This document shows, one piece after another, positions 1 through 64,000 of a stretch of 64,000 nucleotides of DNA. The DNA lies in the NCBI GenBank assembly GCA_022571845.1, contig JACZXB010000001.1, positions 310,001-374,000 on the forward strand. The letters are read 5' to 3'. A program made the position numbers and the translations under genes. The stretch is from Candidatus Zixiibacteriota bacterium (GTDB lineage: Bacteria; Zixibacteria; MSB-5A5; GN15; FEB-12). Within the stretch, counting starts at the first letter, position 1; each line of letters starts with the position of its first letter. The notes beneath the pieces were generated by a model that saw only the letters and a program-made list of their open reading frames with translations, was not told the DNA's origin and ran no database searches.

Positions 1-323
1 GCTATCAGCAATGCGAATGTTTTTGCAGGAGATATGATTCCACGAAATTTGAAATTAATGATGATCTCCTTTAATGGAGACCTGTAATCAGCAAAGACAT
101 AAAGTAATGCAGAATTTTTGATACAAATCGGGCACTGGCTATCGCTGGGGACGATGCTGTCACAGTTCAAGCAGAAAGGATGATCGAACTCTTCTATTTT
201 CTGAAAGCAGGTCGCGCAGATTGAGTCTTCGCCTTCATAGAATATTCCACAGCCAAGACAAAGCGGCGGGAAGAAAAAATCGAGGAACCCTTTAAGCCAT
301 TCTTGCTCTGCTATTGCCCGCAT
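1..323 (-). CDS. comF: ComF family protein, N-terminal part (cut by window edge)
   Basis: Reading from the ATG at 323 there is an open frame to the left edge, about 107 codons. Four Cys pairs (C22/C25, C36/C39, C51/C54, C64/C67) form the zinc-ribbon start typical of ComF/GntX. They are followed by the family's aromatic stretch around residues 72-95 (ADYRSPLKEIIINFKFRG), which leads into the phosphoribosyltransferase domain, here outside the window. ComF proteins are associated with DNA uptake and are cytoplasmic. The ATG lies three bases after the stop of the permease gene, so it is probably the last gene of a three-gene operon. The fold assignment is secure; the role in competence is only inferred from the family. 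Confidence 0.85.
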   Translation of the reverse strand, partial: MRAIAEQEWLKGFLDFFFPPLCLGCGIFYEGEDSICATCFQKIEEFDHPFCLNCDSIVPSDSQCPICIKNSALLYVFADYRSPLKEIIINFKFRGIISPAKTFALLI

Positions 324-326
324 AGC

Positions 327-1439
327 TCATCGGCTGGATTGGGCCGCAAAATCGACCTTGTTCATTTTACTATTGAACTTGCGCAAAAAAGACCTCAAAG
401 TATAATATGCCGCCAGAGAAGTAAGCCCTATTGCGGCCGCCAGTGAATACCAGTTTCCTTTTTCGGTTAAATGCTGGTGCGCTGTTTCGGAAGAGCTTAC
501 AAAAATGAACTGGCCGAACCAGTCTGTGAAAATCCCGCAAAGGACAGAAACACCGACTACAATTAAAAGATATCGAACTACCGACCAGCCGCCAATAATC
601 CGGGTGACTACTACCAGAGATGCAATATTTGTGGCAGGACCTACCAAAAGAAAAACCAGGACTGCACCGGGTGAAAAGCCAAGTGCCAAAAAGGCAGCTG
701 CCAGAGGAGTTGACGAGGTAGCACAGATATATAGCGGCAGGCCTAATACAATAGCACCGAAATAACTGCCCCAGCCTTCCCGCAGCCAAACCGGTAAAAT
801 TGACATATCGCTTCCCATGAAAGTCACGACTATGCCCGATAAAAGGAAACCGAGTAAAAGATATGGCGAGAGGTCTGCCAGCAGCGTGGTGTAAGCATAC
901 TTTATCCCCTCTAATATTTTGACATAAAATGGTCTGGTGTCTGTGTCACTAGATTCGTCACTGCTGTGACAGCAGCTGGGGCTTGAAGCTGTTTCTTCAG
1001 CTGAGCTTTCAGTTGAGGCCGCGCTTGTGTCATAAAATGATTCCACGATACCAGCCGTCATAGCTGTTATAAATGCTGCCACCGGCCTGATGATGGCCAT
1101 GAAAGGTCCCAGCAAAGTGTAAGTAAGAACTATCGAATCGGCGCCAGTTTCGGGAGTAGACACCAGAAATGAGACTGTGGCACCCTTTCTTACTCCCGAC
1201 TTTCGCAGCATCTGTGCGACAGGCAGAACAGAGCAGGAACAAAGCGGTAAGGGAATGCCGATCATAGTAGCATAGAATACATCACGGAATCTCCCTTTAC
1301 CAAGAAACTTCTTGAGAGTTTTTTCATTAAAGAAGACACTAAGAAGACCGGCCAGAGCTAAACCTGCTGTCAAGGCCGCTGCCGATGCAATGATCATCTG
1401 CCAGGAAGAGAGAATGATTTGTCCCAAATAATCAAACAT
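327..1439 (-). CDS. SO_0444-type Cu/Zn efflux permease (PF03773 family)
   Basis: A 370-residue inner-membrane protein with about eight hydrophobic segments. Near residue 62 it has the family hallmark PLPLCSCSVLP, and the two-half permease architecture (segments about 10-130 and 185-350) is joined by a soluble loop. That loop (about residues 150-170) carries a CCH cluster amid many Ser/Asp residues, suggesting metal binding. The PF03773 family includes SO_0444-type proteins linked to copper/zinc efflux and ArsP-like permeases; the transported ion cannot be told from sequence. It follows the zinc-ribbon/TPR gene by four bases and precedes comF by three, so the three are probably co-transcribed. 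Starts at ATG. Confidence 0.8.
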   Translation of the reverse strand: MFDYLGQIILSSWQMIIASAAALTAGLALAGLLSVFFNEKTLKKFLGKGRFRDVFYATMIGIPLPLCSCSVLPVAQMLRKSGVRKGATVSFLVSTPETGADSIVLTYTLLGPFMAIIRPVAAFITAMTAGIVESFYDTSAASTESSAEETASSPSCCHSSDESSDTDTRPFYVKILEGIKYAYTTLLADLSPYLLLGFLLSGIVVTFMGSDMSILPVWLREGWGSYFGAIVLGLPLYICATSSTPLAAAFLALGFSPGAVLVFLLVGPATNIASLVVVTRIIGGWSVVRYLLIVVGVSVLCGIFTDWFGQFIFVSSSETAHQHLTEKGNWYSLAAAIGLTSLAAYYTLRSFLRKFNSKMNKVDFAAQSSR

Positions 1440-1442
1440 CTG

Positions 1443-2105
1443 TTACACACCCATTTCGTCAATCAATTTCCGGGCTCTATCAGCCGCCTTACCTACGGGT
1501 TCCAAATTCAAGTATTCGCCCATGTAATATTTAGCAGAGTCGTTAAGCCCCTGTCCAGAAAAAACAACTCCCATATTAAAAACAGCTATGCTATGTGACG
1601 GATCAATGGCAAACACTCTGCGAAATTCCTCAAGTGCCCGATCGCCGAGTCCCATGCCATACAGGCAGGAACCGAAATCTGAACGTACATTTACAGAGGT
1701 ACTGTCAATATCAAGCGCCCTTTTGTAGCATTCGGCCGCCAGAGGAAAATTGCCGTCGTCCATATAACTGTCGCCAACTGTTACAAGTCCGCCGAAATCT
1801 TCGGGTAGATTTGGAAATGTCATTTCCATACCGTCCGGGCCGTGACCGATCATCTGCTGTGGCTGACTCGCCTCTGGAACCGGTTCCGGCTCAACTATTA
1901 CGAAATAGCCTAACGTAATCAGTGCAACAACTCCAACAGTAATGTACATTTCACGGAAACGAGCAGCTTTGTTCTTTTGCGGCTTATCCGGCTTGCTGTC
2001 AGGCTGGTCATAAGTAAGATTTTCCTGCCTTGAACCACATTCCTGGCAGAATTTGGCCGAAGAGTCAATTTCTATACGGCATGATTTACACTGAATTTTG
2101 CTCAT
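1443..2105 (-). CDS. zinc-ribbon, single-TM, TPR protein
   Basis: A 220-residue protein. The N-terminus is a zinc ribbon with C6/C9 and C20/C23. A charged linker leads to one transmembrane helix at about residues 53-72. The rest (about 105-205) is three tetratricopeptide repeats, for example the segment around AAECYKRALDIDSTSVNVRS. This places the ribbon in the cytoplasm and the TPR array probably in the periplasm, where it would bind partner proteins. It is the first gene of the operon with the permease and comF, and is divergent from the M28 peptidase. No enzymatic motif is seen; function unknown. Confidence 0.75.
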   Translation of the reverse strand: MSKIQCKSCRIEIDSSAKFCQECGSRQENLTYDQPDSKPDKPQKNKAARFREMYITVGVVALITLGYFVIVEPEPVPEASQPQQMIGHGPDGMEMTFPNLPEDFGGLVTVGDSYMDDGNFPLAAECYKRALDIDSTSVNVRSDFGSCLYGMGLGDRALEEFRRVFAIDPSHSIAVFNMGVVFSGQGLNDSAKYYMGEYLNLEPVGKAADRARKLIDEMGV

Positions 2106-2217
2106 ATTTTGTCAATATATACTTGAGTCATACTACCACCAAGTTATATCTTTGAAAACAACATAGCCGCTCAATAGTTGCGGCCTTAGTTTAATAATTT
2201 GACAGGGAACAAGAGAA

Positions 2218-3936
2218 ATGAAACGATTGAAATTCTGTTCGTTGATTTGTTTAGCGCTGATATTGGCAGCCTCTAATTCATTTTCCGGCAGCTATAAAAT
2301 AACTGGACAGGCTGTTTATGAACATATATCGATTCTGGCTGATGATTCCCTTGAAGGACGCCAGGTGGGAGAACTCGGCGAATGGAAAGCTGCTCAATAT
2401 ATTTCATCTGTATTTGACGACATCGGACTTGCCAGAGCCGGAGATAGCGGCAGCAACCTGCAGGCATTTATATTTACAAAACAAATCGAGCTTGGCCAAA
2501 ACAACAGGCTCAGCATGAATGGCCAAGAGTTGAAACTTATCGAAGAGTTTGAGCCGATGCGGCAATCGGCCTCGCTCAAATTCTCTTTTGAAATTGTTGT
2601 CTTCGTCAATTATGGAATTATCGTTGACAGTTCCGATGGTTCCTACAGCGACTATGATGGGCTTGATGTCGACGGCCAAGCGGTCATCATCAAAAGATAT
2701 GCACCGGACTCAACTGACAATCCACACGTAGATTTTAGCAGATATAGTTCGCTGACTAACAAAATATCAACGGCAATATCTCAGGGAGCAGCGGGGATAT
2801 TCTTTATAACTCCCAGTTCATTTGATGATACCCTGCCAAAATTTGGTGCGACCAGAATAACACCCAAAGATATACCCATTGTCCATTTGCGAAGAGCCGC
2901 TCTGGAAAAATTAAAACTGGATCTGAATAGTCCTTTAATTATGGCAGCAGTTGGTGAAACCGAATTGGTCAAAACCAGAGACACCGGCTACAACGTACTG
3001 GGCCTGCTTGATACGGGCAACGACAGCACGGTTATAATCGGCGCCCACTATGACCATCTCGGCTGGGGCGCCGCAGGCTCTCGTTATTTGGGTAAAGAAA
3101 AGATGATTCATAACGGAGCAGACGATAATGCCTCGGGCGTAGCAGCTATTTTGGAGCTGGCCAGATATTTTGAGAGCAAAAAAGATGAACTAAATTATTC
3201 GATTCTGTTTGCAGCTTTCTCCGGTGAAGAAGCCGGACTTTTGGGCTCAAACTACTTTTCAAAAAATATGACGGTGAACTCCGAAGCGGTCAGAATGATG
3301 ATTAACTTCGATATGATCGGCCGCCTAAAAGACCAGGAAAGCGGTCTGGCGATATTTGGAACAGGAACTACTGAACAGTTTAAGTTGTATTTCGACAGTT
3401 TGGATTCTGACGAACTGCAAGTTGTCAATAAGGAACCGGGTACCGGACCATCGGACCATACCTCGTTTTATAATCAGGGTATCCCGGTACTGCACTTTTT
3501 TACCGGTGCGCATAATGATTACCATAAACCGAGTGATGATACCGACTCTATCGATATTGAGGGCACTGTTAAAGTTATAGAGCTTGCAGCAAAAACGATT
3601 AAGCATTTCGATATGCTGAAAGAAGAGCTTCTGTTTCAAAAGACTATCGACCCCAATGCCGGCAAAAGGCGCGCTTCGTTTTCAGTTACACTGGGTATAA
3701 TGCCGGATTACATTGCCGAAGTTAAGGGCCTGCGAGTTGACGGTGTCACACCGGAAAGACCGGGCGACAGAGCCGGCTTGCTCTCCGGTGACATAATCAT
3801 TGGTTTAGGCGGTAATCCGATTGGCGATATTTACGATTATATGAACTGTCTGGGGAAATTCCGTAAGCATGACACCACTTACGTAGTTGTAGAGAGAGCG
3901 AACGACACTCTGAAACTTGAAGTGATATTTGAATGA
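2218..3936 (+). CDS. secreted M28 family zinc peptidase with PA and PDZ domains
   Basis: A 572-residue exported aminopeptidase-like enzyme. Residues 1-24 form a signal peptide. A protease-associated (PA) insert spans about 120-240. The M28 catalytic domain follows, with all expected zinc ligands: H277 in GAHYDHLG, D302 in NGADDNASG, E337/E338 in SGEEAGLLGS, D365 in FDMIG and H436 in HNDYHKPSDD. A C-terminal PDZ domain (about 490-570) probably recognises C-termini or anchors the enzyme. It would remove N-terminal residues from peptides in the periplasm or outside. The gene stands alone between two minus-strand operons, and its stop lies nine bases from the convergent rel stop with no terminator visible between them. 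Confidence 0.9.
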   Translation: MKRLKFCSLICLALILAASNSFSGSYKITGQAVYEHISILADDSLEGRQVGELGEWKAAQYISSVFDDIGLARAGDSGSNLQAFIFTKQIELGQNNRLSMNGQELKLIEEFEPMRQSASLKFSFEIVVFVNYGIIVDSSDGSYSDYDGLDVDGQAVIIKRYAPDSTDNPHVDFSRYSSLTNKISTAISQGAAGIFFITPSSFDDTLPKFGATRITPKDIPIVHLRRAALEKLKLDLNSPLIMAAVGETELVKTRDTGYNVLGLLDTGNDSTVIIGAHYDHLGWGAAGSRYLGKEKMIHNGADDNASGVAAILELARYFESKKDELNYSILFAAFSGEEAGLLGSNYFSKNMTVNSEAVRMMINFDMIGRLKDQESGLAIFGTGTTEQFKLYFDSLDSDELQVVNKEPGTGPSDHTSFYNQGIPVLHFFTGAHNDYHKPSDDTDSIDIEGTVKVIELAAKTIKHFDMLKEELLFQKTIDPNAGKRRASFSVTLGIMPDYIAEVKGLRVDGVTPERPGDRAGLLSGDIIIGLGGNPIGDIYDYMNCLGKFRKHDTTYVVVERANDTLKLEVIFE

Positions 3937-3945
3937 AAAAATCAA

Positions 3946-6081
3946 TCAGGACGGCTTATTACTTCTGGTCCGCACGATAGAAATTACACCTTTGATTTTG
4001 CGTACCTTGTCAAATATCTGATTTAAGTGCTTCAGGTCAGCAACTTCGATCACAAATCTTCCCACAGCAGAGGCATCGCGGGCAAACATTTCCGCGCCTC
4101 GCACGTTGGTGTCCGAATCAGAGATGGCCTGAGTTATATCGCGCAGCATGTTCTTGCGGTCTTCAACAATTAGTTCAAGTTCAACTACAAATGACTGTCC
4201 GGAAGCTTTATCCCACTCGACATCGATCCTTCTTTCCGGAAAAGAATCTTGAAGAATTAATGCTTGATCGCATTCGGCCGCGTGTACTGTTACTCCCCTT
4301 CCTCTGGTTATAAAACCAACTATCTCTTCACCCGGGACGGGCTGGCAGCATTTGGCGAACTGGAACATCATATCATCCATGCCACCTACTTTGATCCCCT
4401 TGGAACCCCGAATGCGTTCTATCACCTGGCTGACAAAGCCTGCCTCTTCTTTTTCTTCAGGCGGCGAGATTAAATCAAGAAGCGGCCGCATAGACATTGA
4501 ACCGTTGCCAATTGCTGCCAGAAGATCAAGGGCGGCTCCCCGCTCAAGCTGCGTAGCGTAGACTTGAAGTTCATTGTCTGAGGGCATCGGTTTTCTGATT
4601 TCTTTTAATTTTCTCTCGAGAATCTGTCGTCCCAAATTCACAGCCTGGTCAAACCCTGCTTTCTTGAGCCACCGTTTAATCCTTGATCTGGCATTCGCTG
4701 TCTTGACAAGTTTTAGCCAGTCGCGTGAGGGAGTCTGGTTGGGACTGGTGATAATCTCTATAGAATCGCCCGATTGAAGCTTTGTAGAAAGCGGCTGAAG
4801 TCTGCCGTTTATTTTAGCTCCGGTACAGTGAGAGCCGACCTCGGTATGAATCTGATAAGCAAAATCGATCGGGCTGGAACCCTTGGGAAGATGTACTATT
4901 TCCCCTTTGGGAGTAAAAACAAAAATGTCTTCGGAGAACAGATCGATTTTTAAGTATTCCAGAAATTCTGACGGATTTTCCATATCTTTTTGCCAGTCGA
5001 GAACATCACGCAGCCAGATCATCTGCCTGTCAGATTTACTCATCTGCTGCCGGCCTTCTTTGTACAGCCAGTGCGCAGCGATTCCGTTTTCCGCTACAAG
5101 ATGCATCTGTTGAGTGCGTATTTGTACTTCGATTTTTCTCTGTTCCGGGCCAAACACTGTGGTGTGCAGCGAACTGTAACCGTTCGGCTTGGGGTTGGCT
5201 ATGTAGTCATGAAAACGGTCGGCCACCGGTTTCCACATTGAATGAAGAACCCCCAGCGTATGATAGCATTCTCTTTCATTGCCGACAATTACACGGATAG
5301 CAAACAGATCATAAATATCTTCAAACGGAACCTTTCGCACTTTAATTTTTCTTTCAATTGACGCCAAATTTTTTGCCCGGCCATGTACTTCAGCTTTGAT
5401 TTTATTTTTCCCCAGCGCTGCCAGCAGCGGATCTACTACCTTCTGAATATAAGCGTCTCTTTCTGCTTTTTTTTCATTTAGCCTTCTAGCCAAATCTGTA
5501 TATCTCTCAGAATGAATATACTTAAAGGCGAGGTCTTCGAGCTCGTTTTTGATTTTGTGAATGCCAAACCTGTGAGCCAGCGGACAGTAAATATCCTTTG
5601 TCTCCTGGGCTATTATCAGCCGTTTTGGTTCAGGCAGATGTGAGAGAGTTCGCATATTATGCAGACGGTCGGCCAGTTTTATCAGGATAACCCGTATGTC
5701 GCGGGACATGGTCAAAAGCATTTTTCTGAAATACTCAACCTGCTGCTCTTCTCGAGACTGGAATTTGACCGCACCTATTTTGGTTACGCCATCAACCAGC
5801 TCTGCAATCTCTTCGCCAAATTCAGCGTTTAAATCTTTGATGGTGGCATCGGTGTCTTCTACAACGTCATGCACTAGGCCTGCAGCGATGGTGGTTGAAT
5901 CCATATGCTGCTCGGCCAGTATGAAAGCTACTTCGAGACAATGCTCGACAAACGGCTCACCGGAGATTCTCTTCTGCCCTTGGTGAGCCGTATCCGAAAA
6001 TTCATACGCTTTTCTGATTAGCGGAATATTTACGTTCGCATTATATGACTCAATATTGATTATGAATTCAGCCAGGTTCAT
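3946..6081 (-). CDS. rel: Rel/SpoT bifunctional (p)ppGpp synthetase/hydrolase
   Basis: A 711-residue long RSH protein that makes and degrades the stringent-response alarmone. The HD hydrolase domain (about 20-160) keeps H71-D72 in HDVVEDT. The synthetase domain (about 235-345) contains FEDIYDLFAIRVIV, NGYSSLHTTV and EVQIRT. A TGS domain (about 385-445) and a C-terminal ACT domain (about 635-705) complete the usual order. The motif that is RFKD in many bifunctional enzymes reads RFHD here (residues 289-292). Both active sites appear intact, so it should be bifunctional. It lies 12 bases after a heptosyltransferase gene and may be read from the LPS operon. Starts at ATG. Confidence 0.93.
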   Translation of the reverse strand: MNLAEFIINIESYNANVNIPLIRKAYEFSDTAHQGQKRISGEPFVEHCLEVAFILAEQHMDSTTIAAGLVHDVVEDTDATIKDLNAEFGEEIAELVDGVTKIGAVKFQSREEQQVEYFRKMLLTMSRDIRVILIKLADRLHNMRTLSHLPEPKRLIIAQETKDIYCPLAHRFGIHKIKNELEDLAFKYIHSERYTDLARRLNEKKAERDAYIQKVVDPLLAALGKNKIKAEVHGRAKNLASIERKIKVRKVPFEDIYDLFAIRVIVGNERECYHTLGVLHSMWKPVADRFHDYIANPKPNGYSSLHTTVFGPEQRKIEVQIRTQQMHLVAENGIAAHWLYKEGRQQMSKSDRQMIWLRDVLDWQKDMENPSEFLEYLKIDLFSEDIFVFTPKGEIVHLPKGSSPIDFAYQIHTEVGSHCTGAKINGRLQPLSTKLQSGDSIEIITSPNQTPSRDWLKLVKTANARSRIKRWLKKAGFDQAVNLGRQILERKLKEIRKPMPSDNELQVYATQLERGAALDLLAAIGNGSMSMRPLLDLISPPEEKEEAGFVSQVIERIRGSKGIKVGGMDDMMFQFAKCCQPVPGEEIVGFITRGRGVTVHAAECDQALILQDSFPERRIDVEWDKASGQSFVVELELIVEDRKNMLRDITQAISDSDTNVRGAEMFARDASAVGRFVIEVADLKHLNQIFDKVRKIKGVISIVRTRSNKPS

Positions 6082-6092
6082 TTTGTGCGATC

Positions 6093-7136
6093 TTACTTAT
6101 TTGGGTGCTGCCTAAGAAGTGAAGTTACCGCGCCTAAGACAGTTTCTACCTGAATAGTTTCCATGCAGCTACAGTTGTAAGCCGGACACCGGCACTTTTC
6201 GGTTTCGGGTTGAATCACAATATCTTTGTTTCCCAGTGGACCCCATCTTTTTGGAGACATCACCTGCTTACTCGGATAAATTCCTACGACCTGCGTCTCT
6301 AAAGCAGTGGCCAGATGCAGCGGTCCGGTTGAGTTGGCCACCACAACTTCGCTCAAAGACAAAACAGCGGCCAACGCTCTTAAATCTGTCTGTCCGGTTA
6401 TTTTGCGAAGTGAGACACTCTTCTCACGGGCGATGTTGTCACAAATTTGACCTTCCACTTCCGAGCCGGAGACTACAACATTTATACCGGCTTTTTCCAA
6501 TCGTTTGTACAACTCAATAAATCTGTCAACCGGCCAGCAATCAGCTGAGCCTTTGCTCCCCGGATGAACTACTACAAACGGCTTTTCTATGCCCGACTCC
6601 TTGAGCATTCTGAAGGCGTGACTGATTTCACGCTCCTGCAGATAAACTTTGGGACTTGTTACGGTCTTTCCTTCTCTGAAGAATGTAAGAAAATCAAGAT
6701 TGTAGTCTGATTCATGTTTGAGATTTGACTTACGACTGTGAAGCAGATGAACATTAAAAAAAATGGAGTGAAACCTGCCGGCAGTACCGACTCGAATAGG
6801 AATTTCCGCTTTGTTAAATAATTGACAAATTCGCCTTTCCGGATAAAGCACGATTACTGCCTTGTAGTTACTTATTTTAATTTTGTGCAAGAGATCTTTC
6901 TTGTAGAGTTTGTCCTGGCGAAGCATGTCGTTTTGCACGCGCATTATCTTGTCAACATGGGGGTTGTATTCTAAAATAGGCGAGGCGTATAATGAAGTCA
7001 GCACTTCAATACTGCACTCCGGATAACGTTGTTTCATAGTCTCCACAAAAGGCAGAGCCAAAACCAAATCCCCCAGCCTGTCGGTGCGGCTTATCAGAAG
7101 TTTATCCCCGGGTTGTAAGTCAATCTTTTCCGGCAT
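6093..7136 (-). CDS. GT9 family heptosyltransferase-like glycosyltransferase
   Basis: A 347-residue ADP-heptose:LPS heptosyltransferase-like protein. The N-terminal half starts with the GT9 motif ISRTDRLGDLVLALP. The C-terminal half has VVHPGSKGSADCWP and the nucleotide-sugar-binding segment VANSTGPLHLATALE. Members add heptose or related sugars to the LPS inner core on the cytoplasmic face of the inner membrane. It is the last of four glycosyltransferase genes after msbA, with an 18-base gap from the GT2 gene. The sugar donor and acceptor cannot be assigned. Starts at ATG; no frame disruption. Confidence 0.85.
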   Translation of the reverse strand: MPEKIDLQPGDKLLISRTDRLGDLVLALPFVETMKQRYPECSIEVLTSLYASPILEYNPHVDKIMRVQNDMLRQDKLYKKDLLHKIKISNYKAVIVLYPERRICQLFNKAEIPIRVGTAGRFHSIFFNVHLLHSRKSNLKHESDYNLDFLTFFREGKTVTSPKVYLQEREISHAFRMLKESGIEKPFVVVHPGSKGSADCWPVDRFIELYKRLEKAGINVVVSGSEVEGQICDNIAREKSVSLRKITGQTDLRALAAVLSLSEVVVANSTGPLHLATALETQVVGIYPSKQVMSPKRWGPLGNKDIVIQPETEKCRCPAYNCSCMETIQVETVLGAVTSLLRQHPNK

Positions 7137-7153
7137 TCAATTTCTATCTTTCG

Positions 7154-7906
7154 TTAGCTGTTTTCTTTCCACAATAAGCGAAGCTTCGCGTACTTTACCA
7201 TCACGGACATCGACGACAAAAACGACAGCACAAAACCCTCCGGGCCGTCTCTGAAACCCTGTTTAAGCAGATAATGTTTCATAAACGATGCTGCCGGTCT
7301 GATTACGATATCACTCAGTTTCGCTTTGCGCCCTTTTCGAAATGCCTCCTCGGCCCCCATGGTAGTATACCTGTTAAATTTATTCAGGTAGTGTTCCAAA
7401 TTCGGATAACTGTAATGCAAAAGTTCGCTGTTAAGATAAGCTACCGGCCCAGCGGTAACAACTTTTTCATGAACGATGGCATTGTCGAAGCTGCCTTTTT
7501 GCTTTTTGAACAAACGCAGGACATAATCAGGATACCAGCCGCAGTGAAGAATCCACTTACCCAAAAACTTAGTTTTCCTTTTGAAATAGTAGCCACAGGT
7601 GCCGTTGTCGTTTTCTATCTTCGACTTTATTTCACCGGCAAGCTCTGGTGTAACTTCTTCATCGGCATCTATTGATAATATCCAGTCTCCGCTGGCTTTT
7701 TCTACTCCGGCCTGCTTGGCCGGACCAAACCCCCGCCACTCCGGGCAAAATATTTTAGCCTGATAACTTTCGGCGATTGCAACCGTCCTGTCGGTCGAAC
7801 CACTGTCTACAACTATGATTTCATCAGCAAATCGGACAGAGTCCAGACAGCGACGGATGTTGTCTTCTTCGTTCTTTGTAATCAGAACCACCGATAGTTT
7901 TGTCAC
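7154..7906 (-). CDS. GT2 family glycosyltransferase, WaaE/KdtX-like
   Basis: A 250-residue single-domain GT-A glycosyltransferase. The N-terminus (LSVVLITKNEEDNIRRCLDS) and the metal-binding DAD in SIDADEEVTPEL are the signatures of the WaaE/KdtX-type LPS core glucosyltransferases, which transfer a hexose to the inner core. The gene begins at a GTG that overlaps the TAG of the upstream GT9 gene by one base (TAGTG), so translation is probably coupled. The short C-terminal basic/hydrophobic region may peripherally bind the membrane. Sugar specificity is inferred only at family level. Confidence 0.85.
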   Translation of the reverse strand: MTKLSVVLITKNEEDNIRRCLDSVRFADEIIVVDSGSTDRTVAIAESYQAKIFCPEWRGFGPAKQAGVEKASGDWILSIDADEEVTPELAGEIKSKIENDNGTCGYYFKRKTKFLGKWILHCGWYPDYVLRLFKKQKGSFDNAIVHEKVVTAGPVAYLNSELLHYSYPNLEHYLNKFNRYTTMGAEEAFRKGRKAKLSDIVIRPAASFMKHYLLKQGFRDGPEGFVLSFLSSMSVMVKYAKLRLLWKENS

Positions 7907-9018
7907 TACCCTACCGCCTGCTTTAATTCTGAGACTTTCCTGAACTCGGCATAAACCTGCTGGTGAGTGATGTCGTGGATGTTGTCGTCATTGTCAGACA
8001 CCACCGTGCCGCTTTCCTGTCCGAACGGTTTCCATAATATAAAATTTTTCATAAAGCGGGTATACAATCCTACCACCTGCACCTTAAAGGCTCTGGCAAT
8101 ATGCACCAGCGAGGTGTCCGGAGTTATCAAAACGTCGAGCTTTGAAATAATGGCCGAGACATCTTCGAGACTAAGCCCGCCTGGTATCAGAAAAACTTTG
8201 CTGTCGCATTTTGAAATGATTTCTGCAGCTCTGCCTCTTTCATAGGGCATGCTGAAAAGGATGATTTGTGCTTTTGAACTGCTTTTTAGAATACTATTTA
8301 CAAGTGCCACAAATTTTGCCTGCTGCCAGACTCTGGTGGGTGAACCGGCAGAAATGTTGATGCCGACCCGCAACTCGACCGTGCCGGAACCGGCCAGATC
8401 ATTAAAAAATTCTGACGATTTGCTTTTGGACTTATCACTCAAAAATGGCGGCGCAAATTCTGAAACCTCTGACAAATCAATATCAAAAGCGTTTAGAAGT
8501 TTTAAGGTGTTGTCAATGATATGTCCGGTGTTGTTCATTCTGTGGTCGTAGTTGAAGTCATAATACTGCCTGAATTTGTTTTTGCCTACACCTATCCGGG
8601 GTTTGCCCGGCGCCAAAAACTGCGACATAAACAGCGCCGTAACAGAATCATCGCAAATCATATCTACCACACAGTCGAATTTTTCTTTTCTGATGCGAAG
8701 CATGGTGGCCGGGTCTTTCCAGATTGATTTTCGGTACAGAAATATCTTGTCAAAACGCGGGTCATCTTTAATTAACGGGAAGTTTTTAGGTGAACCTAAG
8801 ATAGATATTCGAATATCAGGGAAACTCTGGCGAAGTCCGTCGAAGACCGGCAAAGAAATGACCATGTCCCCTATTTTCTCCGGTCTCAAAAAAAGCACTT
8901 TGCTGATTTTGGCTCCATCGATGGAGCTAAAATTAGCCCTCCCTTTTTCGAGTAAAGGACTCAGCGTTTTAAAAAACAGCGCCTTAAATTTATGTTCGAG
9001 CGGTTTCAGATGTTCCAT
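7906..9018 (-). CDS. GT9 family glycosyltransferase (heptosyltransferase-like)
   Basis: A second GT9-type protein of the LPS cluster, about 370 residues. It contains VLFLRPEKIGDMVISLP near the N-terminus, a central NISAGSPTRVWQ segment and the donor-site motif ITPDTSLVHIARAFKVQVVG. The frame is open up to a TTG at 9060, but the first ATG, at 9018, gives the more usual N-terminus and reduces overlap with the upstream GT4 gene from 71 to 29 bases. It overlaps the GT2 gene by one base at its end. Likely adds a core sugar during LPS assembly at the inner membrane. Confidence 0.82.
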   Translation of the reverse strand: MEHLKPLEHKFKALFFKTLSPLLEKGRANFSSIDGAKISKVLFLRPEKIGDMVISLPVFDGLRQSFPDIRISILGSPKNFPLIKDDPRFDKIFLYRKSIWKDPATMLRIRKEKFDCVVDMICDDSVTALFMSQFLAPGKPRIGVGKNKFRQYYDFNYDHRMNNTGHIIDNTLKLLNAFDIDLSEVSEFAPPFLSDKSKSKSSEFFNDLAGSGTVELRVGINISAGSPTRVWQQAKFVALVNSILKSSSKAQIILFSMPYERGRAAEIISKCDSKVFLIPGGLSLEDVSAIISKLDVLITPDTSLVHIARAFKVQVVGLYTRFMKNFILWKPFGQESGTVVSDNDDNIHDITHQQVYAEFRKVSELKQAVG

Positions 9019-10135
9019 AAGTCTTTTCACTACTAATAAAGCTGCCAAGATAGCTTTCAATTTTATCTATCATTTTGGAGTAGCCGAAATAATTCTGCCA
9101 GCGGGTTCTTCCGGCCTGTCCCATTTGTCTTAGTTTTTCTTCTGATGACTGAAGTGACAAAACGGCTTCTGCAATCTCAGCCGCGTTTTGGGGCTCGACT
9201 AACAAGGCTGTTTCGTCGGCCACAACGACTTCAGGTATTCCGCCGACTCTGCTGGCTACAACTGCAAGCTCTGCTCTCATCCCTTCCAGAATGGCGATAC
9301 CAAACGGCTCTTCAATAGAGGGATGTATCATCAAATCACAGCCCTGCAAAATCTCTGTGACATTATCAAGCATTCCTGTCAATACGAAATATTTTTCGTG
9401 CCTCTGCTCTCTAATCATAGCTTGCAGTTCGCCTTTGAGCTGGCCGTCTCCGAGAAAAAGAAAAACTATCTCAGGACTCTTCTCTACAATCTTTGGCGCC
9501 GCCTCAATCAGAAAGCGATGTCCTTTTTGGTCAACAAAGCGTCCGCTGGTCACACATATAAAAGCGCTTCTATTTAAATCGAACCTTTCCAATACTTTAT
9601 CTCTGGCTGCTTTCTTATCAAAACTCAAATCTGTTTCGGGAATACCAATCGGTATAACTTCAACCTGCTCGGATGTTATATATTCAAATCTGGTTATCTG
9701 GTTTTTTAAAGCTTTCGACGGCACTATCACCCCATCGACAAGCTTGGGAGTCAGCACTTTATGAACCAGGCTGTTTTTTGTAATATCCAGCCCCAGCGAC
9801 CAGATAACTTTGCAGTCTTTTTCCAATTTTGCCGCCAGTCCGCCTAGCCTGAGGTCTTTGTTGAAATTGACCAGAATAATATCAATCTGCTTTGATTTTA
9901 TTTCAGAATAAATCTTGGCAATAGTGGCCGGATGAAAATCACCTGAGATGCTAAGAGGAATCTGTTTAATTTCCGGATTATTTGCAGACACTCTTTTTAG
10001 AAACTTCGAATTGTCGCGACCTGAGATATAAATATCATGTCCCTTCTGGTGAAGCCCGGCGCCAACCAGCCGAATCCATTCTTCCATGCCGCCGTAAGTA
10101 TCTTTGTCTATTGAATCCAAAAAAAGAATGTTCAT
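8990..10135 (-). CDS. GT4 family glycosyltransferase
   Basis: A 381-residue GT-B retaining glycosyltransferase. The N-terminal domain starts MNILFLDSIDKDTYGGMEEW, the usual glycine-rich acceptor-side loop. The C-terminal GT4 domain has the family pattern around GDGQLKGELQ, a PSIEEPFGIAILEGMRAELA motif with the paired glutamates of the EX7E signature, and VGGIPEVV. It would transfer a sugar from an activated donor in LPS or related glycan synthesis. Its ATG directly follows the TAG stop of msbA (no gap), so the two are co-transcribed. The exact linkage is unknown. Confidence 0.85.
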   Translation of the reverse strand: MNILFLDSIDKDTYGGMEEWIRLVGAGLHQKGHDIYISGRDNSKFLKRVSANNPEIKQIPLSISGDFHPATIAKIYSEIKSKQIDIILVNFNKDLRLGGLAAKLEKDCKVIWSLGLDITKNSLVHKVLTPKLVDGVIVPSKALKNQITRFEYITSEQVEVIPIGIPETDLSFDKKAARDKVLERFDLNRSAFICVTSGRFVDQKGHRFLIEAAPKIVEKSPEIVFLFLGDGQLKGELQAMIREQRHEKYFVLTGMLDNVTEILQGCDLMIHPSIEEPFGIAILEGMRAELAVVASRVGGIPEVVVADETALLVEPQNAAEIAEAVLSLQSSEEKLRQMGQAGRTRWQNYFGYSKMIDKIESYLGSFISSEKTYGTSETART

Positions 10136-12031
10136 CTATACTTCCTGAAACTGCAGCGAATATAGCCGGTTGTATAAGCCGTCATTCGACAACAGGTCGC
10201 TGTGATTTCCACTCTCTACAATTCTGCCATCATCAATTACTATAATCCTGTCAGCATGTTTTATGGTCGACAGCCGGTGAGCAATAACTAGTACCGTACG
10301 GCCGGACATCAAGCGGTCAATCGCCTGCTGCACCAACAGTTCTGATTCTGTATCGAGCGCCGAAGTTGCTTCATCAAAAATTAATATCTGCGGGTTCTTC
10401 AGCAGCGCCCGGGCAATAGCCAGGCGTTGTCTTTGACCGCCTGATAGCATAACCCCGCGGTTGCCGACTTCACTCTCATAACCCTTTGCAAACTCTTCAA
10501 TAAACTGATGGGCGTTGGCCATTTTGGCGGCTTCAATTATTTCCTGCCGGCCGATATCTTCTAAGCCATAGGCGATATTGTTGGCAATAGTGTCGTTAAA
10601 AAGAAGCGTCTCCTGGGTGACAATACCCATCAGATTTCTAAGTGAAGCAAGCTTGATTTGCCGAATATCTATACCGTCGATCGAAATTATACCTGACTGC
10701 GGCTGATAGAAGCGCGGCAGCAGATCCAATAAAGTAGATTTGCCCGCACCTGACGGGCCGACCACCGCTACAACTTCACCGCTGTTTACTGTAAATGAAA
10801 CATTATCTAAGACCTGCTCGGTTTCATTATAACTGAAACTAACTGCCTCATAACTGATAGAATGATTAAATTTCGTCATTGTTTTCGAATCGGGTCTATC
10901 GACAATCTTCTCGTCAGCATCGATTACTTCAAAAATTCTTTCAGCAGCCGCCAGACCTTCCTGAAGTTTAACATGAATCTGGGTCAGTGATTTTACCGGC
11001 CGAATCATAGTAAACATGGCAAAGATGAAAGTCATAAAGTCGCCGGCATCTATTTCACCTGAGCCGGAAATAATCTGCCGGCCGGCATAAAGCAGAATCA
11101 TGACACCGGCAGCTGTCGCCAGCATATCGTTTATGGGGGAGGCCAGATGCCTGATACGAGTCATGCGCAGCAGTGACCTGAAATAATCTTTGGTGGCAGC
11201 AAAGAACTTTTTTAGCTCAAATTTTTCCATGGCGAAGGCTTTGACTACCCTCATATTAGTGATTGATTCTTCTAAAACAGAGTTTACATCAGCCATCTTT
11301 TCCTGCGAACGCTCCGAATATTTGCGAAGTTTGTTGCCGACGAACCAGATAAAGCCGAAAACAATCGGCAGCACCACCATCGCCAGCAGCGTCAGCTTCC
11401 AGCTGAGAATTATCAGAAAGGAAAAGAGCACCCCCGCCATTAATAAATCCGTCACCAGCCGGTTAAAACCGATATCAATTGACTCGTTTAAGACCACCAC
11501 ATCATTGGTGACTCTCGAAATTATCTGACCGGTTCGGCGACGGTGAAAATAATCAAGCGAAAGCCGCTGATATTTGGCAAACAGTTCATTACGAAATTTT
11601 CGAATAACCGACTGCTGTACGAAAGCCATGAAGAAACCCTGCACATACAAAAATATATTCTTAGCCAGCACGATTATCAAAATCAGCCAGCAAAACTTTA
11701 TCAGCATGTCCTGACGGTCATCGGCCTCAACAAAATCATTGACCCAGCTTTTCATCGTCTCACGAATGTTGTCAGCCATACTAGCCAGTTGCTCATCAAT
11801 GGTGACAGAGTTATCTGATGGAGAAACTTTTTGGACATTTTCGGTTCGGGTTTCGAACAGCGGCAGGTTTTCTACCTGAAAAAGAGTCATCATCAGCGGT
11901 CCGGCTATCCAGACCAGCATCCCGGAAAAGATGGCATGCAGGGCGGCAGAAAAAGAGGCCACCGCCAGCTGCTTCCAGTAACTTCTTAGTATCAGAAATG
12001 TTCTTTTATAAAAATTCAATAGTTCTTCCAA
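10136..12031 (-). CDS. msbA: MsbA-like lipid A/LPS flippase, ABC exporter
   Basis: A 631-residue half-transporter with a six-helix exporter domain (about 20-370) fused to an ATPase. The ATPase has Walker A GPSGAGKST, signature LSGGQRQRLAIARALL, Walker B ILIFDEATSALD and the H-loop IAHRLST. Family members flip lipid A-core from the inner to the outer leaflet of the inner membrane. Its position at the head of four glycosyltransferase genes supports that role over a drug exporter. A periplasmic or loop insert between helices 1 and 2 (about 50-115) is longer than in E. coli MsbA. The only upstream start is TTG at 12031, six bases after an in-frame TAA, with no clear ribosome site. Confidence 0.88.
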   Translation of the reverse strand: MEELLNFYKRTFLILRSYWKQLAVASFSAALHAIFSGMLVWIAGPLMMTLFQVENLPLFETRTENVQKVSPSDNSVTIDEQLASMADNIRETMKSWVNDFVEADDRQDMLIKFCWLILIIVLAKNIFLYVQGFFMAFVQQSVIRKFRNELFAKYQRLSLDYFHRRRTGQIISRVTNDVVVLNESIDIGFNRLVTDLLMAGVLFSFLIILSWKLTLLAMVVLPIVFGFIWFVGNKLRKYSERSQEKMADVNSVLEESITNMRVVKAFAMEKFELKKFFAATKDYFRSLLRMTRIRHLASPINDMLATAAGVMILLYAGRQIISGSGEIDAGDFMTFIFAMFTMIRPVKSLTQIHVKLQEGLAAAERIFEVIDADEKIVDRPDSKTMTKFNHSISYEAVSFSYNETEQVLDNVSFTVNSGEVVAVVGPSGAGKSTLLDLLPRFYQPQSGIISIDGIDIRQIKLASLRNLMGIVTQETLLFNDTIANNIAYGLEDIGRQEIIEAAKMANAHQFIEEFAKGYESEVGNRGVMLSGGQRQRLAIARALLKNPQILIFDEATSALDTESELLVQQAIDRLMSGRTVLVIAHRLSTIKHADRIIVIDDGRIVESGNHSDLLSNDGLYNRLYSLQFQEV

Positions 12032-12097
12032 AATTTAGTTAATTAATAAATATGGCATATCCGGTGTGGCAAGTCAATGCACCTAAGAGCAAGGCCA

Positions 12098-12784
12098 TTA
12101 TATGGTTATGCGATAAGAATCGGACGGTATAGCCAGCTCGAAGCGGCCGGAAGGAATTTTCGCAGAGCTTTTGTATATTCTGCGGCCGCCTTTGACGCGT
12201 ACAGACTGCTTATCATCAAATTTAAATTCGTTTAGTCGCCAGCCTTTGTCTTCTTTGACATATTTTAGTGACATCAGCCAGCTGCAGCCCGTGGCAGAAA
12301 TTTCGAAGCTTTTCTTTTTGTTTTCATTTATCAGAGTTCTGATTTCGAGCCCGGTTTCCGACAGAGCTGAGTCCGGCAGCTCAGAAAAATATTTGAAAAC
12401 CGGCAATCCGCTCAGGCTGCCCTGACAGTTGAAACTGCTAAACAGAGCGTCAATCGACTCCTGCAAAAATTCGTTCGCAGCCGGAAAAAAAATATGCAGA
12501 GAATCGCTGGTAAGTCTCCCCCGAAAAGCCCCTTTGTTAAAATAAGCCCGCCCAAACATTGCGATGACTGAATCAGTCTGGTAGAGGTCAAGACGAAGCG
12601 AGGTCGGCTTGCCCTGGCGCCGGATTTTCACATCAAACAGATAAGCCTCTGCTTCAACTTTCTGCTGTCCTACTCCAGTCTCGTCAGTCATTGAAAGACC
12701 ATAGCCGCCGCACGATATATAAACAACCAATAGTGACAGAGCTAGAAAATTTGAGAGATAAATATTTGCTGCCTTCTTTATCAA
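12098..12784 (-). CDS. putative outer-membrane lipoprotein, LolA/LolB- or DUF4292-like
   Basis: A 228-residue protein with an N-terminal hydrophobic segment ending in VVYISCGG, a plausible lipoprotein cleavage site. The rest is beta-rich (for example KPTSLRLDLYQTDSVIAMFG), resembling the LolA/LolB-type half-barrel or DUF4292 lipoproteins that bind lipids or lipoproteins. It begins at a TTG that overlaps the TGA of the site-2 protease gene (TTGA). The next in-frame ATG lies after the lipobox, so the TTG start is favoured. It is next to msbA, which fits an envelope-assembly role. Assignment is by fold impression only. Confidence 0.55.
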   Translation of the reverse strand: MIKKAANIYLSNFLALSLLVVYISCGGYGLSMTDETGVGQQKVEAEAYLFDVKIRRQGKPTSLRLDLYQTDSVIAMFGRAYFNKGAFRGRLTSDSLHIFFPAANEFLQESIDALFSSFNCQGSLSGLPVFKYFSELPDSALSETGLEIRTLINENKKKSFEISATGCSWLMSLKYVKEDKGWRLNEFKFDDKQSVRVKGGRRIYKSSAKIPSGRFELAIPSDSYRITI

Positions 12785-13404
12785 TTTATTGACACCCCTG
12801 AAAACAGCTGGAAGAAGAATATGAAAAGCGGCCCGATTATCAGCCAGACGCCTCCCATCATAATCATCGCCAGCAGCAGAAACGGCGCAACCGTATCAAT
12901 CTTGTCCAGTGTGGGGCCGTAGGATTCGGGCAAAAGATTGCGCAGAATGTGGGAACCGTCCAGCGGAAACAGCGGCAACAGGTTAAATACAGCCAGTCCA
13001 ACATTTATTGAAACGGAATAGTACAAAAACATATATAACGCTTCCGGAACACCAATCTGGCTGGCAAATCTGAAAATCATACCAAAAATAAATGCTAAAG
13101 CAAAATTTGAAAGCGGCCCTGCTGCCGATATCCAAAAATCAGCAACTCTCGGATTTCGCAGGTTATACGGATTTATCGGGACCGGCTTGGCCCAGCCGAA
13201 TTTGAAACCGGATAAAAACATTGTCAGAGTTCCCAGAGGATCCAGATGAGCCAGAGGATTCAGAGTCAGTCGCCCCAGATCACGGGCGGTGCTGTCGCCG
13301 AATTTTAAGGCTGTCCAGGCATGGAAAAATTCGTGGACAGTCAGTGCAAACAATATTGCCGGCAAAGCCAGCAGCGCCCGCAGTAAGAATTCCTGATTGA
13401 ACAT
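12781..13404 (-). CDS. site-2 protease (M50) family membrane metalloprotease
   Basis: A 207-residue, multi-spanning M50 peptidase of the short, PDZ-less type. The zinc-binding HExxH is H24-E25-x-x-H28 in TVHEFFHAW, within the first transmembrane segment. The second motif is near residue 140 (NLLPLFPLDGSH), where the Asp completes the zinc site. Such proteins cut within the membrane, often releasing transcription factors or clearing signal peptides; the substrate is unknown here. It overlaps the downstream lipoprotein gene by four bases, implying translational coupling. Starts at ATG. Confidence 0.88.
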   Translation of the reverse strand: MFNQEFLLRALLALPAILFALTVHEFFHAWTALKFGDSTARDLGRLTLNPLAHLDPLGTLTMFLSGFKFGWAKPVPINPYNLRNPRVADFWISAAGPLSNFALAFIFGMIFRFASQIGVPEALYMFLYYSVSINVGLAVFNLLPLFPLDGSHILRNLLPESYGPTLDKIDTVAPFLLLAMIMMGGVWLIIGPLFIFFFQLFSGVSIN

Positions 13405-13486
13405 ACTATCTTATACCAACAGACTGGCCTTACATAAACAAAAAACAGGCCGGCTACTTTTGAGAATATACGAAACAAAAATAGCG

Positions 13487-14821
13487 TTAACTGTGTATGC
13501 CTCTTAAGGCCACAACTTCGACTACCCGTCTTATGCCTAATACAAAGGCGCCGATTCTTAGTGTCGTCTTGTAATCAGCGGAACTTTTCCAGACGTCGTC
13601 AAAAGCCATCACCATTTTTTCTTCAAGCCGGCGATTGACTTCTTCTTCGGTCCAGAAATAGCCCAGCCGGTTCTGTACCCACTCAAAATAGGAGACAGTT
13701 ACACCGCCGGCGTTGCAGAGAATATCCGGTATTACTGTTATTTTTTTCTTTTTAAGAATAACGTCTGCTTCGGGAGTTACCGGACCATTGGCGCCCTCGG
13801 CCAGAATTTTACATTTCACTCTTGATGCGTTCGTTTTGGTAATCTGGTTTTCAAGTGCCGCCGGTATCAGGATATCAACTTTCTGAAACATAATTTCTTT
13901 GGGGTTGGCTTTGACAGCGCCTTTGAAACCCACAATAGTTTTCTTGGCTTTGACGTAGTCGCTGAGCGCTTTGATGTCAATTCCTTTTGGATTATGCAGA
14001 GCGCCGTTTACTTCGGAAATATAAGTAAACTTAACTCCCATCTCTTCCAGAAGTCGGGCCGAGACTGAACCAACATTACCAAAACCCTGTACTGCTGCTG
14101 TCGCCTGGCTCAAATCAAGCCCAATTCTAGCGGCAGTTTCCCTGATAGTAATCATTACTCCCCGGCCGGTAGCTTCCAGTCGACCTTTGGAACCACCCAG
14201 CACCAGCGGCTTGCCGGTGACAGCGGCGGGTTCGGCATGTCCTTCATGCATCGAAATAGTATCCATAATCCAGGCCATCACCTGGGGACCGGTGCCGACA
14301 TCGGGCGCGGGGACATCAGATTCCGGACCTAAGACATGCATCATATCGGCAGCGTAGCGACGAGTGAGTCTCTCCAGTTCACCTACCGACATTTTGTTGG
14401 GGTCACAAATTACGCCTCCTTTGCCACCTCCAAAGGGGATATTGACAACCGCACATTTCCAGGTCATCCAGGCTGCCAGTGCCTGAACTTCATCAAGAGT
14501 TACATCGGGATGATAACGGATGCCTCCCTTGGCCGGACCGCGCGCTATAGAATGCTGCACCCGGTAACCCACGAATATTTTATAGGTGCCGTCATCCATA
14601 CGCACCGGCAGATTGCAAATAGTACTGCGTCGCGGCATTTTTATGAAATTGATTAAAGACTTGTCGAGATCCAGTAATTTTGCAGCCTGGTCGATCTGTT
14701 TTAAGACATTCCCAAATATTGAAATAGGCAGAGTAGTTGTTTTCTTTAAGACCAGACGCCTGGGGTGACGCGGCGCCAGCCGTCGTATCTTATTTGAACT
14801 GGCTATAACAGATTTTGCCAT
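13487..14821 (-). CDS. gdhA: Glu/Leu/Phe/Val dehydrogenase (probable glutamate dehydrogenase)
   Basis: A 444-residue NAD(P)-dependent amino-acid dehydrogenase that interconverts glutamate and 2-oxoglutarate plus ammonia. Visible signatures are the substrate-binding GPAKGGIRYHP, the catalytic lysine region VVNIPFGGGKGG, PAPDVGTG, and the Rossmann segment VQGFGNVGSVSARLL. Length fits the hexameric class, with an N-terminal extension of about 25 basic residues. The ATG at 14821 has a good ribosome site (AAGGAG) nine bases upstream. It follows the DNA glycosylase gene closely. Cofactor choice (NAD or NADP) is not decided. Confidence 0.9.
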   Translation of the reverse strand: MAKSVIASSNKIRRLAPRHPRRLVLKKTTTLPISIFGNVLKQIDQAAKLLDLDKSLINFIKMPRRSTICNLPVRMDDGTYKIFVGYRVQHSIARGPAKGGIRYHPDVTLDEVQALAAWMTWKCAVVNIPFGGGKGGVICDPNKMSVGELERLTRRYAADMMHVLGPESDVPAPDVGTGPQVMAWIMDTISMHEGHAEPAAVTGKPLVLGGSKGRLEATGRGVMITIRETAARIGLDLSQATAAVQGFGNVGSVSARLLEEMGVKFTYISEVNGALHNPKGIDIKALSDYVKAKKTIVGFKGAVKANPKEIMFQKVDILIPAALENQITKTNASRVKCKILAEGANGPVTPEADVILKKKKITVIPDILCNAGGVTVSYFEWVQNRLGYFWTEEEVNRRLEEKMVMAFDDVWKSSADYKTTLRIGAFVLGIRRVVEVVALRGIHS

Positions 14822-14849
14822 CAGGGCAGTCTCCTTAGTCGGCCTTTTT

Positions 14850-15443
14850 TTACGGCCGCAGCGAAATCAGCTGAGAGTTCTTGTCATAAAAACGCCACAG
14901 CCTGCCGGCGCCTTCTTTAATTCCGACTCGTGTGGTTTTTCCAATACTTTTCACCTCCCTTTGGCGGTCTTCAAGATAGAGGGTATTCCCTGTTAAATCA
15001 AGACCGCTATGCACTTTAGAAATGCCAAACGAACGGCAAAATCTGCCCGGACCCCTTAGCAAATCTTTCTCTTTGCAGCCGGGTGAATTTTCTTTCATCG
15101 ACTCCAGACCTTCTTCAGGCTCAGCCGCGCGCAGAAGTACTGCCGCTGCAAAATTCTCTTTTTCGGTCACAAAATTCAGGCAGTGATACATGCCGTAGAT
15201 AAAATAGACGTATGAAATTCCTCCCGGACCAAACATAACCGCCGTTCTTTTAGTCTTTCCTTTGGAGGCATGGCAGGCCGGATCATTTTTGCCAATATAA
15301 GCTTCGACTTCGACGATTCTGGCGGATAGCTTCTCATGCTGACCATTAAAAACAATCTGCTTGCCCAAAAGCTCTCTGGCTACTTGCAGGGTTGGACGTT
15401 CAAAAAATTTCCGGTTTAATTTGGTCGGTTTCTTAGCAGGCAC
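14850..15443 (-). CDS. 3-methyladenine (alkyladenine) DNA glycosylase, AAG/MPG family
   Basis: A 197-residue monofunctional DNA glycosylase of the AAG fold. It has the conserved blocks ARELLGKQIVF, RIVEVEAYIGKNDPACHAS (catalytic glutamate region), FGPGGISYVYFIYGMYHCLN and LRGPGRFCRSFGI. It flips out alkylated purines and cuts the glycosidic bond, starting base-excision repair in the cytoplasm. Length matches bacterial members. It lies between the MBL hydrolase (17-base gap) and glutamate dehydrogenase (28-base gap), all on the same strand. Confidence 0.92.
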   Translation of the reverse strand: MPAKKPTKLNRKFFERPTLQVARELLGKQIVFNGQHEKLSARIVEVEAYIGKNDPACHASKGKTKRTAVMFGPGGISYVYFIYGMYHCLNFVTEKENFAAAVLLRAAEPEEGLESMKENSPGCKEKDLLRGPGRFCRSFGISKVHSGLDLTGNTLYLEDRQREVKSIGKTTRVGIKEGAGRLWRFYDKNSQLISLRP

Positions 15444-15460
15444 TTTTCTTATTCTCTCAC

Positions 15461-16099
15461 TTAAACCATGCTCTCGAAAAAGAAGGGATTGTTTCTGCGT
15501 TCGGCGCCGACTGTGGTGCTGGGACCGTGACCGGGCAGGCAGACTATGCCATCCGGCAGAGGCAATATCTTTTTCTGGATAGAATCCATTAAAGTTTTAA
15601 ACGAGCCGCCCGGCAGGTCTGTTCTGCCGATCGACGACTGAAAGAGAGTGTCACCGCAGAATAAAATGCCTTCGGTTTCATCAAGAAAGCAGACTCCTGC
15701 TCTGGAATGACCGGGGGTGAACAGAACCCGCAAATTGATATCTCCAAAGCTGTAGGGTGTTTCATCTTCGAAAAGAAAGTCCGCATCGGGGGCGGTAATC
15801 GGCTGTCCCAGTAATGCCGAACCGTTTTCAGTTGTATCTTTTAAGAGGAGTTCTTCCCCTTTTCCAATATAGATTGGAATTTCATAGCGCTCTTTTATAT
15901 CTGCCAGCGCTCCGATATGGTCGCAATGGCCGTGTGTCAGCAAAATGGCCGTAAGCTTTATGCCCAGCGCATCGACTTTCTTGATAATCTGGTCCGGGTC
16001 TGCCCCGGGATCGATTATTATCCCCGATTTGCTGGCTTCGCTGAAATACAGATAGCAGTTGACTGCAAAATCACCGACCACTATTGTCTCAAGTTTCAT
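15461..16099 (-). CDS. MBL-fold metallo-hydrolase, glyoxalase II-like
   Basis: About 212 residues from the ATG at 16099; the frame stays open upstream to a TTG at 16138, but METKLET-type homologues start at the MKLETIVVG sequence. The metallo-beta-lactamase motif THGHCDHIG gives the H-x-H-x-D-H zinc site, followed by FTPGHSRAGVCF, FCGDTLFQ and CLPGHGPST. This is the hydroxyacylglutathione-hydrolase-like branch acting on thioesters or related substrates in the cytoplasm. It is divergent from prfB and is probably the first gene of the minus-strand block. True substrate unknown. Confidence 0.88.
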   Translation of the reverse strand: MKLETIVVGDFAVNCYLYFSEASKSGIIIDPGADPDQIIKKVDALGIKLTAILLTHGHCDHIGALADIKERYEIPIYIGKGEELLLKDTTENGSALLGQPITAPDADFLFEDETPYSFGDINLRVLFTPGHSRAGVCFLDETEGILFCGDTLFQSSIGRTDLPGGSFKTLMDSIQKKILPLPDGIVCLPGHGPSTTVGAERRNNPFFFESMV

Positions 16100-16237
16100 A
16101 TTAAAGAGCCAAGATATCGGCGCTCTCTGTCCTGTCAACCCAATTTCTTGATGTTTCGCTTGCTGATATTATAAAATTTCTGTTACATATTATCTGGCAG
16201 TAATGACAGCAGAGGTTTTAAGCGGAGACATTAGAGC

Positions 16238-17342
16238 GTGGAAATAGAAATAAAGAGCAAAATCCCGGAGTTAAAAGAGAAGCTTGAGAAGCTCGGGAGG
16301 TATCTTTGACCTCGACCGGCGCCGCCAGACTATCTTAAAACTCGAAAAAGAGTCCACCAGCCCCAAATTCTGGGATAATAATCAGGTCGCCCAGGCAGTT
16401 CTCAAAGAAATAGCCGCAGAGAAAAAGTGGGTAGAAACCCATGAAAAGCTGACTTGCGAGCTTGAGGATTTAGCCGAGCTCTGTTCACTTAGCGAAGGAG
16501 AAAACAATCCCCAAGACGAAAAAGATTTAAATGAGGCTATGGCAGAGCTGTCGCGCTCGGTAGACTCATTTGAGACTAACTCTCTTTTATCAGGCCCTGA
16601 CGATTTTCGCGATGCTTTAGTTTCTATTCATCCCGGCGCCGGCGGCACAGAATCCCAGGACTGGGCCAGTATGCTTTTTCGGATGTACAACCGCTGGTGC
16701 GAGCGCAAAGGCTTTTCGGTAGACCTTCTTGATTTCCAGCCGGGCGAAGAAGCCGGACTAAAATCGGCAACTATCAAAGTAAATGGTGACTTTGCTTTCG
16801 GGCTGTTAAAAACCGAGTCAGGCGTGCACCGCCTGGTACGGATATCTCCTTTTGACGCCAACTCGCGCAGACACACTTCCTTTGCTTCGGTACATGTCTA
16901 TCCGGTTGTGGAAGACAATGTCGAAATTAAGATTAAAGATGAAGACCTGCGCGTTGACACCTACCGGGCTTCAGGAGCCGGGGGCCAGCATGTTAACAAG
17001 ACGTCATCGGCCATAAGACTTACCCACACACCAAGTGGCATTGTAGTAACCTGTCAATCTGAACGGAGCCAGCACAAAAATAAAGAAGCCGCCATGACAG
17101 TTCTCAAATCAAAACTTTACCAGCTGGAACTTGAAAAGCAGGCTAAGAAAATGGAAAAATTTGCGAAGAACAAAAAGAAAATAGAATGGGGCTCTCAAAT
17201 TCGCTCTTATGTTTTTCATCCCTACAGCATGGTCAAAGACCACCGGACTTTGGTCGAAGTCGGTAACACTCAGGCTGTCATGGACGGCGACATCGATCAG
17301 TTTATAGATGCTTACCTCTCAGACCCTGATTTGAAAGATTAG
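16238..17342 (+). CDS. prfB: peptide chain release factor 2 (with +1 programmed frameshift)
   Basis: Translation starts at the GTG at 16238, reads 23 codons, meets an in-frame TGA at 16307-16309, and continues in the +1 frame from GAC at 16308 to the stop at 17342. The joined product is about 367 residues, the normal RF2 length, starting with a helical leader before LDLDRRRQ. It carries SPF in VRISPFDANS (the RF2 tripeptide that reads UGA) and the catalytic GGQ in RASGAGGQHVNKTSS. RF2 releases peptides at UAA and UGA. A GGAG lies about ten bases before the GTG. Reading only the second frame would lose the native N-terminus. Confidence 0.93.
16295..16310 (+). promoter_or_regulatory. RF2 autoregulatory +1 frameshift site
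   Basis: The sequence GGGAGGTATCTTTGAC matches the classic RF2 recoding site: an internal Shine-Dalgarno-like GGGAGG, the slippery CTT, then the poorly read stop TGA followed by C. Low RF2 lets the ribosome slip from CTT into the +1 frame, so RF2 limits its own synthesis. The two reading frames on either side match the RF2 N- and C-terminal parts. Confidence 0.92.
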
Positions 17343-17350
17343 CCTCTGAT

Positions 17351-18364
17351 ATGACCGAGCTAACCAACATATCTGCTCCCATGAAGGCGATTTATAAAAA
17401 AGCCAAATCCAGGAAGAGGCGAATCGTTTTCCCCGAAGGCTCCGAGCCCAGGACAATAAAAGCAATTGCGGCTATTCTCAAAAATCAGATCGCCGAAGTG
17501 ACGGTCTTAGGTGACAAAAATGAAATTAACAAACTTGCCTGCAACCTTTCGGTAGACTTAAGCCAGGCACTGCTGCTTGACCCCACAGCCAGCGATCTCT
17601 TTGACAAATTTGTCGCAGATTTTGTTAAAATCCGGCAGAAAAAAAATATTTCAAAAGAAAAAGCGATCCAGACCTTATCCAATCCTCTCTATTTTGGGGC
17701 TATGCTGGTGAGAAATTCCGAGGCCGATACGATGGTAGCCGGAGCAGCCAATACCACTGCCGACGTAATCAGGTCCGCCGTACGGGTTCTGGGACTTAAA
17801 AAAGCTGTCAAGACAGTTTCCAGCAGCTTTCTTATGATTATCCCTGAATATATGGGACAAAAAGACAAGGTTTTCCTTTTTGCCGACTGCGGCGTGCTGC
17901 CTGACCCTGACCCCGAAGAATTGGCTTCAATTGCAGTTTCAACTGCCGAAACTATGGAACTGCTTTTTGGGATAGAGCCAAACATCGCCCTCCTCTCTTT
18001 TTCTACAAAAGGCTCGGCCAGACATGCTGACGTAAATAAAGTGACCGAGACTTTGAAGATATTAAACAGAGATTTTCCAAACCTCAAAGTGGATGGCGAG
18101 CTGCAGCTTGATGCGGCCATCGTGCCTGCTGTACAAAAGCAAAAAGCGCCGGATTCTATTGTTGCGGGACAGGCCAATATCCTTATATTTCCTAGCCTGG
18201 ATGCAGGCAACATTGGCTATAAGCTGACTCAGCGTCTTGCTCAGGCCAAAGCAATTGGTCCGATTTTACAGGGGCTGACAAAACCGGTCAATGATTTGTC
18301 GCGCGGCTGCTCGGTAGAAGATATAATAGATGCCGCGGCCATTGCCTGCGTTATGGCGGAATGA
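17351..18364 (+). CDS. pta: phosphate acetyltransferase, short form
   Basis: A 337-residue PTA_PTB-type enzyme without the long N-terminal DRTGG region. It begins with KRRIVFPEGSEPRTIKA and contains VAGAANTTADVIRSAVRVL and VDGELQLDAAIVP, all standard for phosphotransacetylases. It interconverts acetyl-CoA and acetyl phosphate in the cytoplasm; no acetate kinase gene is in the window. It starts eight bases after prfB and is followed 28 bases later by pckA, so the three may share transcripts. Confidence 0.9.
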   Translation: MTELTNISAPMKAIYKKAKSRKRRIVFPEGSEPRTIKAIAAILKNQIAEVTVLGDKNEINKLACNLSVDLSQALLLDPTASDLFDKFVADFVKIRQKKNISKEKAIQTLSNPLYFGAMLVRNSEADTMVAGAANTTADVIRSAVRVLGLKKAVKTVSSSFLMIIPEYMGQKDKVFLFADCGVLPDPDPEELASIAVSTAETMELLFGIEPNIALLSFSTKGSARHADVNKVTETLKILNRDFPNLKVDGELQLDAAIVPAVQKQKAPDSIVAGQANILIFPSLDAGNIGYKLTQRLAQAKAIGPILQGLTKPVNDLSRGCSVEDIIDAAAIACVMAE

Positions 18365-18392
18365 AAAACAAAAAGGAGCTAAAAGCCTGAAG

Positions 18393-20036
18393 ATGAGCAG
18401 AAACATTTTTGAAGAGACTTCCCCGTCAGAGAATCAAGCCGAAGACTTAAAGTCCGGTTGCGGACTCGACTTTCACAATTTCACTAACTTAAACAGACAG
18501 TACTGGAACCTCCCTGTCGAAGCGCTTTACGAAGAAAGTATTTTCCGCAGCGAAAGTAGCCTCTCACGTATGGGACCTCTGGTAGTCAATACCGGCACTC
18601 ACACCGCGCGGGCAGCTAAAGATAAATTTATTGTAAGAAATTCGGAAAGTGAAAAGCATGTCTGGTGGGATAACAATCAGTCGCTGGACCCCGGCAAATT
18701 TAAGCAGATTCAAAAAAAGATGCAGGAATTCGTCAAGGGGCGTGACCTCTTTGTGCAGGACTGCTACGCCGGAGCAGATGCGGACTACCGCCTGAACGTT
18801 AGAATTATTACCGAGTATGCCTGGCACAGTCTCTTTGCAAAATATATGTTTATTAGACCTGTCGAGAAATCTGAATTGAAAAATTTCAAGCCGGAGTTCA
18901 CAGTTGTTTCGATCCCTTCGTTTGCGGCCGACCCGGAGTCCGACGGTACCAGAACGTCTACTTTTATCCTGCTTAACTTAGATGAACGTATCTGCCTCAT
19001 TGGTGGTACCGGCTACGGCGGTGAAATCAAAAAATCAGTATTTACCATTCTTAATTATCTGCTGCCTCTTAAAGGCGTCTTATCCATGCATTGCTCAGCT
19101 AATGTCGGCGACAAAGGAGATGCCGCTTTGTTCTTCGGTCTCTCGGGAACAGGCAAAACGACGCTGTCAGCAGACCCGAAACGCCGTCTCATTGGCGATG
19201 ACGAACATGGCTGGAGCGATAACGGCATTTTCAACTTCGAAGGCGGCTGTTATGCCAAGGTTATCAATCTTTCCGCCGAAGCAGAGCCTGAGATTTTTTC
19301 CGTCACTCAGAAGTTCGGCACCATACTGGAAAACGTGGTCTATGACAAGTACAGCCGCCAGCTTGATTTGACAGATGCCAGCATCACCGAGAATACACGG
19401 GCGGCCTACCCTTTGGAATACATAGGCAATGCTCTGCCGGAAAAGAAAGCGGGACATCCCAAAAATATTATCCTTTTGACCTGTGACGCTTCGGGTGTCA
19501 TGCCTCCTATTGCCAAACTTACGCCGGAGCAGACAGTTTATCATTTTATATCAGGCTACACTTCGAAAGTCGGCGGTACAGAAATCGGCCTGGGCGCCGA
19601 GCCAACCAGCACATTCAGCACCTGTTTTGGGGCGCCGTTTATGGTTCATCACCCTTCGAAATATGCTGAGATGCTAAAAGAGAGAATTGCCAAACATAAG
19701 GTAAACTGCTGGCTGGTTAATACCGGCTGGACCGGCGGACCGTTTGGAGTCGGCCAGAGGATGTCCATTCAGCATACCCGAACTCTTTTGAACCTGGCGC
19801 TGGAGGGTGAACTGCTGAATGTCGAGTACGTTACCGACCCGGTCTTTCATTTTCAGGTGCCGCAGTCGGCCGACGGCGTGCCCAAAAGTGTTTTAAATCC
19901 TTCGGAATCATGGGCCAACAAAGATGATTACAATAAACGTTATAAGAATCTTGCCGAAAAGTTTAATAAGAACTTTGAAAAGTTTAAGGAAGGGACTCCG
20001 GCGGAAATAGTCGCTGCCGGACCGGATTCGAACTAA
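18393..20036 (+). CDS. pckA: phosphoenolpyruvate carboxykinase (ATP)
   Basis: About 547 residues from the ATG at 18393, with AGGAG 14 bases upstream; the frame is open further upstream but would overlap pta. The ATP-type PEPCK signatures are clear: P-loop GLSGTGKTT at 249-257, the metal-binding IGDDEHGW, and GGCYAKVINL. It decarboxylates oxaloacetate to PEP using ATP, the entry step of gluconeogenesis. Length fits the family (about 530-550). It is followed by an intrinsic terminator candidate at 20069-20113. Cytoplasmic. Confidence 0.93.
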   Translation: MSRNIFEETSPSENQAEDLKSGCGLDFHNFTNLNRQYWNLPVEALYEESIFRSESSLSRMGPLVVNTGTHTARAAKDKFIVRNSESEKHVWWDNNQSLDPGKFKQIQKKMQEFVKGRDLFVQDCYAGADADYRLNVRIITEYAWHSLFAKYMFIRPVEKSELKNFKPEFTVVSIPSFAADPESDGTRTSTFILLNLDERICLIGGTGYGGEIKKSVFTILNYLLPLKGVLSMHCSANVGDKGDAALFFGLSGTGKTTLSADPKRRLIGDDEHGWSDNGIFNFEGGCYAKVINLSAEAEPEIFSVTQKFGTILENVVYDKYSRQLDLTDASITENTRAAYPLEYIGNALPEKKAGHPKNIILLTCDASGVMPPIAKLTPEQTVYHFISGYTSKVGGTEIGLGAEPTSTFSTCFGAPFMVHHPSKYAEMLKERIAKHKVNCWLVNTGWTGGPFGVGQRMSIQHTRTLLNLALEGELLNVEYVTDPVFHFQVPQSADGVPKSVLNPSESWANKDDYNKRYKNLAEKFNKNFEKFKEGTPAEIVAAGPDSN

Positions 20037-20068
20037 ACAGAATATTTTTTGCTATATAAACAACATTC

Positions 20069-20113
20069 GTCCAGTTAGCTGCTTAGTTGCAGTTGCTGGA
20101 CATTTGTTTTTTG
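20069..20113 (+). terminator. intrinsic terminator candidate after pckA
   Basis: An imperfect hairpin with outer arms GTCCAG (20069-20074) and CTGGAC (20096-20101), plus a four-pair inner stem, is followed by ATTTGTTTTTT. It would end the prfB-pta-pckA transcript. Confidence 0.55.
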
Positions 20114-20152
20114 AAAATGAACCGTACATTGAATAATTGAACCTTTGACAAA

Positions 20153-21331
20153 ATGACCAAATCTCCTAAACCATCGGGCACCATGTCGCTCCTTGCCGAG
20201 GTAGCCCGCCTGAAAGCCACCGGCGCTGATATAGTCTCTTTTGCAGTAGGGGAACTTGACATAAACTCACCCGACTCCGCCAAGCGGGCAGCTATCAAGG
20301 CGATTGAAGAAAATTTTACCAGATACACCGTCAGTGACGGCATAGCGGAACTTCGTCAGGCAATAGCCCAGAGCCTAAGCGAAGAAACCGGACAGCAGTT
20401 CGCCATGGAGCAGGTCATAGTTTCCAACGGCAGTAAACAAGCCTCGTTTAATCTACTAGCGGCGGTACTAAACCGCGGAGATGAAGTTATAATTCCCTCT
20501 CCGTATTTCCCCTCACATTTGAGACAGGTGGAGCTGCTTGGTGCAACTCCGCTGTTGCTTAAAACATCTCTTGCTGATGGCTTTCAAATAAAACCGGATC
20601 TCCTAAAAAGTCTGGTAACTGACAAAACAAAAGTTCTGTTAATAAATTCGCCCCATAATCCAACCGGTGCGGTTTACACTCAAGAAACACTGGCAGGCAT
20701 TGCCGAGATAGTCAAAGAGAAAGATATCCTGCTTCTCTCAGACGAAATTTATTCAGGGCTGGTTTTTCCGCCCGCTGAAGAGCATTCTATGCTAAAACTT
20801 TTCCCCGAACTTAAAGATAAGTATCTGATAGCCGGCGGTTTTTCTAAATCATTCGCCATGACCGGCTGGAGAGTTGGCTTTGCAGCCGGCCCATTAGAAG
20901 TTATCAAAGCTGCCGGAGTTATTCAATCCAATACAACCACCAATGTCTGCTCTATTTCACAGAAAGCAGCCCTGGCCGCCATGCAGGAAGAACCGGATTT
21001 TGTAAAAAAACTACTGCCCGAACTGATTTCAAAGCGCGATACAGCGGTGGAACTGTTAAATTCAATCAACGGCTTGGAATGTCCTGTTGCCGATGGAGCT
21101 TTTTATCTGTTTCCTTCAGTCAAAAAGTTTCTTGGCAAAACCTATGATGGTACCAAAATAGAAACTTCACAAGATATCGCCGCGTATCTATTAAGGGAGC
21201 ATGGCTTAGCGGTAGTGCCGGGTGAATCATTCGGTGCACCCGGATTTATCAGATTAAATTTTTCAGTCTGCCAGACGGACCTGCAAAAAGGTCTGAAACG
21301 ACTAAGTGACGGCCTCAAACAACTGCAATAA
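20153..21331 (+). CDS. class I/II PLP-dependent aminotransferase (aspartate aminotransferase-like)
   Basis: A 392-residue fold-type I aminotransferase. The PLP lysine is in GGFSKSFAMTGWRVGFAAG, the cofactor Asn in LINSPHNPTGAVYT, and the C-terminal arginine that binds the carboxylate in APGFIRLNFS. An in-frame TGA 12 bases before the ATG fixes the start. Aspartate aminotransferases of this branch move amino groups between aspartate and 2-oxoglutarate; neighbouring central-carbon genes fit this, but other substrates remain possible. No strong ribosome site is visible. Confidence 0.85.
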   Translation: MTKSPKPSGTMSLLAEVARLKATGADIVSFAVGELDINSPDSAKRAAIKAIEENFTRYTVSDGIAELRQAIAQSLSEETGQQFAMEQVIVSNGSKQASFNLLAAVLNRGDEVIIPSPYFPSHLRQVELLGATPLLLKTSLADGFQIKPDLLKSLVTDKTKVLLINSPHNPTGAVYTQETLAGIAEIVKEKDILLLSDEIYSGLVFPPAEEHSMLKLFPELKDKYLIAGGFSKSFAMTGWRVGFAAGPLEVIKAAGVIQSNTTTNVCSISQKAALAAMQEEPDFVKKLLPELISKRDTAVELLNSINGLECPVADGAFYLFPSVKKFLGKTYDGTKIETSQDIAAYLLREHGLAVVPGESFGAPGFIRLNFSVCQTDLQKGLKRLSDGLKQLQ

Positions 21332-21368
21332 CTTTTCACAAATCAATTAGCAAGAAAGATAAAGCAAA

Positions 21369-21686
21369 ATGCCAACCTACGAATATAAATGCCGTAAATG
21401 CCAGCATGAGTTTGAAGAATTTCAGTCAATATCAGCAGAGCCAGTCAAAGTTTGTCCCTCGTGCAATGGGCAAGTTGAGCGAATAATAAGCGGCGGAGCA
21501 GGATTAATATTTAAGGGTAGCGGCTTCTACATAACGGACTACAAAAGAAAAGGCGAAAAGAGACCTTCTGAAAAAAGCGAATCAAAAAGTGAATCAAACA
21601 AAGAGACAAAAGAAAGCTCTTCCTCATCCACATCCTCAAAAAAGTCCTCGGACGGTTCATCATCAAAAAATAAAACCAAAGACTGA
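21369..21686 (+). CDS. FmdB-family zinc-ribbon protein
   Basis: A 105-residue protein. The N-terminal half is the FmdB zinc ribbon, MPTYEYKCRKCQHEFEEFQS with a second pair in VCPSCNGQVER, followed by the family's GSGFYITDYK segment. The C-terminal 45 residues are a low-complexity Ser/Lys/Glu tail, seen in many members. The family is often called a putative regulatory protein; no activity is established. It lies between the aminotransferase and the GlcD-like oxidase on the same strand. The ATG at 21369 follows AGAAAG. Confidence 0.85.
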   Translation: MPTYEYKCRKCQHEFEEFQSISAEPVKVCPSCNGQVERIISGGAGLIFKGSGFYITDYKRKGEKRPSEKSESKSESNKETKESSSSSTSSKKSSDGSSSKNKTKD

Positions 21687-21733
21687 TTTTAGATTGTTGC
21701 TCTTAAGATATTAGATTCTTACTTTATGCCAGT

Positions 21734-23095
21734 ATGAGCAAATCTTCATTTTCAGATCTGGCCGCCTCGTTAAAAAACCGGGATTCGCTCTTTACAAGTT
21801 TCGAAAACCGGCCGGAATACTTAAAAGACGCCACAGAAATGAAAGGCGAATCCGACGCTCTGGTAATGGCCGAATGCGAAGAAGATGTCGTCAAGGTTGT
21901 CAGATACGCCGGCAAGCACCAGCTTTCAATCGTTCCTCGCGGGGCCGGTACCGGACTTTCGGGTGGCTGCGTACCTGAGCAAGGCTCTATAGTTCTTTCA
22001 ACCGAACGAATGACACGTCTGGAAATAGACATATCAAAAAAAATTGCAATTGTTGGCCCCGGTGTGATAACGGGAGATTTACAGCAGAAAGCCGCTGAAT
22101 TCGGTCTGGCCTACCCGCCCGACCCGGCCAGCTATCTGGAGTCAACACTTGGCGGCAATGTCGCCGAAGGCGCCGGAGGACTGCGCTGCAAAAGATTCGG
22201 CGTCACCAAAGACTACGTCCTGGGCATAAGAGGCGTAACTGCTGCAGCTGAGATTTTAAATACCGGCTGCTATGATGACAATCGGGGTTTCGCCCTGTCG
22301 GATATCCTGATCGCCTCAGAAGGTACGCTGCTAATAATTACAGAAATCAGCTTAAGACTGATAGATAAGTTTGAAACCGGTGACACTTTCCTGGTGGCAT
22401 TTGACAGCCCCAAACAAGCCGCGCAGACAGTCAGCAATATTACAGCCTCGGGAATTATTCCTACAATTTTGGAGTTTCTCGATGGCGACGCCGCCAAATG
22501 CTCAAACCAGTATGAAAAGACCGAAGGTCTTGATAACGTTGCGGCCATACTTTTGATAGAAATCCCCCATGAATCTGACGGCAAACAGGCCAGTTTAATT
22601 AAGACCATCTGCGAACAAAACGATTGCTCTTTTTTCCGGCATGAGTCTGATGTTCTAAAAGCAGAAAAACTCTGGAAAGTCCGCCGCAATCTCTCAAAAG
22701 CAGTTAGAGAAATAGCCGTAATGAGAGTCTCCGAAGACGTAGTCGTGCCCATTTCAAAATTCCCCGATTTGATCGAGTATGTCACCGAGTTGAATTCCAG
22801 TTCTTCTCTGCGAATTAATTCTTTTGGCCATGCAGGCGACGGCAACTTGCACGTTAATTTTATGGCAGACTCAGACGACCCCCAGACCCGGGAGCTTATT
22901 GAAGTTGAACTAAGAAAACTTCTCAGGAAAACCATAGAACTAGGCGGTACTTTGACCGGCGAGCACGGTATCGGTCTGGCAAAGAGAGATTATATCGGAC
23001 TTGAGTTTGACAAATCTACTCTTGAGAGTATGAAATGGCTAAAACAAATCTTCGACCCCAAGGCTCTGCTTAATCCCGGCAAGATTTTTTCTTAA
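21734..23095 (+). CDS. glcD: FAD-binding oxidase, GlcD / D-lactate dehydrogenase type
   Basis: A 453-residue flavoprotein with an N-terminal FAD_binding_4 domain (VPRGAGTGLSGGCVPEQG; ESTLGGNVAEGAGGLRC) and a C-terminal FAD-linked oxidase domain (NSFGHAGDGNLHVNF; LTGEHGIGLAKRDYI; FDPKALLNPGKIF). It oxidises a 2-hydroxy acid such as glycolate or D-lactate. The usual partner subunits (GlcE, GlcF) are not beside it, so it may act alone or with partners elsewhere. The start is ATG at 21734. Substrate is inferred at family level. Confidence 0.87.
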   Translation: MSKSSFSDLAASLKNRDSLFTSFENRPEYLKDATEMKGESDALVMAECEEDVVKVVRYAGKHQLSIVPRGAGTGLSGGCVPEQGSIVLSTERMTRLEIDISKKIAIVGPGVITGDLQQKAAEFGLAYPPDPASYLESTLGGNVAEGAGGLRCKRFGVTKDYVLGIRGVTAAAEILNTGCYDDNRGFALSDILIASEGTLLIITEISLRLIDKFETGDTFLVAFDSPKQAAQTVSNITASGIIPTILEFLDGDAAKCSNQYEKTEGLDNVAAILLIEIPHESDGKQASLIKTICEQNDCSFFRHESDVLKAEKLWKVRRNLSKAVREIAVMRVSEDVVVPISKFPDLIEYVTELNSSSSLRINSFGHAGDGNLHVNFMADSDDPQTRELIEVELRKLLRKTIELGGTLTGEHGIGLAKRDYIGLEFDKSTLESMKWLKQIFDPKALLNPGKIFS

Positions 23096-23127
23096 AAAAA
23101 ATACCTTCACACTTTTTTTCCGCTCGC

Positions 23128-23154
23128 TTGACAGTCCCCCAAAGTCACTATAGC
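23128..23154 (+). promoter_or_regulatory. possible sigma70-type promoter of the citrate synthase gene
   Basis: A perfect TTGACA (23128-23133) is followed after 15 bases by TATAGC (23149-23154). The spacer is shorter than ideal. It lies about 100 bases before the citrate synthase ATG. Confidence 0.4.
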
Positions 23155-23252
23155 TTCATATTATAGATGATAGGCCGACAATTAGTACTGGGGTTTATTG
23201 GAAAGGGAATTCTTGATGACCGAAAAAGCGCTAACTGGAGGGGCGGCTTGAA

Positions 23253-24548
23253 ATGGCACAGACACTCAAAGAAAAATTAGCATCGATAATACCGGGTCTT
23301 CGCGAAGAGCGACAAGCTATACTGAAACAGCATGGCGATAAAAAGATATCCGACGTAACCATAGCCCAGGCTTTTGGCGGCATGCGCGGTATCAAAGGAC
23401 AAATATGTGATACCTCTGTCGTCAGTCCGGATGAGGGCTTAATAATTCGTGGTCAACCGGTTCTCAAATTAAAAGATAAACTTCCCGAAGAAATCTTCTG
23501 GCTGCTGGTAACTGGCTCCATGCCCTCGGCGGAGGAGGTTAAAGGCTTTCAGGACCAGCTGAGAGCAGCAGGCGAAGTACCTGCCTATATCTGGAAAGTA
23601 ATCAAGTCCCTGCCCAAGAAGTCCCACCCCATGGCTATGCTTGATACAGCTATCCTGGCTATGCAACATGAATCTGTTTTCGCAAAACAATACGCCGATG
23701 GACTCAGCAAAGCTGATTATTGGGAAGCTGTTCTGGATGATGCGATAAAGATAATTGCTACTATCCATACAATCGCTGCCGGAATCTACCGCCTCCGTTA
23801 CAAAAAAGGCGCGCTTATAGAGCCGTCTAAAAAGAATGACTGGGCGGCAAACTACGCCAAGATGCTGGGGCTGGCTCCCAAAAAAGGGCTGACTGCTAAA
23901 ATGATGCGCCTCTATCTGGTGCTTCACTCTGACCACGAAGGTGGCAATGTTTCGGCAAACGCCTGTCATGTGGTTGGCTCTGCTTTGTCTGACCCGTTTT
24001 ATGCCGTCTCGGCCGGATTAAACGGACTGGCTGGTCCTTTGCACGGACTGGCTAATCAGGAATGCCTGAAATGGGCGCTGGGTCTGATGGAAAAGTTCGG
24101 CGGCACACCGACCGAAGATCAAGTCCGCCAGCATGCCTGGGATACCCTAAACAACGGCAAAGTTATTCCCGGCTATGGTCATGCTGTTTTGAGAGTCTCC
24201 GACCCTCGCTTTGTAGCCTTTCATGAGTTCGGCCAGAACAATCTGCCCAATGACCCGGTATTTAAGACTGTTGCCACAGTCTTCAAAATTGTACCTCAGG
24301 TCTTAAAAGAACACGGCAAAGCCAAAAGCCCCTGGCCCAACGTCGACGCCGGCTCCGGCTCGATTCTTTATCATTTTGGCTTAAAAGAATTTGAATATTA
24401 TACGGTATTGTTTTCTGTCTCAAGGTCACTTGGCATGCTGGCACAGCTGATTCTGAACAGGGCGCTGGGTTCGCCAATCACGCGGCCAAAATCAGTCAGT
24501 ACTGAATGGATTAAGCAGCTGGTTGCTAAGGAATCTCTTGCGGATTGA
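23253..24548 (+). CDS. citrate synthase, mitochondrial/eukaryotic type
   Basis: A 431-residue citrate synthase that condenses acetyl-CoA with oxaloacetate. It follows the mitochondrial-type pattern, not the usual bacterial GltA: LREERQAILKQHGDKKI and GGMRGIKG near the start, then HSDHEGGNVSANA with the first catalytic histidine, GPLHGLANQECL, VIPGYGHAVLRVSDPR with the second histidine, and PNVDAGSG with the catalytic aspartate. In mitochondrial enzymes a His usually follows that Asp-Ala pair (here Gly). A strong GGAGGGG ribosome site lies 12 bases before the ATG. It converges tail to tail with the sensor kinase gene, stops touching. Confidence 0.9.
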   Translation: MAQTLKEKLASIIPGLREERQAILKQHGDKKISDVTIAQAFGGMRGIKGQICDTSVVSPDEGLIIRGQPVLKLKDKLPEEIFWLLVTGSMPSAEEVKGFQDQLRAAGEVPAYIWKVIKSLPKKSHPMAMLDTAILAMQHESVFAKQYADGLSKADYWEAVLDDAIKIIATIHTIAAGIYRLRYKKGALIEPSKKNDWAANYAKMLGLAPKKGLTAKMMRLYLVLHSDHEGGNVSANACHVVGSALSDPFYAVSAGLNGLAGPLHGLANQECLKWALGLMEKFGGTPTEDQVRQHAWDTLNNGKVIPGYGHAVLRVSDPRFVAFHEFGQNNLPNDPVFKTVATVFKIVPQVLKEHGKAKSPWPNVDAGSGSILYHFGLKEFEYYTVLFSVSRSLGMLAQLILNRALGSPITRPKSVSTEWIKQLVAKESLAD

Positions 24549-26573
24549 CTAAGATTTCGGCAGCGTCACCACAAAATTAGCGCCGCCCAGCTCACTCTTT
24601 TCCAACCTGACTTGCCCCCCCAGCTCGCGAACAATTCTATCGATAGTTGGCAGACCCAGACCGGTCCCGGATTCCTTGGTCGTGAAAAAAGGCCGGAAAA
24701 TTTCGCTGGCAATATTTTCTTCAATCCCCGGACCAGAGTCATCAAAAGAAATCATCATGCCTGATTCTGTTTTACTGGCAGAAATCACTATCTGGCCCGG
24801 CTTGCCACCTAAAGCTTCTTTGGAATTATTGTAGAAATTTGTGACCAGCTGCATCAGACTGCCTTTATCTGCAGTCAGTTTCAGGCCGTCTTCAATTCGG
24901 AAAGTCAGCTCTATGCCCAGTTGTGAGGCCTCAACTTCCAGAACTTTTATTTCATTTGAAAAGTAGTTTTTGATATCAATTTCTTCAGTCTGCTTTTGCT
25001 CTGTCTTTGCCATCGCCAGAAATTTGGTGATAATACTGTCCAGCCGCTTAGACTCAGACCTCATATTATTTGTAATACTCTGATATTCCTGCTCGTTGCT
25101 GCTCGGCTTAAATTCTGCGGCCAGACGCTGTGCCGCAATAGAAATAGCATTTAGCGGATTGCGAATTTCGTGAGCCACTCCAGCTGCCAGCTGACCCATT
25201 TCTGATAAGCGTTCGCGCCGGGCTGACTCTGTTTCAAACTCTTTTAGTTTGGTGATATCATAGAAAACAAGTATGGTTTCTCCCTCATCTTCTTCTGAAC
25301 CGCCTAATCCGGACAGAGCGATTAAAAGAACTTTCTTCTGTCCGTTTATGCTGACAGTTACTTCTGTTTCGGTCGACTTTTCACCAAGAGCTGCAAACTT
25401 GTCCAGATTCAGCCCTATTTTCCGGCTTATGTCATGCCAGCTTTTTCCGACAAGTCTCGGCATAGAAATTATGTTTTCAAAAGCAGCATTTGTCAAAGTG
25501 ATAGAGCCTTTTCGGTTAATCGCTGCCACACCGGTCTTCATCTGCTCAAAAATTCTATCCGTTACAGATTTAATCTTTTCATACTTCATTTCGCTTTCGG
25601 TTTTAATTCTGTGCGCTCTTAAAAATAGAAGTGTTGCCAGAACTAAAGCAGCCATGACTAACGTAATAATCAGGAGTCTCAGGTTATAGCCTTTTGAAAT
25701 CTCCAGATATTTTTTGAGAGACAAGCCGACCCGCAGCAGACCAAATCTGAAATCCGGCGAAGAAAACGGCCGGACCAGCTCCAGCACCTGCTCGCTTTCG
25801 AACTCAATTTCGCGATAAGAGATGGTATCAGCTTCAAGAGCTTCACTCAAAAACGGGTCAGATTCGATTGACAAGAGATTGGCGGTGCGGCGAGATGAAA
25901 AGATTATTCCTTCAAGGGCCTGGTAAATTATATACTCTACCCCTTTTTCTCTGGCCATTCCCTGCGCCAGATAGCCTATCTGGGTTTCCCGAAGAGCTTC
26001 AGCATAGAACGTAGCATCATCGACAATGACAATCACTCTCTCAAGGGCGCTGGTAATTTCAAGATAGTAGTGTACCGGCGGTTCTACGACATCACCTTCG
26101 TCTAAAAGAAGTACAAAATTATTTTCAGGGCTTTGTATAAGTTGGGCAACTTCTTCATAAATAAATTCCGGCAAGCCACTATCATGTTGGTGCGCGGCAG
26201 CTCCGGTGACTAAATTTGCCTGGTTATCAAAAATAAAAATTCCTTCGATTTGCTGGTCAAGCGAGGTCTGCCTCAGAAATTCGGAACTTGGTTCGACTGC
26301 TGTTCTTAAATTAAGTCCTCTAATGAGTTCCGCGAATCTTTGGCGAACATAATAATCTATTATCTGTTCAGATTTTATAGCGTTCTCGGCCGCCTGCGCC
26401 AGGCCTTCGGTAAACGACGCCCCCTGTGAAATGAGCAAATCAAGACTGTCCCGCCGGCTCTGTTGTACGCCCATCCAGGTCACAATCAGAATTAAAAGCG
26501 CCAGACCAATCGTCACTACCGCGATTACATTCTGATTGAATTTATAATACGATGTTCTTTGCAGTGCCTTCAC
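24549..26573 (-). CDS. NtrB-type sensor histidine kinase with PAS domain
   Basis: A 674-residue membrane kinase. Transmembrane helices at about 13-35 and 298-318 flank a periplasmic sensor region of about 260 residues. A PAS-like domain (about 335-445) precedes the dimerisation domain with phospho-acceptor H468 in AAGVAHEIRNPLNA. The ATPase domain has NFYNNSKEAL (N box), FDDSGPGI (G1) and FFTTKESGTGLGLPT (F/G2). All catalytic parts are intact. It begins at GTG and follows the upstream kinase after 42 bases, with no receiver gene nearby. The signal is unknown. Confidence 0.88.
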   Translation of the reverse strand: MKALQRTSYYKFNQNVIAVVTIGLALLILIVTWMGVQQSRRDSLDLLISQGASFTEGLAQAAENAIKSEQIIDYYVRQRFAELIRGLNLRTAVEPSSEFLRQTSLDQQIEGIFIFDNQANLVTGAAAHQHDSGLPEFIYEEVAQLIQSPENNFVLLLDEGDVVEPPVHYYLEITSALERVIVIVDDATFYAEALRETQIGYLAQGMAREKGVEYIIYQALEGIIFSSRRTANLLSIESDPFLSEALEADTISYREIEFESEQVLELVRPFSSPDFRFGLLRVGLSLKKYLEISKGYNLRLLIITLVMAALVLATLLFLRAHRIKTESEMKYEKIKSVTDRIFEQMKTGVAAINRKGSITLTNAAFENIISMPRLVGKSWHDISRKIGLNLDKFAALGEKSTETEVTVSINGQKKVLLIALSGLGGSEEDEGETILVFYDITKLKEFETESARRERLSEMGQLAAGVAHEIRNPLNAISIAAQRLAAEFKPSSNEQEYQSITNNMRSESKRLDSIITKFLAMAKTEQKQTEEIDIKNYFSNEIKVLEVEASQLGIELTFRIEDGLKLTADKGSLMQLVTNFYNNSKEALGGKPGQIVISASKTESGMMISFDDSGPGIEENIASEIFRPFFTTKESGTGLGLPTIDRIVRELGGQVRLEKSELGGANFVVTLPKS

Positions 26574-26615
26574 AGCAAAAAGATTGTCTGCTATTTTGGC
26601 AGGAGCAAGTAAAAG

Positions 26616-28565
26616 TTAAGATCTGGTGACTTGTGGTGATAGTGATACTTCAGCAGTTTTACTGCTCTCTTTAGATTTGCCCTGACTCTGCGGTAATTCG
26701 ATATAAAATGTAGTTCCGTTGGTGAAGTCATAACCGACAGATCCACCATGGGCGTCAACAATGCGGCGGCAGGTTATCAGGCCAATGCCGTGCCCTTTAC
26801 TTTTTGTTGTGAATCTTTCCACGAAAAGCTTTTCCTTTTTCTCTTCGGGAACGCCCGGGCCGTTATCATTTATTTCTATTCGAATCATGTGCTGACCATT
26901 GGTGAAGGAACTCAAGGTCCTGATTCGGATTGTCTTTTCCGTTTTACAGTCATGCAGCGCATCGCAGGAGTTAGAGAACATATTCACCAAAAGCTGCTGT
27001 AATTTGGCCGGGTCGGCATCGATAACCGGCAGCTCGGTCGATAATTCCGTGACTACATTTATGCCATAGCATCTCTTTTGCGGTTTTAAAAATGCCAGCA
27101 CATTTTCTATAATCTGATTTACGTGTATCCTGACGAACTTTACATCATCATGCTCGCTGTCGAGCAGTCCGGAAGTGTAGTTGTTAATTTTGTCGAGAGT
27201 TTTTTTCATCTGGGCGAGTTTCTGCTCAACCTTTTCCATGTTATTCTTCTTCAGAAACATCGGGATCAATTCAACATTCCCCATTAATACAGCCAGATAG
27301 TTATTGATGTCGTGGGCAATGTCGCCGGCCATCTCGCCGCGAGTATAGTTCTTGTTTAAACGAATCATCATCTGCTGAAACGTCTTACTTTCCGAGATAT
27401 CCCTGATTATAAAGAGATAGGCCGACTCGGAGCTATCGGCCACTTTTATTGGTGAAATCTTGGCGAAGGCAGGGAACAGGGATTTATCTTTTTTCCAGCA
27501 TAAAACTTCGATTCCCTTGGCTGAGGTTGATTCCGGGCTGACGCTGGTTAACTCGTCTACTGACTGGGTGAATAGTTCCTGTATGCTATGCCCTATTATC
27601 TCCTGGTCATTCTCATAGCCAAATGATTTAATCGCCTGATTATTAAAAATCATTATCTGACCGTCGGCGGAAGCAACTATCAAAGAATCAGGTGAGTTAT
27701 TGATTAGAGCTGAAAGGAATCTTTTAGAAGTAAGATTACTTCTGTTTACTTCCGAAAGCCTGTCATGGTAATGAGCAACTTCTCTGTTACTGTCATACAA
27801 TTGAGCTGACATTTCATTAAATGCTTTAGCCAGCTGCCGGGTTTCCTGATCACCCTCGGCTTCGATCTGGTAATAAATGCCCCCTTCGGCAATTTTATCC
27901 ATGCGGTTGATTATCTTGCTCATAGGCTCCTTGAACCACTTGATTAACATATAAACCGTCAACAGGGATATCAAAGTTGCTGCCAGGAAAGTCAATAATA
28001 ACGCATATTTGACGCTTCCACGATTGGAAATTAAAAGCTCATGGTTGACTGCTACTCCGATTGTAGCAAGCGTGTTTTTACGCAGTTCGAACGGATAAAA
28101 ATATCCCAGGTATTCACTTTCAGTATACAGTGGACCGATTATACCGTCTTGATTGGTAAACTTAAACGGTTCCGGGGGCAGAAGAATATTCTCTTCCTGC
28201 AGGTCCAGTTTTGAATGGTAGGAATGAACTTTTCTGTAGTTACCGTTATCATCCAATATGAACAGGTCGGCATGTACTATCCATTTTTCTGCTAGGAGAA
28301 TATCATCTGTCATTTCTCTAATTTTATCAGAAACCGGCTGATCTTTAATACTGTAAGGCTGTAAGGCAACTACCGCAGCTATCATATTGGTAGTTCTGTT
28401 CAGGCTCTGAAGAACCATAGCTTTTTGCCCTGCGAAATTTATCTCTTCTGCCGGGCTGAAGAGGATTATTACCAAAGCTGCAAAGACAAAAATAATCTGC
28501 AGAAAAATTACGTTTGTCAGACGCAGCAGCAGGCTGGGTCTTAGGAGTTTTTTAATTATAGACAT
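26616..28565 (-). CDS. sensor histidine kinase with HAMP and PAS domains
   Basis: About 649 residues from the ATG at 28565; the frame is open to a TTG at 28637, but that lies directly after a hairpin and T-run. Two transmembrane segments (about 15-38 and 186-208) flank a periplasmic sensor. HAMP (about 210-255) and PAS (about 280-395) follow. The dimerisation helix has phospho-acceptor H418 in GDIAHDINNYLAVLMGN, and the ATPase domain has NMFSNSCDAL, INDNGPGVPE and FTTKSKGHGIGL. The NNYLAVLMGN stretch resembles helices in two other proteins of the window (see findings). It is co-directional with the next kinase; no receiver gene adjoins. Confidence 0.88.
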   Translation of the reverse strand: MSIIKKLLRPSLLLRLTNVIFLQIIFVFAALVIILFSPAEEINFAGQKAMVLQSLNRTTNMIAAVVALQPYSIKDQPVSDKIREMTDDILLAEKWIVHADLFILDDNGNYRKVHSYHSKLDLQEENILLPPEPFKFTNQDGIIGPLYTESEYLGYFYPFELRKNTLATIGVAVNHELLISNRGSVKYALLLTFLAATLISLLTVYMLIKWFKEPMSKIINRMDKIAEGGIYYQIEAEGDQETRQLAKAFNEMSAQLYDSNREVAHYHDRLSEVNRSNLTSKRFLSALINNSPDSLIVASADGQIMIFNNQAIKSFGYENDQEIIGHSIQELFTQSVDELTSVSPESTSAKGIEVLCWKKDKSLFPAFAKISPIKVADSSESAYLFIIRDISESKTFQQMMIRLNKNYTRGEMAGDIAHDINNYLAVLMGNVELIPMFLKKNNMEKVEQKLAQMKKTLDKINNYTSGLLDSEHDDVKFVRIHVNQIIENVLAFLKPQKRCYGINVVTELSTELPVIDADPAKLQQLLVNMFSNSCDALHDCKTEKTIRIRTLSSFTNGQHMIRIEINDNGPGVPEEKKEKLFVERFTTKSKGHGIGLITCRRIVDAHGGSVGYDFTNGTTFYIELPQSQGKSKESSKTAEVSLSPQVTRS

Positions 28566-28638
28566 AGCTAAATTGTTCTCACTGTCTAAGTAATTATCGT
28601 CAGACTGGCAGAAGAGTTGACCGGCTAAAATGAACAAG

Positions 28639-28713
28639 AAAAAAAGGGAGTGGTGGAGGGGGGATGCCCGACTCTAACGTCAGGCGGCTGGAGGTCCAGC
28701 GCACACCACTCCC
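28639..28713 (-). ncRNA. compact structured RNA / attenuator candidate ending in a U-tract
   Basis: On the minus strand a perfect 10-bp outer stem pairs GGGAGTGGTG (28713-28704) with CACCACTCCC (28655-28646). It encloses two hairpins: a 6-bp stem at 28700-28687 (GCTGGA/TCCAGC) and a 7-bp stem at 28685-28679 / 28672-28666 that includes one G-U pair. A C6 run lies in the junction. Seven U's follow immediately (28645-28639). On the plus strand the G-U pair would be a C-A mismatch, which supports the minus strand as the RNA. It sits between trxB and the sensor kinase. It could be a terminator-bearing small RNA or a leader. No match to a family I know. Confidence 0.6.
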
Positions 28714-28912
28714 ATATCTATAGAAAATCTCGAAATGAGAAAATAATCGAAATAACTGTCATATCCAGTTGCTATTCGAAAAAGGTTAGTATTGCTATCA
28801 GGAATATAACAAGTACTCTCCAATTTGGCAAGGAGAAAGTGAGGGCCGAGGCAGTATTTGCGACTAACAGAGTAAATGTAAGTCGCTATGCAAAAGAATG
28901 TTATGGAAAAGA

Positions 28913-29863
28913 TTAAACCCTTTGGGCTAATTTGTCTTCAAGTTTTTCTATATATTTTTCCGCAGCCACAGCAGCCGTGGTTGCGTCGCCGACAGCATTA
29001 GTTACCTGTCTGACCAACTGGGACCTGACATCGCCACAGGCATATATTCCTTTTACGTTTGTTTCCATAAGGTCATTCGTCAGAATATAGCCGTTTTCAT
29101 CTGTCTCAATCTGCCCTTTCAAGAGGCCTGTGTTGGGATGAAAACCTACGTAAATAAAAATTGCTCCGATCTCTAAATCAGAGTTTTCACCGGTCTTGAC
29201 ATTTTTTAGTCTAAGATTTGTAACAGACTTGTCATCGCCGATTATCGATTCCACCACCGTGTCCCAGATAATTTCTATCTTTTGGTTATCAAATGCTCTT
29301 TGCTGGATAATCTTTTGTGCTCTGAACTGGTCACGCCTGTGAATTATGTAAACCTTCGAGCCGTATTTGGTCAAAAAGGTGCCTTCTTCAACAGCGGCAT
29401 CTCCTCCGCCAACTACAGCAATTACTTTGTCTTTGAAAAAGGCGCCGTCACAGATTGCACAGTATGAGACACCTTTGCCGCTATAATCTTCTTCACCTGG
29501 GATATTGAGCTTTACGGGTGTACCGCCGGTTGAAAGGATGACTGCTTTGCTTCTGTAAACATTACCGGATTCGCAGCGAACCAAACGGTCATCTCCTTCG
29601 CAATAAATATCTGCTACTTCTTCTCTTTCAATGTCAAGTCCGAATTTTAAGGCATGATCTGTAAATTTTTTGGCCAGCTCGGAACCCAAAATATGCTCAA
29701 AACCGGGGTAGTCTTCTACGTCGCCTGTCAGCGCAATTTGACCTCCGGTCAAGAATTTTTCCAGACAGACGGTTTTACGCATGGCTCTGGCTGCATACAT
29801 TCCGGCACATAATCCGCCCGGTCCCCCGCCGACAATAATGACATCATAATTTTTTTCAGACAT
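28913..29863 (-). CDS. trxB: thioredoxin reductase
   Basis: A 316-residue flavoprotein of the low-molecular-weight type. The FAD motif is IIVGGGPGGLCAGMYAARA, the redox pair is C135-A-I-C138 in YCAICDGAFF, the NADPH motif is VVGGGDAAVEE, and the C-terminal FAD segment is GIYACGDVRS. It passes electrons from NADPH to thioredoxin in the cytoplasm. The gene follows the SDR gene by four bases. Downstream, a gap of about 200 bases leads to the structured RNA element, whose U-tract may end this transcript. Starts at ATG. Confidence 0.93.
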   Translation of the reverse strand: MSEKNYDVIIVGGGPGGLCAGMYAARAMRKTVCLEKFLTGGQIALTGDVEDYPGFEHILGSELAKKFTDHALKFGLDIEREEVADIYCEGDDRLVRCESGNVYRSKAVILSTGGTPVKLNIPGEEDYSGKGVSYCAICDGAFFKDKVIAVVGGGDAAVEEGTFLTKYGSKVYIIHRRDQFRAQKIIQQRAFDNQKIEIIWDTVVESIIGDDKSVTNLRLKNVKTGENSDLEIGAIFIYVGFHPNTGLLKGQIETDENGYILTNDLMETNVKGIYACGDVRSQLVRQVTNAVGDATTAAVAAEKYIEKLEDKLAQRV

Positions 29864-29867
29864 TGAT

Positions 29868-30755
29868 TTAATTCTCCAAAACTTTCTTTAGTCCTTCATC
29901 GAATCCGACAGGTTCAATTTCAAACAGTCTTTTCATTTTACTCAAATCGCAAACAGAACCTTTTTCCAGCATTATCAACTGGTCAGTTGTCAAAGGCGAC
30001 GGTTTGAGAATTTTCTCAAGCAAAACCGCAACAGGTTTTATAACCGCCATTGGTATGAATAAGTTCATTCGTTTTTTCTTGAGCGCTTTCTTTATCGAGT
30101 TAATAATTTCGACATACTCCAGAGGTTCTGCTCCGCCAATCTCAATTGTCTCTCCCCGGCACTCTTTGTTTGTAAGTGACTTGGCCATAGCTTCGACCAA
30201 ATCTCCGATGTAGACCGGCTGAAGTTTATACTTACCGTCACCGAATATCGGTACAAAGGGCGAAAGTTTTATGATTTTTGACATCATCGCCAGAAAACCA
30301 TCGCCTCGTCCGTAAATAATAGAGGGACGAAAAATCGTCCAGTTAAGACCGGAATTTTTCACAGATTGCTCCGCTGCCCATTTTGTCTTGAAGTATTTCG
30401 ACTGGGCATCTTCGGTAGTGCCCAATGCTGACAAATAGATAATTGTCTCTATGTTATTTTGCTGACAGGCGGAAATAACATTTTTGGTGCCCTGTTCGAC
30501 AGTCGTTTCAAAAGTATTCTTTCTGGTCTCGGCGATTATGCCGACCAGATGCAAAACGGCCTGACAGTCAGAAAAAGCTGCCTGCAAATCATGAGCATTG
30601 TGCACCGATGCTCTGATGTATTTAACTCTGTCAGAAAATAAATTAACTCCAGACCTGCGGTTAGCTACAATAGTAACTTCATGCGAGTCTTTAAGAAGCC
30701 TTTCTACCAGATGCCTGCCAACGAAGCCGGTGGCGCCGGTGACTGCCACCCTCAC
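29868..30755 (-). CDS. NAD(P)-binding SDR, NmrA / NDUFA9-like
   Basis: A 295-residue extended/atypical short-chain dehydrogenase-like protein. The Rossmann start is VAVTGATGFVGRHLVERLL. Later segments (HLVGIIAET, YLSALGTTEDAQSKYFKTKW, FRPSIIYGRGDGF, GEPL-like IGGAEPLEY) match the complex I NDUFA9-like/NmrA branch, which bind NAD(P) and often act as chaperones or epimerase relatives. A GTG at 30755 overlaps the cobO TGA by four bases (GTGA) and is preferred to the TTG one codon upstream. Reaction unknown. Confidence 0.82.
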   Translation of the reverse strand: MRVAVTGATGFVGRHLVERLLKDSHEVTIVANRRSGVNLFSDRVKYIRASVHNAHDLQAAFSDCQAVLHLVGIIAETRKNTFETTVEQGTKNVISACQQNNIETIIYLSALGTTEDAQSKYFKTKWAAEQSVKNSGLNWTIFRPSIIYGRGDGFLAMMSKIIKLSPFVPIFGDGKYKLQPVYIGDLVEAMAKSLTNKECRGETIEIGGAEPLEYVEIINSIKKALKKKRMNLFIPMAVIKPVAVLLEKILKPSPLTTDQLIMLEKGSVCDLSKMKRLFEIEPVGFDEGLKKVLEN

Positions 30756-31303
30756 CAATCGACCCCTTTCTGAGCCATTATGCCTTGCTGGTAAGGATGT
30801 TTGATCTCTTTCATTTCTGTGACTAAATCGGCTTTTTCAATAAGCCAGTCAGGGGCGTCACGGCCGGTTATGACCAAATGTTGTTTGGGCGGATTAGCTT
30901 TGAGAAGGGATTCTATATCTTCCTGATTAACCAGACCAAGTTTATAAGCTACATTGAGTTCATCTAAAATGACGATATTGAATTTCTCTGACTTAATTTT
31001 TTCGATAGCAACAGTTATGCCTTCTTTGGCGGCTTTGACATGCTCTTTGAAATCTTTGGTGTCGTCAACAATGCCTACGAAGCCTTCTCCAACCGTCATA
31101 AGTTCAACGTTCGGCTCAAGTTTCTTTATCCCTTTAAGTTCGCCGTATTTCCAACTCCCTTTGACAAACTGAATGATAGATATCTTCCAGTCATAGCCAA
31201 CTGCCCTGACACACATCCCCAGAGCAGCGGTCGTCTTCCCTTTGCCGTTGCCGGTGTATACAATTAAAAGACCGCGTTTTTCTTCTTTGGTCTTAGCTGT
31301 CAT
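30752..31303 (-). CDS. cobO: cob(I)yrinic acid a,c-diamide adenosyltransferase
   Basis: A 183-residue CobO/BtuR-type ATP:corrinoid adenosyltransferase. The P-loop is YTGNGKGKTTAALG, followed by QFVKGSWKYGE, VILDELNVAYKLGL and LVITGRDAPDWLIE, all standard family blocks. It attaches the adenosyl group to reduced corrinoid, a step in adenosylcobalamin synthesis or salvage. No other cobalamin genes are nearby. It starts at ATG and overlaps the SDR gene, so the SDR is probably translated by coupling. Divergent from dcd. Confidence 0.92.
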   Translation of the reverse strand: MTAKTKEEKRGLLIVYTGNGKGKTTAALGMCVRAVGYDWKISIIQFVKGSWKYGELKGIKKLEPNVELMTVGEGFVGIVDDTKDFKEHVKAAKEGITVAIEKIKSEKFNIVILDELNVAYKLGLVNQEDIESLLKANPPKQHLVITGRDAPDWLIEKADLVTEMKEIKHPYQQGIMAQKGVDW

Positions 31304-31373
31304 GTTTGGAATCCGTATTATTCATGCGCTTTTTCAGTATGCACCAGTTTATAGATTAAGTCAATTGAGGAGG

Positions 31374-31402
31374 TTTACAGCCTGATTGTTATGTGCTATT
31401 TT
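31374..31402 (+). promoter_or_regulatory. candidate promoter of dcd
   Basis: TTTACA (31374-31379) and TATTTT (31397-31402) are separated by exactly 17 bases, giving an expected start near 31409, about 30 bases before the dcd ATG. Confidence 0.5.
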
Positions 31403-31440
31403 GATGAGAATTGAACGCACAGAATCGAAAGGAATTTGAA

Positions 31441-31998
31441 ATGCCGGTGAAATCTGACCAGTGGATTATAGAAATGTCCAAAAACCATGAGATGATAAAT
31501 CCCTTTGAAGAAACACAAATTAGGGATGGAATTAGTTATGGAGTTTCATCTTATGGGTATGACATAAGCCTGGCAGATGAATTCAAAATATTTGAGCCAA
31601 ATGGTGCCAGCGAGCTGGATCCCAAAGCAGATAATTCTGCTCTGTTCAAAGATATAAAGGCTGATTCAATTTTAATAAGTCCCCAATCTTTTGTTTTGGC
31701 CAGAACCCGTGAATACTTCAAAATCCCGCGCAATATTATTACTATCTGTCTCGGAAAATCCACTTATGCCCGCTGTGGAGTAGTGGTCAACGTGACACCT
31801 TTTGAACCTGAATGGGAAGGATATGCCACTATTTCCCTGTCAAATACTTCGGGACTGCCAGTCAGAGTCTATGCCCACGAAGGCATCGCTCAGCTGCTAT
31901 TTTTAGAAGCTGACCGGGAATGCCTCCAGTCCTATAGTGACAAAAAGGGGAAATACCAGGCCCAAAAAGAAATCACGCTATCGAAAAACGAGGGTTAA
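31441..31998 (+). CDS. dcd: dCTP deaminase
   Basis: About 185 residues from the ATG at 31441, which has AAAGGA seven bases upstream; a TTG further up is rejected. Signatures include [45 protein letters not shown] and [14 protein letters not shown]. The enzyme deaminates dCTP to dUTP, feeding thymidylate synthesis; some relatives also hydrolyse the product to dUMP, which sequence alone does not settle here. It is a single gene, divergent from cobO. Cytoplasmic homotrimer in the family. Confidence 0.92.
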
Positions 31999-32171
31999 GC
32001 CCTGTTCTTTCAACGATTTGACTTCCCCTTCCGATCAGGACAGCAACTTAATTAGAGTCATTTTCTATACAATTTTGGCTATAAGTCTCAGCCAATAGCC
32101 TTAACAATCAAGTATTACCACAATCTTTCCGATAATTGAGAAAAATCTGAATCTCAAATCAGGAGGCAAAG

Positions 32172-33026
32172 ATGCGTCTTAAACTAATAGCCTTGGCCAT
32201 AGCTGCGGCGGCAATAATGGCACAGCCGGTTGCGGCTCAGTACAGCGAGCAGGAAATTATAGACCGATATATGAAAAAATCTGATAAAAAGCAGAAGCAG
32301 CACAAGAAATTGTACTGGCTCTCAGGCAGTTACTCCATGAATAGAATCAATAAGCATAATGATTACAATGATTTTGCTACTTACACCAGTGCTCAGTTTC
32401 CGACAACCCAGATAAATTGGCTCAACAAGGCTAATTCATTTGGCCTGGAATTTGGCTGGATGTTTAACAAGAAGTTTGCTGTGTCAATTGGCGGGGAATA
32501 TTGGATGACGCTGGGACAGAACCAATCCGGTAATTTCGCCTATAACCGTCCAGTAGGCGGCACCACAACAGTAACAGAGCTAATCTCTGAGATAAAAGTT
32601 TATGGTCTGACCTCGGCCCTTCATTTTTATCTGACCAATCCTCCAAGCTCAAGGAATCATCTTACAAATCTTGCTGTCAAAGTAGGCGCCGGAATCGGCT
32701 TTTATCAGGTCAGTTGGGATGTTTGGGATGAGTATGAAAATATCAACCTTTCGAGTTCTCTGCCGGCGGCTATTAATGCTACTTTCAAAGACAGTAATAT
32801 CGGCCTAAGTCTTAGTGCCGGTGCCGAATATCCCTTGAATTTTGGGTCAATGTCGCTTGGAGTAGACGTAAATTACCTTTACTTGAACTTTAACAACGTA
32901 GCCTGGTATAATTCTCAAGATCAGGAAGTCGTAGCTTCCTATGCCGGTGATACCAATAGCAGAGTTGATCTCGGGCTGTCAGGTGTTCGCGGCAAAATTG
33001 AACTAAAGAAGTTTTTCAACTGGTAG
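32172..33026 (+). CDS. outer-membrane beta-barrel protein, unknown function
   Basis: A 284-residue exported protein. Residues 1-23 are a clear signal peptide ending in VAAQ. After a basic linker (residues 35-46, rich in Lys/Gln), the rest alternates hydrophobic and polar residues, with aromatic strand ends, typical of a small outer-membrane barrel of about eight to ten strands (for example SLGVDVNYLYLNFNNVAWYN and the final RGKIELKKFFNW ending in aromatic Trp). A perfect AGGAGG lies six bases before the ATG. No specific family was recognised. It is followed by the TolB-like gene. Confidence 0.65.
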   Translation: MRLKLIALAIAAAAIMAQPVAAQYSEQEIIDRYMKKSDKKQKQHKKLYWLSGSYSMNRINKHNDYNDFATYTSAQFPTTQINWLNKANSFGLEFGWMFNKKFAVSIGGEYWMTLGQNQSGNFAYNRPVGGTTTVTELISEIKVYGLTSALHFYLTNPPSSRNHLTNLAVKVGAGIGFYQVSWDVWDEYENINLSSSLPAAINATFKDSNIGLSLSAGAEYPLNFGSMSLGVDVNYLYLNFNNVAWYNSQDQEVVASYAGDTNSRVDLGLSGVRGKIELKKFFNW

Positions 33027-33108
33027 AACCGGCCGCTGTCGAAGTTGACATTCCAACCCGACCGGCTATCTTGCTGCCCTGATAAAACTGAAGAATGGAG
33101 CGTTCAGA

Positions 33109-34131
33109 TTGAGAATTAACAGGATACCGGTTTATCTAATGGCAGCAATTCTTATGACTACTGCTGCTTTTTCCTTTTCATTTGCAGCCGACAAGATGCC
33201 TGCTGAACTGGCAGGATCTATCGCTGAGCCCTCGGGCAAAATTGCTTTCTTAAGAGAAAAAAGTGTTTGGGTTCTGGATCTAAAATCCGGTCGCCAGGAA
33301 GAAATTTGCGATGTGAGCAATGGCGATGGCCGTTTGGCCTGGTCTGCAGATAACAGAGAGATTCTCTTCACTCGCTCCGGCACGGTTGATTTACAGGGGC
33401 CGGATGGCATGGGCGGCAAGCATAAAGTCTATGACATTTTTAAGGCCTTTCTTGATTCCGCTTATTCCAACAACAGATTTTGGTGGCTGAGAATTACTGA
33501 TGATTTAGGATGCCGCGACCCGGAGTGGACCGCCGACGGCAAAAAAATCATTTACTGGAGAGACATGAACGCCAATTACGTGAATGCTTTTGAGCCGAAT
33601 TACCAGATTTGCACTATGAACCCCGACGGCAGCGACATTGAGCTGCTGCGAAAAGACTGGCAGGTCATGGCCGATTTCATGATTGCACCTACCATGAATG
33701 TCAGGGGAGATGTTGCTTTTGTTGCATTTTATGAACTAAAGCCGAAAGGACTGGTCGTACTGAAAAGCGATGAATATATGCTGCATCAAGATTCGATACG
33801 CGTCCGGTCAGAAAGAAATCTCAAGAAAGTTGCTCCATGCTGGTCGCCTGATGGAAACTGGATTGCCTATGTCAAGAACGACCTTAACAATCCGGGTATC
33901 TATTTAACTAACGGCAATTTGTCAGAAGACTATTTGGTTTTTGTTCCTCCGGTTGGAACCAGCCTCTATACCATCTCGCCCTCTTTTTCTCCTGATTCCA
34001 AGTGGCTGACTTTTTCTACAACAGACGGGTCAATTTGGATAGCGGATATAACAGGAAATGGCACCCGCCGGCTCTCCGGTCCCGGATTAGACAGTTCCCC
34101 TGCCTGGTCAAAGGCAGCAGAAATTAATTAA
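33109..34131 (+). CDS. TolB-like periplasmic beta-propeller (PD40 repeats)
   Basis: A 340-residue exported protein. Residues 1-25 are a signal peptide. It contains repeated TolB/PD40 blades: GKIAFLREKSVWVLDL, DPEWTADGKKIIYWRD, APCWSPDGNWIAYVKND and PSFSPDSKWLTFSTTDG. Such propellers bind proteins or peptides at the cell envelope. It lacks the N-terminal TolB domain, and no tol-pal genes are beside it, so it is a relative and not TolB itself. Translation starts at a TTG supported by GGAG eight bases upstream; the first in-frame ATG would cut the signal peptide. Confidence 0.75.
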   Translation: MRINRIPVYLMAAILMTTAAFSFSFAADKMPAELAGSIAEPSGKIAFLREKSVWVLDLKSGRQEEICDVSNGDGRLAWSADNREILFTRSGTVDLQGPDGMGGKHKVYDIFKAFLDSAYSNNRFWWLRITDDLGCRDPEWTADGKKIIYWRDMNANYVNAFEPNYQICTMNPDGSDIELLRKDWQVMADFMIAPTMNVRGDVAFVAFYELKPKGLVVLKSDEYMLHQDSIRVRSERNLKKVAPCWSPDGNWIAYVKNDLNNPGIYLTNGNLSEDYLVFVPPVGTSLYTISPSFSPDSKWLTFSTTDGSIWIADITGNGTRRLSGPGLDSSPAWSKAAEIN

Positions 34132-34255
34132 ATCTGAAATAGATTTTGATTAGAAAAACCTGAAGCTGATGCCCTGATCGAACATTGATTCAGACACTAA
34201 AACACCAATCGGCCGAACATCTCGTTCAACTACTGACCACCTGCCTCTGAGTCCA

Positions 34256-34330
34256 TTCAACCTACAAATGACTTGACGAGAATAGCCATAGGACTAACTT
34301 AAAAAGTGGTACAATAGCTGAGGGCAGGTC
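34256..34330 (+). repeat. leader repeat, copy A
   Basis: About 75 bases, starting TCAACC, run parallel to copy B at 35285-35360. They share ATGACTTGACGAG, GGACTAACTTAA and TACAATA. TACAAT could be a -10 box in both. Confidence 0.75.
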
Positions 34331-34412
34331 ACTACCGTGGCCGGTTGAAAAGCAATAGTAAGTTAAAATGGAAGTCTTGCCGTTTACGGTGGGGCGCAAA
34401 TGATTAAGAAAC

Positions 34413-34446
34413 GAACCCCAAAGGATGGGTCACCTCGTCCGGGTTC
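34413..34446 (+). promoter_or_regulatory. leader hairpin before the lipoprotein gene
   Basis: Outer arms GAACCC (34413-34418) and GGGTTC (34441-34446) enclose a second stem, GGATG/CGTCC with one G-U pair. No U-tract follows, so it is a folded leader, not a terminator. The GTG start lies 25 bases downstream. Confidence 0.45.
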
Positions 34447-34470
34447 ATAGCTAAAAGAGAGGTATTTGAT

Positions 34471-35022
34471 GTGGAAAAGCGTGTGATAACGACCATTATG
34501 CTTGTCGTTCTTGTTTTCACAAATGTTAGCTGCACAAAAATCGCAAAGTTGTCAGCCGATGAAGTAAGAGGCAAGTCGCGTGGAAAGATTCATGTGGTTG
34601 CACTTTCCTCCGGAATAAAGGGGGTAACTCTCCACTCCTGGGAGTCGGTAGCCTTCGATAATCAAGGCGGAAAGATTGATGCCGAACAAAAGATTGTTAG
34701 GGGGATTAGCCCAAGCGGGGAGCCTATGGAAATAAAGCTTGATACCGTGCGAAACCTTCAAATCGATCAAGATGCTGTGATAAACTTTGATAGATTTGGT
34801 GGAAGGTTTGACGCCGAAACACAGCTTATAACAGGAACAACTACGGATGGGAAACCAGTAGAGATACCGCTTGATGACGTGCTCTACATAAAGGCCAGAA
34901 AGTTTGATGTTGTCATGACCTCAGTTTTAATAGGAGTACCAGTAGCATTAGTGGTCGTGGCTATTTTGACTTTTGAGTTGCCTGAGGGGAGTCTTTTCGG
35001 GAATAACGGTAACGGTTTCTAA
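34471..35022 (+). CDS. probable lipoprotein with two internal repeats (paralog 1)
   Basis: A 183-residue protein, no recognised family. The N-terminal hydrophobic segment ends at VFTNVSC, a possible lipoprotein cysteine. Residues about 48-95 and 97-142 are two copies of a short domain with the pattern V-x-F-D-x-x-G-G-K-x-D-A-E-x-x-I-x-G followed by VEI-x-L-D-D-V. A hydrophobic segment of about 22 residues lies at 149-172. It begins at GTG with AGAGAGG nine bases upstream. The second paralog (35447-36112) and its flanking DNA show this is a duplicated unit. Function unknown; envelope location is inferred from the leader. Confidence 0.7.
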   Translation: MEKRVITTIMLVVLVFTNVSCTKIAKLSADEVRGKSRGKIHVVALSSGIKGVTLHSWESVAFDNQGGKIDAEQKIVRGISPSGEPMEIKLDTVRNLQIDQDAVINFDRFGGRFDAETQLITGTTTDGKPVEIPLDDVLYIKARKFDVVMTSVLIGVPVALVVVAILTFELPEGSLFGNNGNGF

Positions 35023-35145
35023 TAATTCAAAACCTGACTTAGACCTGTTTTGGCATACAAGTTGTTTATAACTTCCAGGTTAGTGTTGCTCTAGACAGCC
35101 TAAAACTGCTACCGTGCCCCCTTGTACCCCCGATGGGACTCCGAC

Positions 35146-35190
35146 TTTAGAAGATACTCCACAACCGGCTGAAAAGTTCTATAATAGTCC
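35146..35190 (+). repeat. trailer repeat, copy 1
   Basis: Contains AGAAGATACTCCACAACCGG and then CTGAAAAGTTCTA. Almost the same sequence follows the second paralog at 36245-36290 (AGTACTCCACAACCAGCTGA...). Confidence 0.7.
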
Positions 35191-35284
35191 AATAGGGTGA
35201 GCTAATCTATCGTTATTTAACGAATTACAAGGTTCCCTGTTTATATTCTCTCTAGCAGTAAGAGTGTTAAGTTATCGGAGGGCT

Positions 35285-35360
35285 ATCAACCAACTTATGA
35301 CTTGACGAGGATTGCTTAAGGACTAACTTAATAAGTAGTACAATAACCGGAGGCTGCTCA
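35285..35360 (+). repeat. leader repeat, copy B
   Basis: Parallel to copy A (34256-34330). Here TTAAGG and TACAAT stand exactly 17 bases apart, which could be a promoter for paralog 2. Confidence 0.75.
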
Positions 35361-35446
35361 GATACAGAAGCCAATTGTGGGTAGATAGATGACGCTACAT
35401 CGCCTTACATGTTGGACACGTACTTGAAATCATGTGGGAGGAAATC

Positions 35447-36112
35447 ATGTCAGAAATTAAAAACAATTTGGTATGCTGCATGTCGGTGTTTACTTTGTTT
35501 GCATTTCTCAACTTTATCGTTGGCTGTACTGCCAGCGCAAACATCTCCTTTGAAGATGTAGAAAAGAAGCCTAACATGTCCATCCCGCGGGTAGTCTTAG
35601 TGACAGAAATTGTTGGGGTCACTCTACGCGCTGGAGGTGAAGTAAAATTTAACGAGCAACGCGGCATTTACGACAGGAAGGCAGACTGGATAAGAGGTAC
35701 AATTCTTGTCGGTGATTCTGTGGAAATACTTCTGAGTGATATAGAGTATGTAATATTGCGGAGAGCTGGTATTGAAAGATCACAGACAATCAAGGTCGAA
35801 GCCCAGGGCTTCAAGAAAACCCAAAAAACGCAATCGTGGAAAGTGGTCGATGGCAGGAGTGTACGACCGGGCAATGTAGTACGGTTTGGCGGTGCAGGTG
35901 GCAAATATGATGTAGAAAAGCAGCTCATCACGGGCATTACCGAGAATGGTAAGAATGTCGAGATTGCAGTCGATGAAATTCTATTTTTTCAGTTCAGGAA
36001 GTTCAGTGCCTTGAACACTGTTGGAATTGTCGGTCTTTTTTTTCTGGTAGCTATTATAATCTGCGCAGCTGATCCCGCTGGATGCTCAGGGGAATGGGAC
36101 GACTGGAATTGA
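35447..36112 (+). CDS. probable lipoprotein with internal repeats (paralog 2)
   Basis: About 221 residues from the ATG at 35447, which has GGGAGG six bases upstream; an in-frame ATG five codons earlier is less likely. The leader ends at FIVGC, a better lipoprotein cysteine than in paralog 1. Two repeat units (about residues 45-100 and 125-170) share the GG-x-Y-D-x-E-K-x-I-x-G and VEI patterns of paralog 1, separated by a longer linker. A hydrophobic segment at about 183-200 ends with an acidic, tryptophan-rich tail (GEWDDWN). No known family; likely a membrane-associated protein. Confidence 0.7.
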   Translation: MSEIKNNLVCCMSVFTLFAFLNFIVGCTASANISFEDVEKKPNMSIPRVVLVTEIVGVTLRAGGEVKFNEQRGIYDRKADWIRGTILVGDSVEILLSDIEYVILRRAGIERSQTIKVEAQGFKKTQKTQSWKVVDGRSVRPGNVVRFGGAGGKYDVEKQLITGITENGKNVEIAVDEILFFQFRKFSALNTVGIVGLFFLVAIIICAADPAGCSGEWDDWN

Positions 36113-36244
36113 AGGGCAGTGTGATTCAAGTGAAGCGAGTAACACATTTATTGCTCAATTTCTTTACGGTAGCAGACCGCACCGCGCTGTGAGCAGTGAT
36201 AGGCCGCAGTTATTGTCTATAGTTTGAGTATTTACGTTATCCTG

Positions 36245-36290
36245 CTCTCAAGAAGTACTCCACAACCAGCTGAAAAGTTCTAAGCTCGTC
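36245..36290 (+). repeat. trailer repeat, copy 2
   Basis: Contains AGTACTCCACAACCAGCTGA then AAAGTTCTAAGCTCGTCC, matching 35146-35190 after paralog 1. Confidence 0.7.
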
Positions 36291-36346
36291 CTGTCGGAGA
36301 CCGGTTTAACACCAGTCATGTTTGTTTTAGTCTTGAGCTTACAATT

Positions 36347-37840
36347 CTAATTGCTGCGCCAGTTACTGAGCATTTCTACCAAAAGACGGGTTCCAAAACC
36401 GGTCGGACCTTTGGGAGTGTACTCACTGCCCTTCGGCTCGGCATCCAGATAAGCTATATCTATATGCGCCCAGGGGTGATTGCCGATGAAGTTTTCTAAG
36501 AATGCTGCTGCTGTCAAAGTTGCAGCGGCGCGACCTCCGGAATTCCACAGGTCGGCTATTGGCGACTTCATTGCCTCGCGAAAATCATCCCACATCGGCA
36601 ATTCCCAAACCCTTTCAGCGCTTAAATCCGCAGCTTTGCGTAGACCATTAGCGAGTTTTCTATTATTGCAGACAATCGGAGCTCCGGCGTAGCCCAGAAT
36701 ATACAAGGCCGCACCGGTAAGAGTTGCAATATCTATTACTGCTTCGGGCTTAAACTTGGTGGCATAGTCCAGAGCATCAGCAAGTATCAGTCTCCCCTCG
36801 GCATCAGTATTAATAATCTCGACAGTCAGTCCTTTGCGGGTTTTGATAATGTCACCCGGTTTGACGGCCTTGCTGGAAGGCATATTTTCAGTAGAGGGAA
36901 TCAAAGTTACTATATTAAGCGGCAGCTTGAGCCTGGCGGCCGTGACAATTGTTGACAGCATAACAGCCGCTCCGGTCATATCCTGTTTCATTTCGTGCAT
37001 ATTGAGCGACGGCTTAATAGATATGCCGCCGGAATCAAAAGTTACTCCTTTACCAACCAGTACAATCGGAGCTCTTCTGGCAGACCCGCCTTTGTATTCC
37101 AAAATTATAAAACGGGGCGGTTCAGCTGAGCCCTGGGCGACCGATAGCAGCGCACCCATTCTCTCTTTTATGATTTCCGGTTTTCCTAATATCGTGCACT
37201 TTATTTTATGTTCTTTAGCAAGTTTTTCTGCCTGCCGGGCAAGTATTGTTGGAGTCAAATCATTGGCCGGCGTATAGCTGAGTCGTCTGGCTAAAAGCTG
37301 CCCTTCGGCGATTATCTGGCCTCTTCTTACTGCCTTTTCAAGTTTCTTTAAGTCTTTCTTTCCGGTAACCACAAAAGTGCAGCTACTTACAGCTGACTTT
37401 TTTTTAGCTTCGCTGGTCGTTTTGTAATCCAGCATCTTGAAACCACCCAGCAGAAAACCTTCGGCGGCTGCCTGAAAATATTCAGGCGAAGAAAAACTAT
37501 CAAAGTAAAACCCTAAAGATTTCCCTGTGGTAACCGCAGCATGGCGCGAAGCTATGCCGGCAGCTTTTCTGAAACTATCGTGATTTATCTTTCTCTTTTC
37601 ACCCAGCCCGATTAAGAGCACCCGCGATGCCGTGACGCTTTCGGGCTTATACAAGACCGCTGTTTGTTTGGCATTCCCCGTAAATTCCTTAGACGACAAA
37701 AGAAGTTTTAAGCTGCCGTTTGAGACTTGGTCCAGTTCAACAAGCCGCTTGTTATTTAGTTTTGTGTAGGCCGGTGTGAAAACTACCAGAGTGTCAACAT
37801 CAATATCGTATAGCTCACCATGAGTGAATTTGAAATTCAT
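36347..37840 (-). CDS. pepA: leucyl aminopeptidase (M17)
   Basis: About 497 residues from the ATG at 37840, which has AAGGAG eight bases upstream; a TTG at 37864 is rejected. The catalytic metal ligands lie in VGKGVTFDSGGISIKPS and NTDAEGRLILADAL, the M17 signature, with the substrate-loop lysine in the first motif. The N-terminal macro-like domain (about 1-165) is present. It removes N-terminal residues from peptides in the cytoplasm as a hexamer. It is downstream of aroC, separated by a MITE-like element. Confidence 0.92.
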   Translation of the reverse strand: MNFKFTHGELYDIDVDTLVVFTPAYTKLNNKRLVELDQVSNGSLKLLLSSKEFTGNAKQTAVLYKPESVTASRVLLIGLGEKRKINHDSFRKAAGIASRHAAVTTGKSLGFYFDSFSSPEYFQAAAEGFLLGGFKMLDYKTTSEAKKKSAVSSCTFVVTGKKDLKKLEKAVRRGQIIAEGQLLARRLSYTPANDLTPTILARQAEKLAKEHKIKCTILGKPEIIKERMGALLSVAQGSAEPPRFIILEYKGGSARRAPIVLVGKGVTFDSGGISIKPSLNMHEMKQDMTGAAVMLSTIVTAARLKLPLNIVTLIPSTENMPSSKAVKPGDIIKTRKGLTVEIINTDAEGRLILADALDYATKFKPEAVIDIATLTGAALYILGYAGAPIVCNNRKLANGLRKAADLSAERVWELPMWDDFREAMKSPIADLWNSGGRAAATLTAAAFLENFIGNHPWAHIDIAYLDAEPKGSEYTPKGPTGFGTRLLVEMLSNWRSN

Positions 37841-37918
37841 AGGTTTCTCCTTTTGTTTTGACAAACCTATACAAAATTGTCAGGCAGGGCAAGAAAGCTG
37901 ATGATTTGAGTACTAATG

Positions 37919-38068
37919 CTTAGGGGCCTGTTGAAAATGGTCCAAATCAGTCATTGCGCGTCCCGATTCTATCGGGACGCGGCAATCTCAAGCGTTGAGG
38001 CACAAGGAGATTGCTTCGTCACTTCATTTCTCGCAATGACGTAACGGGGTTTTTCAAGATGCCCTTAG
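37919..38068. repeat. MITE-like palindromic element between aroC and pepA
   Basis: About 150 bases with imperfect terminal inverted repeats: left CTTAGGGGCCTGTTGAAAA (from 37919) and right, in reverse, CTAAGGGCATCTTGAAAAA. Inside, GTCATTGCGCGTCCCGATTC and the mirror TCTCGCAATGAC, plus CAATCTC/GAGATTG, form nested palindromes. Similar intergenic repeats (GTCATTGCG...CGCAATGAC) are common in many bacteria. The right end covers the aroC stop codon. Confidence 0.7.
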
Positions 38069-39264
38069 AGGGGAGAATCCAGATAGGATGCAAAATTTCT
38101 CTCAATCTCGGTCATATTATCGCAGCCGAATTTTTCTAAAAACGCCCGGCAGATAACATAGGCGGCCATAGCCTCACAAATAACGGACAGAGCCGGCACC
38201 ACGCAGTTGTCGGTACGCTCGACCATGGCTTCTACCTGTTTCTTAGTCTTTACGTCAACTGTTTTAAGCGGCTGGTTCAGGGTTGAAATCGGCTTTGAAG
38301 CTACCCTGATTATTACATCTTCACCGTTGGTAATACCGCCTTCGAGTCCGCCGGCATTATTTGTTTTACGATAAAAATCTTTCTTTTTTTTGTCGGAGCC
38401 TGGCTCATAGTAAATTTCGTCGTGCACTTTGGAGCCTCGCAGTCCGGCGTTCTCAAAGCCGCGTCCGATTTCTACGCCTTTAACTGACTGAATTGAGACC
38501 ATCGCCTGTGCCAGTCCGGCATCGAGACGATTGTTCCATTGAGAAAAACTTCCCAGTCCTGCCGGCAGGCCGCGTATTATCAACTCGGCTACTCCTCCCA
38601 CAGAATCGCGAGACTTTTTGGCCGCTCTTATGGCCGCTATCATTCTTTCTTCGGTCTTAAGCTCCAGGCAGCGGACTTCGGAGTTTTCAGTTGTTTCGAT
38701 GATTTTGTCTAAGTCTGAAATGTCGTAGCCGGCCTCAAGTTTTACGTCAGCTATCTGAACAACATGAGCAGCGAACTTCACCCCAAACTTTTCAAGTAAT
38801 TGTCTGGGGATAGAGCAGACTGCCACCCGGGCAGCCGTTTCTCTGGCTGAGGCTCTTTCCAGTACATTACGCATATCCTGCTGATTCCATTTGATAGCGC
38901 CGCTAAGATCGGCATGCCCGGGACGGGGAGCAGTAGTTTCGTAGGCCAGGCGCTTTTCTTTGAGACTTAAGTCTGCCGCTATCGGCTCAATCGGGTCCAT
39001 TATCTTTTGCCAGTTGGGCCAGTCCTTATTTTCAATTACCAGGGTAATCGGTCCTCCCAGGGTAATGCCGTTTCTGACACCTGAGAGAATTTTCGCCCGA
39101 TCATTTTCAATCTTCATCCTGCCTCCGCGCCCGTAGCCTTTCTGGCGGCGGCTTAACTGAAAATTGATTTTCCCAATGTCTATGGGGAAGCCGGCTGGGA
39201 AGCCTTCAAGAATAGTGGTCAATTGGGGACCGTGAGACTCTCCCGCTGTCAAAAATTGTAACAT
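38065..39264 (-). CDS. aroC: chorismate synthase
   Basis: A 399-residue enzyme that turns 5-enolpyruvylshikimate-3-phosphate into chorismate using reduced FMN, the last shared step of aromatic synthesis. Signatures: LTAGESHGPQL at the start, the RPGHADLSG loop, RASARETAARVA and the C-terminal GLEGGITNGEDV. Starts at ATG. Its TAA stop lies within the right end of the MITE-like element at 37919-38068, so the element may have supplied the last codons and stop (C-terminal SPL). pepA follows on the same strand. Confidence 0.93.
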   Translation of the reverse strand: MLQFLTAGESHGPQLTTILEGFPAGFPIDIGKINFQLSRRQKGYGRGGRMKIENDRAKILSGVRNGITLGGPITLVIENKDWPNWQKIMDPIEPIAADLSLKEKRLAYETTAPRPGHADLSGAIKWNQQDMRNVLERASARETAARVAVCSIPRQLLEKFGVKFAAHVVQIADVKLEAGYDISDLDKIIETTENSEVRCLELKTEERMIAAIRAAKKSRDSVGGVAELIIRGLPAGLGSFSQWNNRLDAGLAQAMVSIQSVKGVEIGRGFENAGLRGSKVHDEIYYEPGSDKKKKDFYRKTNNAGGLEGGITNGEDVIIRVASKPISTLNQPLKTVDVKTKKQVEAMVERTDNCVVPALSVICEAMAAYVICRAFLEKFGCDNMTEIERNFASYLDSPL

Positions 39265-39333
39265 AGTAATCTGTTAGATACCCAATTATCTTTCAAGCGT
39301 CAACGAAATGAACATGCACGATTCTTGAGAAAA

Positions 39334-40686
39334 TCAGCCCGAAGTTACATTTTCTTTATTCGCCCAGACAAACCACTTTTGCTCTTTGTCCATCTTTGAA
39401 ATGCGTTCGTCAATTCTATCATCTAAATTGATAGCTTCGGTACAGCCGGTCAGCTTATCCTGTTCGAATTGCGATATCTCTTTGACTTCATCCAGGACAG
39501 CAACAATCTTCTGAATTGATTTGTCAATTATGTTCAGATCTTTATCAAGATCCTTCAGAAGGATTTCAGATTGGCCGCTTTGTTTGCGTTGACGCATGAT
39601 TTGAGAACGGCCATATACTGCCATAATTGCGTTATTTACGTAATGAAACAATGTTGCCATGGCAGCATTTTTTGCCTCCAGAGCACTCCGGTAACGTTCT
39701 TCTTTGAAAAGTTTGTCATTTAAGTCCTGCCGAATTTTGAATAGCTGCTCAATTGTAAAGTATGCTTTCCAAATCTCCTTATTTGCCTTTGCAAGTAGAT
39801 CTTCTATACTGCCGATATCTACTCCCAGATGCTCAGCTGCTTCGATGGTACTGGACATTAGTTTACCGGTAACCGAATCGAGCTGATTCCTGGTTAATGA
39901 AAGATTATCTGCAGCCTGGTTGACTCTGGCCAGTCGGTCTTCAATCGCGCAGTCAAATCCAGAGAAGTTTTCCGGGTTCATCAGACTGGCCAGATTGATT
40001 ATTGCCTGCATCTTCTTGACTTTTTCAGACGGATTTTCAATCGTCTGGCAACCGATAGAATTAGCCATCTCTTCAGGAAGGTGCCATTTTTTGGCCAGAA
40101 GGTGGCTTATTTCATAATGGTCAATCCCCAGTATCTCGATTTCTGCGCAGCTGAGTGAGTCAACCTTGCCTTTTAATGACAAAACCTGACGATACTCAGA
40201 GGGGTAGTGATGAACTAAGAATATCAACCCAATATCGTTTAGCAGTCCAATTATGAACATTTCTTCGGACGCCTTAAGTTTCAGTTCTCTAGCCAGACTC
40301 TCAGCGGTAGCTGCGTTTAGAAGAACGTAAGTAAAAAAATCTTTCGGGTTGATTCCGGAGTTTTTTTCAATCAATTCCGGCTTTAATACAGTCGTAGACA
40401 GAGCCAGACATTTGACAGTTGATACTCCTAATACAGACACTGCCTGGTTAACCGTCGTAGTCCGGGAAAATCTCTGGTAAAAAGTAGAATTTGCTAAACT
40501 CAATATCCTGGCGGTCAAAGCAGGGTCTGTTTTGATAATTTCGGCCAGCCTCTGGGCAGAGAAATCCTCTTTGTCTACTTCGTTCAATATCTGATAGAGA
40601 GATTGCGGCAGCGAAAGCAGATTGCTGTCATCATTTATTCGCGCAATTATCTTATCACGGAGCTTATTTGACACACTTGCAGACAT
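39334..40686 (-). CDS. HDOD domain protein with C-terminal kinase-type helix
   Basis: About 450 residues from the ATG at 40686 (the TTG two codons up is less likely). Residues about 10-235 are an HDOD domain (for example TDPALTARILSLANS and GLLNDIGLIFLV), a non-enzymatic signalling module. After a coiled region, residues about 335-400 have a histidine-kinase-like dimerisation helix with H348 in FHYVNNAIMAVYGRSQIM. No ATPase domain follows. It is 57 bases downstream of the GAF/receiver gene and probably in its operon. It could be a phosphorylatable output partner; this is speculative. Confidence 0.8.
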   Translation of the reverse strand: MSASVSNKLRDKIIARINDDSNLLSLPQSLYQILNEVDKEDFSAQRLAEIIKTDPALTARILSLANSTFYQRFSRTTTVNQAVSVLGVSTVKCLALSTTVLKPELIEKNSGINPKDFFTYVLLNAATAESLARELKLKASEEMFIIGLLNDIGLIFLVHHYPSEYRQVLSLKGKVDSLSCAEIEILGIDHYEISHLLAKKWHLPEEMANSIGCQTIENPSEKVKKMQAIINLASLMNPENFSGFDCAIEDRLARVNQAADNLSLTRNQLDSVTGKLMSSTIEAAEHLGVDIGSIEDLLAKANKEIWKAYFTIEQLFKIRQDLNDKLFKEERYRSALEAKNAAMATLFHYVNNAIMAVYGRSQIMRQRKQSGQSEILLKDLDKDLNIIDKSIQKIVAVLDEVKEISQFEQDKLTGCTEAINLDDRIDERISKMDKEQKWFVWANKENVTSG

Positions 40687-40742
40687 ATCCAAAATATCGG
40701 TATCATTGGTTTTTTGCTTAGAACGAACGAAATATAATGATT

Positions 40743-43658
40743 TTATGCAGTTTTTTCGGCCATAGAGGCTTTGACCAGATTTGTAAGCTGCTCTATCCGA
40801 AACGGCTTATAGAGCACTTCGGAAATTCCTGCCTGACGCAGCTCAGACTCCGGTATACCGGCTTCCCAGCCAGTGACCAAAATTATTGGGGCATCAGGAT
40901 GAGTTTTACGCAGACGTCTGGCCAGTTCAAGCCCGGACATTGAAGGCATAGACAGGTCAGTCAGGATAAGTTCAAATCTGGTGTTTTCGGCAAGCATTAA
41001 CGCCTGCTCACCAGAAGTAGCAGTAGTTACTTCATAACCCAATGACTGGCACATGGCTGATATTAATTCGAGAATCACCGGCTGGTCATCGACCGCCAGA
41101 ATCCTTGACACCTGACTTTCACTTATTATTGAGTCAGCGGCCGCCGCCTCTTTTCTTACCGGAAATTTGAATGACAAGTACGAAGGTGAGCTGCTGAAGC
41201 GGTCAAAGGCTACCTGGCAGTCCTCTTTGCTGATTCTTTCAAGATAGACATCATCCGGGCGGCTCTTTTTTACTTCTTCAGGAAACTGGTAATTGCCGAA
41301 ACCGGAAACTGCCTCTACCGGGGGGAAATTCCTCTTATGACGGGAAATATCCAGATAAGCATTTTCATTGTCTGAATAGGTTGATATTGTAATTATATCA
41401 TCATCCTGCGTCAAGGAAGAAAATCTGGCGATAGCTGAGGTCAGCAAGCTTGCGAACTCTTTGTTGCCAAGACTGATAGATTTAAGACTGTTTAGTTTTA
41501 ATTCTATTTCTCTGGCGCGCCCTGCGATCAGATACAAATTCTCTGATACATGAGAAAGCTTAAGCTTCTGTCTGGTAATATCATTTATGGAAACTGCTGC
41601 TGATTCTACCGGGCTGCTAAGCCTGTTTGTCAAACCTGAAATATAATCCGAAGCAAGCTCGGTTTGGTCTACTATTGACTGCAGCTGTTCAAGAGATTTA
41701 TCTTCGAGATTCCCCCCCGAAATTATAATTTCGGCATTACCCATTATGGCTGAGAGATAATTATTGAGCTTATTAGTAAACTGCTCCATTTGAGGCGAGT
41801 CTGCCAGGCTCTCCTGCAGCTCCACTCTTTTTGAGAGATAACTGTTAACCGACAGCTTCAGAGAATATAGTCCGGTGCCCAGAGTAACCAGCCTTTCCCA
41901 TTCTTTTGCCTCGGACTTACCTACTTCAAAAAAGAAATAAACAACAACTCCGCAGACTTTGTCGGCGTCAATCAGCGGACTTGCAATTGTCAATTCAGGC
42001 AATCTGCTCTGGCCACTTAAACCTGACAGTAACTTCTGCCAGTCTTCACTTAATTCATTGATAACAGCTGAGTACTTTTGCTTGCCCACTATTACTTCTC
42101 CGGACATATTTTCAAATACTCTTCCCACGAAACCTTCGCCTGATGCAAACGAGATATTATTCGAGGCGTTATTTTCAAGTCCGATTGAATCAACAAGCTC
42201 CAGCCTGTTATCGCTTCCCCTGGCGAATGTCATTGCAACTGTAGAATCCGGAAGAATAGCCGCCAGGTGGTTCATCATAAACCCCGGCTTCTCTTCAAAT
42301 GACTGCTGTGAACTAATTCTCAAGAGCTGAATGATTTTCTCAAAGCCGCGCCGCTGAGTGATGCTTCTTAAAGATTGCTCCTGACGTTCAAGAACTATCA
42401 TGGCCAGGCGGGAGAAAAGATTCAGAATTTTCAGCTGGAAATTATCGAGCGTGTAGGCCTCGGACTCTCTTCTTAAAAGCAGAGCATGCCCCGGCCGGCT
42501 CTCTCCCAGGGGATAAACTAAAGTTGAAGTCGTAATATAGGTGCGGCCCCGGTCATCCTCGGATTCCTCATTTATTACCAGAGGCTTGCCCTTGTGCAGG
42601 GCCTCGGCTAAGGTTGCTGCAAATTGTTCGCTTATATTAACCAGCGGCTCGCTGCCGCCCAGGGAGTCCAGCCGCCCGCTTTGAATGGCCACTAAGTGTG
42701 CCGAGATACTTCCTGCAAAGCCTTTCAGGCTGCTGCAGAAATTATTCAATGCGTCGGTCTGTCCCAGACTGGAAATCTCTATCAATCGGCGGGCAGCGTC
42801 GTTCATTTTTGTTTGCTGGGCCGCATTTGCTTTGCCAAGATTAGCAAGTTCTTTAGACAGTCGCGCAGATTTGATTTTTTCGGCAAGCCATTCTGTTACC
42901 GGAGCAAGCACTTTAATATCCGACGGACCAAAAAGCTTTTCTGTCTCAGACATTAAGATGATGGCGCCGATTCTTTCATCTATGGAAATCAGCGGCAGAC
43001 AGAGGATTGATCTGAATCTGGAATCAGCCAGCAGAGGCTGACCTTCTGTTTCAAACTTTGTGGAAACCAGCGGCTGGCCTGTTACCAGGGCCTGGCTGAT
43101 CAGGTTCTCGTTATCCGGCAAATACTCAAAGGCAGCTGTTTCCTTTGATGACAGACCAAACGAGGTGGCCAGTATTGGTTGATTGCGGTTTCGACCTGTC
43201 AGGAATATGGCTCCGGCGCTGCGCGGAAACGTAGCGACAATCTCTTTGATTGACAGACTTAATAACTCCAAGAACTGATAGGGGCTGCGGGCGTCGCTTT
43301 GCAAATTTTGGGCAAGGTTTAATTTCTGTTCGCGGAACATTATTTCTTCTTCCCGTTCATTGTAGCCGCGGAACAGATGCAGAACTCCCCTGGTTACCAA
43401 GAAAAGACCAGCCAAAAGCAGCAAAAGGTGGCTGATATCAATAATGGCATAGGCTGAATCTACAAACCAGTTGAAGTAATCCGGAAGCGACCTGACCGCA
43501 AACCAGAGCGTGGCCACAAAGACCATAATTGAACCGGACGTAAAAGAATAATTCCCGTCAGAAATTTCTGATGAAAAAAACTTGAGGCGCTTAATCGTAA
43601 CAATTGCTGCCATCGCCAGAGATAATGCAAACAGTATGACAAGAGCAGAGGTTAACAT
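40743..43658 (-). CDS. membrane GAF protein with pseudo-kinase core and C-terminal receiver
   Basis: A 971-residue protein. Three transmembrane segments lie within residues 1-95. Three GAF-like domains follow (about 115-265, 280-430, 445-600). A dimerisation-like helix (about 625-680, TNKLNNYLSAIMGNAEII) lacks the phospho-acceptor histidine. The region where an ATPase domain should be (about 700-830) lacks the N and G boxes. The receiver at 853-971 is intact: VDDQP, phospho-acceptor D901 in LTDLSMPSMSG, and YKPF. It is therefore probably a receiver-controlled sensor or scaffold, not a working kinase. Its ATG lies immediately after the miaB stop (TGACATG). Confidence 0.8.
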   Translation of the reverse strand: MLTSALVILFALSLAMAAIVTIKRLKFFSSEISDGNYSFTSGSIMVFVATLWFAVRSLPDYFNWFVDSAYAIIDISHLLLLLAGLFLVTRGVLHLFRGYNEREEEIMFREQKLNLAQNLQSDARSPYQFLELLSLSIKEIVATFPRSAGAIFLTGRNRNQPILATSFGLSSKETAAFEYLPDNENLISQALVTGQPLVSTKFETEGQPLLADSRFRSILCLPLISIDERIGAIILMSETEKLFGPSDIKVLAPVTEWLAEKIKSARLSKELANLGKANAAQQTKMNDAARRLIEISSLGQTDALNNFCSSLKGFAGSISAHLVAIQSGRLDSLGGSEPLVNISEQFAATLAEALHKGKPLVINEESEDDRGRTYITTSTLVYPLGESRPGHALLLRRESEAYTLDNFQLKILNLFSRLAMIVLERQEQSLRSITQRRGFEKIIQLLRISSQQSFEEKPGFMMNHLAAILPDSTVAMTFARGSDNRLELVDSIGLENNASNNISFASGEGFVGRVFENMSGEVIVGKQKYSAVINELSEDWQKLLSGLSGQSRLPELTIASPLIDADKVCGVVVYFFFEVGKSEAKEWERLVTLGTGLYSLKLSVNSYLSKRVELQESLADSPQMEQFTNKLNNYLSAIMGNAEIIISGGNLEDKSLEQLQSIVDQTELASDYISGLTNRLSSPVESAAVSINDITRQKLKLSHVSENLYLIAGRAREIELKLNSLKSISLGNKEFASLLTSAIARFSSLTQDDDIITISTYSDNENAYLDISRHKRNFPPVEAVSGFGNYQFPEEVKKSRPDDVYLERISKEDCQVAFDRFSSSPSYLSFKFPVRKEAAAADSIISESQVSRILAVDDQPVILELISAMCQSLGYEVTTATSGEQALMLAENTRFELILTDLSMPSMSGLELARRLRKTHPDAPIILVTGWEAGIPESELRQAGISEVLYKPFRIEQLTNLVKASMAEKTA

Positions 43659-43659
43659 G

Positions 43660-44994
43660 TCAGTTCAAAACAGCCAGGTTTCCGTGAAGAGTGAAAGCGT
43701 CGGCACGCGTGACATTTACAGAAACTACACTGCCAACTTCCAAATCCGGCGTATCTATAAGTACTATCTTGTTGCCGTCGGTCCTGGCTCTGGAGATTTG
43801 ATCATTTCTACGTGATTTTCCTTCTACAAGTGCTGTTCGGATTTTACCTACTTCGCGCTGGTTCACCTGCTGGCCAATCTCCTGCTGAATCTTGATAAGT
43901 TTTTTTAATCTGCGAATCTTGTCTTCTTCGGGAACGTCGTCATTGAATTTGGCGGCAACTGTTCCCGGGCGAACAGAATAACGAAACATAAAGGCAGAAT
44001 CATATCGAATTTTTCTGACGGCATCCAGGGTTTGCTCAAACTCTGCTTCGGTCTCAGTCGGAAAACCAACAATTAAGTCGGTTGTGATAGACGTTTCGGG
44101 AATTCTTTTTCTAATATAATCGATGATTTTGAGGTAATGCTCAATAGTATAAATTCTGCCCATCTTCTGCAAAACCCGGTTGGAGCCTGACTGCAAAGGC
44201 AGATGAATGTGCCCCAACAACTGCGGGGTGTCTGCCATAGCGTCAACTAACCGCTTCGATAAATCCTTAGGATGTGAAGTCATAAAACGCAGCCGCGGCA
44301 ATTTTGCCTGGTTTACAACACGTTCAAGTAATTCCGGAAAGTCTATGCCGCCGCTCTTGTAACTGTTTACGTTTTGCCCGAGTAACGTAATTTCGACTAC
44401 CCCTTCATCGACCATCTTTTTTACTGCGTCAACAATATAGTCCGGAGAATGGCAAACTTCTTTGCCTCTTACATACGGCACAATGCAATAAGTGCAATAG
44501 TTATCACAGCCTCTGGTAATGGTAATAAAACCAGAATGCGGCGTCTCTTTTATGGGAGTAATAAAATCAAGATTTTCGTGCCCAAAAGCAGTCATCACTT
44601 GTTGTGTGCCTTCCACCCCGTTTAGAACATCAGGCAGTTCAAACTGGCGGTCGGTACCCAGAACATAATCAACATAAGGAACTCTCTCTTTGAGTTTCTG
44701 GCCGAGCCTCTGGGCCATGCAGCCGACTACCGCAATTTTGAGGTTTGGGCGGCGCTTTTTGTATTTGTACATCTCTCCCAGACGGCCATATACCCTGTTT
44801 TCCGCCTTTTCTCTGACAGAACAGGTGTTGAGAATAATAAGGTCGGCCTCTTCTTCTGAGGCCACCCGCCTGAAGCCTTTGGTAATCAAATTTGAGGCAA
44901 GCGTCGAGGAATCTGCCAGATTCATCTGACAGCCAAATGTCTGGATATGGAATGTCTCTGGTTTATGTCCGCTAGCGCTTTTGTTCTTTGCCAT
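43660..44994 (-). CDS. miaB: tRNA-2-methylthio-N6-dimethylallyladenosine synthase
   Basis: A 444-residue radical-SAM methylthiotransferase. The N-terminal UPF0004 domain has FGCQMN, NTCSVRE and VGCMAQ for the auxiliary iron-sulfur cluster. The radical-SAM motif is CDNYCTYCIVP, and a C-terminal TRAM domain (about 375-440) ends the protein. It adds the methylthio group to i6A37 of tRNAs reading UNN codons. Starts at ATG. It is the first gene of the operon with the GAF/receiver and HDOD genes. Confidence 0.93.
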   Translation of the reverse strand: MAKNKSASGHKPETFHIQTFGCQMNLADSSTLASNLITKGFRRVASEEEADLIILNTCSVREKAENRVYGRLGEMYKYKKRRPNLKIAVVGCMAQRLGQKLKERVPYVDYVLGTDRQFELPDVLNGVEGTQQVMTAFGHENLDFITPIKETPHSGFITITRGCDNYCTYCIVPYVRGKEVCHSPDYIVDAVKKMVDEGVVEITLLGQNVNSYKSGGIDFPELLERVVNQAKLPRLRFMTSHPKDLSKRLVDAMADTPQLLGHIHLPLQSGSNRVLQKMGRIYTIEHYLKIIDYIRKRIPETSITTDLIVGFPTETEAEFEQTLDAVRKIRYDSAFMFRYSVRPGTVAAKFNDDVPEEDKIRRLKKLIKIQQEIGQQVNQREVGKIRTALVEGKSRRNDQISRARTDGNKIVLIDTPDLEVGSVVSVNVTRADAFTLHGNLAVLN

Positions 44995-45145
44995 AATCGA
45001 ATTCTTCTAATATTTAAATTTAAACCTGATAATAAGTTGAAAGACCAGGAAATCAAACAAAAAAGCCTGCGTCCTAAAGAGCATAAATGGCGGCAATTAC
45101 CACGAAAAAAGATGACCTTTCTTACTGTGACTTATTAACTGTTCA

Positions 45146-47467
45146 CTATTTTACCGGATTCCCGCAGGGAAACGGCCCACTACGGAAAATATAATCTACC
45201 AGATATGTCAAATCAGCAATATTTACTTTTTCATCACAATTGACATCACCCACCAGAAATTCCGGTTGAGGTCTTGGCCCTGACCTAAAGATGAAATCAA
45301 CCATGAATGTAAGGTCCAATATATTCACTTTATTGTCATAGTTGTTGTCACCATGCAGCCGCCAGACCTTGAATATTAATTCAACTTTGCGCGGAGAATT
45401 TGACGCAGATGGAGCGTTGATGTAAAAGGAATCGACATATTCGCCGAACGTCAAGCCAAAGGCACTTGCATGAATACCAACCAGCTCGGGTACGTTTCCT
45501 GAACTGTCCGCTACATATGCCCAGGGAATATCGTTAACAATACTCCACTCCATACAGCCGCCGTACCAGTTTCTAATTTCAAAATACCTGGGGAAAATCG
45601 GCCCGTGATCTTCCTGGGCAGTGATTACGAAAACAGAGTCCATTAAAAATATTTTCGGCGTTTCCGAGCCCGGCACAACGTTGAAATTGACAATAAGAGT
45701 CTCGGGGGTAATTAATGATTTCCTGGCATAGACTAAGACCGTATCTACATATGTGCCTAAAGGCAATTCGGTTTGTTGTGCAAAAAGATTTATCACTTGA
45801 TCAGCAGTTCCTGTTAGAGGAGAAATCGTAAACCTATCGGACTCATAAACGATTTCAAAATCAAGTGGGTCATCTCCTCCAAAATTAAACACATTAAAAG
45901 AAATAATGGGTAGTATACCAGTTAGCCCCTGGGAACATTCAAACATACTATATTCAATTGTATCTGGAAAAATTTTCAATTGTCCCGGATTGTCAGTCAG
46001 ATGTAAAAGAATCTCTACTGGCACAGGAGAATTAATAGCCTGGTCGGAATAAACCCAGACCGTATCATGAAATTCGTCACCCGACTCACCGCCGGTAAGC
46101 TTTAGAGATACTTCAATTGAATCCGGAGCCACACTCGTATCGGGCTCAATACCAATTATGCGAGGCGAACCACCGCTTTCTACCCAGAAATTCATAGTTC
46201 CGGCTCCGTCATTTCTGACATAGAAGAAAGCAGAGTAAAGGGGACCTTCCCCGGTTGGAATAATAATAAAATTAGACGGTGAATCGACCACTATTATTGG
46301 TAAATCTGAAGCTACTGAAAGATTGACAGGAACTTTAACCGGGCTATTGGTTGCATTTGGGTCACTAACTATAATCGTATCTGCGTACTCTCCGAACGGC
46401 AGCCCGGTAATATCAACCGCAACTGTAACATCGTTTGAGTCTCCACCGGAAAGCGGATTTATGTTCAGCCAGGGTTCAGAATTTGAGGCTGACCAGTCGA
46501 GAGTTGAACCACCTCTGTTTGTAATAGTAAGAATTTTGGCGTCGGGGTTTGCCTCACCGGCTATGGCATTAAAGAAAAATATATTAGGGTTCAGACCAAT
46601 CGTAGGTGGCGGTGGAGCAACATCAAGAGTTATTGCGACTTCCAGGGGAGTATTAGCCGCAGTTGCAGAATTCACAATTATGGTCTCGGCGTAATTTCCA
46701 GCAGTTAGTCCGATGTTATTTATTTCGACTCTGATTGTTCTGGGCGTGTTACCCGATAACGGCGTTACAATTAACCATGGCGCACTTTCGCTTAAGCTGA
46801 AATCGATGATTTCGCCCGAAGATGAACTGATATCAAACTCCTGAAAAGCCGGATTTGGACCGCCTTCGATTGAGCTAAAGCCAAGTGAATCATTTGACAG
46901 CACAATATCGGAAGGCGCATTCGGATCGATAATTGTCAAACCGCCAAACCAGTCAGGAAAAAACGATATCTGGTCACCTCTTACGAATTGAAACGAGCTG
47001 GCATCGTTAAATTCTAAGGTGTCTATATTAATCTGATCAGTCTCGTTCCAGCTCGAAAGTGTAAAGTAATAGCTTACCCAGAGCCTGCGCGTACTTGAAT
47101 CTGCAGGAAACAGCGGAAAAATCGCTACGGCTCCGAATAGGAATCTTTGGTTGGCGTTAGTAATTGCTATGCTGTTGTCTTCGTAAAAGAACGGTCCAAT
47201 CCCAAACCCGTCATCAGTAAGAGCGCTGGCAATGGCGCTGTCTAATGTCAGATTAGGATTATCCCAGGAAAATCCCATATTTGCTGCCGCAAGTTCCTCG
47301 TCGTTAAATACCCACAATTCTAATTGCAGATTCAATTGATTGGCCTGCGCGTCCGGAGACAATGTTACTATTAATTCTACTGTGTCAGCAATTCCCGGGT
47401 CCTGTGCCTGCACTCCGACCGCAAAAAGAACCAAGAGGATGATGGTAACAATCAGCGTCCTTGTCAT
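45146..47467 (-). CDS. secreted BACON-repeat protein with C-terminal dockerin-like repeats
   Basis: A 773-residue exported protein. Residues 1-21 form a signal peptide. An N-terminal cohesin-like or adhesion-like beta region (about 25-180) is followed by about five BACON-type Ig-like domains, each with a pattern such as SAPWLIVTPLSG or SEPWLNINPLSG and a closing IIVN/TIIVS strand. The C-terminus has two dockerin-like calcium loops, GDNNYDNKVNILDLTF and GDVNCDEKVNIADLTYLVDY. Such proteins are probably cell-surface or extracellular. The ribosome site AGGGAG lies just before the ATG. No cohesin gene is in the window. Confidence 0.82.
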   Translation of the reverse strand: MTRTLIVTIILLVLFAVGVQAQDPGIADTVELIVTLSPDAQANQLNLQLELWVFNDEELAAANMGFSWDNPNLTLDSAIASALTDDGFGIGPFFYEDNSIAITNANQRFLFGAVAIFPLFPADSSTRRLWVSYYFTLSSWNETDQINIDTLEFNDASSFQFVRGDQISFFPDWFGGLTIIDPNAPSDIVLSNDSLGFSSIEGGPNPAFQEFDISSSSGEIIDFSLSESAPWLIVTPLSGNTPRTIRVEINNIGLTAGNYAETIIVNSATAANTPLEVAITLDVAPPPPTIGLNPNIFFFNAIAGEANPDAKILTITNRGGSTLDWSASNSEPWLNINPLSGGDSNDVTVAVDITGLPFGEYADTIIVSDPNATNSPVKVPVNLSVASDLPIIVVDSPSNFIIIPTGEGPLYSAFFYVRNDGAGTMNFWVESGGSPRIIGIEPDTSVAPDSIEVSLKLTGGESGDEFHDTVWVYSDQAINSPVPVEILLHLTDNPGQLKIFPDTIEYSMFECSQGLTGILPIISFNVFNFGGDDPLDFEIVYESDRFTISPLTGTADQVINLFAQQTELPLGTYVDTVLVYARKSLITPETLIVNFNVVPGSETPKIFLMDSVFVITAQEDHGPIFPRYFEIRNWYGGCMEWSIVNDIPWAYVADSSGNVPELVGIHASAFGLTFGEYVDSFYINAPSASNSPRKVELIFKVWRLHGDNNYDNKVNILDLTFMVDFIFRSGPRPQPEFLVGDVNCDEKVNIADLTYLVDYIFRSGPFPCGNPVK

Positions 47468-47711
47468 ATTATTCTCCCTATCCCATTACTTGTGAAATTT
47501 ACTCGTTAGCTGCCAACCAGATTTTCTCACATCATGCCAAGTTAACTGTGAAGTAACTATTTACGCCGAAACCAAATAGAAGTACATTTGACCGCCAGGA
47601 CAGAATAGTTCGGCTAAATACTTTGTGAATAAATTAGAGCAGGGACACGATTCTGTCAAGCCATTTGAGATAACCGGCTCAGTCAGAGTTGTAAATTTGG
47701 AGCTGAAGAAG

Positions 47712-50192
47712 TTATTTTTTTGAGGCCGATTTGGCCGCCCGTTTGCGGCTTTTGGTAGTGCGGCGCTTTTTCTTTTTGGACTTTTCTATTTCTTCGCCAA
47801 AGATTTTCTGAAGAGTATATGACGACGGAGCAAAGTCAAGCAGGCATTTTTCGAAAAGTTCATCAACCCGCTCGATAAAAACAAATTTTGTCTTACGGAT
47901 GATTTCTTTGGGCAGCTCTCTTAAGTCCTTTTGGTTTTCTTTGGGAAGAGCAATTTCATGAATTCCGGCGCGAAATGCCGCAGAAATTTTTTCTTTTATG
48001 CCGCCCACAGGCAAAACTTTACCGCGCAAAGTAACTTCGCCGGTCATGGCAATATCGTTTCTTATCGGACGCTCTGCCATTACCGATGCCACCACCATGC
48101 AGACTGCCACACCCGCCGAGGGTCCGTCTTTGGGAATTGCTCCTGACGGGAAATGAATGTGAATATCCAAATCACTGAAATCGTTGTGATCAATGGCCAG
48201 GACATCTGCTTTGGAACGGACGTAGGAGTGTGCTGCTAGAATTGACTCGCGCATTACTTCACCAAGAGAACCGGTTGTAATGATTTCGCCGTTGCCTTTC
48301 ATCTTGAGGCCTTCGATAAACATCAACTCCCCGCCGGCACCCGTCCAGGCCAGTCCGGTGGCGGTACCAATTTCGGGCTGACTGACAGCCTTTTCGGGAA
48401 TATATTGAGCCGGACCCAAATATGATTCAAGATTCCGGTCGTTAACACTGACGGAAACTTTCTTCTTTTCAGCTTTTCTTAAGGCAATTTTGCGGCAGAT
48501 TTTTTCAATCTGCTGGCTAAAACCAAGCAGTCCCGCTTCCATCGTATAATCGCGGATAATCTGGGCCAGAATTTTGTCTGGAAATTTCAGTTCAGACTTC
48601 TGAATACCGTGTTTTTCCAACAGCTTTGGAATGATGTAGCGTTTGGAAATCGTTATTTTTTCCCTTTCAATGTAGCCGGGGATTTCGAGAATTTCCAAAC
48701 GCGGAATAAACTGCTCAGGAATTTCTTCGAATGAGCGAACCGAACAGATAAAATAGACTTTGCTCAAATCAAAAGGAACACCCAGATACTGATCAAAAAA
48801 TCTGAAGTTATAGCGGGTATCTATCGCTTCTAAAAGAGCCATATTTACGGACGAGTCGTTATCAATGTTAAAGTAATCGATATCTTCAATCAGAATTACC
48901 GGGTCGCAGGCAGCTGAGTTTCTTAAGGTCCGGATGATTTTGCCGGGTAAAGCACCGAGGAATGTGCGGGGCGAACCTTTTATTTCAGAAACATCACTGA
49001 TACCGCCAACTGATATTCTGATAAACTCTTTGCCCATGGCGGTAGCCACAGCTTTGGCCAGCGAGGCTTTGCCGGTGCCATGAGCGCCAACCAGACAGAG
49101 GGTAGGGCCTTCGCTTTGCCCCCCCAAAAGTTTGCGAACAGATAGTCGCTCCAGGATTTGTTCTTTGATATTAGTCGGGCCATAGTAATCTCTGGACAGG
49201 ATTCGTTCAACATCTGCTATGTCGTAACTTTCCGGGGAACGTTTTCCCCAGGGAAGTGACAGCAGCCATTCAAGATAATTCTTAGTAACTCCATATTCAG
49301 CTGAGGCTGTAGAAAGCTGTGATAGCCGGTCAGCCTCTATTGTCGCCTTGCTGACAACTTCATCCGGGATGTGCGGCATGCTTTTGACCAGCTTTTTAAA
49401 CCGCTCAGCTTCTTTTTCTTCTATGAATTGGTCTCCCAATTGTCTCTTGATTTCGACTAACTCTTCTCTAAGAAATTCCACTTCGCGTTTGCGCCTGACT
49501 TTTTTAGCTGCCTTTTTACCCAGACTTTCACGCAATTCGACTCTTTCAAGCTCATCAGACAAAATACTGTTTAGGGCGTTGAAGCGTCGTTCCAGATCTA
49601 TCGTTTCCAGAAGCTGCTGTTTTGATTCCAGCGGAAGTCTGAATGAAGATGCAATTTCGTCGGCCATCATGGATGGGTCACCCAGGCTGGCACTCAAAAT
49701 AAGCAGCTGCTCACTCGAATAACTCGGATCAAGCTCTGTTATTTTTGTGGTTAATGACAGAGCTTCTCTGGCCTGCTTTTTTACGTTTACCGGCACCTGG
49801 GAGGAGATTTTCAGCCTGTTTATCGAGACTGTCTTAAATTGCTGCGAGTCTTTGATTTCTTTAAGGACTACTCGTTCGAAACCTTCGATTGTAATTGTCT
49901 TATATTCACCCGGTCCCCGGCGGACATCGCAGATTTTTGCCAAGACTCCAATTTGATGAACCGAAATATTTCCGAATTTGGCTTTACTTATTGGCGCCGG
50001 AGAAAAGGCTGCGACAAAATTCTGAGATTTTGAATGACAATAGTTTATGAGGGCCATGTTTTCTTCGCGGACTACCTGAATACTCAGATTCGTGCCCGGG
50101 AAAAGCACCCCGCTGCGCAGTGCCATAAGCGGATAGACTTCTTCTCTTTCAGAGCCTATCACCGGTATATTTTGCTTAGTCTCAATTATCAT
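47712..50192 (-). CDS. Lon-family protease with degenerate ATPase motifs
   Basis: An 826-residue protein with full Lon order: N-terminal substrate domain, AAA+ module (about 330-590) and S16 protease domain. The Ser-Lys dyad is intact, S692 in PKDGPSAG and K733 in PVGGIKEK. The ATPase is altered: Walker A reads GAHGTGKAS (A376 where Ser/Thr is expected), the sensor-1 TAN is CSVRS, and the sensor-2 region GVR reads GLL. The C-terminal tail (about 800-826) is a highly basic Lys/Arg run. It could be an ATP-independent or ATP-poor Lon. It stands alone between the dockerin and helicase genes. Confidence 0.85.
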   Translation of the reverse strand: MIIETKQNIPVIGSEREEVYPLMALRSGVLFPGTNLSIQVVREENMALINYCHSKSQNFVAAFSPAPISKAKFGNISVHQIGVLAKICDVRRGPGEYKTITIEGFERVVLKEIKDSQQFKTVSINRLKISSQVPVNVKKQAREALSLTTKITELDPSYSSEQLLILSASLGDPSMMADEIASSFRLPLESKQQLLETIDLERRFNALNSILSDELERVELRESLGKKAAKKVRRKREVEFLREELVEIKRQLGDQFIEEKEAERFKKLVKSMPHIPDEVVSKATIEADRLSQLSTASAEYGVTKNYLEWLLSLPWGKRSPESYDIADVERILSRDYYGPTNIKEQILERLSVRKLLGGQSEGPTLCLVGAHGTGKASLAKAVATAMGKEFIRISVGGISDVSEIKGSPRTFLGALPGKIIRTLRNSAACDPVILIEDIDYFNIDNDSSVNMALLEAIDTRYNFRFFDQYLGVPFDLSKVYFICSVRSFEEIPEQFIPRLEILEIPGYIEREKITISKRYIIPKLLEKHGIQKSELKFPDKILAQIIRDYTMEAGLLGFSQQIEKICRKIALRKAEKKKVSVSVNDRNLESYLGPAQYIPEKAVSQPEIGTATGLAWTGAGGELMFIEGLKMKGNGEIITTGSLGEVMRESILAAHSYVRSKADVLAIDHNDFSDLDIHIHFPSGAIPKDGPSAGVAVCMVVASVMAERPIRNDIAMTGEVTLRGKVLPVGGIKEKISAAFRAGIHEIALPKENQKDLRELPKEIIRKTKFVFIERVDELFEKCLLDFAPSSYTLQKIFGEEIEKSKKKKRRTTKSRKRAAKSASKK

Positions 50193-50374
50193 GTTTTTCG
50201 CCGATTCATTAGCTTATCGGGTGTTTCAGCCTTTTGATTGAGAAGCTTAGGGGTCTTCACCCTAACCAACTTGCTAACAAAGGCTTAGTAACCATACCTG
50301 TTAATAGCTCTGCCTCTCTTTATTTATTGCTTCTATATATTTAACTTAGTTTTTAAAGTCCGGTTCCAGAATAT

Positions 50375-50410
50375 AAAAACCGGCCTGCTTTTTTTTACGG
50401 ACCGGTTTTT
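50375..50410 (-). terminator. terminator candidate after the helicase gene
   Basis: Perfect 9-bp arms AAAAACCGG (50375-50383) and CCGGTTTTT (50402-50410) with an 18-base loop. The AT-rich outer pairs supply a U-run on either strand; it lies just downstream of the helicase stop on the minus strand. Confidence 0.6.
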
Positions 50411-50438
50411 AAGCTATTAAGGGTGCCAGGGGGGCTTT

Positions 50439-53231
50439 TTAGTTAAGAGCAGTCTGTTCGGATACTATCTGCCGTATCTCATAATCCGGGTTATTCTGCA
50501 GATTTGCCACATTTATCCTGATTTTTTCGGGATCAGCGTTAAGACGGTAATATCCCAGACGGTTGTTTTCAATCAACGGCCAGTTATAGCCAAGACCGGC
50601 GTTGACCTCGTTTTTCATCCGGTATAAATACCTCGCCTGATTGAAGCCAACCTCGATATCCTCTTTGTAAACCCAGCCGGACGCAGCCGGACTATTAGCC
50701 CGCGACCAGGCCAGTTTAGCCAGATACTTAAACGATTTGGCGGTCAAGCGTACCGCTTGATCGTTTATTTTGACAACAAACCGTTCTTTGTCGGGGCTGC
50801 CGTCAATTTCGAGCAGCTCCACTTTCTGTGACACCATAGTTGGCACACTGTATGAGTTTGTCCCCGGATTGATGTTTAGAGAACACATAAACTCCTCCTC
50901 TCTAATTATTGTAATTTTGTTTTTGAGCAAAGTCAGTTTTCGTTTGCCCTTGATTATTTTGTTTAACTGTTCTTCATCAAATTCACAGAGCTGGCTGATT
51001 GATTCCAGGCCGGCATTTTTGAGATTTAAAAAGTCACTGCGTTTTAAAACTGAACTGAACTTTTCGTATAATGGTTTGAACTCTGCCGGCAGGCCATGAC
51101 GGACTTCAAAGGCATACTTCTGAAGTTGGCTGGTCAGCGGACTTTCTTTTTCTTTAGCGCCGACAATAGCCGCCAGCGACTTAATCAGATGCGAGACTGT
51201 TTCTGCCAGTGAAACAACCTGCCCCAGATGAACTTGAAACAGTTCTTCGAGCCGCTGTACCGAGAGACCTTTGCACCAGCTGTCCAGAAGCAGAAGCGCT
51301 TTTATGGCGGCAGAATTTTTAGGCGGCAGCGGTTCGCTCTGATGATTTTCCGGAATAAGAAAACGCGCCTGCTCGAGCCCCCCGGAGACAGAATCAAAAT
51401 GCTGATAGAGCATCTTCAGCGGGCTCTCCTGCAGCAGTTCCAGACGATTTAAAAATCCGGGAGGAGCGTTCCAGTCCGGTGAACTTAAAGCCAGAGCTAT
51501 CCAGCCAAACAAGGTCTGCGGATAACCGGACTCTAATTTAGACAGGAAACTTTTCGTCTCATTGACCGACAGACCTGTCCCGGCTGCTGCTTTGCCCAAT
51601 GCTGTCGGCAGCCATTTGCCGCTTACAGAAGTTTCTTTTATTAAAGAGAGCTCAAGCAGAGTCTCAAGTATTGAGTCAAACTCCGGTTTGCTGTTTTGAT
51701 TACTATAGTCTCCGGCAGTATAGAAAGTTGCGGCATAAACTTGATTAAGGCTGCCGATATCATCAGCCAGACCAGAGCAGATGATATCAAGTGCCCAGTC
51801 AACCAGAGGAATACTTGCAAAAGCAGACTCGACCGGCTTTGGTTTGTCAACTGCTATGTAGTTCTTCCACAGGATTTCTCTTTCTAAGGCGGAGTGCGCC
51901 AGAACAACTGCTTTGCCCGCTTTGCTTTTGCTGCCATGACGGTGCCGTCCGGCCCGGCCGGTCATATTATCAAACTCGGCCTGGCTTATAGGAATCAGCG
52001 AGGGACGAAGGCCGTACCGTGGCGAAATATATTTGACTGTTTCCAGATAAACCGTATCCGCAAAAAGATTGACCCCCATTGCCAGAGTGGTAGTCGAAAA
52101 CAAAACTTTTACTTCCCGATTACGGAAAGCATTTTCGACAATCTCTCTTTGAGTTGAGGTCAGGTCGGAATTATGAAAGGCTATCCCCCGCCCCAGCGCC
52201 TGACGCAAAGTACGGTTCAGCGACGAGGGCTCTTCTTCGGTCAGACGCTCGATAGCATTTTTGGCTTCAGTCCAGCCGCCACTGGCAGAAACAGCAGCAG
52301 ACAGTTTGAAAGCATATTCGACTGTCTCAGCCCGGGATTTCAAAAATACCAATGTCTGGCCGCCTCCCGACTTGTCCCGAGCGTTGCCGGAGGAGCCCGG
52401 TCGAGAGAGCGGAGTCTGGCCAGTTTCTGCTTTTATCTGCCGGACAAAAGCATCAAACGGCTTTTCGTCTGCTGTGGCTGTTATAAACGGCTCGACATTA
52501 TCCTGGCCGGTATTATAGGAGCGGTTATAGAAAAGCCCCTCGGCTGCCACTCCGCGGATTAAATCAACCGGCCGGGCGGTCTCCTCCACCAGGGCCGCCC
52601 CCAGCCAGTCCGCTAACTTTCCCGCCGAAACAGCGCTGTCGCCGATTACCGCCGAGAGTCCTATAACTGTCAGTTTATAACCAGAAGCTGCTATCTTTGT
52701 CAAAAGCCGCTCTAAGACAGTTCCTCTCCCCGGTTCGGCAATAGTCTGAATCTCGTCAACAACCACTAAGCCAACATTTACCAGACTATCCAGCGCCGAA
52801 GTCAGCAGAAGATCAAATTTTTCATATACTGCCACAGCTATATTGTATTTGCTGTCGCGAAAGAGCGAGTCATTTTCGGGATGGTCGGAGGTGACTATGA
52901 TTATTTTAACACCCAGCGGCTCGTAGGTCTTTTTAAGCAGGCGATAGTTTTCCTCAGCCAAAGAGCGTAGCGGAAAAAGCAGAACGCTTTTTTTACGCTC
53001 GGTCAGAGTTTTGACTGCGGCCATTTCGGCGCAAAATGATTTGCCGGCCGAGGTTGGCGCTGAGATTAGCATATTAGCCCTTGGGCTGCTGCTGTCGTCT
53101 CCCGGATTGCCCAGCAGACCCTTTCGGATTGCCCTCGACTGTACCGGCAATAACATCTCACCTTGTCTTTCTTTCCAAACACTTATCACTCTTTCAGGTA
53201 TTCCCCATTTGTAGAGTTCATTTACTTTCAT
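50439..53231 (-). CDS. Ski2-like DEAD/DEAH-box helicase
   Basis: A 930-residue superfamily 2 helicase of the Ski2/Hel308 type. It has LLPVQSRAI before motif I (SAPTSAGKS), motif II VVDEIQ, motif III GLSAV, AFHNSDLT, LFSTTTLAMGVNLFAD, and motif VI NMTGRAGRHRHG. The C-terminal 350 residues contain the winged-helix/ratchet-like region and a helix-hairpin-helix-like segment, then an extra beta-rich end of about 120 residues. It would unwind DNA or RNA in an ATP-driven way; the repair or RNA-decay role is not decided. Starts at ATG; it ends about 30 bases past a terminator candidate. Confidence 0.85.
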   Translation of the reverse strand: MKVNELYKWGIPERVISVWKERQGEMLLPVQSRAIRKGLLGNPGDDSSSPRANMLISAPTSAGKSFCAEMAAVKTLTERKKSVLLFPLRSLAEENYRLLKKTYEPLGVKIIIVTSDHPENDSLFRDSKYNIAVAVYEKFDLLLTSALDSLVNVGLVVVDEIQTIAEPGRGTVLERLLTKIAASGYKLTVIGLSAVIGDSAVSAGKLADWLGAALVEETARPVDLIRGVAAEGLFYNRSYNTGQDNVEPFITATADEKPFDAFVRQIKAETGQTPLSRPGSSGNARDKSGGGQTLVFLKSRAETVEYAFKLSAAVSASGGWTEAKNAIERLTEEEPSSLNRTLRQALGRGIAFHNSDLTSTQREIVENAFRNREVKVLFSTTTLAMGVNLFADTVYLETVKYISPRYGLRPSLIPISQAEFDNMTGRAGRHRHGSKSKAGKAVVLAHSALEREILWKNYIAVDKPKPVESAFASIPLVDWALDIICSGLADDIGSLNQVYAATFYTAGDYSNQNSKPEFDSILETLLELSLIKETSVSGKWLPTALGKAAAGTGLSVNETKSFLSKLESGYPQTLFGWIALALSSPDWNAPPGFLNRLELLQESPLKMLYQHFDSVSGGLEQARFLIPENHQSEPLPPKNSAAIKALLLLDSWCKGLSVQRLEELFQVHLGQVVSLAETVSHLIKSLAAIVGAKEKESPLTSQLQKYAFEVRHGLPAEFKPLYEKFSSVLKRSDFLNLKNAGLESISQLCEFDEEQLNKIIKGKRKLTLLKNKITIIREEEFMCSLNINPGTNSYSVPTMVSQKVELLEIDGSPDKERFVVKINDQAVRLTAKSFKYLAKLAWSRANSPAASGWVYKEDIEVGFNQARYLYRMKNEVNAGLGYNWPLIENNRLGYYRLNADPEKIRINVANLQNNPDYEIRQIVSEQTALN

Positions 53232-53259
53232 TTTCTATTCCCCATTCCCTGCTTTTATT

Positions 53260-53530
53260 GTCAGGAGTTCGCAAGAGTCCTGACCTACACCTACTACACT
53301 ACTTCAAAACCATCTCTAATTCTGGGTGCCCCACCCCTTGGGGTGGGATACTCAATTTGTTAAGACCCCACCGCAAGCGGTGGGCGACCCTGTTTCGTGC
53401 CCGGCAGATGTCCCTACTTGTCCTGAGCCTGCCGAAGGGTCTGCCGTTTGACTCGAAGAGTCAAATTCTCAGATACTGCCGGGTGCTCCACCCCTTGGGG
53501 CCACCCTGTCAGGAGCGCAAGGCTCCTGAC
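53260..53530. repeat. cluster of short palindromic repeats
   Basis: At least four hairpins in 270 bases: GTCAGGA...TCCTGAC (53260-53284), CCCACCCC-TT-GGGGTGGG (53330-53347), CCCACCGC-AA-GCGGTGGG (53367-53384), and GTCAGGAGC...GCTCCTGAC (53508-53530). The first and last are variants of one unit, each followed by CTACA. No gene is seen in this stretch. Confidence 0.75.
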
Positions 53531-53536
53531 CTACAT

Positions 53537-53758
53537 TCAGCCGCAGCCACACGAACTGAAACCGCAGGTAATACAGAGCAAACAGCCCCCCTGACGGACC
53601 ATCCCGTTGCCGCAATCCGGACAACTGGCAGCATTGAAATAACTGAAGCTCTCGTCCGAAAGTATGCTGCCCAGGCTGACAAAAGAGCCTGAGCCGTAAT
53701 CCTCGTGTATTTCAGCCGGATGTCCATTTCCGATTGATTGATTCTGATTTGTCTGCAT
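53537..53758 (-). CDS. small zinc-ribbon protein resembling NrdJ C-terminal ribbon
   Basis: A 73-residue protein. The second half is a cysteine-rich ribbon: C46-x2-C49, then C59, C62, C65, C70 and C72 (motifs SCPDCGNG and CGFSSCGCG). This pattern recalls the C-terminal zinc ribbon of B12-dependent (class II) ribonucleotide reductase, but here it stands as its own gene. An AGAGGT site seven bases before the ATG supports it being real. The first half is Gln/Asn/Ser-rich. It could be a detached domain, or a remnant of a larger gene. It lies next to a palindrome cluster. Confidence 0.6.
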   Translation of the reverse strand: MQTNQNQSIGNGHPAEIHEDYGSGSFVSLGSILSDESFSYFNAASCPDCGNGMVRQGGCLLCITCGFSSCGCG

Positions 53759-53874
53759 TGGCTACCTCTTCCGTGGTTTTTCTTATTTTCCTGCTAACAT
53801 TCAGGTAAAAACCATGATACTGCACATCTGTGCAGGTGTCAAGCGAAAAGGTGAGAAATATCAGATTTTTTTGA

Positions 53875-53911
53875 GTAGGTCGAAACCTCACGTACTCGGG
53901 ACGGTTTCGAC
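53875..53911. repeat. inverted repeat next to R1
   Basis: GTCGAAACC (53879-53887) and GGTTTCGAC (53903-53911) are perfect 9-bp arms with a 15-base loop. Confidence 0.7.
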
Positions 53912-53919
53912 AATAATAT

Positions 53920-54005
53920 GTAGGGCACCATGGCCTTTAGCGGTTCTGCCAATCAAAAAAATGGCAGAACCACTCCCAAGCCAGCTCGGGAGGGTACTGC
54001 CCTAC
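53920..54005. repeat. palindromic repeat R1 with terminal inverted repeats
   Basis: Starts GTAGGGCA (53920-53927) and ends TGCCCTAC (53998-54005), exact inverted ends. Inside, GGTTCTGCCA (53942-53951) and TGGCAGAACC (53962-53971) form a perfect stem, followed by CTCCC...GGGAG. Confidence 0.85.
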
Positions 54006-54103
54006 GATCTACTATTTTAGTAGATATTAGATATGAATGTAGATATCTCAGAGGAAATTCTCTACAATTTCAAAAGATAGATAAATAAAATGGGAGTAAT
54101 AAC

Positions 54104-54481
54104 ATGAAAGTACACTTTGAAGCATTTCTACAAATTCTCAAGAATGATATTGAATTCCAATATTATGAATTCACAATAGAAGAACTTAGGAAAGAAAAAA
54201 GTAAATGGAACGAATGGGAAAACGAATCAGGAATATACTATTTTGTTGAAGAAGGTTCTATTGTATACATTGGTAGAGCTTTAAAAAATACTGGTCTTGG
54301 ATCCAGAGTCAATGATCAAATTGAGGCATTTGGAAATCCGAAGTGGGATCGCATCATAAAAAATCACCAAGTCATTGTTGGAATTGTATGTATCAATGAA
54401 GAAATGTGGTTTATGACATCTTCTTTAGAATTATACTTAATTGATAAACTTAAACCTGAATTCAACAAGAGGATACAATAA
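54104..54481 (+). CDS. GIY-YIG nuclease-like protein, small
   Basis: A 125-residue protein with the GIY-YIG nuclease pattern: ESGIYYFVEE and VYIGRALKN, then a conserved arginine in GLGSRVNDQ, and a glutamate in SSLELYLIDKLKPEFN. These match the fold's catalytic Tyr, Arg and Glu positions. Small stand-alone members can be DNA-cutting domains or regulators; the role here is unknown. The gene is visibly AT-rich compared with its neighbours and lies between repeats R1 and R2, suggesting horizontal gain. Its TAA overlaps the ATG of the next short ORF (TAATG). Confidence 0.7.
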   Translation: MKVHFEAFLQILKNDIEFQYYEFTIEELRKEKSKWNEWENESGIYYFVEEGSIVYIGRALKNTGLGSRVNDQIEAFGNPKWDRIIKNHQVIVGIVCINEEMWFMTSSLELYLIDKLKPEFNKRIQ

Positions 54482-54546
54482 TGCCAAAACCTAAGAACCA
54501 TAATAAGATTTGGCATAGTAATATGATACAAAGGAGTTATTTGTAG
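54481..54546 (+). pseudogene. truncated coupled ORF stopped by repeat R2
   Basis: ATG at 54481 overlaps the GIY-YIG stop (TAATG) and opens only 21 codons (MPKPKNHNKIWHSNMIQRSY...) before a TAG that is the first part of repeat R2. The tight coupling suggests a real partner gene that was cut by insertion of the repeat; nothing recognisable remains. Confidence 0.4.
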
Positions 54547-54589
54547 AGCAGAACCACTCCCAAGCAAGCTTGGGAGGGTACTGCCCTAC
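54543..54589. repeat. palindromic repeat R2 (short copy)
   Basis: GTAGAGCAGAACCACTCCC followed by AAGCAAGCTTGGGAGGGTAC and TGCCCTAC. It has the right half of R1/R3 with a perfect 9-bp inner stem (CTCCCAAGC/GCTTGGGAG) but lacks the left stem. Flanked by CTACTAAT, as R3 is. Confidence 0.8.
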
Positions 54590-54668
54590 ATTTCTACTAA
54601 TCAAGTCTCGAAAATTGTGCCCGATAATGATACTACATTGCGAGAGATCTGTTAAAAGGAGTTGATGT

Positions 54669-54953
54669 TTGGACAAACACTTGGAAAGTTACAAAGCCAG
54701 GCGGACTATCTATATTGTATGCTCACTCTTTGTCGCTCTGACAATTGCAATATTTTTTTTCACAGGGCCACGATCTCCCTTTGCAATCCCATGGGGATTT
54801 GTGTCCATGGGCATGATCCTCTGTTTTGCCTCCTCCATAGCATATATAATCCAATACTGGAAAATTGAGAGACTTCGGACACTCATACCAATTGGCACGT
54901 GGCTGCTAGCCTGTTTTTTGGCAGTTCTTGTTATTGCTATAGTCAGATCTTAA
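54669..54953 (+). CDS. small three-helix membrane protein, unknown
   Basis: A 94-residue protein with three predicted transmembrane helices (about 14-31, 40-62 and 72-92). A TTG start at 54669 is backed by AAAAGGAG about eight bases upstream, and no ATG gives a full first helix. No family recognised. It lies between repeats R2 and R3 in the accessory patch, downstream of the GIY-YIG gene. Confidence 0.55.
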   Translation: MDKHLESYKARRTIYIVCSLFVALTIAIFFFTGPRSPFAIPWGFVSMGMILCFASSIAYIIQYWKIERLRTLIPIGTWLLACFLAVLVIAIVRS

Positions 54954-54962
54954 TGAGCAAAC

Positions 54963-55082
54963 AGTAGGGCAGAACCCGCCTCCTTGGCGTGGTTCTGCCA
55001 ATCAAAAAAGCTCTGAAATTCAACGCCAATCAAAAAAATGGCAGAACCACCCCTAAGCAAGCTTGAGAGGGTACTGCCCTAC
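54963..55082. repeat. palindromic repeat R3 (long copy)
   Basis: GTAGGGCAG (54963) and CTGCCCTAC (to 55082) are exact inverted ends. It contains GGTTCTGCCA and TGGCAGAACC as in R1, with an extra insert between them that carries a second CCAATCAAAAAA copy. Confidence 0.85.
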
Positions 55083-55318
55083 TTCCTACTAATCACCGGA
55101 CCGTAGGCTCGAGTCTGACCAGGGCAAGGCTCCAACGGCCTCCAGTCTAGTCATAACTAAAGAAGCTATCGAATGAAACCGATAAATAGAATAGAGGAGT
55201 TTCGTGAGCTCCATAGCCCTGAGCTCTGTCTTAAAACAGGGTAATCACGGGAATCTGGCGGCCCTCGAACTCTAATTTGAATCCCTGGGAATATTGGATT
55301 ATTCGGAGGAGCAAGAAT
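55083..55318 (+). other. gene-free leader of the PilX-like gene
   Basis: About 236 bases with no gene. GC-rich short inverted stretches (for example around 55113-55140) may fold, but no known riboswitch pattern was seen. A strong GGAGGA ribosome site at 55305-55310 precedes the PilX-like ATG. Confidence 0.4.
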
Positions 55319-56488
55319 ATGTTGATAAAATTGCTTCAGGAACGCGGTTCGGCGATTCTGATAGTGATGGCCCTGTTAGCTATGTTAACTGCAGTCGGCA
55401 TAATGTCCGTGGATCGTTCCGTTCTCGATATCACTTTGTCATTTAACCAGTTAAGTGAAGAGCAGGCCTTTTACGTAGCCGAAGCGGGACTTCAGCACGG
55501 ATTAGCGGAACTCAATAGAGATTTCACCTGGAGGGCCGGAATTGTCACCTTACCGGTTGGAGACGGATTTTATATTGTTACAGTCAGCGACTCCACAACA
55601 GATTCAACACTTGCAGATACGGTAGTTTTGCGTTCCAGGGCAGTGGTCAACGATGCTGCCGCCGCTGTTGAGGGCTATATAGTTCAGTCCCCACCAATTC
55701 CGATTTTTAAATATGCTCTCTTTGCCGGTGATTCGCTTAAAATGGACCAGAATTCATGCACCGACTCCTACAGCGCGGATTCTGGTACTTATGCGGCAAC
55801 AGTAGATACGCTTGGCGGCGATATAGGCTCAAATGGCTATTTAAACTTGCAGGGGGGAGCGGTTGTCGGCGGCGATGCCTCGACAAATGGTGATACCATC
55901 ATTTTTGGCGGTGGTGCGACTGTGCTGGGAACTGCATCAAGTTCCGCGGATGAGTTTCCCATGGATTTGATTCCGCCTTCGGAATACATCTGGGCCGAAG
56001 CCAACTCAGGCGCTCCTTCTGGGTTTATCGGCTCCGGATATACGTATAACTCTATCACCCATGATCTGACACTTGGAGCAGGCGACGAGCTTACACTTTC
56101 CAGCGGAGTTTATTTTTTCAACAATGTTACGCTTGGTCAGAGTTCAAACTTGAAAATAGATTCGGGTGCTCAAGTCACTATATATATGACCGGAGATTTT
56201 GTCGCAGGACAATTTTCTAATGTGAATTTCAACGGTAATCCTTCTGATCTGCTCATCTATTCAACCGGTGATTATCTCACACTTGATCAATCCGTTGAAT
56301 TCAGGACGGGATTTTACGGTCCAAATACAACATTTACAATCTCTCAGAACACTAGTCTATATGGCTCCATTGTGGCCCAGTCAGTACTATTGAAACAGGG
56401 GTCCTGTATTCATTATGACCGCAATCTGGTAGAAATTATAAGAGACCAGCCTAACAAAGTCGCCATGGTCGCCTGGAGGCAGATTTAG
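55319..56488 (+). CDS. PilX-like prepilin with beta-solenoid C-terminal domain (DUF7305-type)
   Basis: About 389 residues from the ATG at 55319, with GGAGGA eight bases upstream (an ATG 14 codons earlier lacks this). The N-terminus has a type IV prepilin-like stretch: RGSAILIVMALLAMLTAVG, followed by the pilin helix with EEQAFYVAEAGLQHGLAEL, as in PilX/minor pilins. The C-terminal half has a repetitive beta-solenoid of the DUF7305 type (for example LSSGVYFFNNVTLGQSSNL). Minor pilins sit at the pilus tip or initiate assembly. No other pilus genes adjoin, so its partners are elsewhere. Confidence 0.75.
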   Translation: MLIKLLQERGSAILIVMALLAMLTAVGIMSVDRSVLDITLSFNQLSEEQAFYVAEAGLQHGLAELNRDFTWRAGIVTLPVGDGFYIVTVSDSTTDSTLADTVVLRSRAVVNDAAAAVEGYIVQSPPIPIFKYALFAGDSLKMDQNSCTDSYSADSGTYAATVDTLGGDIGSNGYLNLQGGAVVGGDASTNGDTIIFGGGATVLGTASSSADEFPMDLIPPSEYIWAEANSGAPSGFIGSGYTYNSITHDLTLGAGDELTLSSGVYFFNNVTLGQSSNLKIDSGAQVTIYMTGDFVAGQFSNVNFNGNPSDLLIYSTGDYLTLDQSVEFRTGFYGPNTTFTISQNTSLYGSIVAQSVLLKQGSCIHYDRNLVEIIRDQPNKVAMVAWRQI

Positions 56489-57092
56489 CGGCCACTTCTT
56501 TAGAGTTTATTATTTAGAGTTCGACAAATTCATCGGCAATAGTTCAATAAGGGAAACTTAACGCCCTCGCCCCCAAATCTCAAATCGTAAGGTTCGCAAT
56601 TCATACAATGCGGGGACCACACCAAAACGTCATCCTGACCCAGTCCCGAGCGAAGCGGAGGGAGCGGACATAGTCCCGAAGCTTAGTCGAGGAAGTCAAT
56701 GCATGACACATATCCGACGCCGGAGAAATTAATTCTGCTGACCAAGGGACTGCCCCACTTGTATTTCTAAAAATCGGTGCAAATAATAAAGAAGGAGCCC
56801 CATATTGGTATTTGATTTCAACAAGACATTCCATTCCTAAAAAATCATATATTTGCAATTGGCTGCATCATTTTTTGCTTCCCAGTATCATTAACTGCTG
56901 GCCTAAAATCGACTGTTTCCAGATTATCAGCTTGACTATTAAGCCATTCTTTATTCTATTTAGCTCTATAGGCTTATAGGGTTCTCCCTTTAGAAAAACC
57001 AGAATATTTGCAGAAATAATTCGTGAATTGGACGGGTTATTGCTGATATACGAATCGAGAGAATTAAATCTTATAAACATTGGGAAAATATT
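56489..57092. other. gene-poor stretch with decayed repeats
   Basis: About 600 bases with no supported gene. Near 56620-56700 the text resembles common intergenic repeats (AGTCCCGAGCGAAGCGGAG and TAGTCCCGAAGCTTAGTCGA). Short open frames on the minus strand here have no ribosome site and no recognisable content. The last 30 bases lead to the GTG of the OmpA-like gene. Confidence 0.45.
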
Positions 57093-58076
57093 GTGATTAA
57101 GAAAGCTTTAGTACTAATAGGATTCATCGGAATGGTTTCGGTGCCGATCAGCTCGCAGGAATTGATACTGCCCGGCTTTCCGGTCGGGATTGGTCTTGCT
57201 GTCGACCAGAGCTTCTTTAGCCAGTATGATATACAGCTAAGAGCAGTGGCCGACTCACTGGGCAAATACCCCAAATCATTGGCGATTATCACGGGTGGCG
57301 CCGATGGCCACCGCTACCCCATATACAACGACGCCTTGAATCCGTCTTTGGCTTTAGGCCGCGCTCAAGCTTTGAGAAACATCTTAGTCGGCCAATATAA
57401 GGTTGATTCAACGCAGATTCTGGTGCAGTCGGCAGATGCCAAGAAAAAAGGTGAAGAATATCGTTATGCCAGTATTCGGATCATTCACGGGACAGCCGAA
57501 ATAGAAAGCAGGCTGCATCTCCTGGAACAAAAAGAACCGCTGGACAGCAGATTTGCAGAACTGGACGATAAAATAACTGAACTTCAGCAGAAACCGGAGC
57601 CAAGATTACTCATCGATGATCTGACTTTGCACTTCAGTGGCGGACTCTCAACCTCTCCTTTCGGACCAATTCCAATTGTCGGCGCTGCCGTCTCCTGGAA
57701 AAAGTTTGCTTTTATTGAGGGCGTACTTGGCCATACTTTCTGGAGCAGCGATTTTGATTTCGCCGGAGTCAATCTTGATACCCGCAAAAGAATGGCCGGA
57801 GGCCAGGTTGTTATTTATCCCTTTAAGAACAAACGCATCGGACTCTTAGCTGGCTGGTACCGGTTTGAAGAAATCTCTCAGACTTTTTATAAATATGTAA
57901 AGCTTTCCGAGGGGCCTGTATTTGGTCTGCGCGGACTGGCTACCGACAATATTTCAATAACAGCAGCCTATAATCCATCTAAACAATTAGAAGCAGGTTT
58001 CCCATTATCTAATGCAGACAATGACCTCTTTCTGCTTTCACTAACTTACTTCCTGACCATTGGAGGGGAAAAATGA
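57093..58076 (+). CDS. outer-membrane barrel protein with N-terminal OmpA-like domain
   Basis: A 327-residue exported protein. A signal peptide spans about 1-22. An OmpA-like peptidoglycan-binding region follows (about 55-135, with NPSLALGRAQALRNILVGQY matching the N-x2-L-S-x2-R-A pattern). A short coiled coil (about 140-168) leads into an outer-membrane barrel (about 170-327). This is the reverse of the usual OmpA order, where the barrel comes first. It starts at GTG. Its end overlaps the next lipoprotein gene by four bases (ATGA), so the pair is probably co-translated and co-located. Confidence 0.65.
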   Translation: MIKKALVLIGFIGMVSVPISSQELILPGFPVGIGLAVDQSFFSQYDIQLRAVADSLGKYPKSLAIITGGADGHRYPIYNDALNPSLALGRAQALRNILVGQYKVDSTQILVQSADAKKKGEEYRYASIRIIHGTAEIESRLHLLEQKEPLDSRFAELDDKITELQQKPEPRLLIDDLTLHFSGGLSTSPFGPIPIVGAAVSWKKFAFIEGVLGHTFWSSDFDFAGVNLDTRKRMAGGQVVIYPFKNKRIGLLAGWYRFEEISQTFYKYVKLSEGPVFGLRGLATDNISITAAYNPSKQLEAGFPLSNADNDLFLLSLTYFLTIGGEK

Positions 58077-58681
58077 AAAGACTAATTTTTCTTACAGCCT
58101 GCCTTGCACTATTTGCAGCCTTTCAAATTGTAATAAACTGCTCCAGCCCGCTGGACAGCGACGATTTCACTATCCCCCCTATCCCCAATCCGGGCGTAGA
58201 TACAATTTTCGTCATTGACACAATTTTTACAAGTGATACTACATTTATAGTAGACACGGTCTTTATTGACGGAGATACTATTGTAATAGTTGACACTTTC
58301 ATAATATCAGACACGACTATAATTACTGATACAGTGTTTATTTCTGATACTGTGACCGTCTTTGATACAGTTGTGGTTGGCTCCGCAGACGTGGTTATCT
58401 GTGCAGAGATTAGCTCAGCACAGCATAAAATTGAATGGACATTTTTAAGCGTTCCGGCAGAATACCACCTGGCTTTTGAAGCTACCACCGACAGGGATAA
58501 GCCGACCAAAGCCTTGACAATCGAAGTCAATGGAGAAATGTTTTATTGGGACTTGACTCAAAGCGACAATTTTGATTTTGATTTTCAATTCACTCAATCG
58601 AATACTATAATAATCATGCCCGACCCGCCAAATGGTTATGGAAACGGCGTAAGTCTCTGCCTGACCTTGCAGCCTAAGTAG
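58073..58681 (+). CDS. lipoprotein with ten hexapeptide D-T repeats
   Basis: A 202-residue lipoprotein. A leader ends at VINCSS. Residues about 41-102 are ten tandem hexapeptides of the form x-[IVS]-D-T-[IVT]-[FIV] (for example VIDTIF, TSDTTF, IVDTVF), a regular beta stalk. A globular domain of about 95 residues follows with three cysteines. Such stalks hold a domain away from the membrane. It overlaps the OmpA-like barrel gene by four bases and is followed by a strong terminator, so the two make an operon. Confidence 0.72.
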   Translation: MKRLIFLTACLALFAAFQIVINCSSPLDSDDFTIPPIPNPGVDTIFVIDTIFTSDTTFIVDTVFIDGDTIVIVDTFIISDTTIITDTVFISDTVTVFDTVVVGSADVVICAEISSAQHKIEWTFLSVPAEYHLAFEATTDRDKPTKALTIEVNGEMFYWDLTQSDNFDFDFQFTQSNTIIIMPDPPNGYGNGVSLCLTLQPK

Positions 58682-58712
58682 CAGCAGAGACTTTGTTCAG
58701 CTAATCTTTGAG

Positions 58713-58744
58713 GTGTCACGCAAATTGCGTGGCACTTTTTTTTT
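58713..58744 (+). terminator. intrinsic terminator after the lipoprotein gene
   Basis: GTGTCACGC (58713-58721) and GCGTGGCAC (58727-58735) form a 9-bp stem with one G-U pair, followed by nine T's. A textbook intrinsic terminator. Confidence 0.9.
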
Positions 58745-58868
58745 CAGGCAGTATTATTTATTCTTGCAATTCTGGAATTCCGGAAAAACTAATTAAGCGC
58801 AGAGGCTGCTGCTATTTTTAGTCTAATTCACCTTGCCAAAACTCAACCAATAACAGTCCCTTTAATTA

Positions 58869-58896
58869 TTGACAATCAACAGATTAAGTTTACATT
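58869..58896 (+). promoter_or_regulatory. candidate promoter of the LVIVD/dockerin gene
   Basis: TTGACA (58869-58874) and TACATT (58891-58896) are 16 bases apart. The expected start is about 80 bases before the ATG. Confidence 0.55.
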
Positions 58897-58981
58897 GATA
58901 ACAATTGTATGAATGATTTACCTCACTTGAATCGTTTACTCTCCCGCCGAAGTAAAGCGACACTCTCAAAAGAGGCTTAGT

Positions 58982-60742
58982 ATGAAGACAATTTTAAAGC
59001 GCTATCTTGCATTGGATATCTTAACGCTCTCTGCCCTTTTCTGCTTGGCAGCATCTGTATTGCAGGCTCAGGATACATCTCTTTATGCTCTCTGCCTTGA
59101 AGAGCAGCTAACCCTGGATCCATCTGAGGGCTCTGATTGCTGGGGCTGGAGACACCCTTCAGGCACCGAGTACGCCATTATGGGTGTCGGCGATGGTATA
59201 GCCTTTGTAAACACGGAAAATATGCTGACAGAAGGGTTTGCCGATGGACCGACGGGCAGTCCCTGCGGTGGCGCTTACTGGCGGGATATGATGACCTGGG
59301 GGAATTACTGCTATGCCGTTTCCGAATGTTCCGGGACAAATGACGGTATCATCGTAATTGATATGTCATTTTTGCCTGACAGCGTTCATCTGGTGGGCAC
59401 GTTTAGCGTAAATGGCGCCAGCGCCAGAACTTCACATAACCTCTGTGTCGATTCGTTAAAAGGTTATTTATATGTCGAAGGCAGCGGCTCCGCTAATAAT
59501 ACTGTATATATTCATGATTTATCAGACCCCGCCAGCCCTTCATATGTCACCAGCTTTGGCATTAGTGGCGGCATACATGATATTTATGCCATGAATGATA
59601 CTGTTTATGTGGCCGAAGGCTGGAACGGCAGCTTTTCCATCTGGGATTTGACTAACAAGTCTGCCCCAGCAATGCTCGTCAGAGTTACAATTCCCAACTC
59701 CGGCTACGTGCACAATTGCTGGCCGACTGACAACCGGGAATATATTTTTACTACAGAAGAAACTACCGGCAAGACTGTCAAATGCTGGGACATAAGCGAT
59801 TTTAATAATGTGACCCTCGTTTCAGAATATCTGGGACCAAACGGTATGGCACACAACGCCCAGGTCAAAGGTGACAAATTATATTTGTCGCACTATGAGT
59901 CCGGCGTGGCAGTGCTTGATATTTCTGACCCAACCAACCTGGTTGAAATAGGCAGATTTGATTCTTATCCCGAAGGAGAAGGTCCCCCGGCCTTTCACGG
60001 CACCTGGGGATGTTACCCGTTTGCATCGAACGGTCTGATATATGGCTCCAATATAGATGGCCGATTGTGGATACTTAAAGAAGAGGCAGTATCGCTGGCC
60101 GATACCATCTACCCCGGACCACCGACATATTTCGGCAGCGGTTTTGCAAAAATAGACATTTATGCTGTCAACACTCAGCCACTCAAAAAATTGGTGATTC
60201 CTTTCAGTTATGCCGGCGAGGCTCCTATGACGTTTTTGGCCTGTTCGACCAATGGAACCCGCACCAGTCATTTTTCGCTTTCTCAAGCTGTAGATTTAGA
60301 CAGCGACAATAAGCGGGTAGTCTGGGAGATTGCAGGCACAGAACTTTCACCAGGCTCCGGAAAAGTTTTGACGGCTTGGTTTCGAATTAATTTTGGCTAT
60401 TATCCCGCAACTCTTGACCATTTAGTTTTCATCGATGACTGGGGTAGTCATGAGCCAACTTTTTATACTGACTGTTTTCAGTACCGGCCGTTTGACCTGG
60501 CCTACGTCGACTACTGTTGTGAAGGGCTGCGGGGAAATATTAACAACGACCCCGAAGGCATCAATGCCAACATAATCGACCTGGTCTACTTAGTCGATTT
60601 CATATTCCGGGATGGTCCGGCGCCTTTGTGTCCGGCAGAAGCTGACATAGACGGCCTCGGCGGCAGCGGCGACATAATCGATTTGACCTATCTGGTTGAT
60701 TTCATCTTCAGAGGCGGCCCCGGACCTGTCAGCTGTGACTAA
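58982..60742 (+). CDS. secreted LVIVD-repeat (choice-of-anchor B type) protein with dockerin-like repeats
   Basis: A 586-residue exported protein with a signal peptide (about 1-30). The central part is a beta-propeller of LVIVD-type repeats, for example IIVIDMSFLPDSVHLVGTF, VYIHDLSDPASPSYVTSF and VAVLDISDPTNLVEIGRF, in the choice-of-anchor B pattern. A jelly-roll or cohesin-like region follows (about 370-500). The C-terminus has two dockerin-like loops, the second being IIDLTYLVDFIFRGGPGP. Probably extracellular or cell-surface; ligand unknown. A promoter candidate lies about 90 bases upstream. Confidence 0.8.
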   Translation: MKTILKRYLALDILTLSALFCLAASVLQAQDTSLYALCLEEQLTLDPSEGSDCWGWRHPSGTEYAIMGVGDGIAFVNTENMLTEGFADGPTGSPCGGAYWRDMMTWGNYCYAVSECSGTNDGIIVIDMSFLPDSVHLVGTFSVNGASARTSHNLCVDSLKGYLYVEGSGSANNTVYIHDLSDPASPSYVTSFGISGGIHDIYAMNDTVYVAEGWNGSFSIWDLTNKSAPAMLVRVTIPNSGYVHNCWPTDNREYIFTTEETTGKTVKCWDISDFNNVTLVSEYLGPNGMAHNAQVKGDKLYLSHYESGVAVLDISDPTNLVEIGRFDSYPEGEGPPAFHGTWGCYPFASNGLIYGSNIDGRLWILKEEAVSLADTIYPGPPTYFGSGFAKIDIYAVNTQPLKKLVIPFSYAGEAPMTFLACSTNGTRTSHFSLSQAVDLDSDNKRVVWEIAGTELSPGSGKVLTAWFRINFGYYPATLDHLVFIDDWGSHEPTFYTDCFQYRPFDLAYVDYCCEGLRGNINNDPEGINANIIDLVYLVDFIFRDGPAPLCPAEADIDGLGGSGDIIDLTYLVDFIFRGGPGPVSCD

Positions 60743-60769
60743 ACTGTCCCTGCTTATTATCAAATAAAG

Positions 60770-60790
60770 TAGTCCGAGGAATTCGGACTA
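60770..60790. terminator. hairpin between convergent genes
   Basis: TAGTCCGA (60770-60777) and TCGGACTA (60783-60790) make a perfect 8-bp stem with a 5-base loop. No strong T-run, but it lies between the LVIVD gene and tonB, which converge. Confidence 0.5.
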
Positions 60791-60819
60791 TTGATTATCC
60801 TTGAATCTCTACTAAAAAA

Positions 60820-61545
60820 TTACTTCCGCTTATCGTACAGTTCAAAAACAAAAGGGAAACTTACCCAAACTTTTACAGGTCTGCCGTTCTGAATCCCAGG
60901 CTTAAACGTACACTTATAAGCCGCCTTTTCTGCCGCATCGTCCAAAATTGCTACGCCTGAAGATTTCTCTATCATTACATTTTTAACACTTCCGTTTTCC
61001 AATACTAAGACTCTGACGTAAACAGTTCCATCAAGTTGGGCTTGTCTCGCTAAGCGAGGATAAGCTGGAATTTCCTTATGAATTAACTCAGGGAGATTCT
61101 CAACCGGTATAAAATCACCGGGAAGCGGATCATCATCAATGTCTATTACTATGCCTTCCCCCTCAGCAGTAATATCGGGAGCTACAATTTCGGCCAGTTC
61201 ATCTTTGGTGGCCAGCACCACGTCTTCGTCAAGCATCTCTTCGTCGGCAACCGGTTTGGGAATACCAATTTTGGGCAGCGCGATATCCGGCTTCTGAATC
61301 TGTACCTGCGGTGGTGTATGAGCCACACTTGGCGGAGGTCCCAGGTCTGCCACCGTTTTAATAACTCTGCCGGTCATGTCAATGGCGCCATCATCAAGAC
61401 TTGATATTATCAGGTATATGCCGGTGATAAGAATAAAGAAGCCGGTTACTATACCAGTGCTCATCATAAAATATTTTTGATAAGATGATTTTAACTCATA
61501 GGCTCCGTAAGGAGAATAGATGGCGCTGTTAAATCTGTCAGCCAT
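60820..61545 (-). CDS. tonB: TonB-family energy transducer
   Basis: A 241-residue protein. One transmembrane helix (about 28-49) follows a cytoplasmic N-terminus of about 27 residues. A proline- and acid-rich periplasmic stretch (about 70-150) leads to the C-terminal TonB domain (about 155-238), with AYPRLARQAQLDGTVYVRV and YKCTFKPGIQNGRPVKVWV. TonB couples the inner-membrane proton force to outer-membrane transporters. Its ATG overlaps the stop of the second exbD by one base (TAATG), so it is the last gene of this operon. Confidence 0.9.
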   Translation of the reverse strand: MADRFNSAIYSPYGAYELKSSYQKYFMMSTGIVTGFFILITGIYLIISSLDDGAIDMTGRVIKTVADLGPPPSVAHTPPQVQIQKPDIALPKIGIPKPVADEEMLDEDVVLATKDELAEIVAPDITAEGEGIVIDIDDDPLPGDFIPVENLPELIHKEIPAYPRLARQAQLDGTVYVRVLVLENGSVKNVMIEKSSGVAILDDAAEKAAYKCTFKPGIQNGRPVKVWVSFPFVFELYDKRK

Positions 61546-62195
61546 TATAATTCACCTCTTTCCATAGCCTGCTCTGCAGCGCTTTTTATAATTTTGTCAT
61601 CGCGCGATTCCCATTCACCTATGGCAAAGCGGTAAGAAAATTTTCTGTCCTTGGGGATATCCCCAACTTCTACATCTAATTGTTTCGCCGTAAAAGCGTT
61701 CCAGGAGCGCTCCAGCAGGTCTATGTCATCAAGGATATTCACCAGATCTTTATATGTAGCATCTCTGTGAATCAAAACCAATGTGCTAAGCTTAGAATTT
61801 TTAGTGTTTTGCTCCCGCAAAAGTCCTATCAAAGTATCAGAATTAAGTTCGTATACTACAGTATCCGGCTTGGGGGCGGACGGCAGATAAATCGGGAGAT
61901 TATCAGGTGTCGGGATTTTAAGGTTCCACCAGAAGCGACCAAGCTCATCAACTCTGATTGTCAACAAGTTGGATTCTTTGATATCGATATCTTCGGTCTG
62001 CTCTTTGGGCGGCAGGTTAATCTCCATCGCCTGAGGCATGGAAAAAACAGTAGTAACCATGTAGAAAATCAAAAGCAAAAAGGCAATATCTACCATCGGC
62101 GTCATATCTATGCGAATAGTTATCCGATGCTTTGGTCTTCTAAGACCTCCTCCTTTTCCGGGCTTTGGCGCCCGTGCTGCTACTTCACCAGACAT
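61545..62195 (-). CDS. exbD: ExbD/TolR biopolymer transport protein (long form)
   Basis: A 216-residue ExbD/TolR. A basic N-terminus leads to one transmembrane helix containing the proton-linked aspartate in DMTPMVDIAFLLLIFY. The periplasmic part (about 65-216) is longer than usual, with a normal ExbD fold and an extra C-terminal region of about 50 residues (starting near residue 165). It works with ExbB in the TonB or Tol motor. It is preceded by a second, shorter exbD and followed directly by tonB. Confidence 0.88.
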   Translation of the reverse strand: MSGEVAARAPKPGKGGGLRRPKHRITIRIDMTPMVDIAFLLLIFYMVTTVFSMPQAMEINLPPKEQTEDIDIKESNLLTIRVDELGRFWWNLKIPTPDNLPIYLPSAPKPDTVVYELNSDTLIGLLREQNTKNSKLSTLVLIHRDATYKDLVNILDDIDLLERSWNAFTAKQLDVEVGDIPKDRKFSYRFAIGEWESRDDKIIKSAAEQAMERGEL

Positions 62196-62254
62196 CTAAT
62201 TTCTCTCTCTATATATATAACGAACCATTCTCTATTTTTGTTTACAACCTTAAG

Positions 62255-62728
62255 CTAATTTTCTTCCACCTCAAGGTCAGTAATTATCAGAAATCTTTCC
62301 AGATAGTTTTCCTGCATCGATTTCATCACATCCTGCATGACGCCAAAACTAGCCTCCTGGTCAGCCTTAATAACCACCAGCGCTCGGGGGACTCTGGCAC
62401 GGGCACGGTTTATTATGTGGGCCACAGTGAATTTGTCGGCCGTTCTGACCAGCCTGGCAGTAGTCAGGACATCTCGACCTTCTATGTTGACAGTGGTTTT
62501 CAGCACAAAATCAACATAGATAGAGTCATACTTGGTCACCGTAATATTGATAATATCTTTATCAGGCAATTCGATCATTGAATGCGAATCGGGCAGTTCA
62601 ACCGCTCTGGCCTCCGGTGGTTTAAACTGAGTTGTGGCCATGTAGAATATCAGCAGCAAGAAAGCTATATCGACCATCGGAGTCATGTCGATTGATATAT
62701 TTACACGCCGTTTCTTTTTTATCGCCAT
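62255..62728 (-). CDS. exbD: ExbD/TolR biopolymer transport protein (short form)
   Basis: A 157-residue ExbD/TolR with the transmembrane motif DMTPMVDIAFLLLIFYMATT and a standard periplasmic domain. It is about 40% shorter than the second ExbD at 61545-62195, with the same helix motif, so the two are paralogs with different periplasmic parts. Its stop lies about 60 bases before that gene. It follows exbB after a four-base gap. Confidence 0.9.
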   Translation of the reverse strand: MAIKKKRRVNISIDMTPMVDIAFLLLIFYMATTQFKPPEARAVELPDSHSMIELPDKDIINITVTKYDSIYVDFVLKTTVNIEGRDVLTTARLVRTADKFTVAHIINRARARVPRALVVIKADQEASFGVMQDVMKSMQENYLERFLIITDLEVEEN

Positions 62729-62731
62729 TTA

Positions 62732-63490
62732 TCAGATGCCTTGTTTGTCTTTTAGTATCTGCATCACTTCAAAAGTAGCTTCGTCGGTGGTATAGTTAAA
62801 GGCATCTACTTTATTCACAAAAAAGTTGTAGAAAAAGATACCCACGATACCGGACAAAAGACCTCCGGCAGTATTAATCAGCGCTTCGGAGATACCCACC
62901 GCCAGCTGAGTGGCATCAATAACGCCGCCCTCAACATTACCGGTAGCCGCAAAGGCTCGAATCATACCAACGGTAGTACCCAGAAGTCCGACCATGGTGG
63001 CAATCGATGCGATTGTGGAAAGCGCAATCAGGTTACGCTCCAAAAGCGGACCTTCCAGAGCATTGGCCTCTTCGATAGCAGCCTGAGTGAGCTGGATTCT
63101 CTTTTCGGCATTATATGAGCTGTTGTCTTTGACCTCGCGGTATCTTTCTATACCGGCGCGGAGGACATTGGCTGTGGTGCCACGTTGTTTATCACAGGCG
63201 GCAATAGCGCCATCAAAATCATTGCCCTGTAACATTAATACCAGCTTTTTAAAGAAGACCTGTACCGAGCTCTGCCCTTTGGCTACTCTGTAAAGCGACA
63301 AATAGCGCTCGCCCACAAAAATCAGAAGCATGATAAACATCATAATCAAAACGACTACCAGTGGTCCACCCATATAGATAGAGTAAATAACGGGGTCATC
63401 TGATAGTCTGAAGACACCATAGAAAAGAAATAAACCAATTCCTAATGCGACAATTGCATTAAGCGTAATAAAGACAGTCTGTTTAACCAC
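62732..63490 (-). CDS. exbB: ExbB/TolQ/MotA-type proton channel protein
   Basis: A 252-residue inner-membrane protein with three transmembrane segments (about 10-28, 38-60 and 150-235 region) and the family motif NLIALSTIASIATMVGLLGT, followed by GISEALINTAGGLLSGIVG. With ExbD it forms the proton-driven motor that energises TonB. GTG start, with AGGAG eight bases upstream. It is the first recognised motor gene of the cluster, downstream of the partial membrane protein. Confidence 0.9.
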   Translation of the reverse strand: MVKQTVFITLNAIVALGIGLFLFYGVFRLSDDPVIYSIYMGGPLVVVLIMMFIMLLIFVGERYLSLYRVAKGQSSVQVFFKKLVLMLQGNDFDGAIAACDKQRGTTANVLRAGIERYREVKDNSSYNAEKRIQLTQAAIEEANALEGPLLERNLIALSTIASIATMVGLLGTTVGMIRAFAATGNVEGGVIDATQLAVGISEALINTAGGLLSGIVGIFFYNFFVNKVDAFNYTTDEATFEVMQILKDKQGI

Positions 63491-63525
63491 CTATTTGCTC
63501 CTTTATTAAACCTATCATCAATAAA

Positions 63526-64000
63526 TTAAATTTCCGCACCTTTAGCCGCACAAATGATCGAGCCTGCCAGGGCTACATATACTCCCGGCGAAATCACGCT
63601 TAGATAAGCGCCGATTCCGTAACTGTCACCCAGACTCGTAAATGCTCCGGCGGCATCAAAACCGTATTCGCTTCCAAAAAACGCGAACGTGAAACCAGTA
63701 AGAAATAATATTAATAGCAACCAATTATATCTAAGCAGTTTCTTCAATACTAAGGCCTGCTCATCCGGACTACCCTTTATGCCATAAAGACCATAGAGAG
63801 TGTAGGCCGGCAGCCCGAGGCAAAGTAAGGTATAAACAATAAATATAATAACTGTAAGTATCAACGATATTCCCGATGAAAAGAGATATGAGCCTGTTGA
63901 GCCGAAACTTATAATGCCTCCGATTCCGGACAGGCGGGCATACTCTCGATGAATCGATTTTTTGGCTATAAGCGCTGTGATCAGTTCACCGTCTAACTCT
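63526..64000 (-). CDS. membrane protein, unknown, N-terminus outside the window
   Basis: The frame is open from the right edge to the stop at 63526, giving at least 158 residues; it is not a small gene that starts at the internal TTG near 63864. Visible helices lie around the motifs SGIGGIISFGSTGSYLFSSG, TVIIFIVYTLLCLGLPAY, WLLLILFLTGFTFAFFG and VYVALAGSIICAAKG. It lies 35 bases before exbB and is probably the first gene of that operon or its partner. No family recognised. Confidence 0.65.
   Translation of the reverse strand, partial: ELDGELITALIAKKSIHREYARLSGIGGIISFGSTGSYLFSSGISLILTVIIFIVYTLLCLGLPAYTLYGLYGIKGSPDEQALVLKKLLRYNWLLLILFLTGFTFAFFGSEYGFDAAGAFTSLGDSYGIGAYLSVISPGVYVALAGSIICAAKGAEI

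Follow-up and report, generated by a model that had tools for sequence, protein, structure and literature searches.

The minus strand of a 64,000-nt stretch of Candidatus Zixiibacteriota bacterium DNA (assembly GCA_022571845.1, contig JACZXB010000001.1, forward positions 310,001–374,000; hereafter the window) carries a branched RNA structure conserved across the Zixibacteria. We propose that it is an autonomous small-RNA gene, giving about 68 structured bases and a U tail, whose unpaired C-rich strand would pair with Shine-Dalgarno regions. To this whole account, pairing mechanism included, we assign a probability of about one half. That the element is an RNA gene independent of its neighbours is very likely.

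Small RNAs diverge fast and can therefore rarely be traced past the family or order. Both plain blastn and a covariance model recognise the present RNA across an entire uncultured phylum, with one copy per genome and strong covariation, and it is a clean new RNA family. It is probably a core regulator, in a lineage without genetics and without detected Hfq, and with no 6S RNA found in its own genome. It provides an example, open to testing, of regulation by a C-rich RNA directed at Shine-Dalgarno sites, which would have arisen independently of the mycobacterial and rhizobial cases.

Sequence and fold of the RNA

The sequence of the minus strand from 28713 to 28639 is GGGAGUGGUGUGCGCUGGACCUCCAGCCGCCUGACGUUAGAGUCGGGCAUCCCCCCUCCACCACUCCCUUUUUUU, which comprises a 68-nt core (28646–28713) and a T7 tract (28639–28645), the presumed tail of an intrinsic terminator. 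The core folds into a three-way junction. Its closing stem is a perfect 10-bp helix of nt 1–10 with nt 59–68, in which the 5′ strand GGGAGUGGUG (28704–28713) pairs with the 3′ strand CACCACUCCC (28646–28655). Inside it lie hairpin 1 (28687–28700), with 5 bp and a tetraloop in this genome, and hairpin 2 (28666–28685), with 6 conserved bp. The outermost pair of hairpin 2 is an extra G-C in this genome, giving seven pairs, and is A-C in most relatives. The 10 nt between hairpin 2 and the closing stem, AUCCCCCCUC (28656–28665), form the single-stranded junction, a C-rich putative seed. The two hairpins have the loop sequences ACCU and GUUAGA; here, as in the relatives, the C run belongs to the junction. 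The loop of hairpin 1 varies in length and sequence among relatives.

The minimum free energy of the RNA is −39.7 kcal/mol, compared with −21.8 ± 3.2 in dinucleotide shuffles (z −5.6), and none of 200 shuffles was as low. The plus strand of the locus also folds (−36.2, z −3.9), but its ensemble is poorly defined. The original prediction described a minus-strand three-way junction with a perfect 10-bp closing stem, C6 in the junction and T7 after it, all of which the analysis reproduces. It gave the inner hairpins 6 and 7 pairs; the seven of hairpin 2 are correct, and hairpin 1 has five rather than six, since its CUGG needs a 4-nt loop. The single inner wobble pair reported there is real and corresponds to U32-G45, a position where U-G predominates in near relatives. 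The fold was also said to be specific to one strand, and this holds, in that the U-G wobbles fix the minus strand and the plus-strand ensemble is ill defined. The RNA occurs once in its own genome and is thus not a multi-copy or mobile element.

Distribution in the Zixibacteria

The 356 bases of the trxB–kinase gap were used as a blastn query against 98 related genomes, and 77 of them matched, almost always once. Except in two congeneric genomes, the matches did not extend beyond the RNA and the bases right beside it. The RNA is conserved at about 74–97% identity throughout the phylum and its flanks are not, a conservation far beyond chance.

A covariance model built from 26 copies found the RNA in 103 of 132 Zixibacteria genomes, the same set in the class and phylum searches, nearly always as a single match; among good-quality genomes the count was 62 of 78. 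The genomes represent 18 families, and the RNA is present in 14 of these. Second matches occurred in three genomes. That in G019 is antisense to the true copy, and that in G077 is cut by a contig end. The second RNA of G069 (L080:1346–1419 / L154, on contig C26) stands in a context unlike that of its trxB–kinase copy, and may be either a genuine duplicate or the product of a contaminating contig.

Three families, f3, f5 and f6, lack a detectable RNA even in near-complete genomes (e.g. G055, G058, G080, G089, G096 and G081), and a renewed search of RNA-less genomes with a broader model gave nothing above chance. The absence reflects either lineage-specific loss or divergence beyond recognition. 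Because these families are without it, the RNA is not essential throughout the phylum. Absences elsewhere concern mostly fragmented assemblies.

When 84,980 GTDB species were scanned with a sequence pattern, 93 stretches matched. Almost all of them bear the titles Zixiibacteriota, Zixibacteria or GN15, and no credible match lies outside the phylum. The pattern matches in Streptomyces, Planctomycetes, Chloroflexota, Geomonas and others were rejected as chance hits in G/C repeats, the model E value in those genomes being no better than 0.37. The Zixibacteria RNA is also carried by five contigs (L112, L124, L153, L168 and L199) that were deposited under the names Bacteroidetes, Ignavibacterium, Calditrichaeota or FCB. 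These names are probably wrong, since most such contigs checked also carry the trxB–kinase neighbourhood, among them L112 ('Bacteroidetes'), L153 ('Calditrichaeota') and L124 ('Ignavibacterium').

Covariation and the invariant strand

The structure is under selection. In an alignment of 24 diverse cores, 97.8% of the pair cells are standard pairs, compared with 88.8 ± 0.8% in shuffles. Double compensatory changes occur at 10 of the 21 pairs, and 49 cells are doubly changed against 17.6 ± 3.3 in shuffles; none of 500 shuffles reached either value. A less diverse alignment showed doubly changed pairs at 9 of 21. When the partners were shifted by one column as a sliding control, pairing fell to about 50%. 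All three helices contribute. The closing stem has 99.2% of its cells paired, and its pair 6-63 is seen as U-A, A-U, C-G and U-G. Double changes are found at 4 of 5 pairs in hairpin 1 and at 4 of 6 in hairpin 2, where 100% of the cells are paired. Covariation in homologous gaps had been named by the original prediction as the check on a small RNA; it was looked for and found, and the small-RNA reading stands. Two pairs are often U-G; the opposite strand would have A-C in their place, and the RNA is therefore a minus-strand product. A coding function was rejected, as the cores range from 60 to 77 nt, the indels are not multiples of three, and stops appear in every frame.

Every one of the 87 distinct cores counted contains C5-UCC, and CCCCCUCC in the junction strand is invariant, as is the stem base that follows. 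The regular expression behind this count itself demands C4-UCC, but it was passed by 69 of 70 loci found mostly by blastn, the remaining one being cut by a contig end. In family f2 the RNA has only one inner hairpin, hairpin 2 being absent, and yet both the closing stem and CCCCCCUCC are retained. The stem and the C run are therefore the functional core.

Comparison with known RNAs

No Rfam family matched the window at the gathering threshold, and only chance matches appeared at relaxed thresholds. 6C RNA gave no match in the region at E up to 10, and 6S RNA (RF00013) none in the whole genome of the organism (98.8% complete) at E up to 1, although controls were detected. The SRP RNA (RF00169) of this genome is encoded elsewhere, on contig C8, so that the present RNA is not SRP RNA. 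In the literature no paper on Zixibacteria non-coding RNA was found.

A close analogy is with the 6C RNA of mycobacteria and other actinobacteria; in the mycobacterial form, B11, the C-rich loops target a run of G in a 5′ UTR (PMC10470900). Like 6C/B11 (Mai et al. 2019; PMC10470900), which works without RNA chaperones, the Zixibacteria RNA is small, highly conserved and structured, with a C-rich single strand. The C runs of 6C, however, sit in two hairpin loops, whereas the Zixibacteria C run is in the junction and the loops are not C-rich. The phylum is also different, with no sequence similarity seen and no Rfam match. The RNA may work like 6C by analogy: complementarity to G tracts is present, and no target recurred among the loci examined in 24 genomes.

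The alphaproteobacterial CCUCCUCCC cuckoo RNAs (SmelA075/SmelA099 and CcsR; PMC3927594) are likewise short and structured, with an anti-Shine-Dalgarno-like C/U motif. SmelA075/099 consist of three to four hairpins with CCUCCUCCC in each loop and diverged stems (PMC3927594), and CcsR RNAs are multi-copy and accompany a DUF1127 gene (PMC10253847). The Zixibacteria RNA, in contrast, has one CCCCCCUCC, located in the junction, conserved stems and a single copy. With 6S RNA it shares a long closing stem and the character of a single-copy regulatory RNA, but it has under half the 6S length and no promoter-like central bubble, and the covariance model does not match it. By the features tested, the RNA falls outside the 6C, cuckoo, 6S and SRP families. 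Its architecture, its one-phylum distribution and its sequence appear to be new, as far as our searches and the literature searched reach.

The C-rich strand and the proposed mechanism

CCCCCUCC is complementary to GGAGGGGG, and the C run, unpaired in the fold, resembles an anti-Shine-Dalgarno sequence. We propose that the closing stem and the two hairpins would serve as a rigid frame presenting the invariant single strand AUCCCCCCUC. The RNA would act in trans, its C-rich strand pairing with G-rich Shine-Dalgarno regions (GGAGGGG type) of mRNAs, and this pairing would block ribosome binding without Hfq. No match to Hfq was found in 20 Zixibacteria genomes, though the controls were positive. 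Precedents for such a mechanism are 6C/B11 and the rhizobial CCUCCUCCC RNAs (PMC3927594).

The C-run complement alone is short and low in specificity. A search for GGAGGGGGG-N0-8-ATG sites in 24 genomes revealed no recurrent gene among the loci examined, many of the matches being the RNA gene itself on the opposite strand. Within the window, 2 of 47 genes have TGGAGGGG leaders, gltA among them.

The start of gltA (23236–23253) has an unusually G-rich Shine-Dalgarno sequence (TGGAGGGG), complementary to the C run. A G-rich leader is also found in the near relative L152, whose gltA is 95% identical, and in no more distant orthologue checked. As a conserved target, gltA (23253, GGAGGGG) was rejected, because its orthologues carry ordinary AAAGGAG-type sites.

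The main rival to Shine-Dalgarno pairing is a protein-binding role for the same independent RNA gene. The C-rich junction would then be a protein-binding or tertiary element, and the RNA would titrate or scaffold a protein, in the logic of 6S RNA or of a Csr decoy. Such a contact could explain the invariance of the C run, since this run adjoins a GC-rich stem. The near-invariant junction strand, the invariant closing stem, the single copy and the broad presence have a housekeeping-like look that suits this reading, as do the lack of a recurrent mRNA target and the negative search for 6S RNA in this genome. Against it, the RNA resembles neither 6S, SRP nor any other Rfam family, and it is not a CsrA decoy, since only some copies have GGA in a hairpin-1 loop. 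The f2 form, minus one hairpin, keeps the stem and the C run, so that the conserved part is a single strand capable of pairing. We regard the protein-binding role as possible, though the less favoured of the two. Equally tentative is the broadest form of our proposal, a phylum-defining regulatory RNA whose three-way junction would keep an anti-Shine-Dalgarno-like C strand rigid and unpaired, and which might be a global Hfq-independent regulator of translation, or a decoy for a dedicated binding protein; the searches turned up no described RNA built in this way.

Promoter-like motif and T tract

The autonomous gene that we favour would have its own promoter beside the RNA start and a terminator built from the closing stem and the U tract, and the sequences at both ends support this. 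A promoter-like TATAGA hexamer lies on the minus strand at 28717–28722, 3 nt before the stem, just where the original prediction placed it. A TAGA-type motif occurs within 24 nt upstream of the RNA in 33 of 88 copies, against 4.5 expected. GTTGTTAGA, full or shortened, at about −15 to −7 is common to families f4, f7 and f8 despite their differing upstream genes. GAAC is found at −40 to −29 (near −34) in 17 of 87 copies, compared with 0–4 in equal-size non-overlapping windows; the f4 members are related, so the GAAC and GTTGTTAGA counts are not independent. The arrangement resembles a bipartite promoter, possibly one for an ECF-type sigma factor. The organism itself has the TATAGA and no GAAC −35 element. 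GAAC-N15/16-GTTGTTAGAGAT stands upstream of the RNA in L026, L028, L032, L034, L038, L069, L075, L078, L082 and L087.

At the other end, 61–69 of 88 copies have T at any given position from +5 to +9 past the stem, as in an ordinary terminator tail; in several, such as L090, L091 and L016, the U tract is poor. The sequence immediately before the closing stem is A-rich.

The upstream sequence bears on another explanation, in which the RNA is the 3′ part of the trxB transcript, a 3′-UTR-derived sRNA freed by processing and having no promoter of its own. In f1, f2 and f4 the RNA does lie 200 nt past trxB in the same orientation, and same-strand upstream genes are common in other families as well. 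The promoter-like GTTGTTAGA, however, is kept right before the RNA in families that differ in their upstream gene, and nothing is conserved between trxB and the RNA. We consider this origin improbable.

Neighbouring genes

The upstream neighbour on the minus strand, at 28913–29863, is a trxB-like pyridine nucleotide-disulphide oxidoreductase gene (Pfam PF07992), which holds this position in f1, f2 and f4 only. Downstream is a HAMP-PAS-HisKA-HATPase sensor kinase gene, assigned by Pfam and synteny (26616–28565, minus strand), with its ATG at 28565, 73 nt past the T tract. The order trxB–RNA–kinase is confined to these three families, all of one order, where a HAMP-PAS kinase gene lies about 75–300 bp downstream in the same orientation. 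In f8 and f14 the RNA adjoins a YdjC-family gene, and in other lineages it lies upstream of uvrC. In further lineages the gene after it is convergent, encoding a SpoIIE-type phosphatase or a TonB-receptor-like protein. The neighbours change while the RNA stays, a pattern that does not match a cis leader serving a single gene.

The kinase proteins next to the RNA are just 31–52% identical outside the genus, and the RNA thus changes much more slowly than the gene beside it. Citrate synthase (gltA) is found convergent, 1.3–4.4 kb downstream of the RNA, in f1, f4 and f8, and at 6.2 kb in one copy. The persistence of this synteny indicates that the locus is vertically inherited and that the intervening genes were replaced.

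The original prediction had offered two readings, an undescribed small RNA of about 75 bases or a leader or attenuator of the kinase. The first agrees with a strand-specific, covarying structure that has no Rfam match and is single-copy throughout the phylum. The second would suit f1, f2 and f4, where the kinase follows, but it fails on the unrelated or convergent genes that come next in other lineages, on the gltA synteny that outlasts replaced kinases, and on an RNA–kinase interval that holds no conserved sequence for alternative pairing; we therefore think it very unlikely.

Just as improbable is the reading that the element merely ends trxB transcripts, as an elaborate and perhaps bidirectional intrinsic (Rho-independent) terminator. 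The GC-rich 10-bp stem stands directly before T7, with T-rich sequence after it in most relatives and A-rich sequence before it. The element is branched, however, and terminators do not conserve 68 nt, loops and junction included, over a whole phylum after the upstream gene has been swapped, nor does termination need compensatory changes in inner hairpins or an invariant unpaired C run. The sRNA may still include a terminator function.

At 24549–28565 of the window, two genes for sensor histidine kinases follow one another, with no response regulator between them. This gene pair, between the RNA and the convergent gltA, is conserved in f1 and f4.
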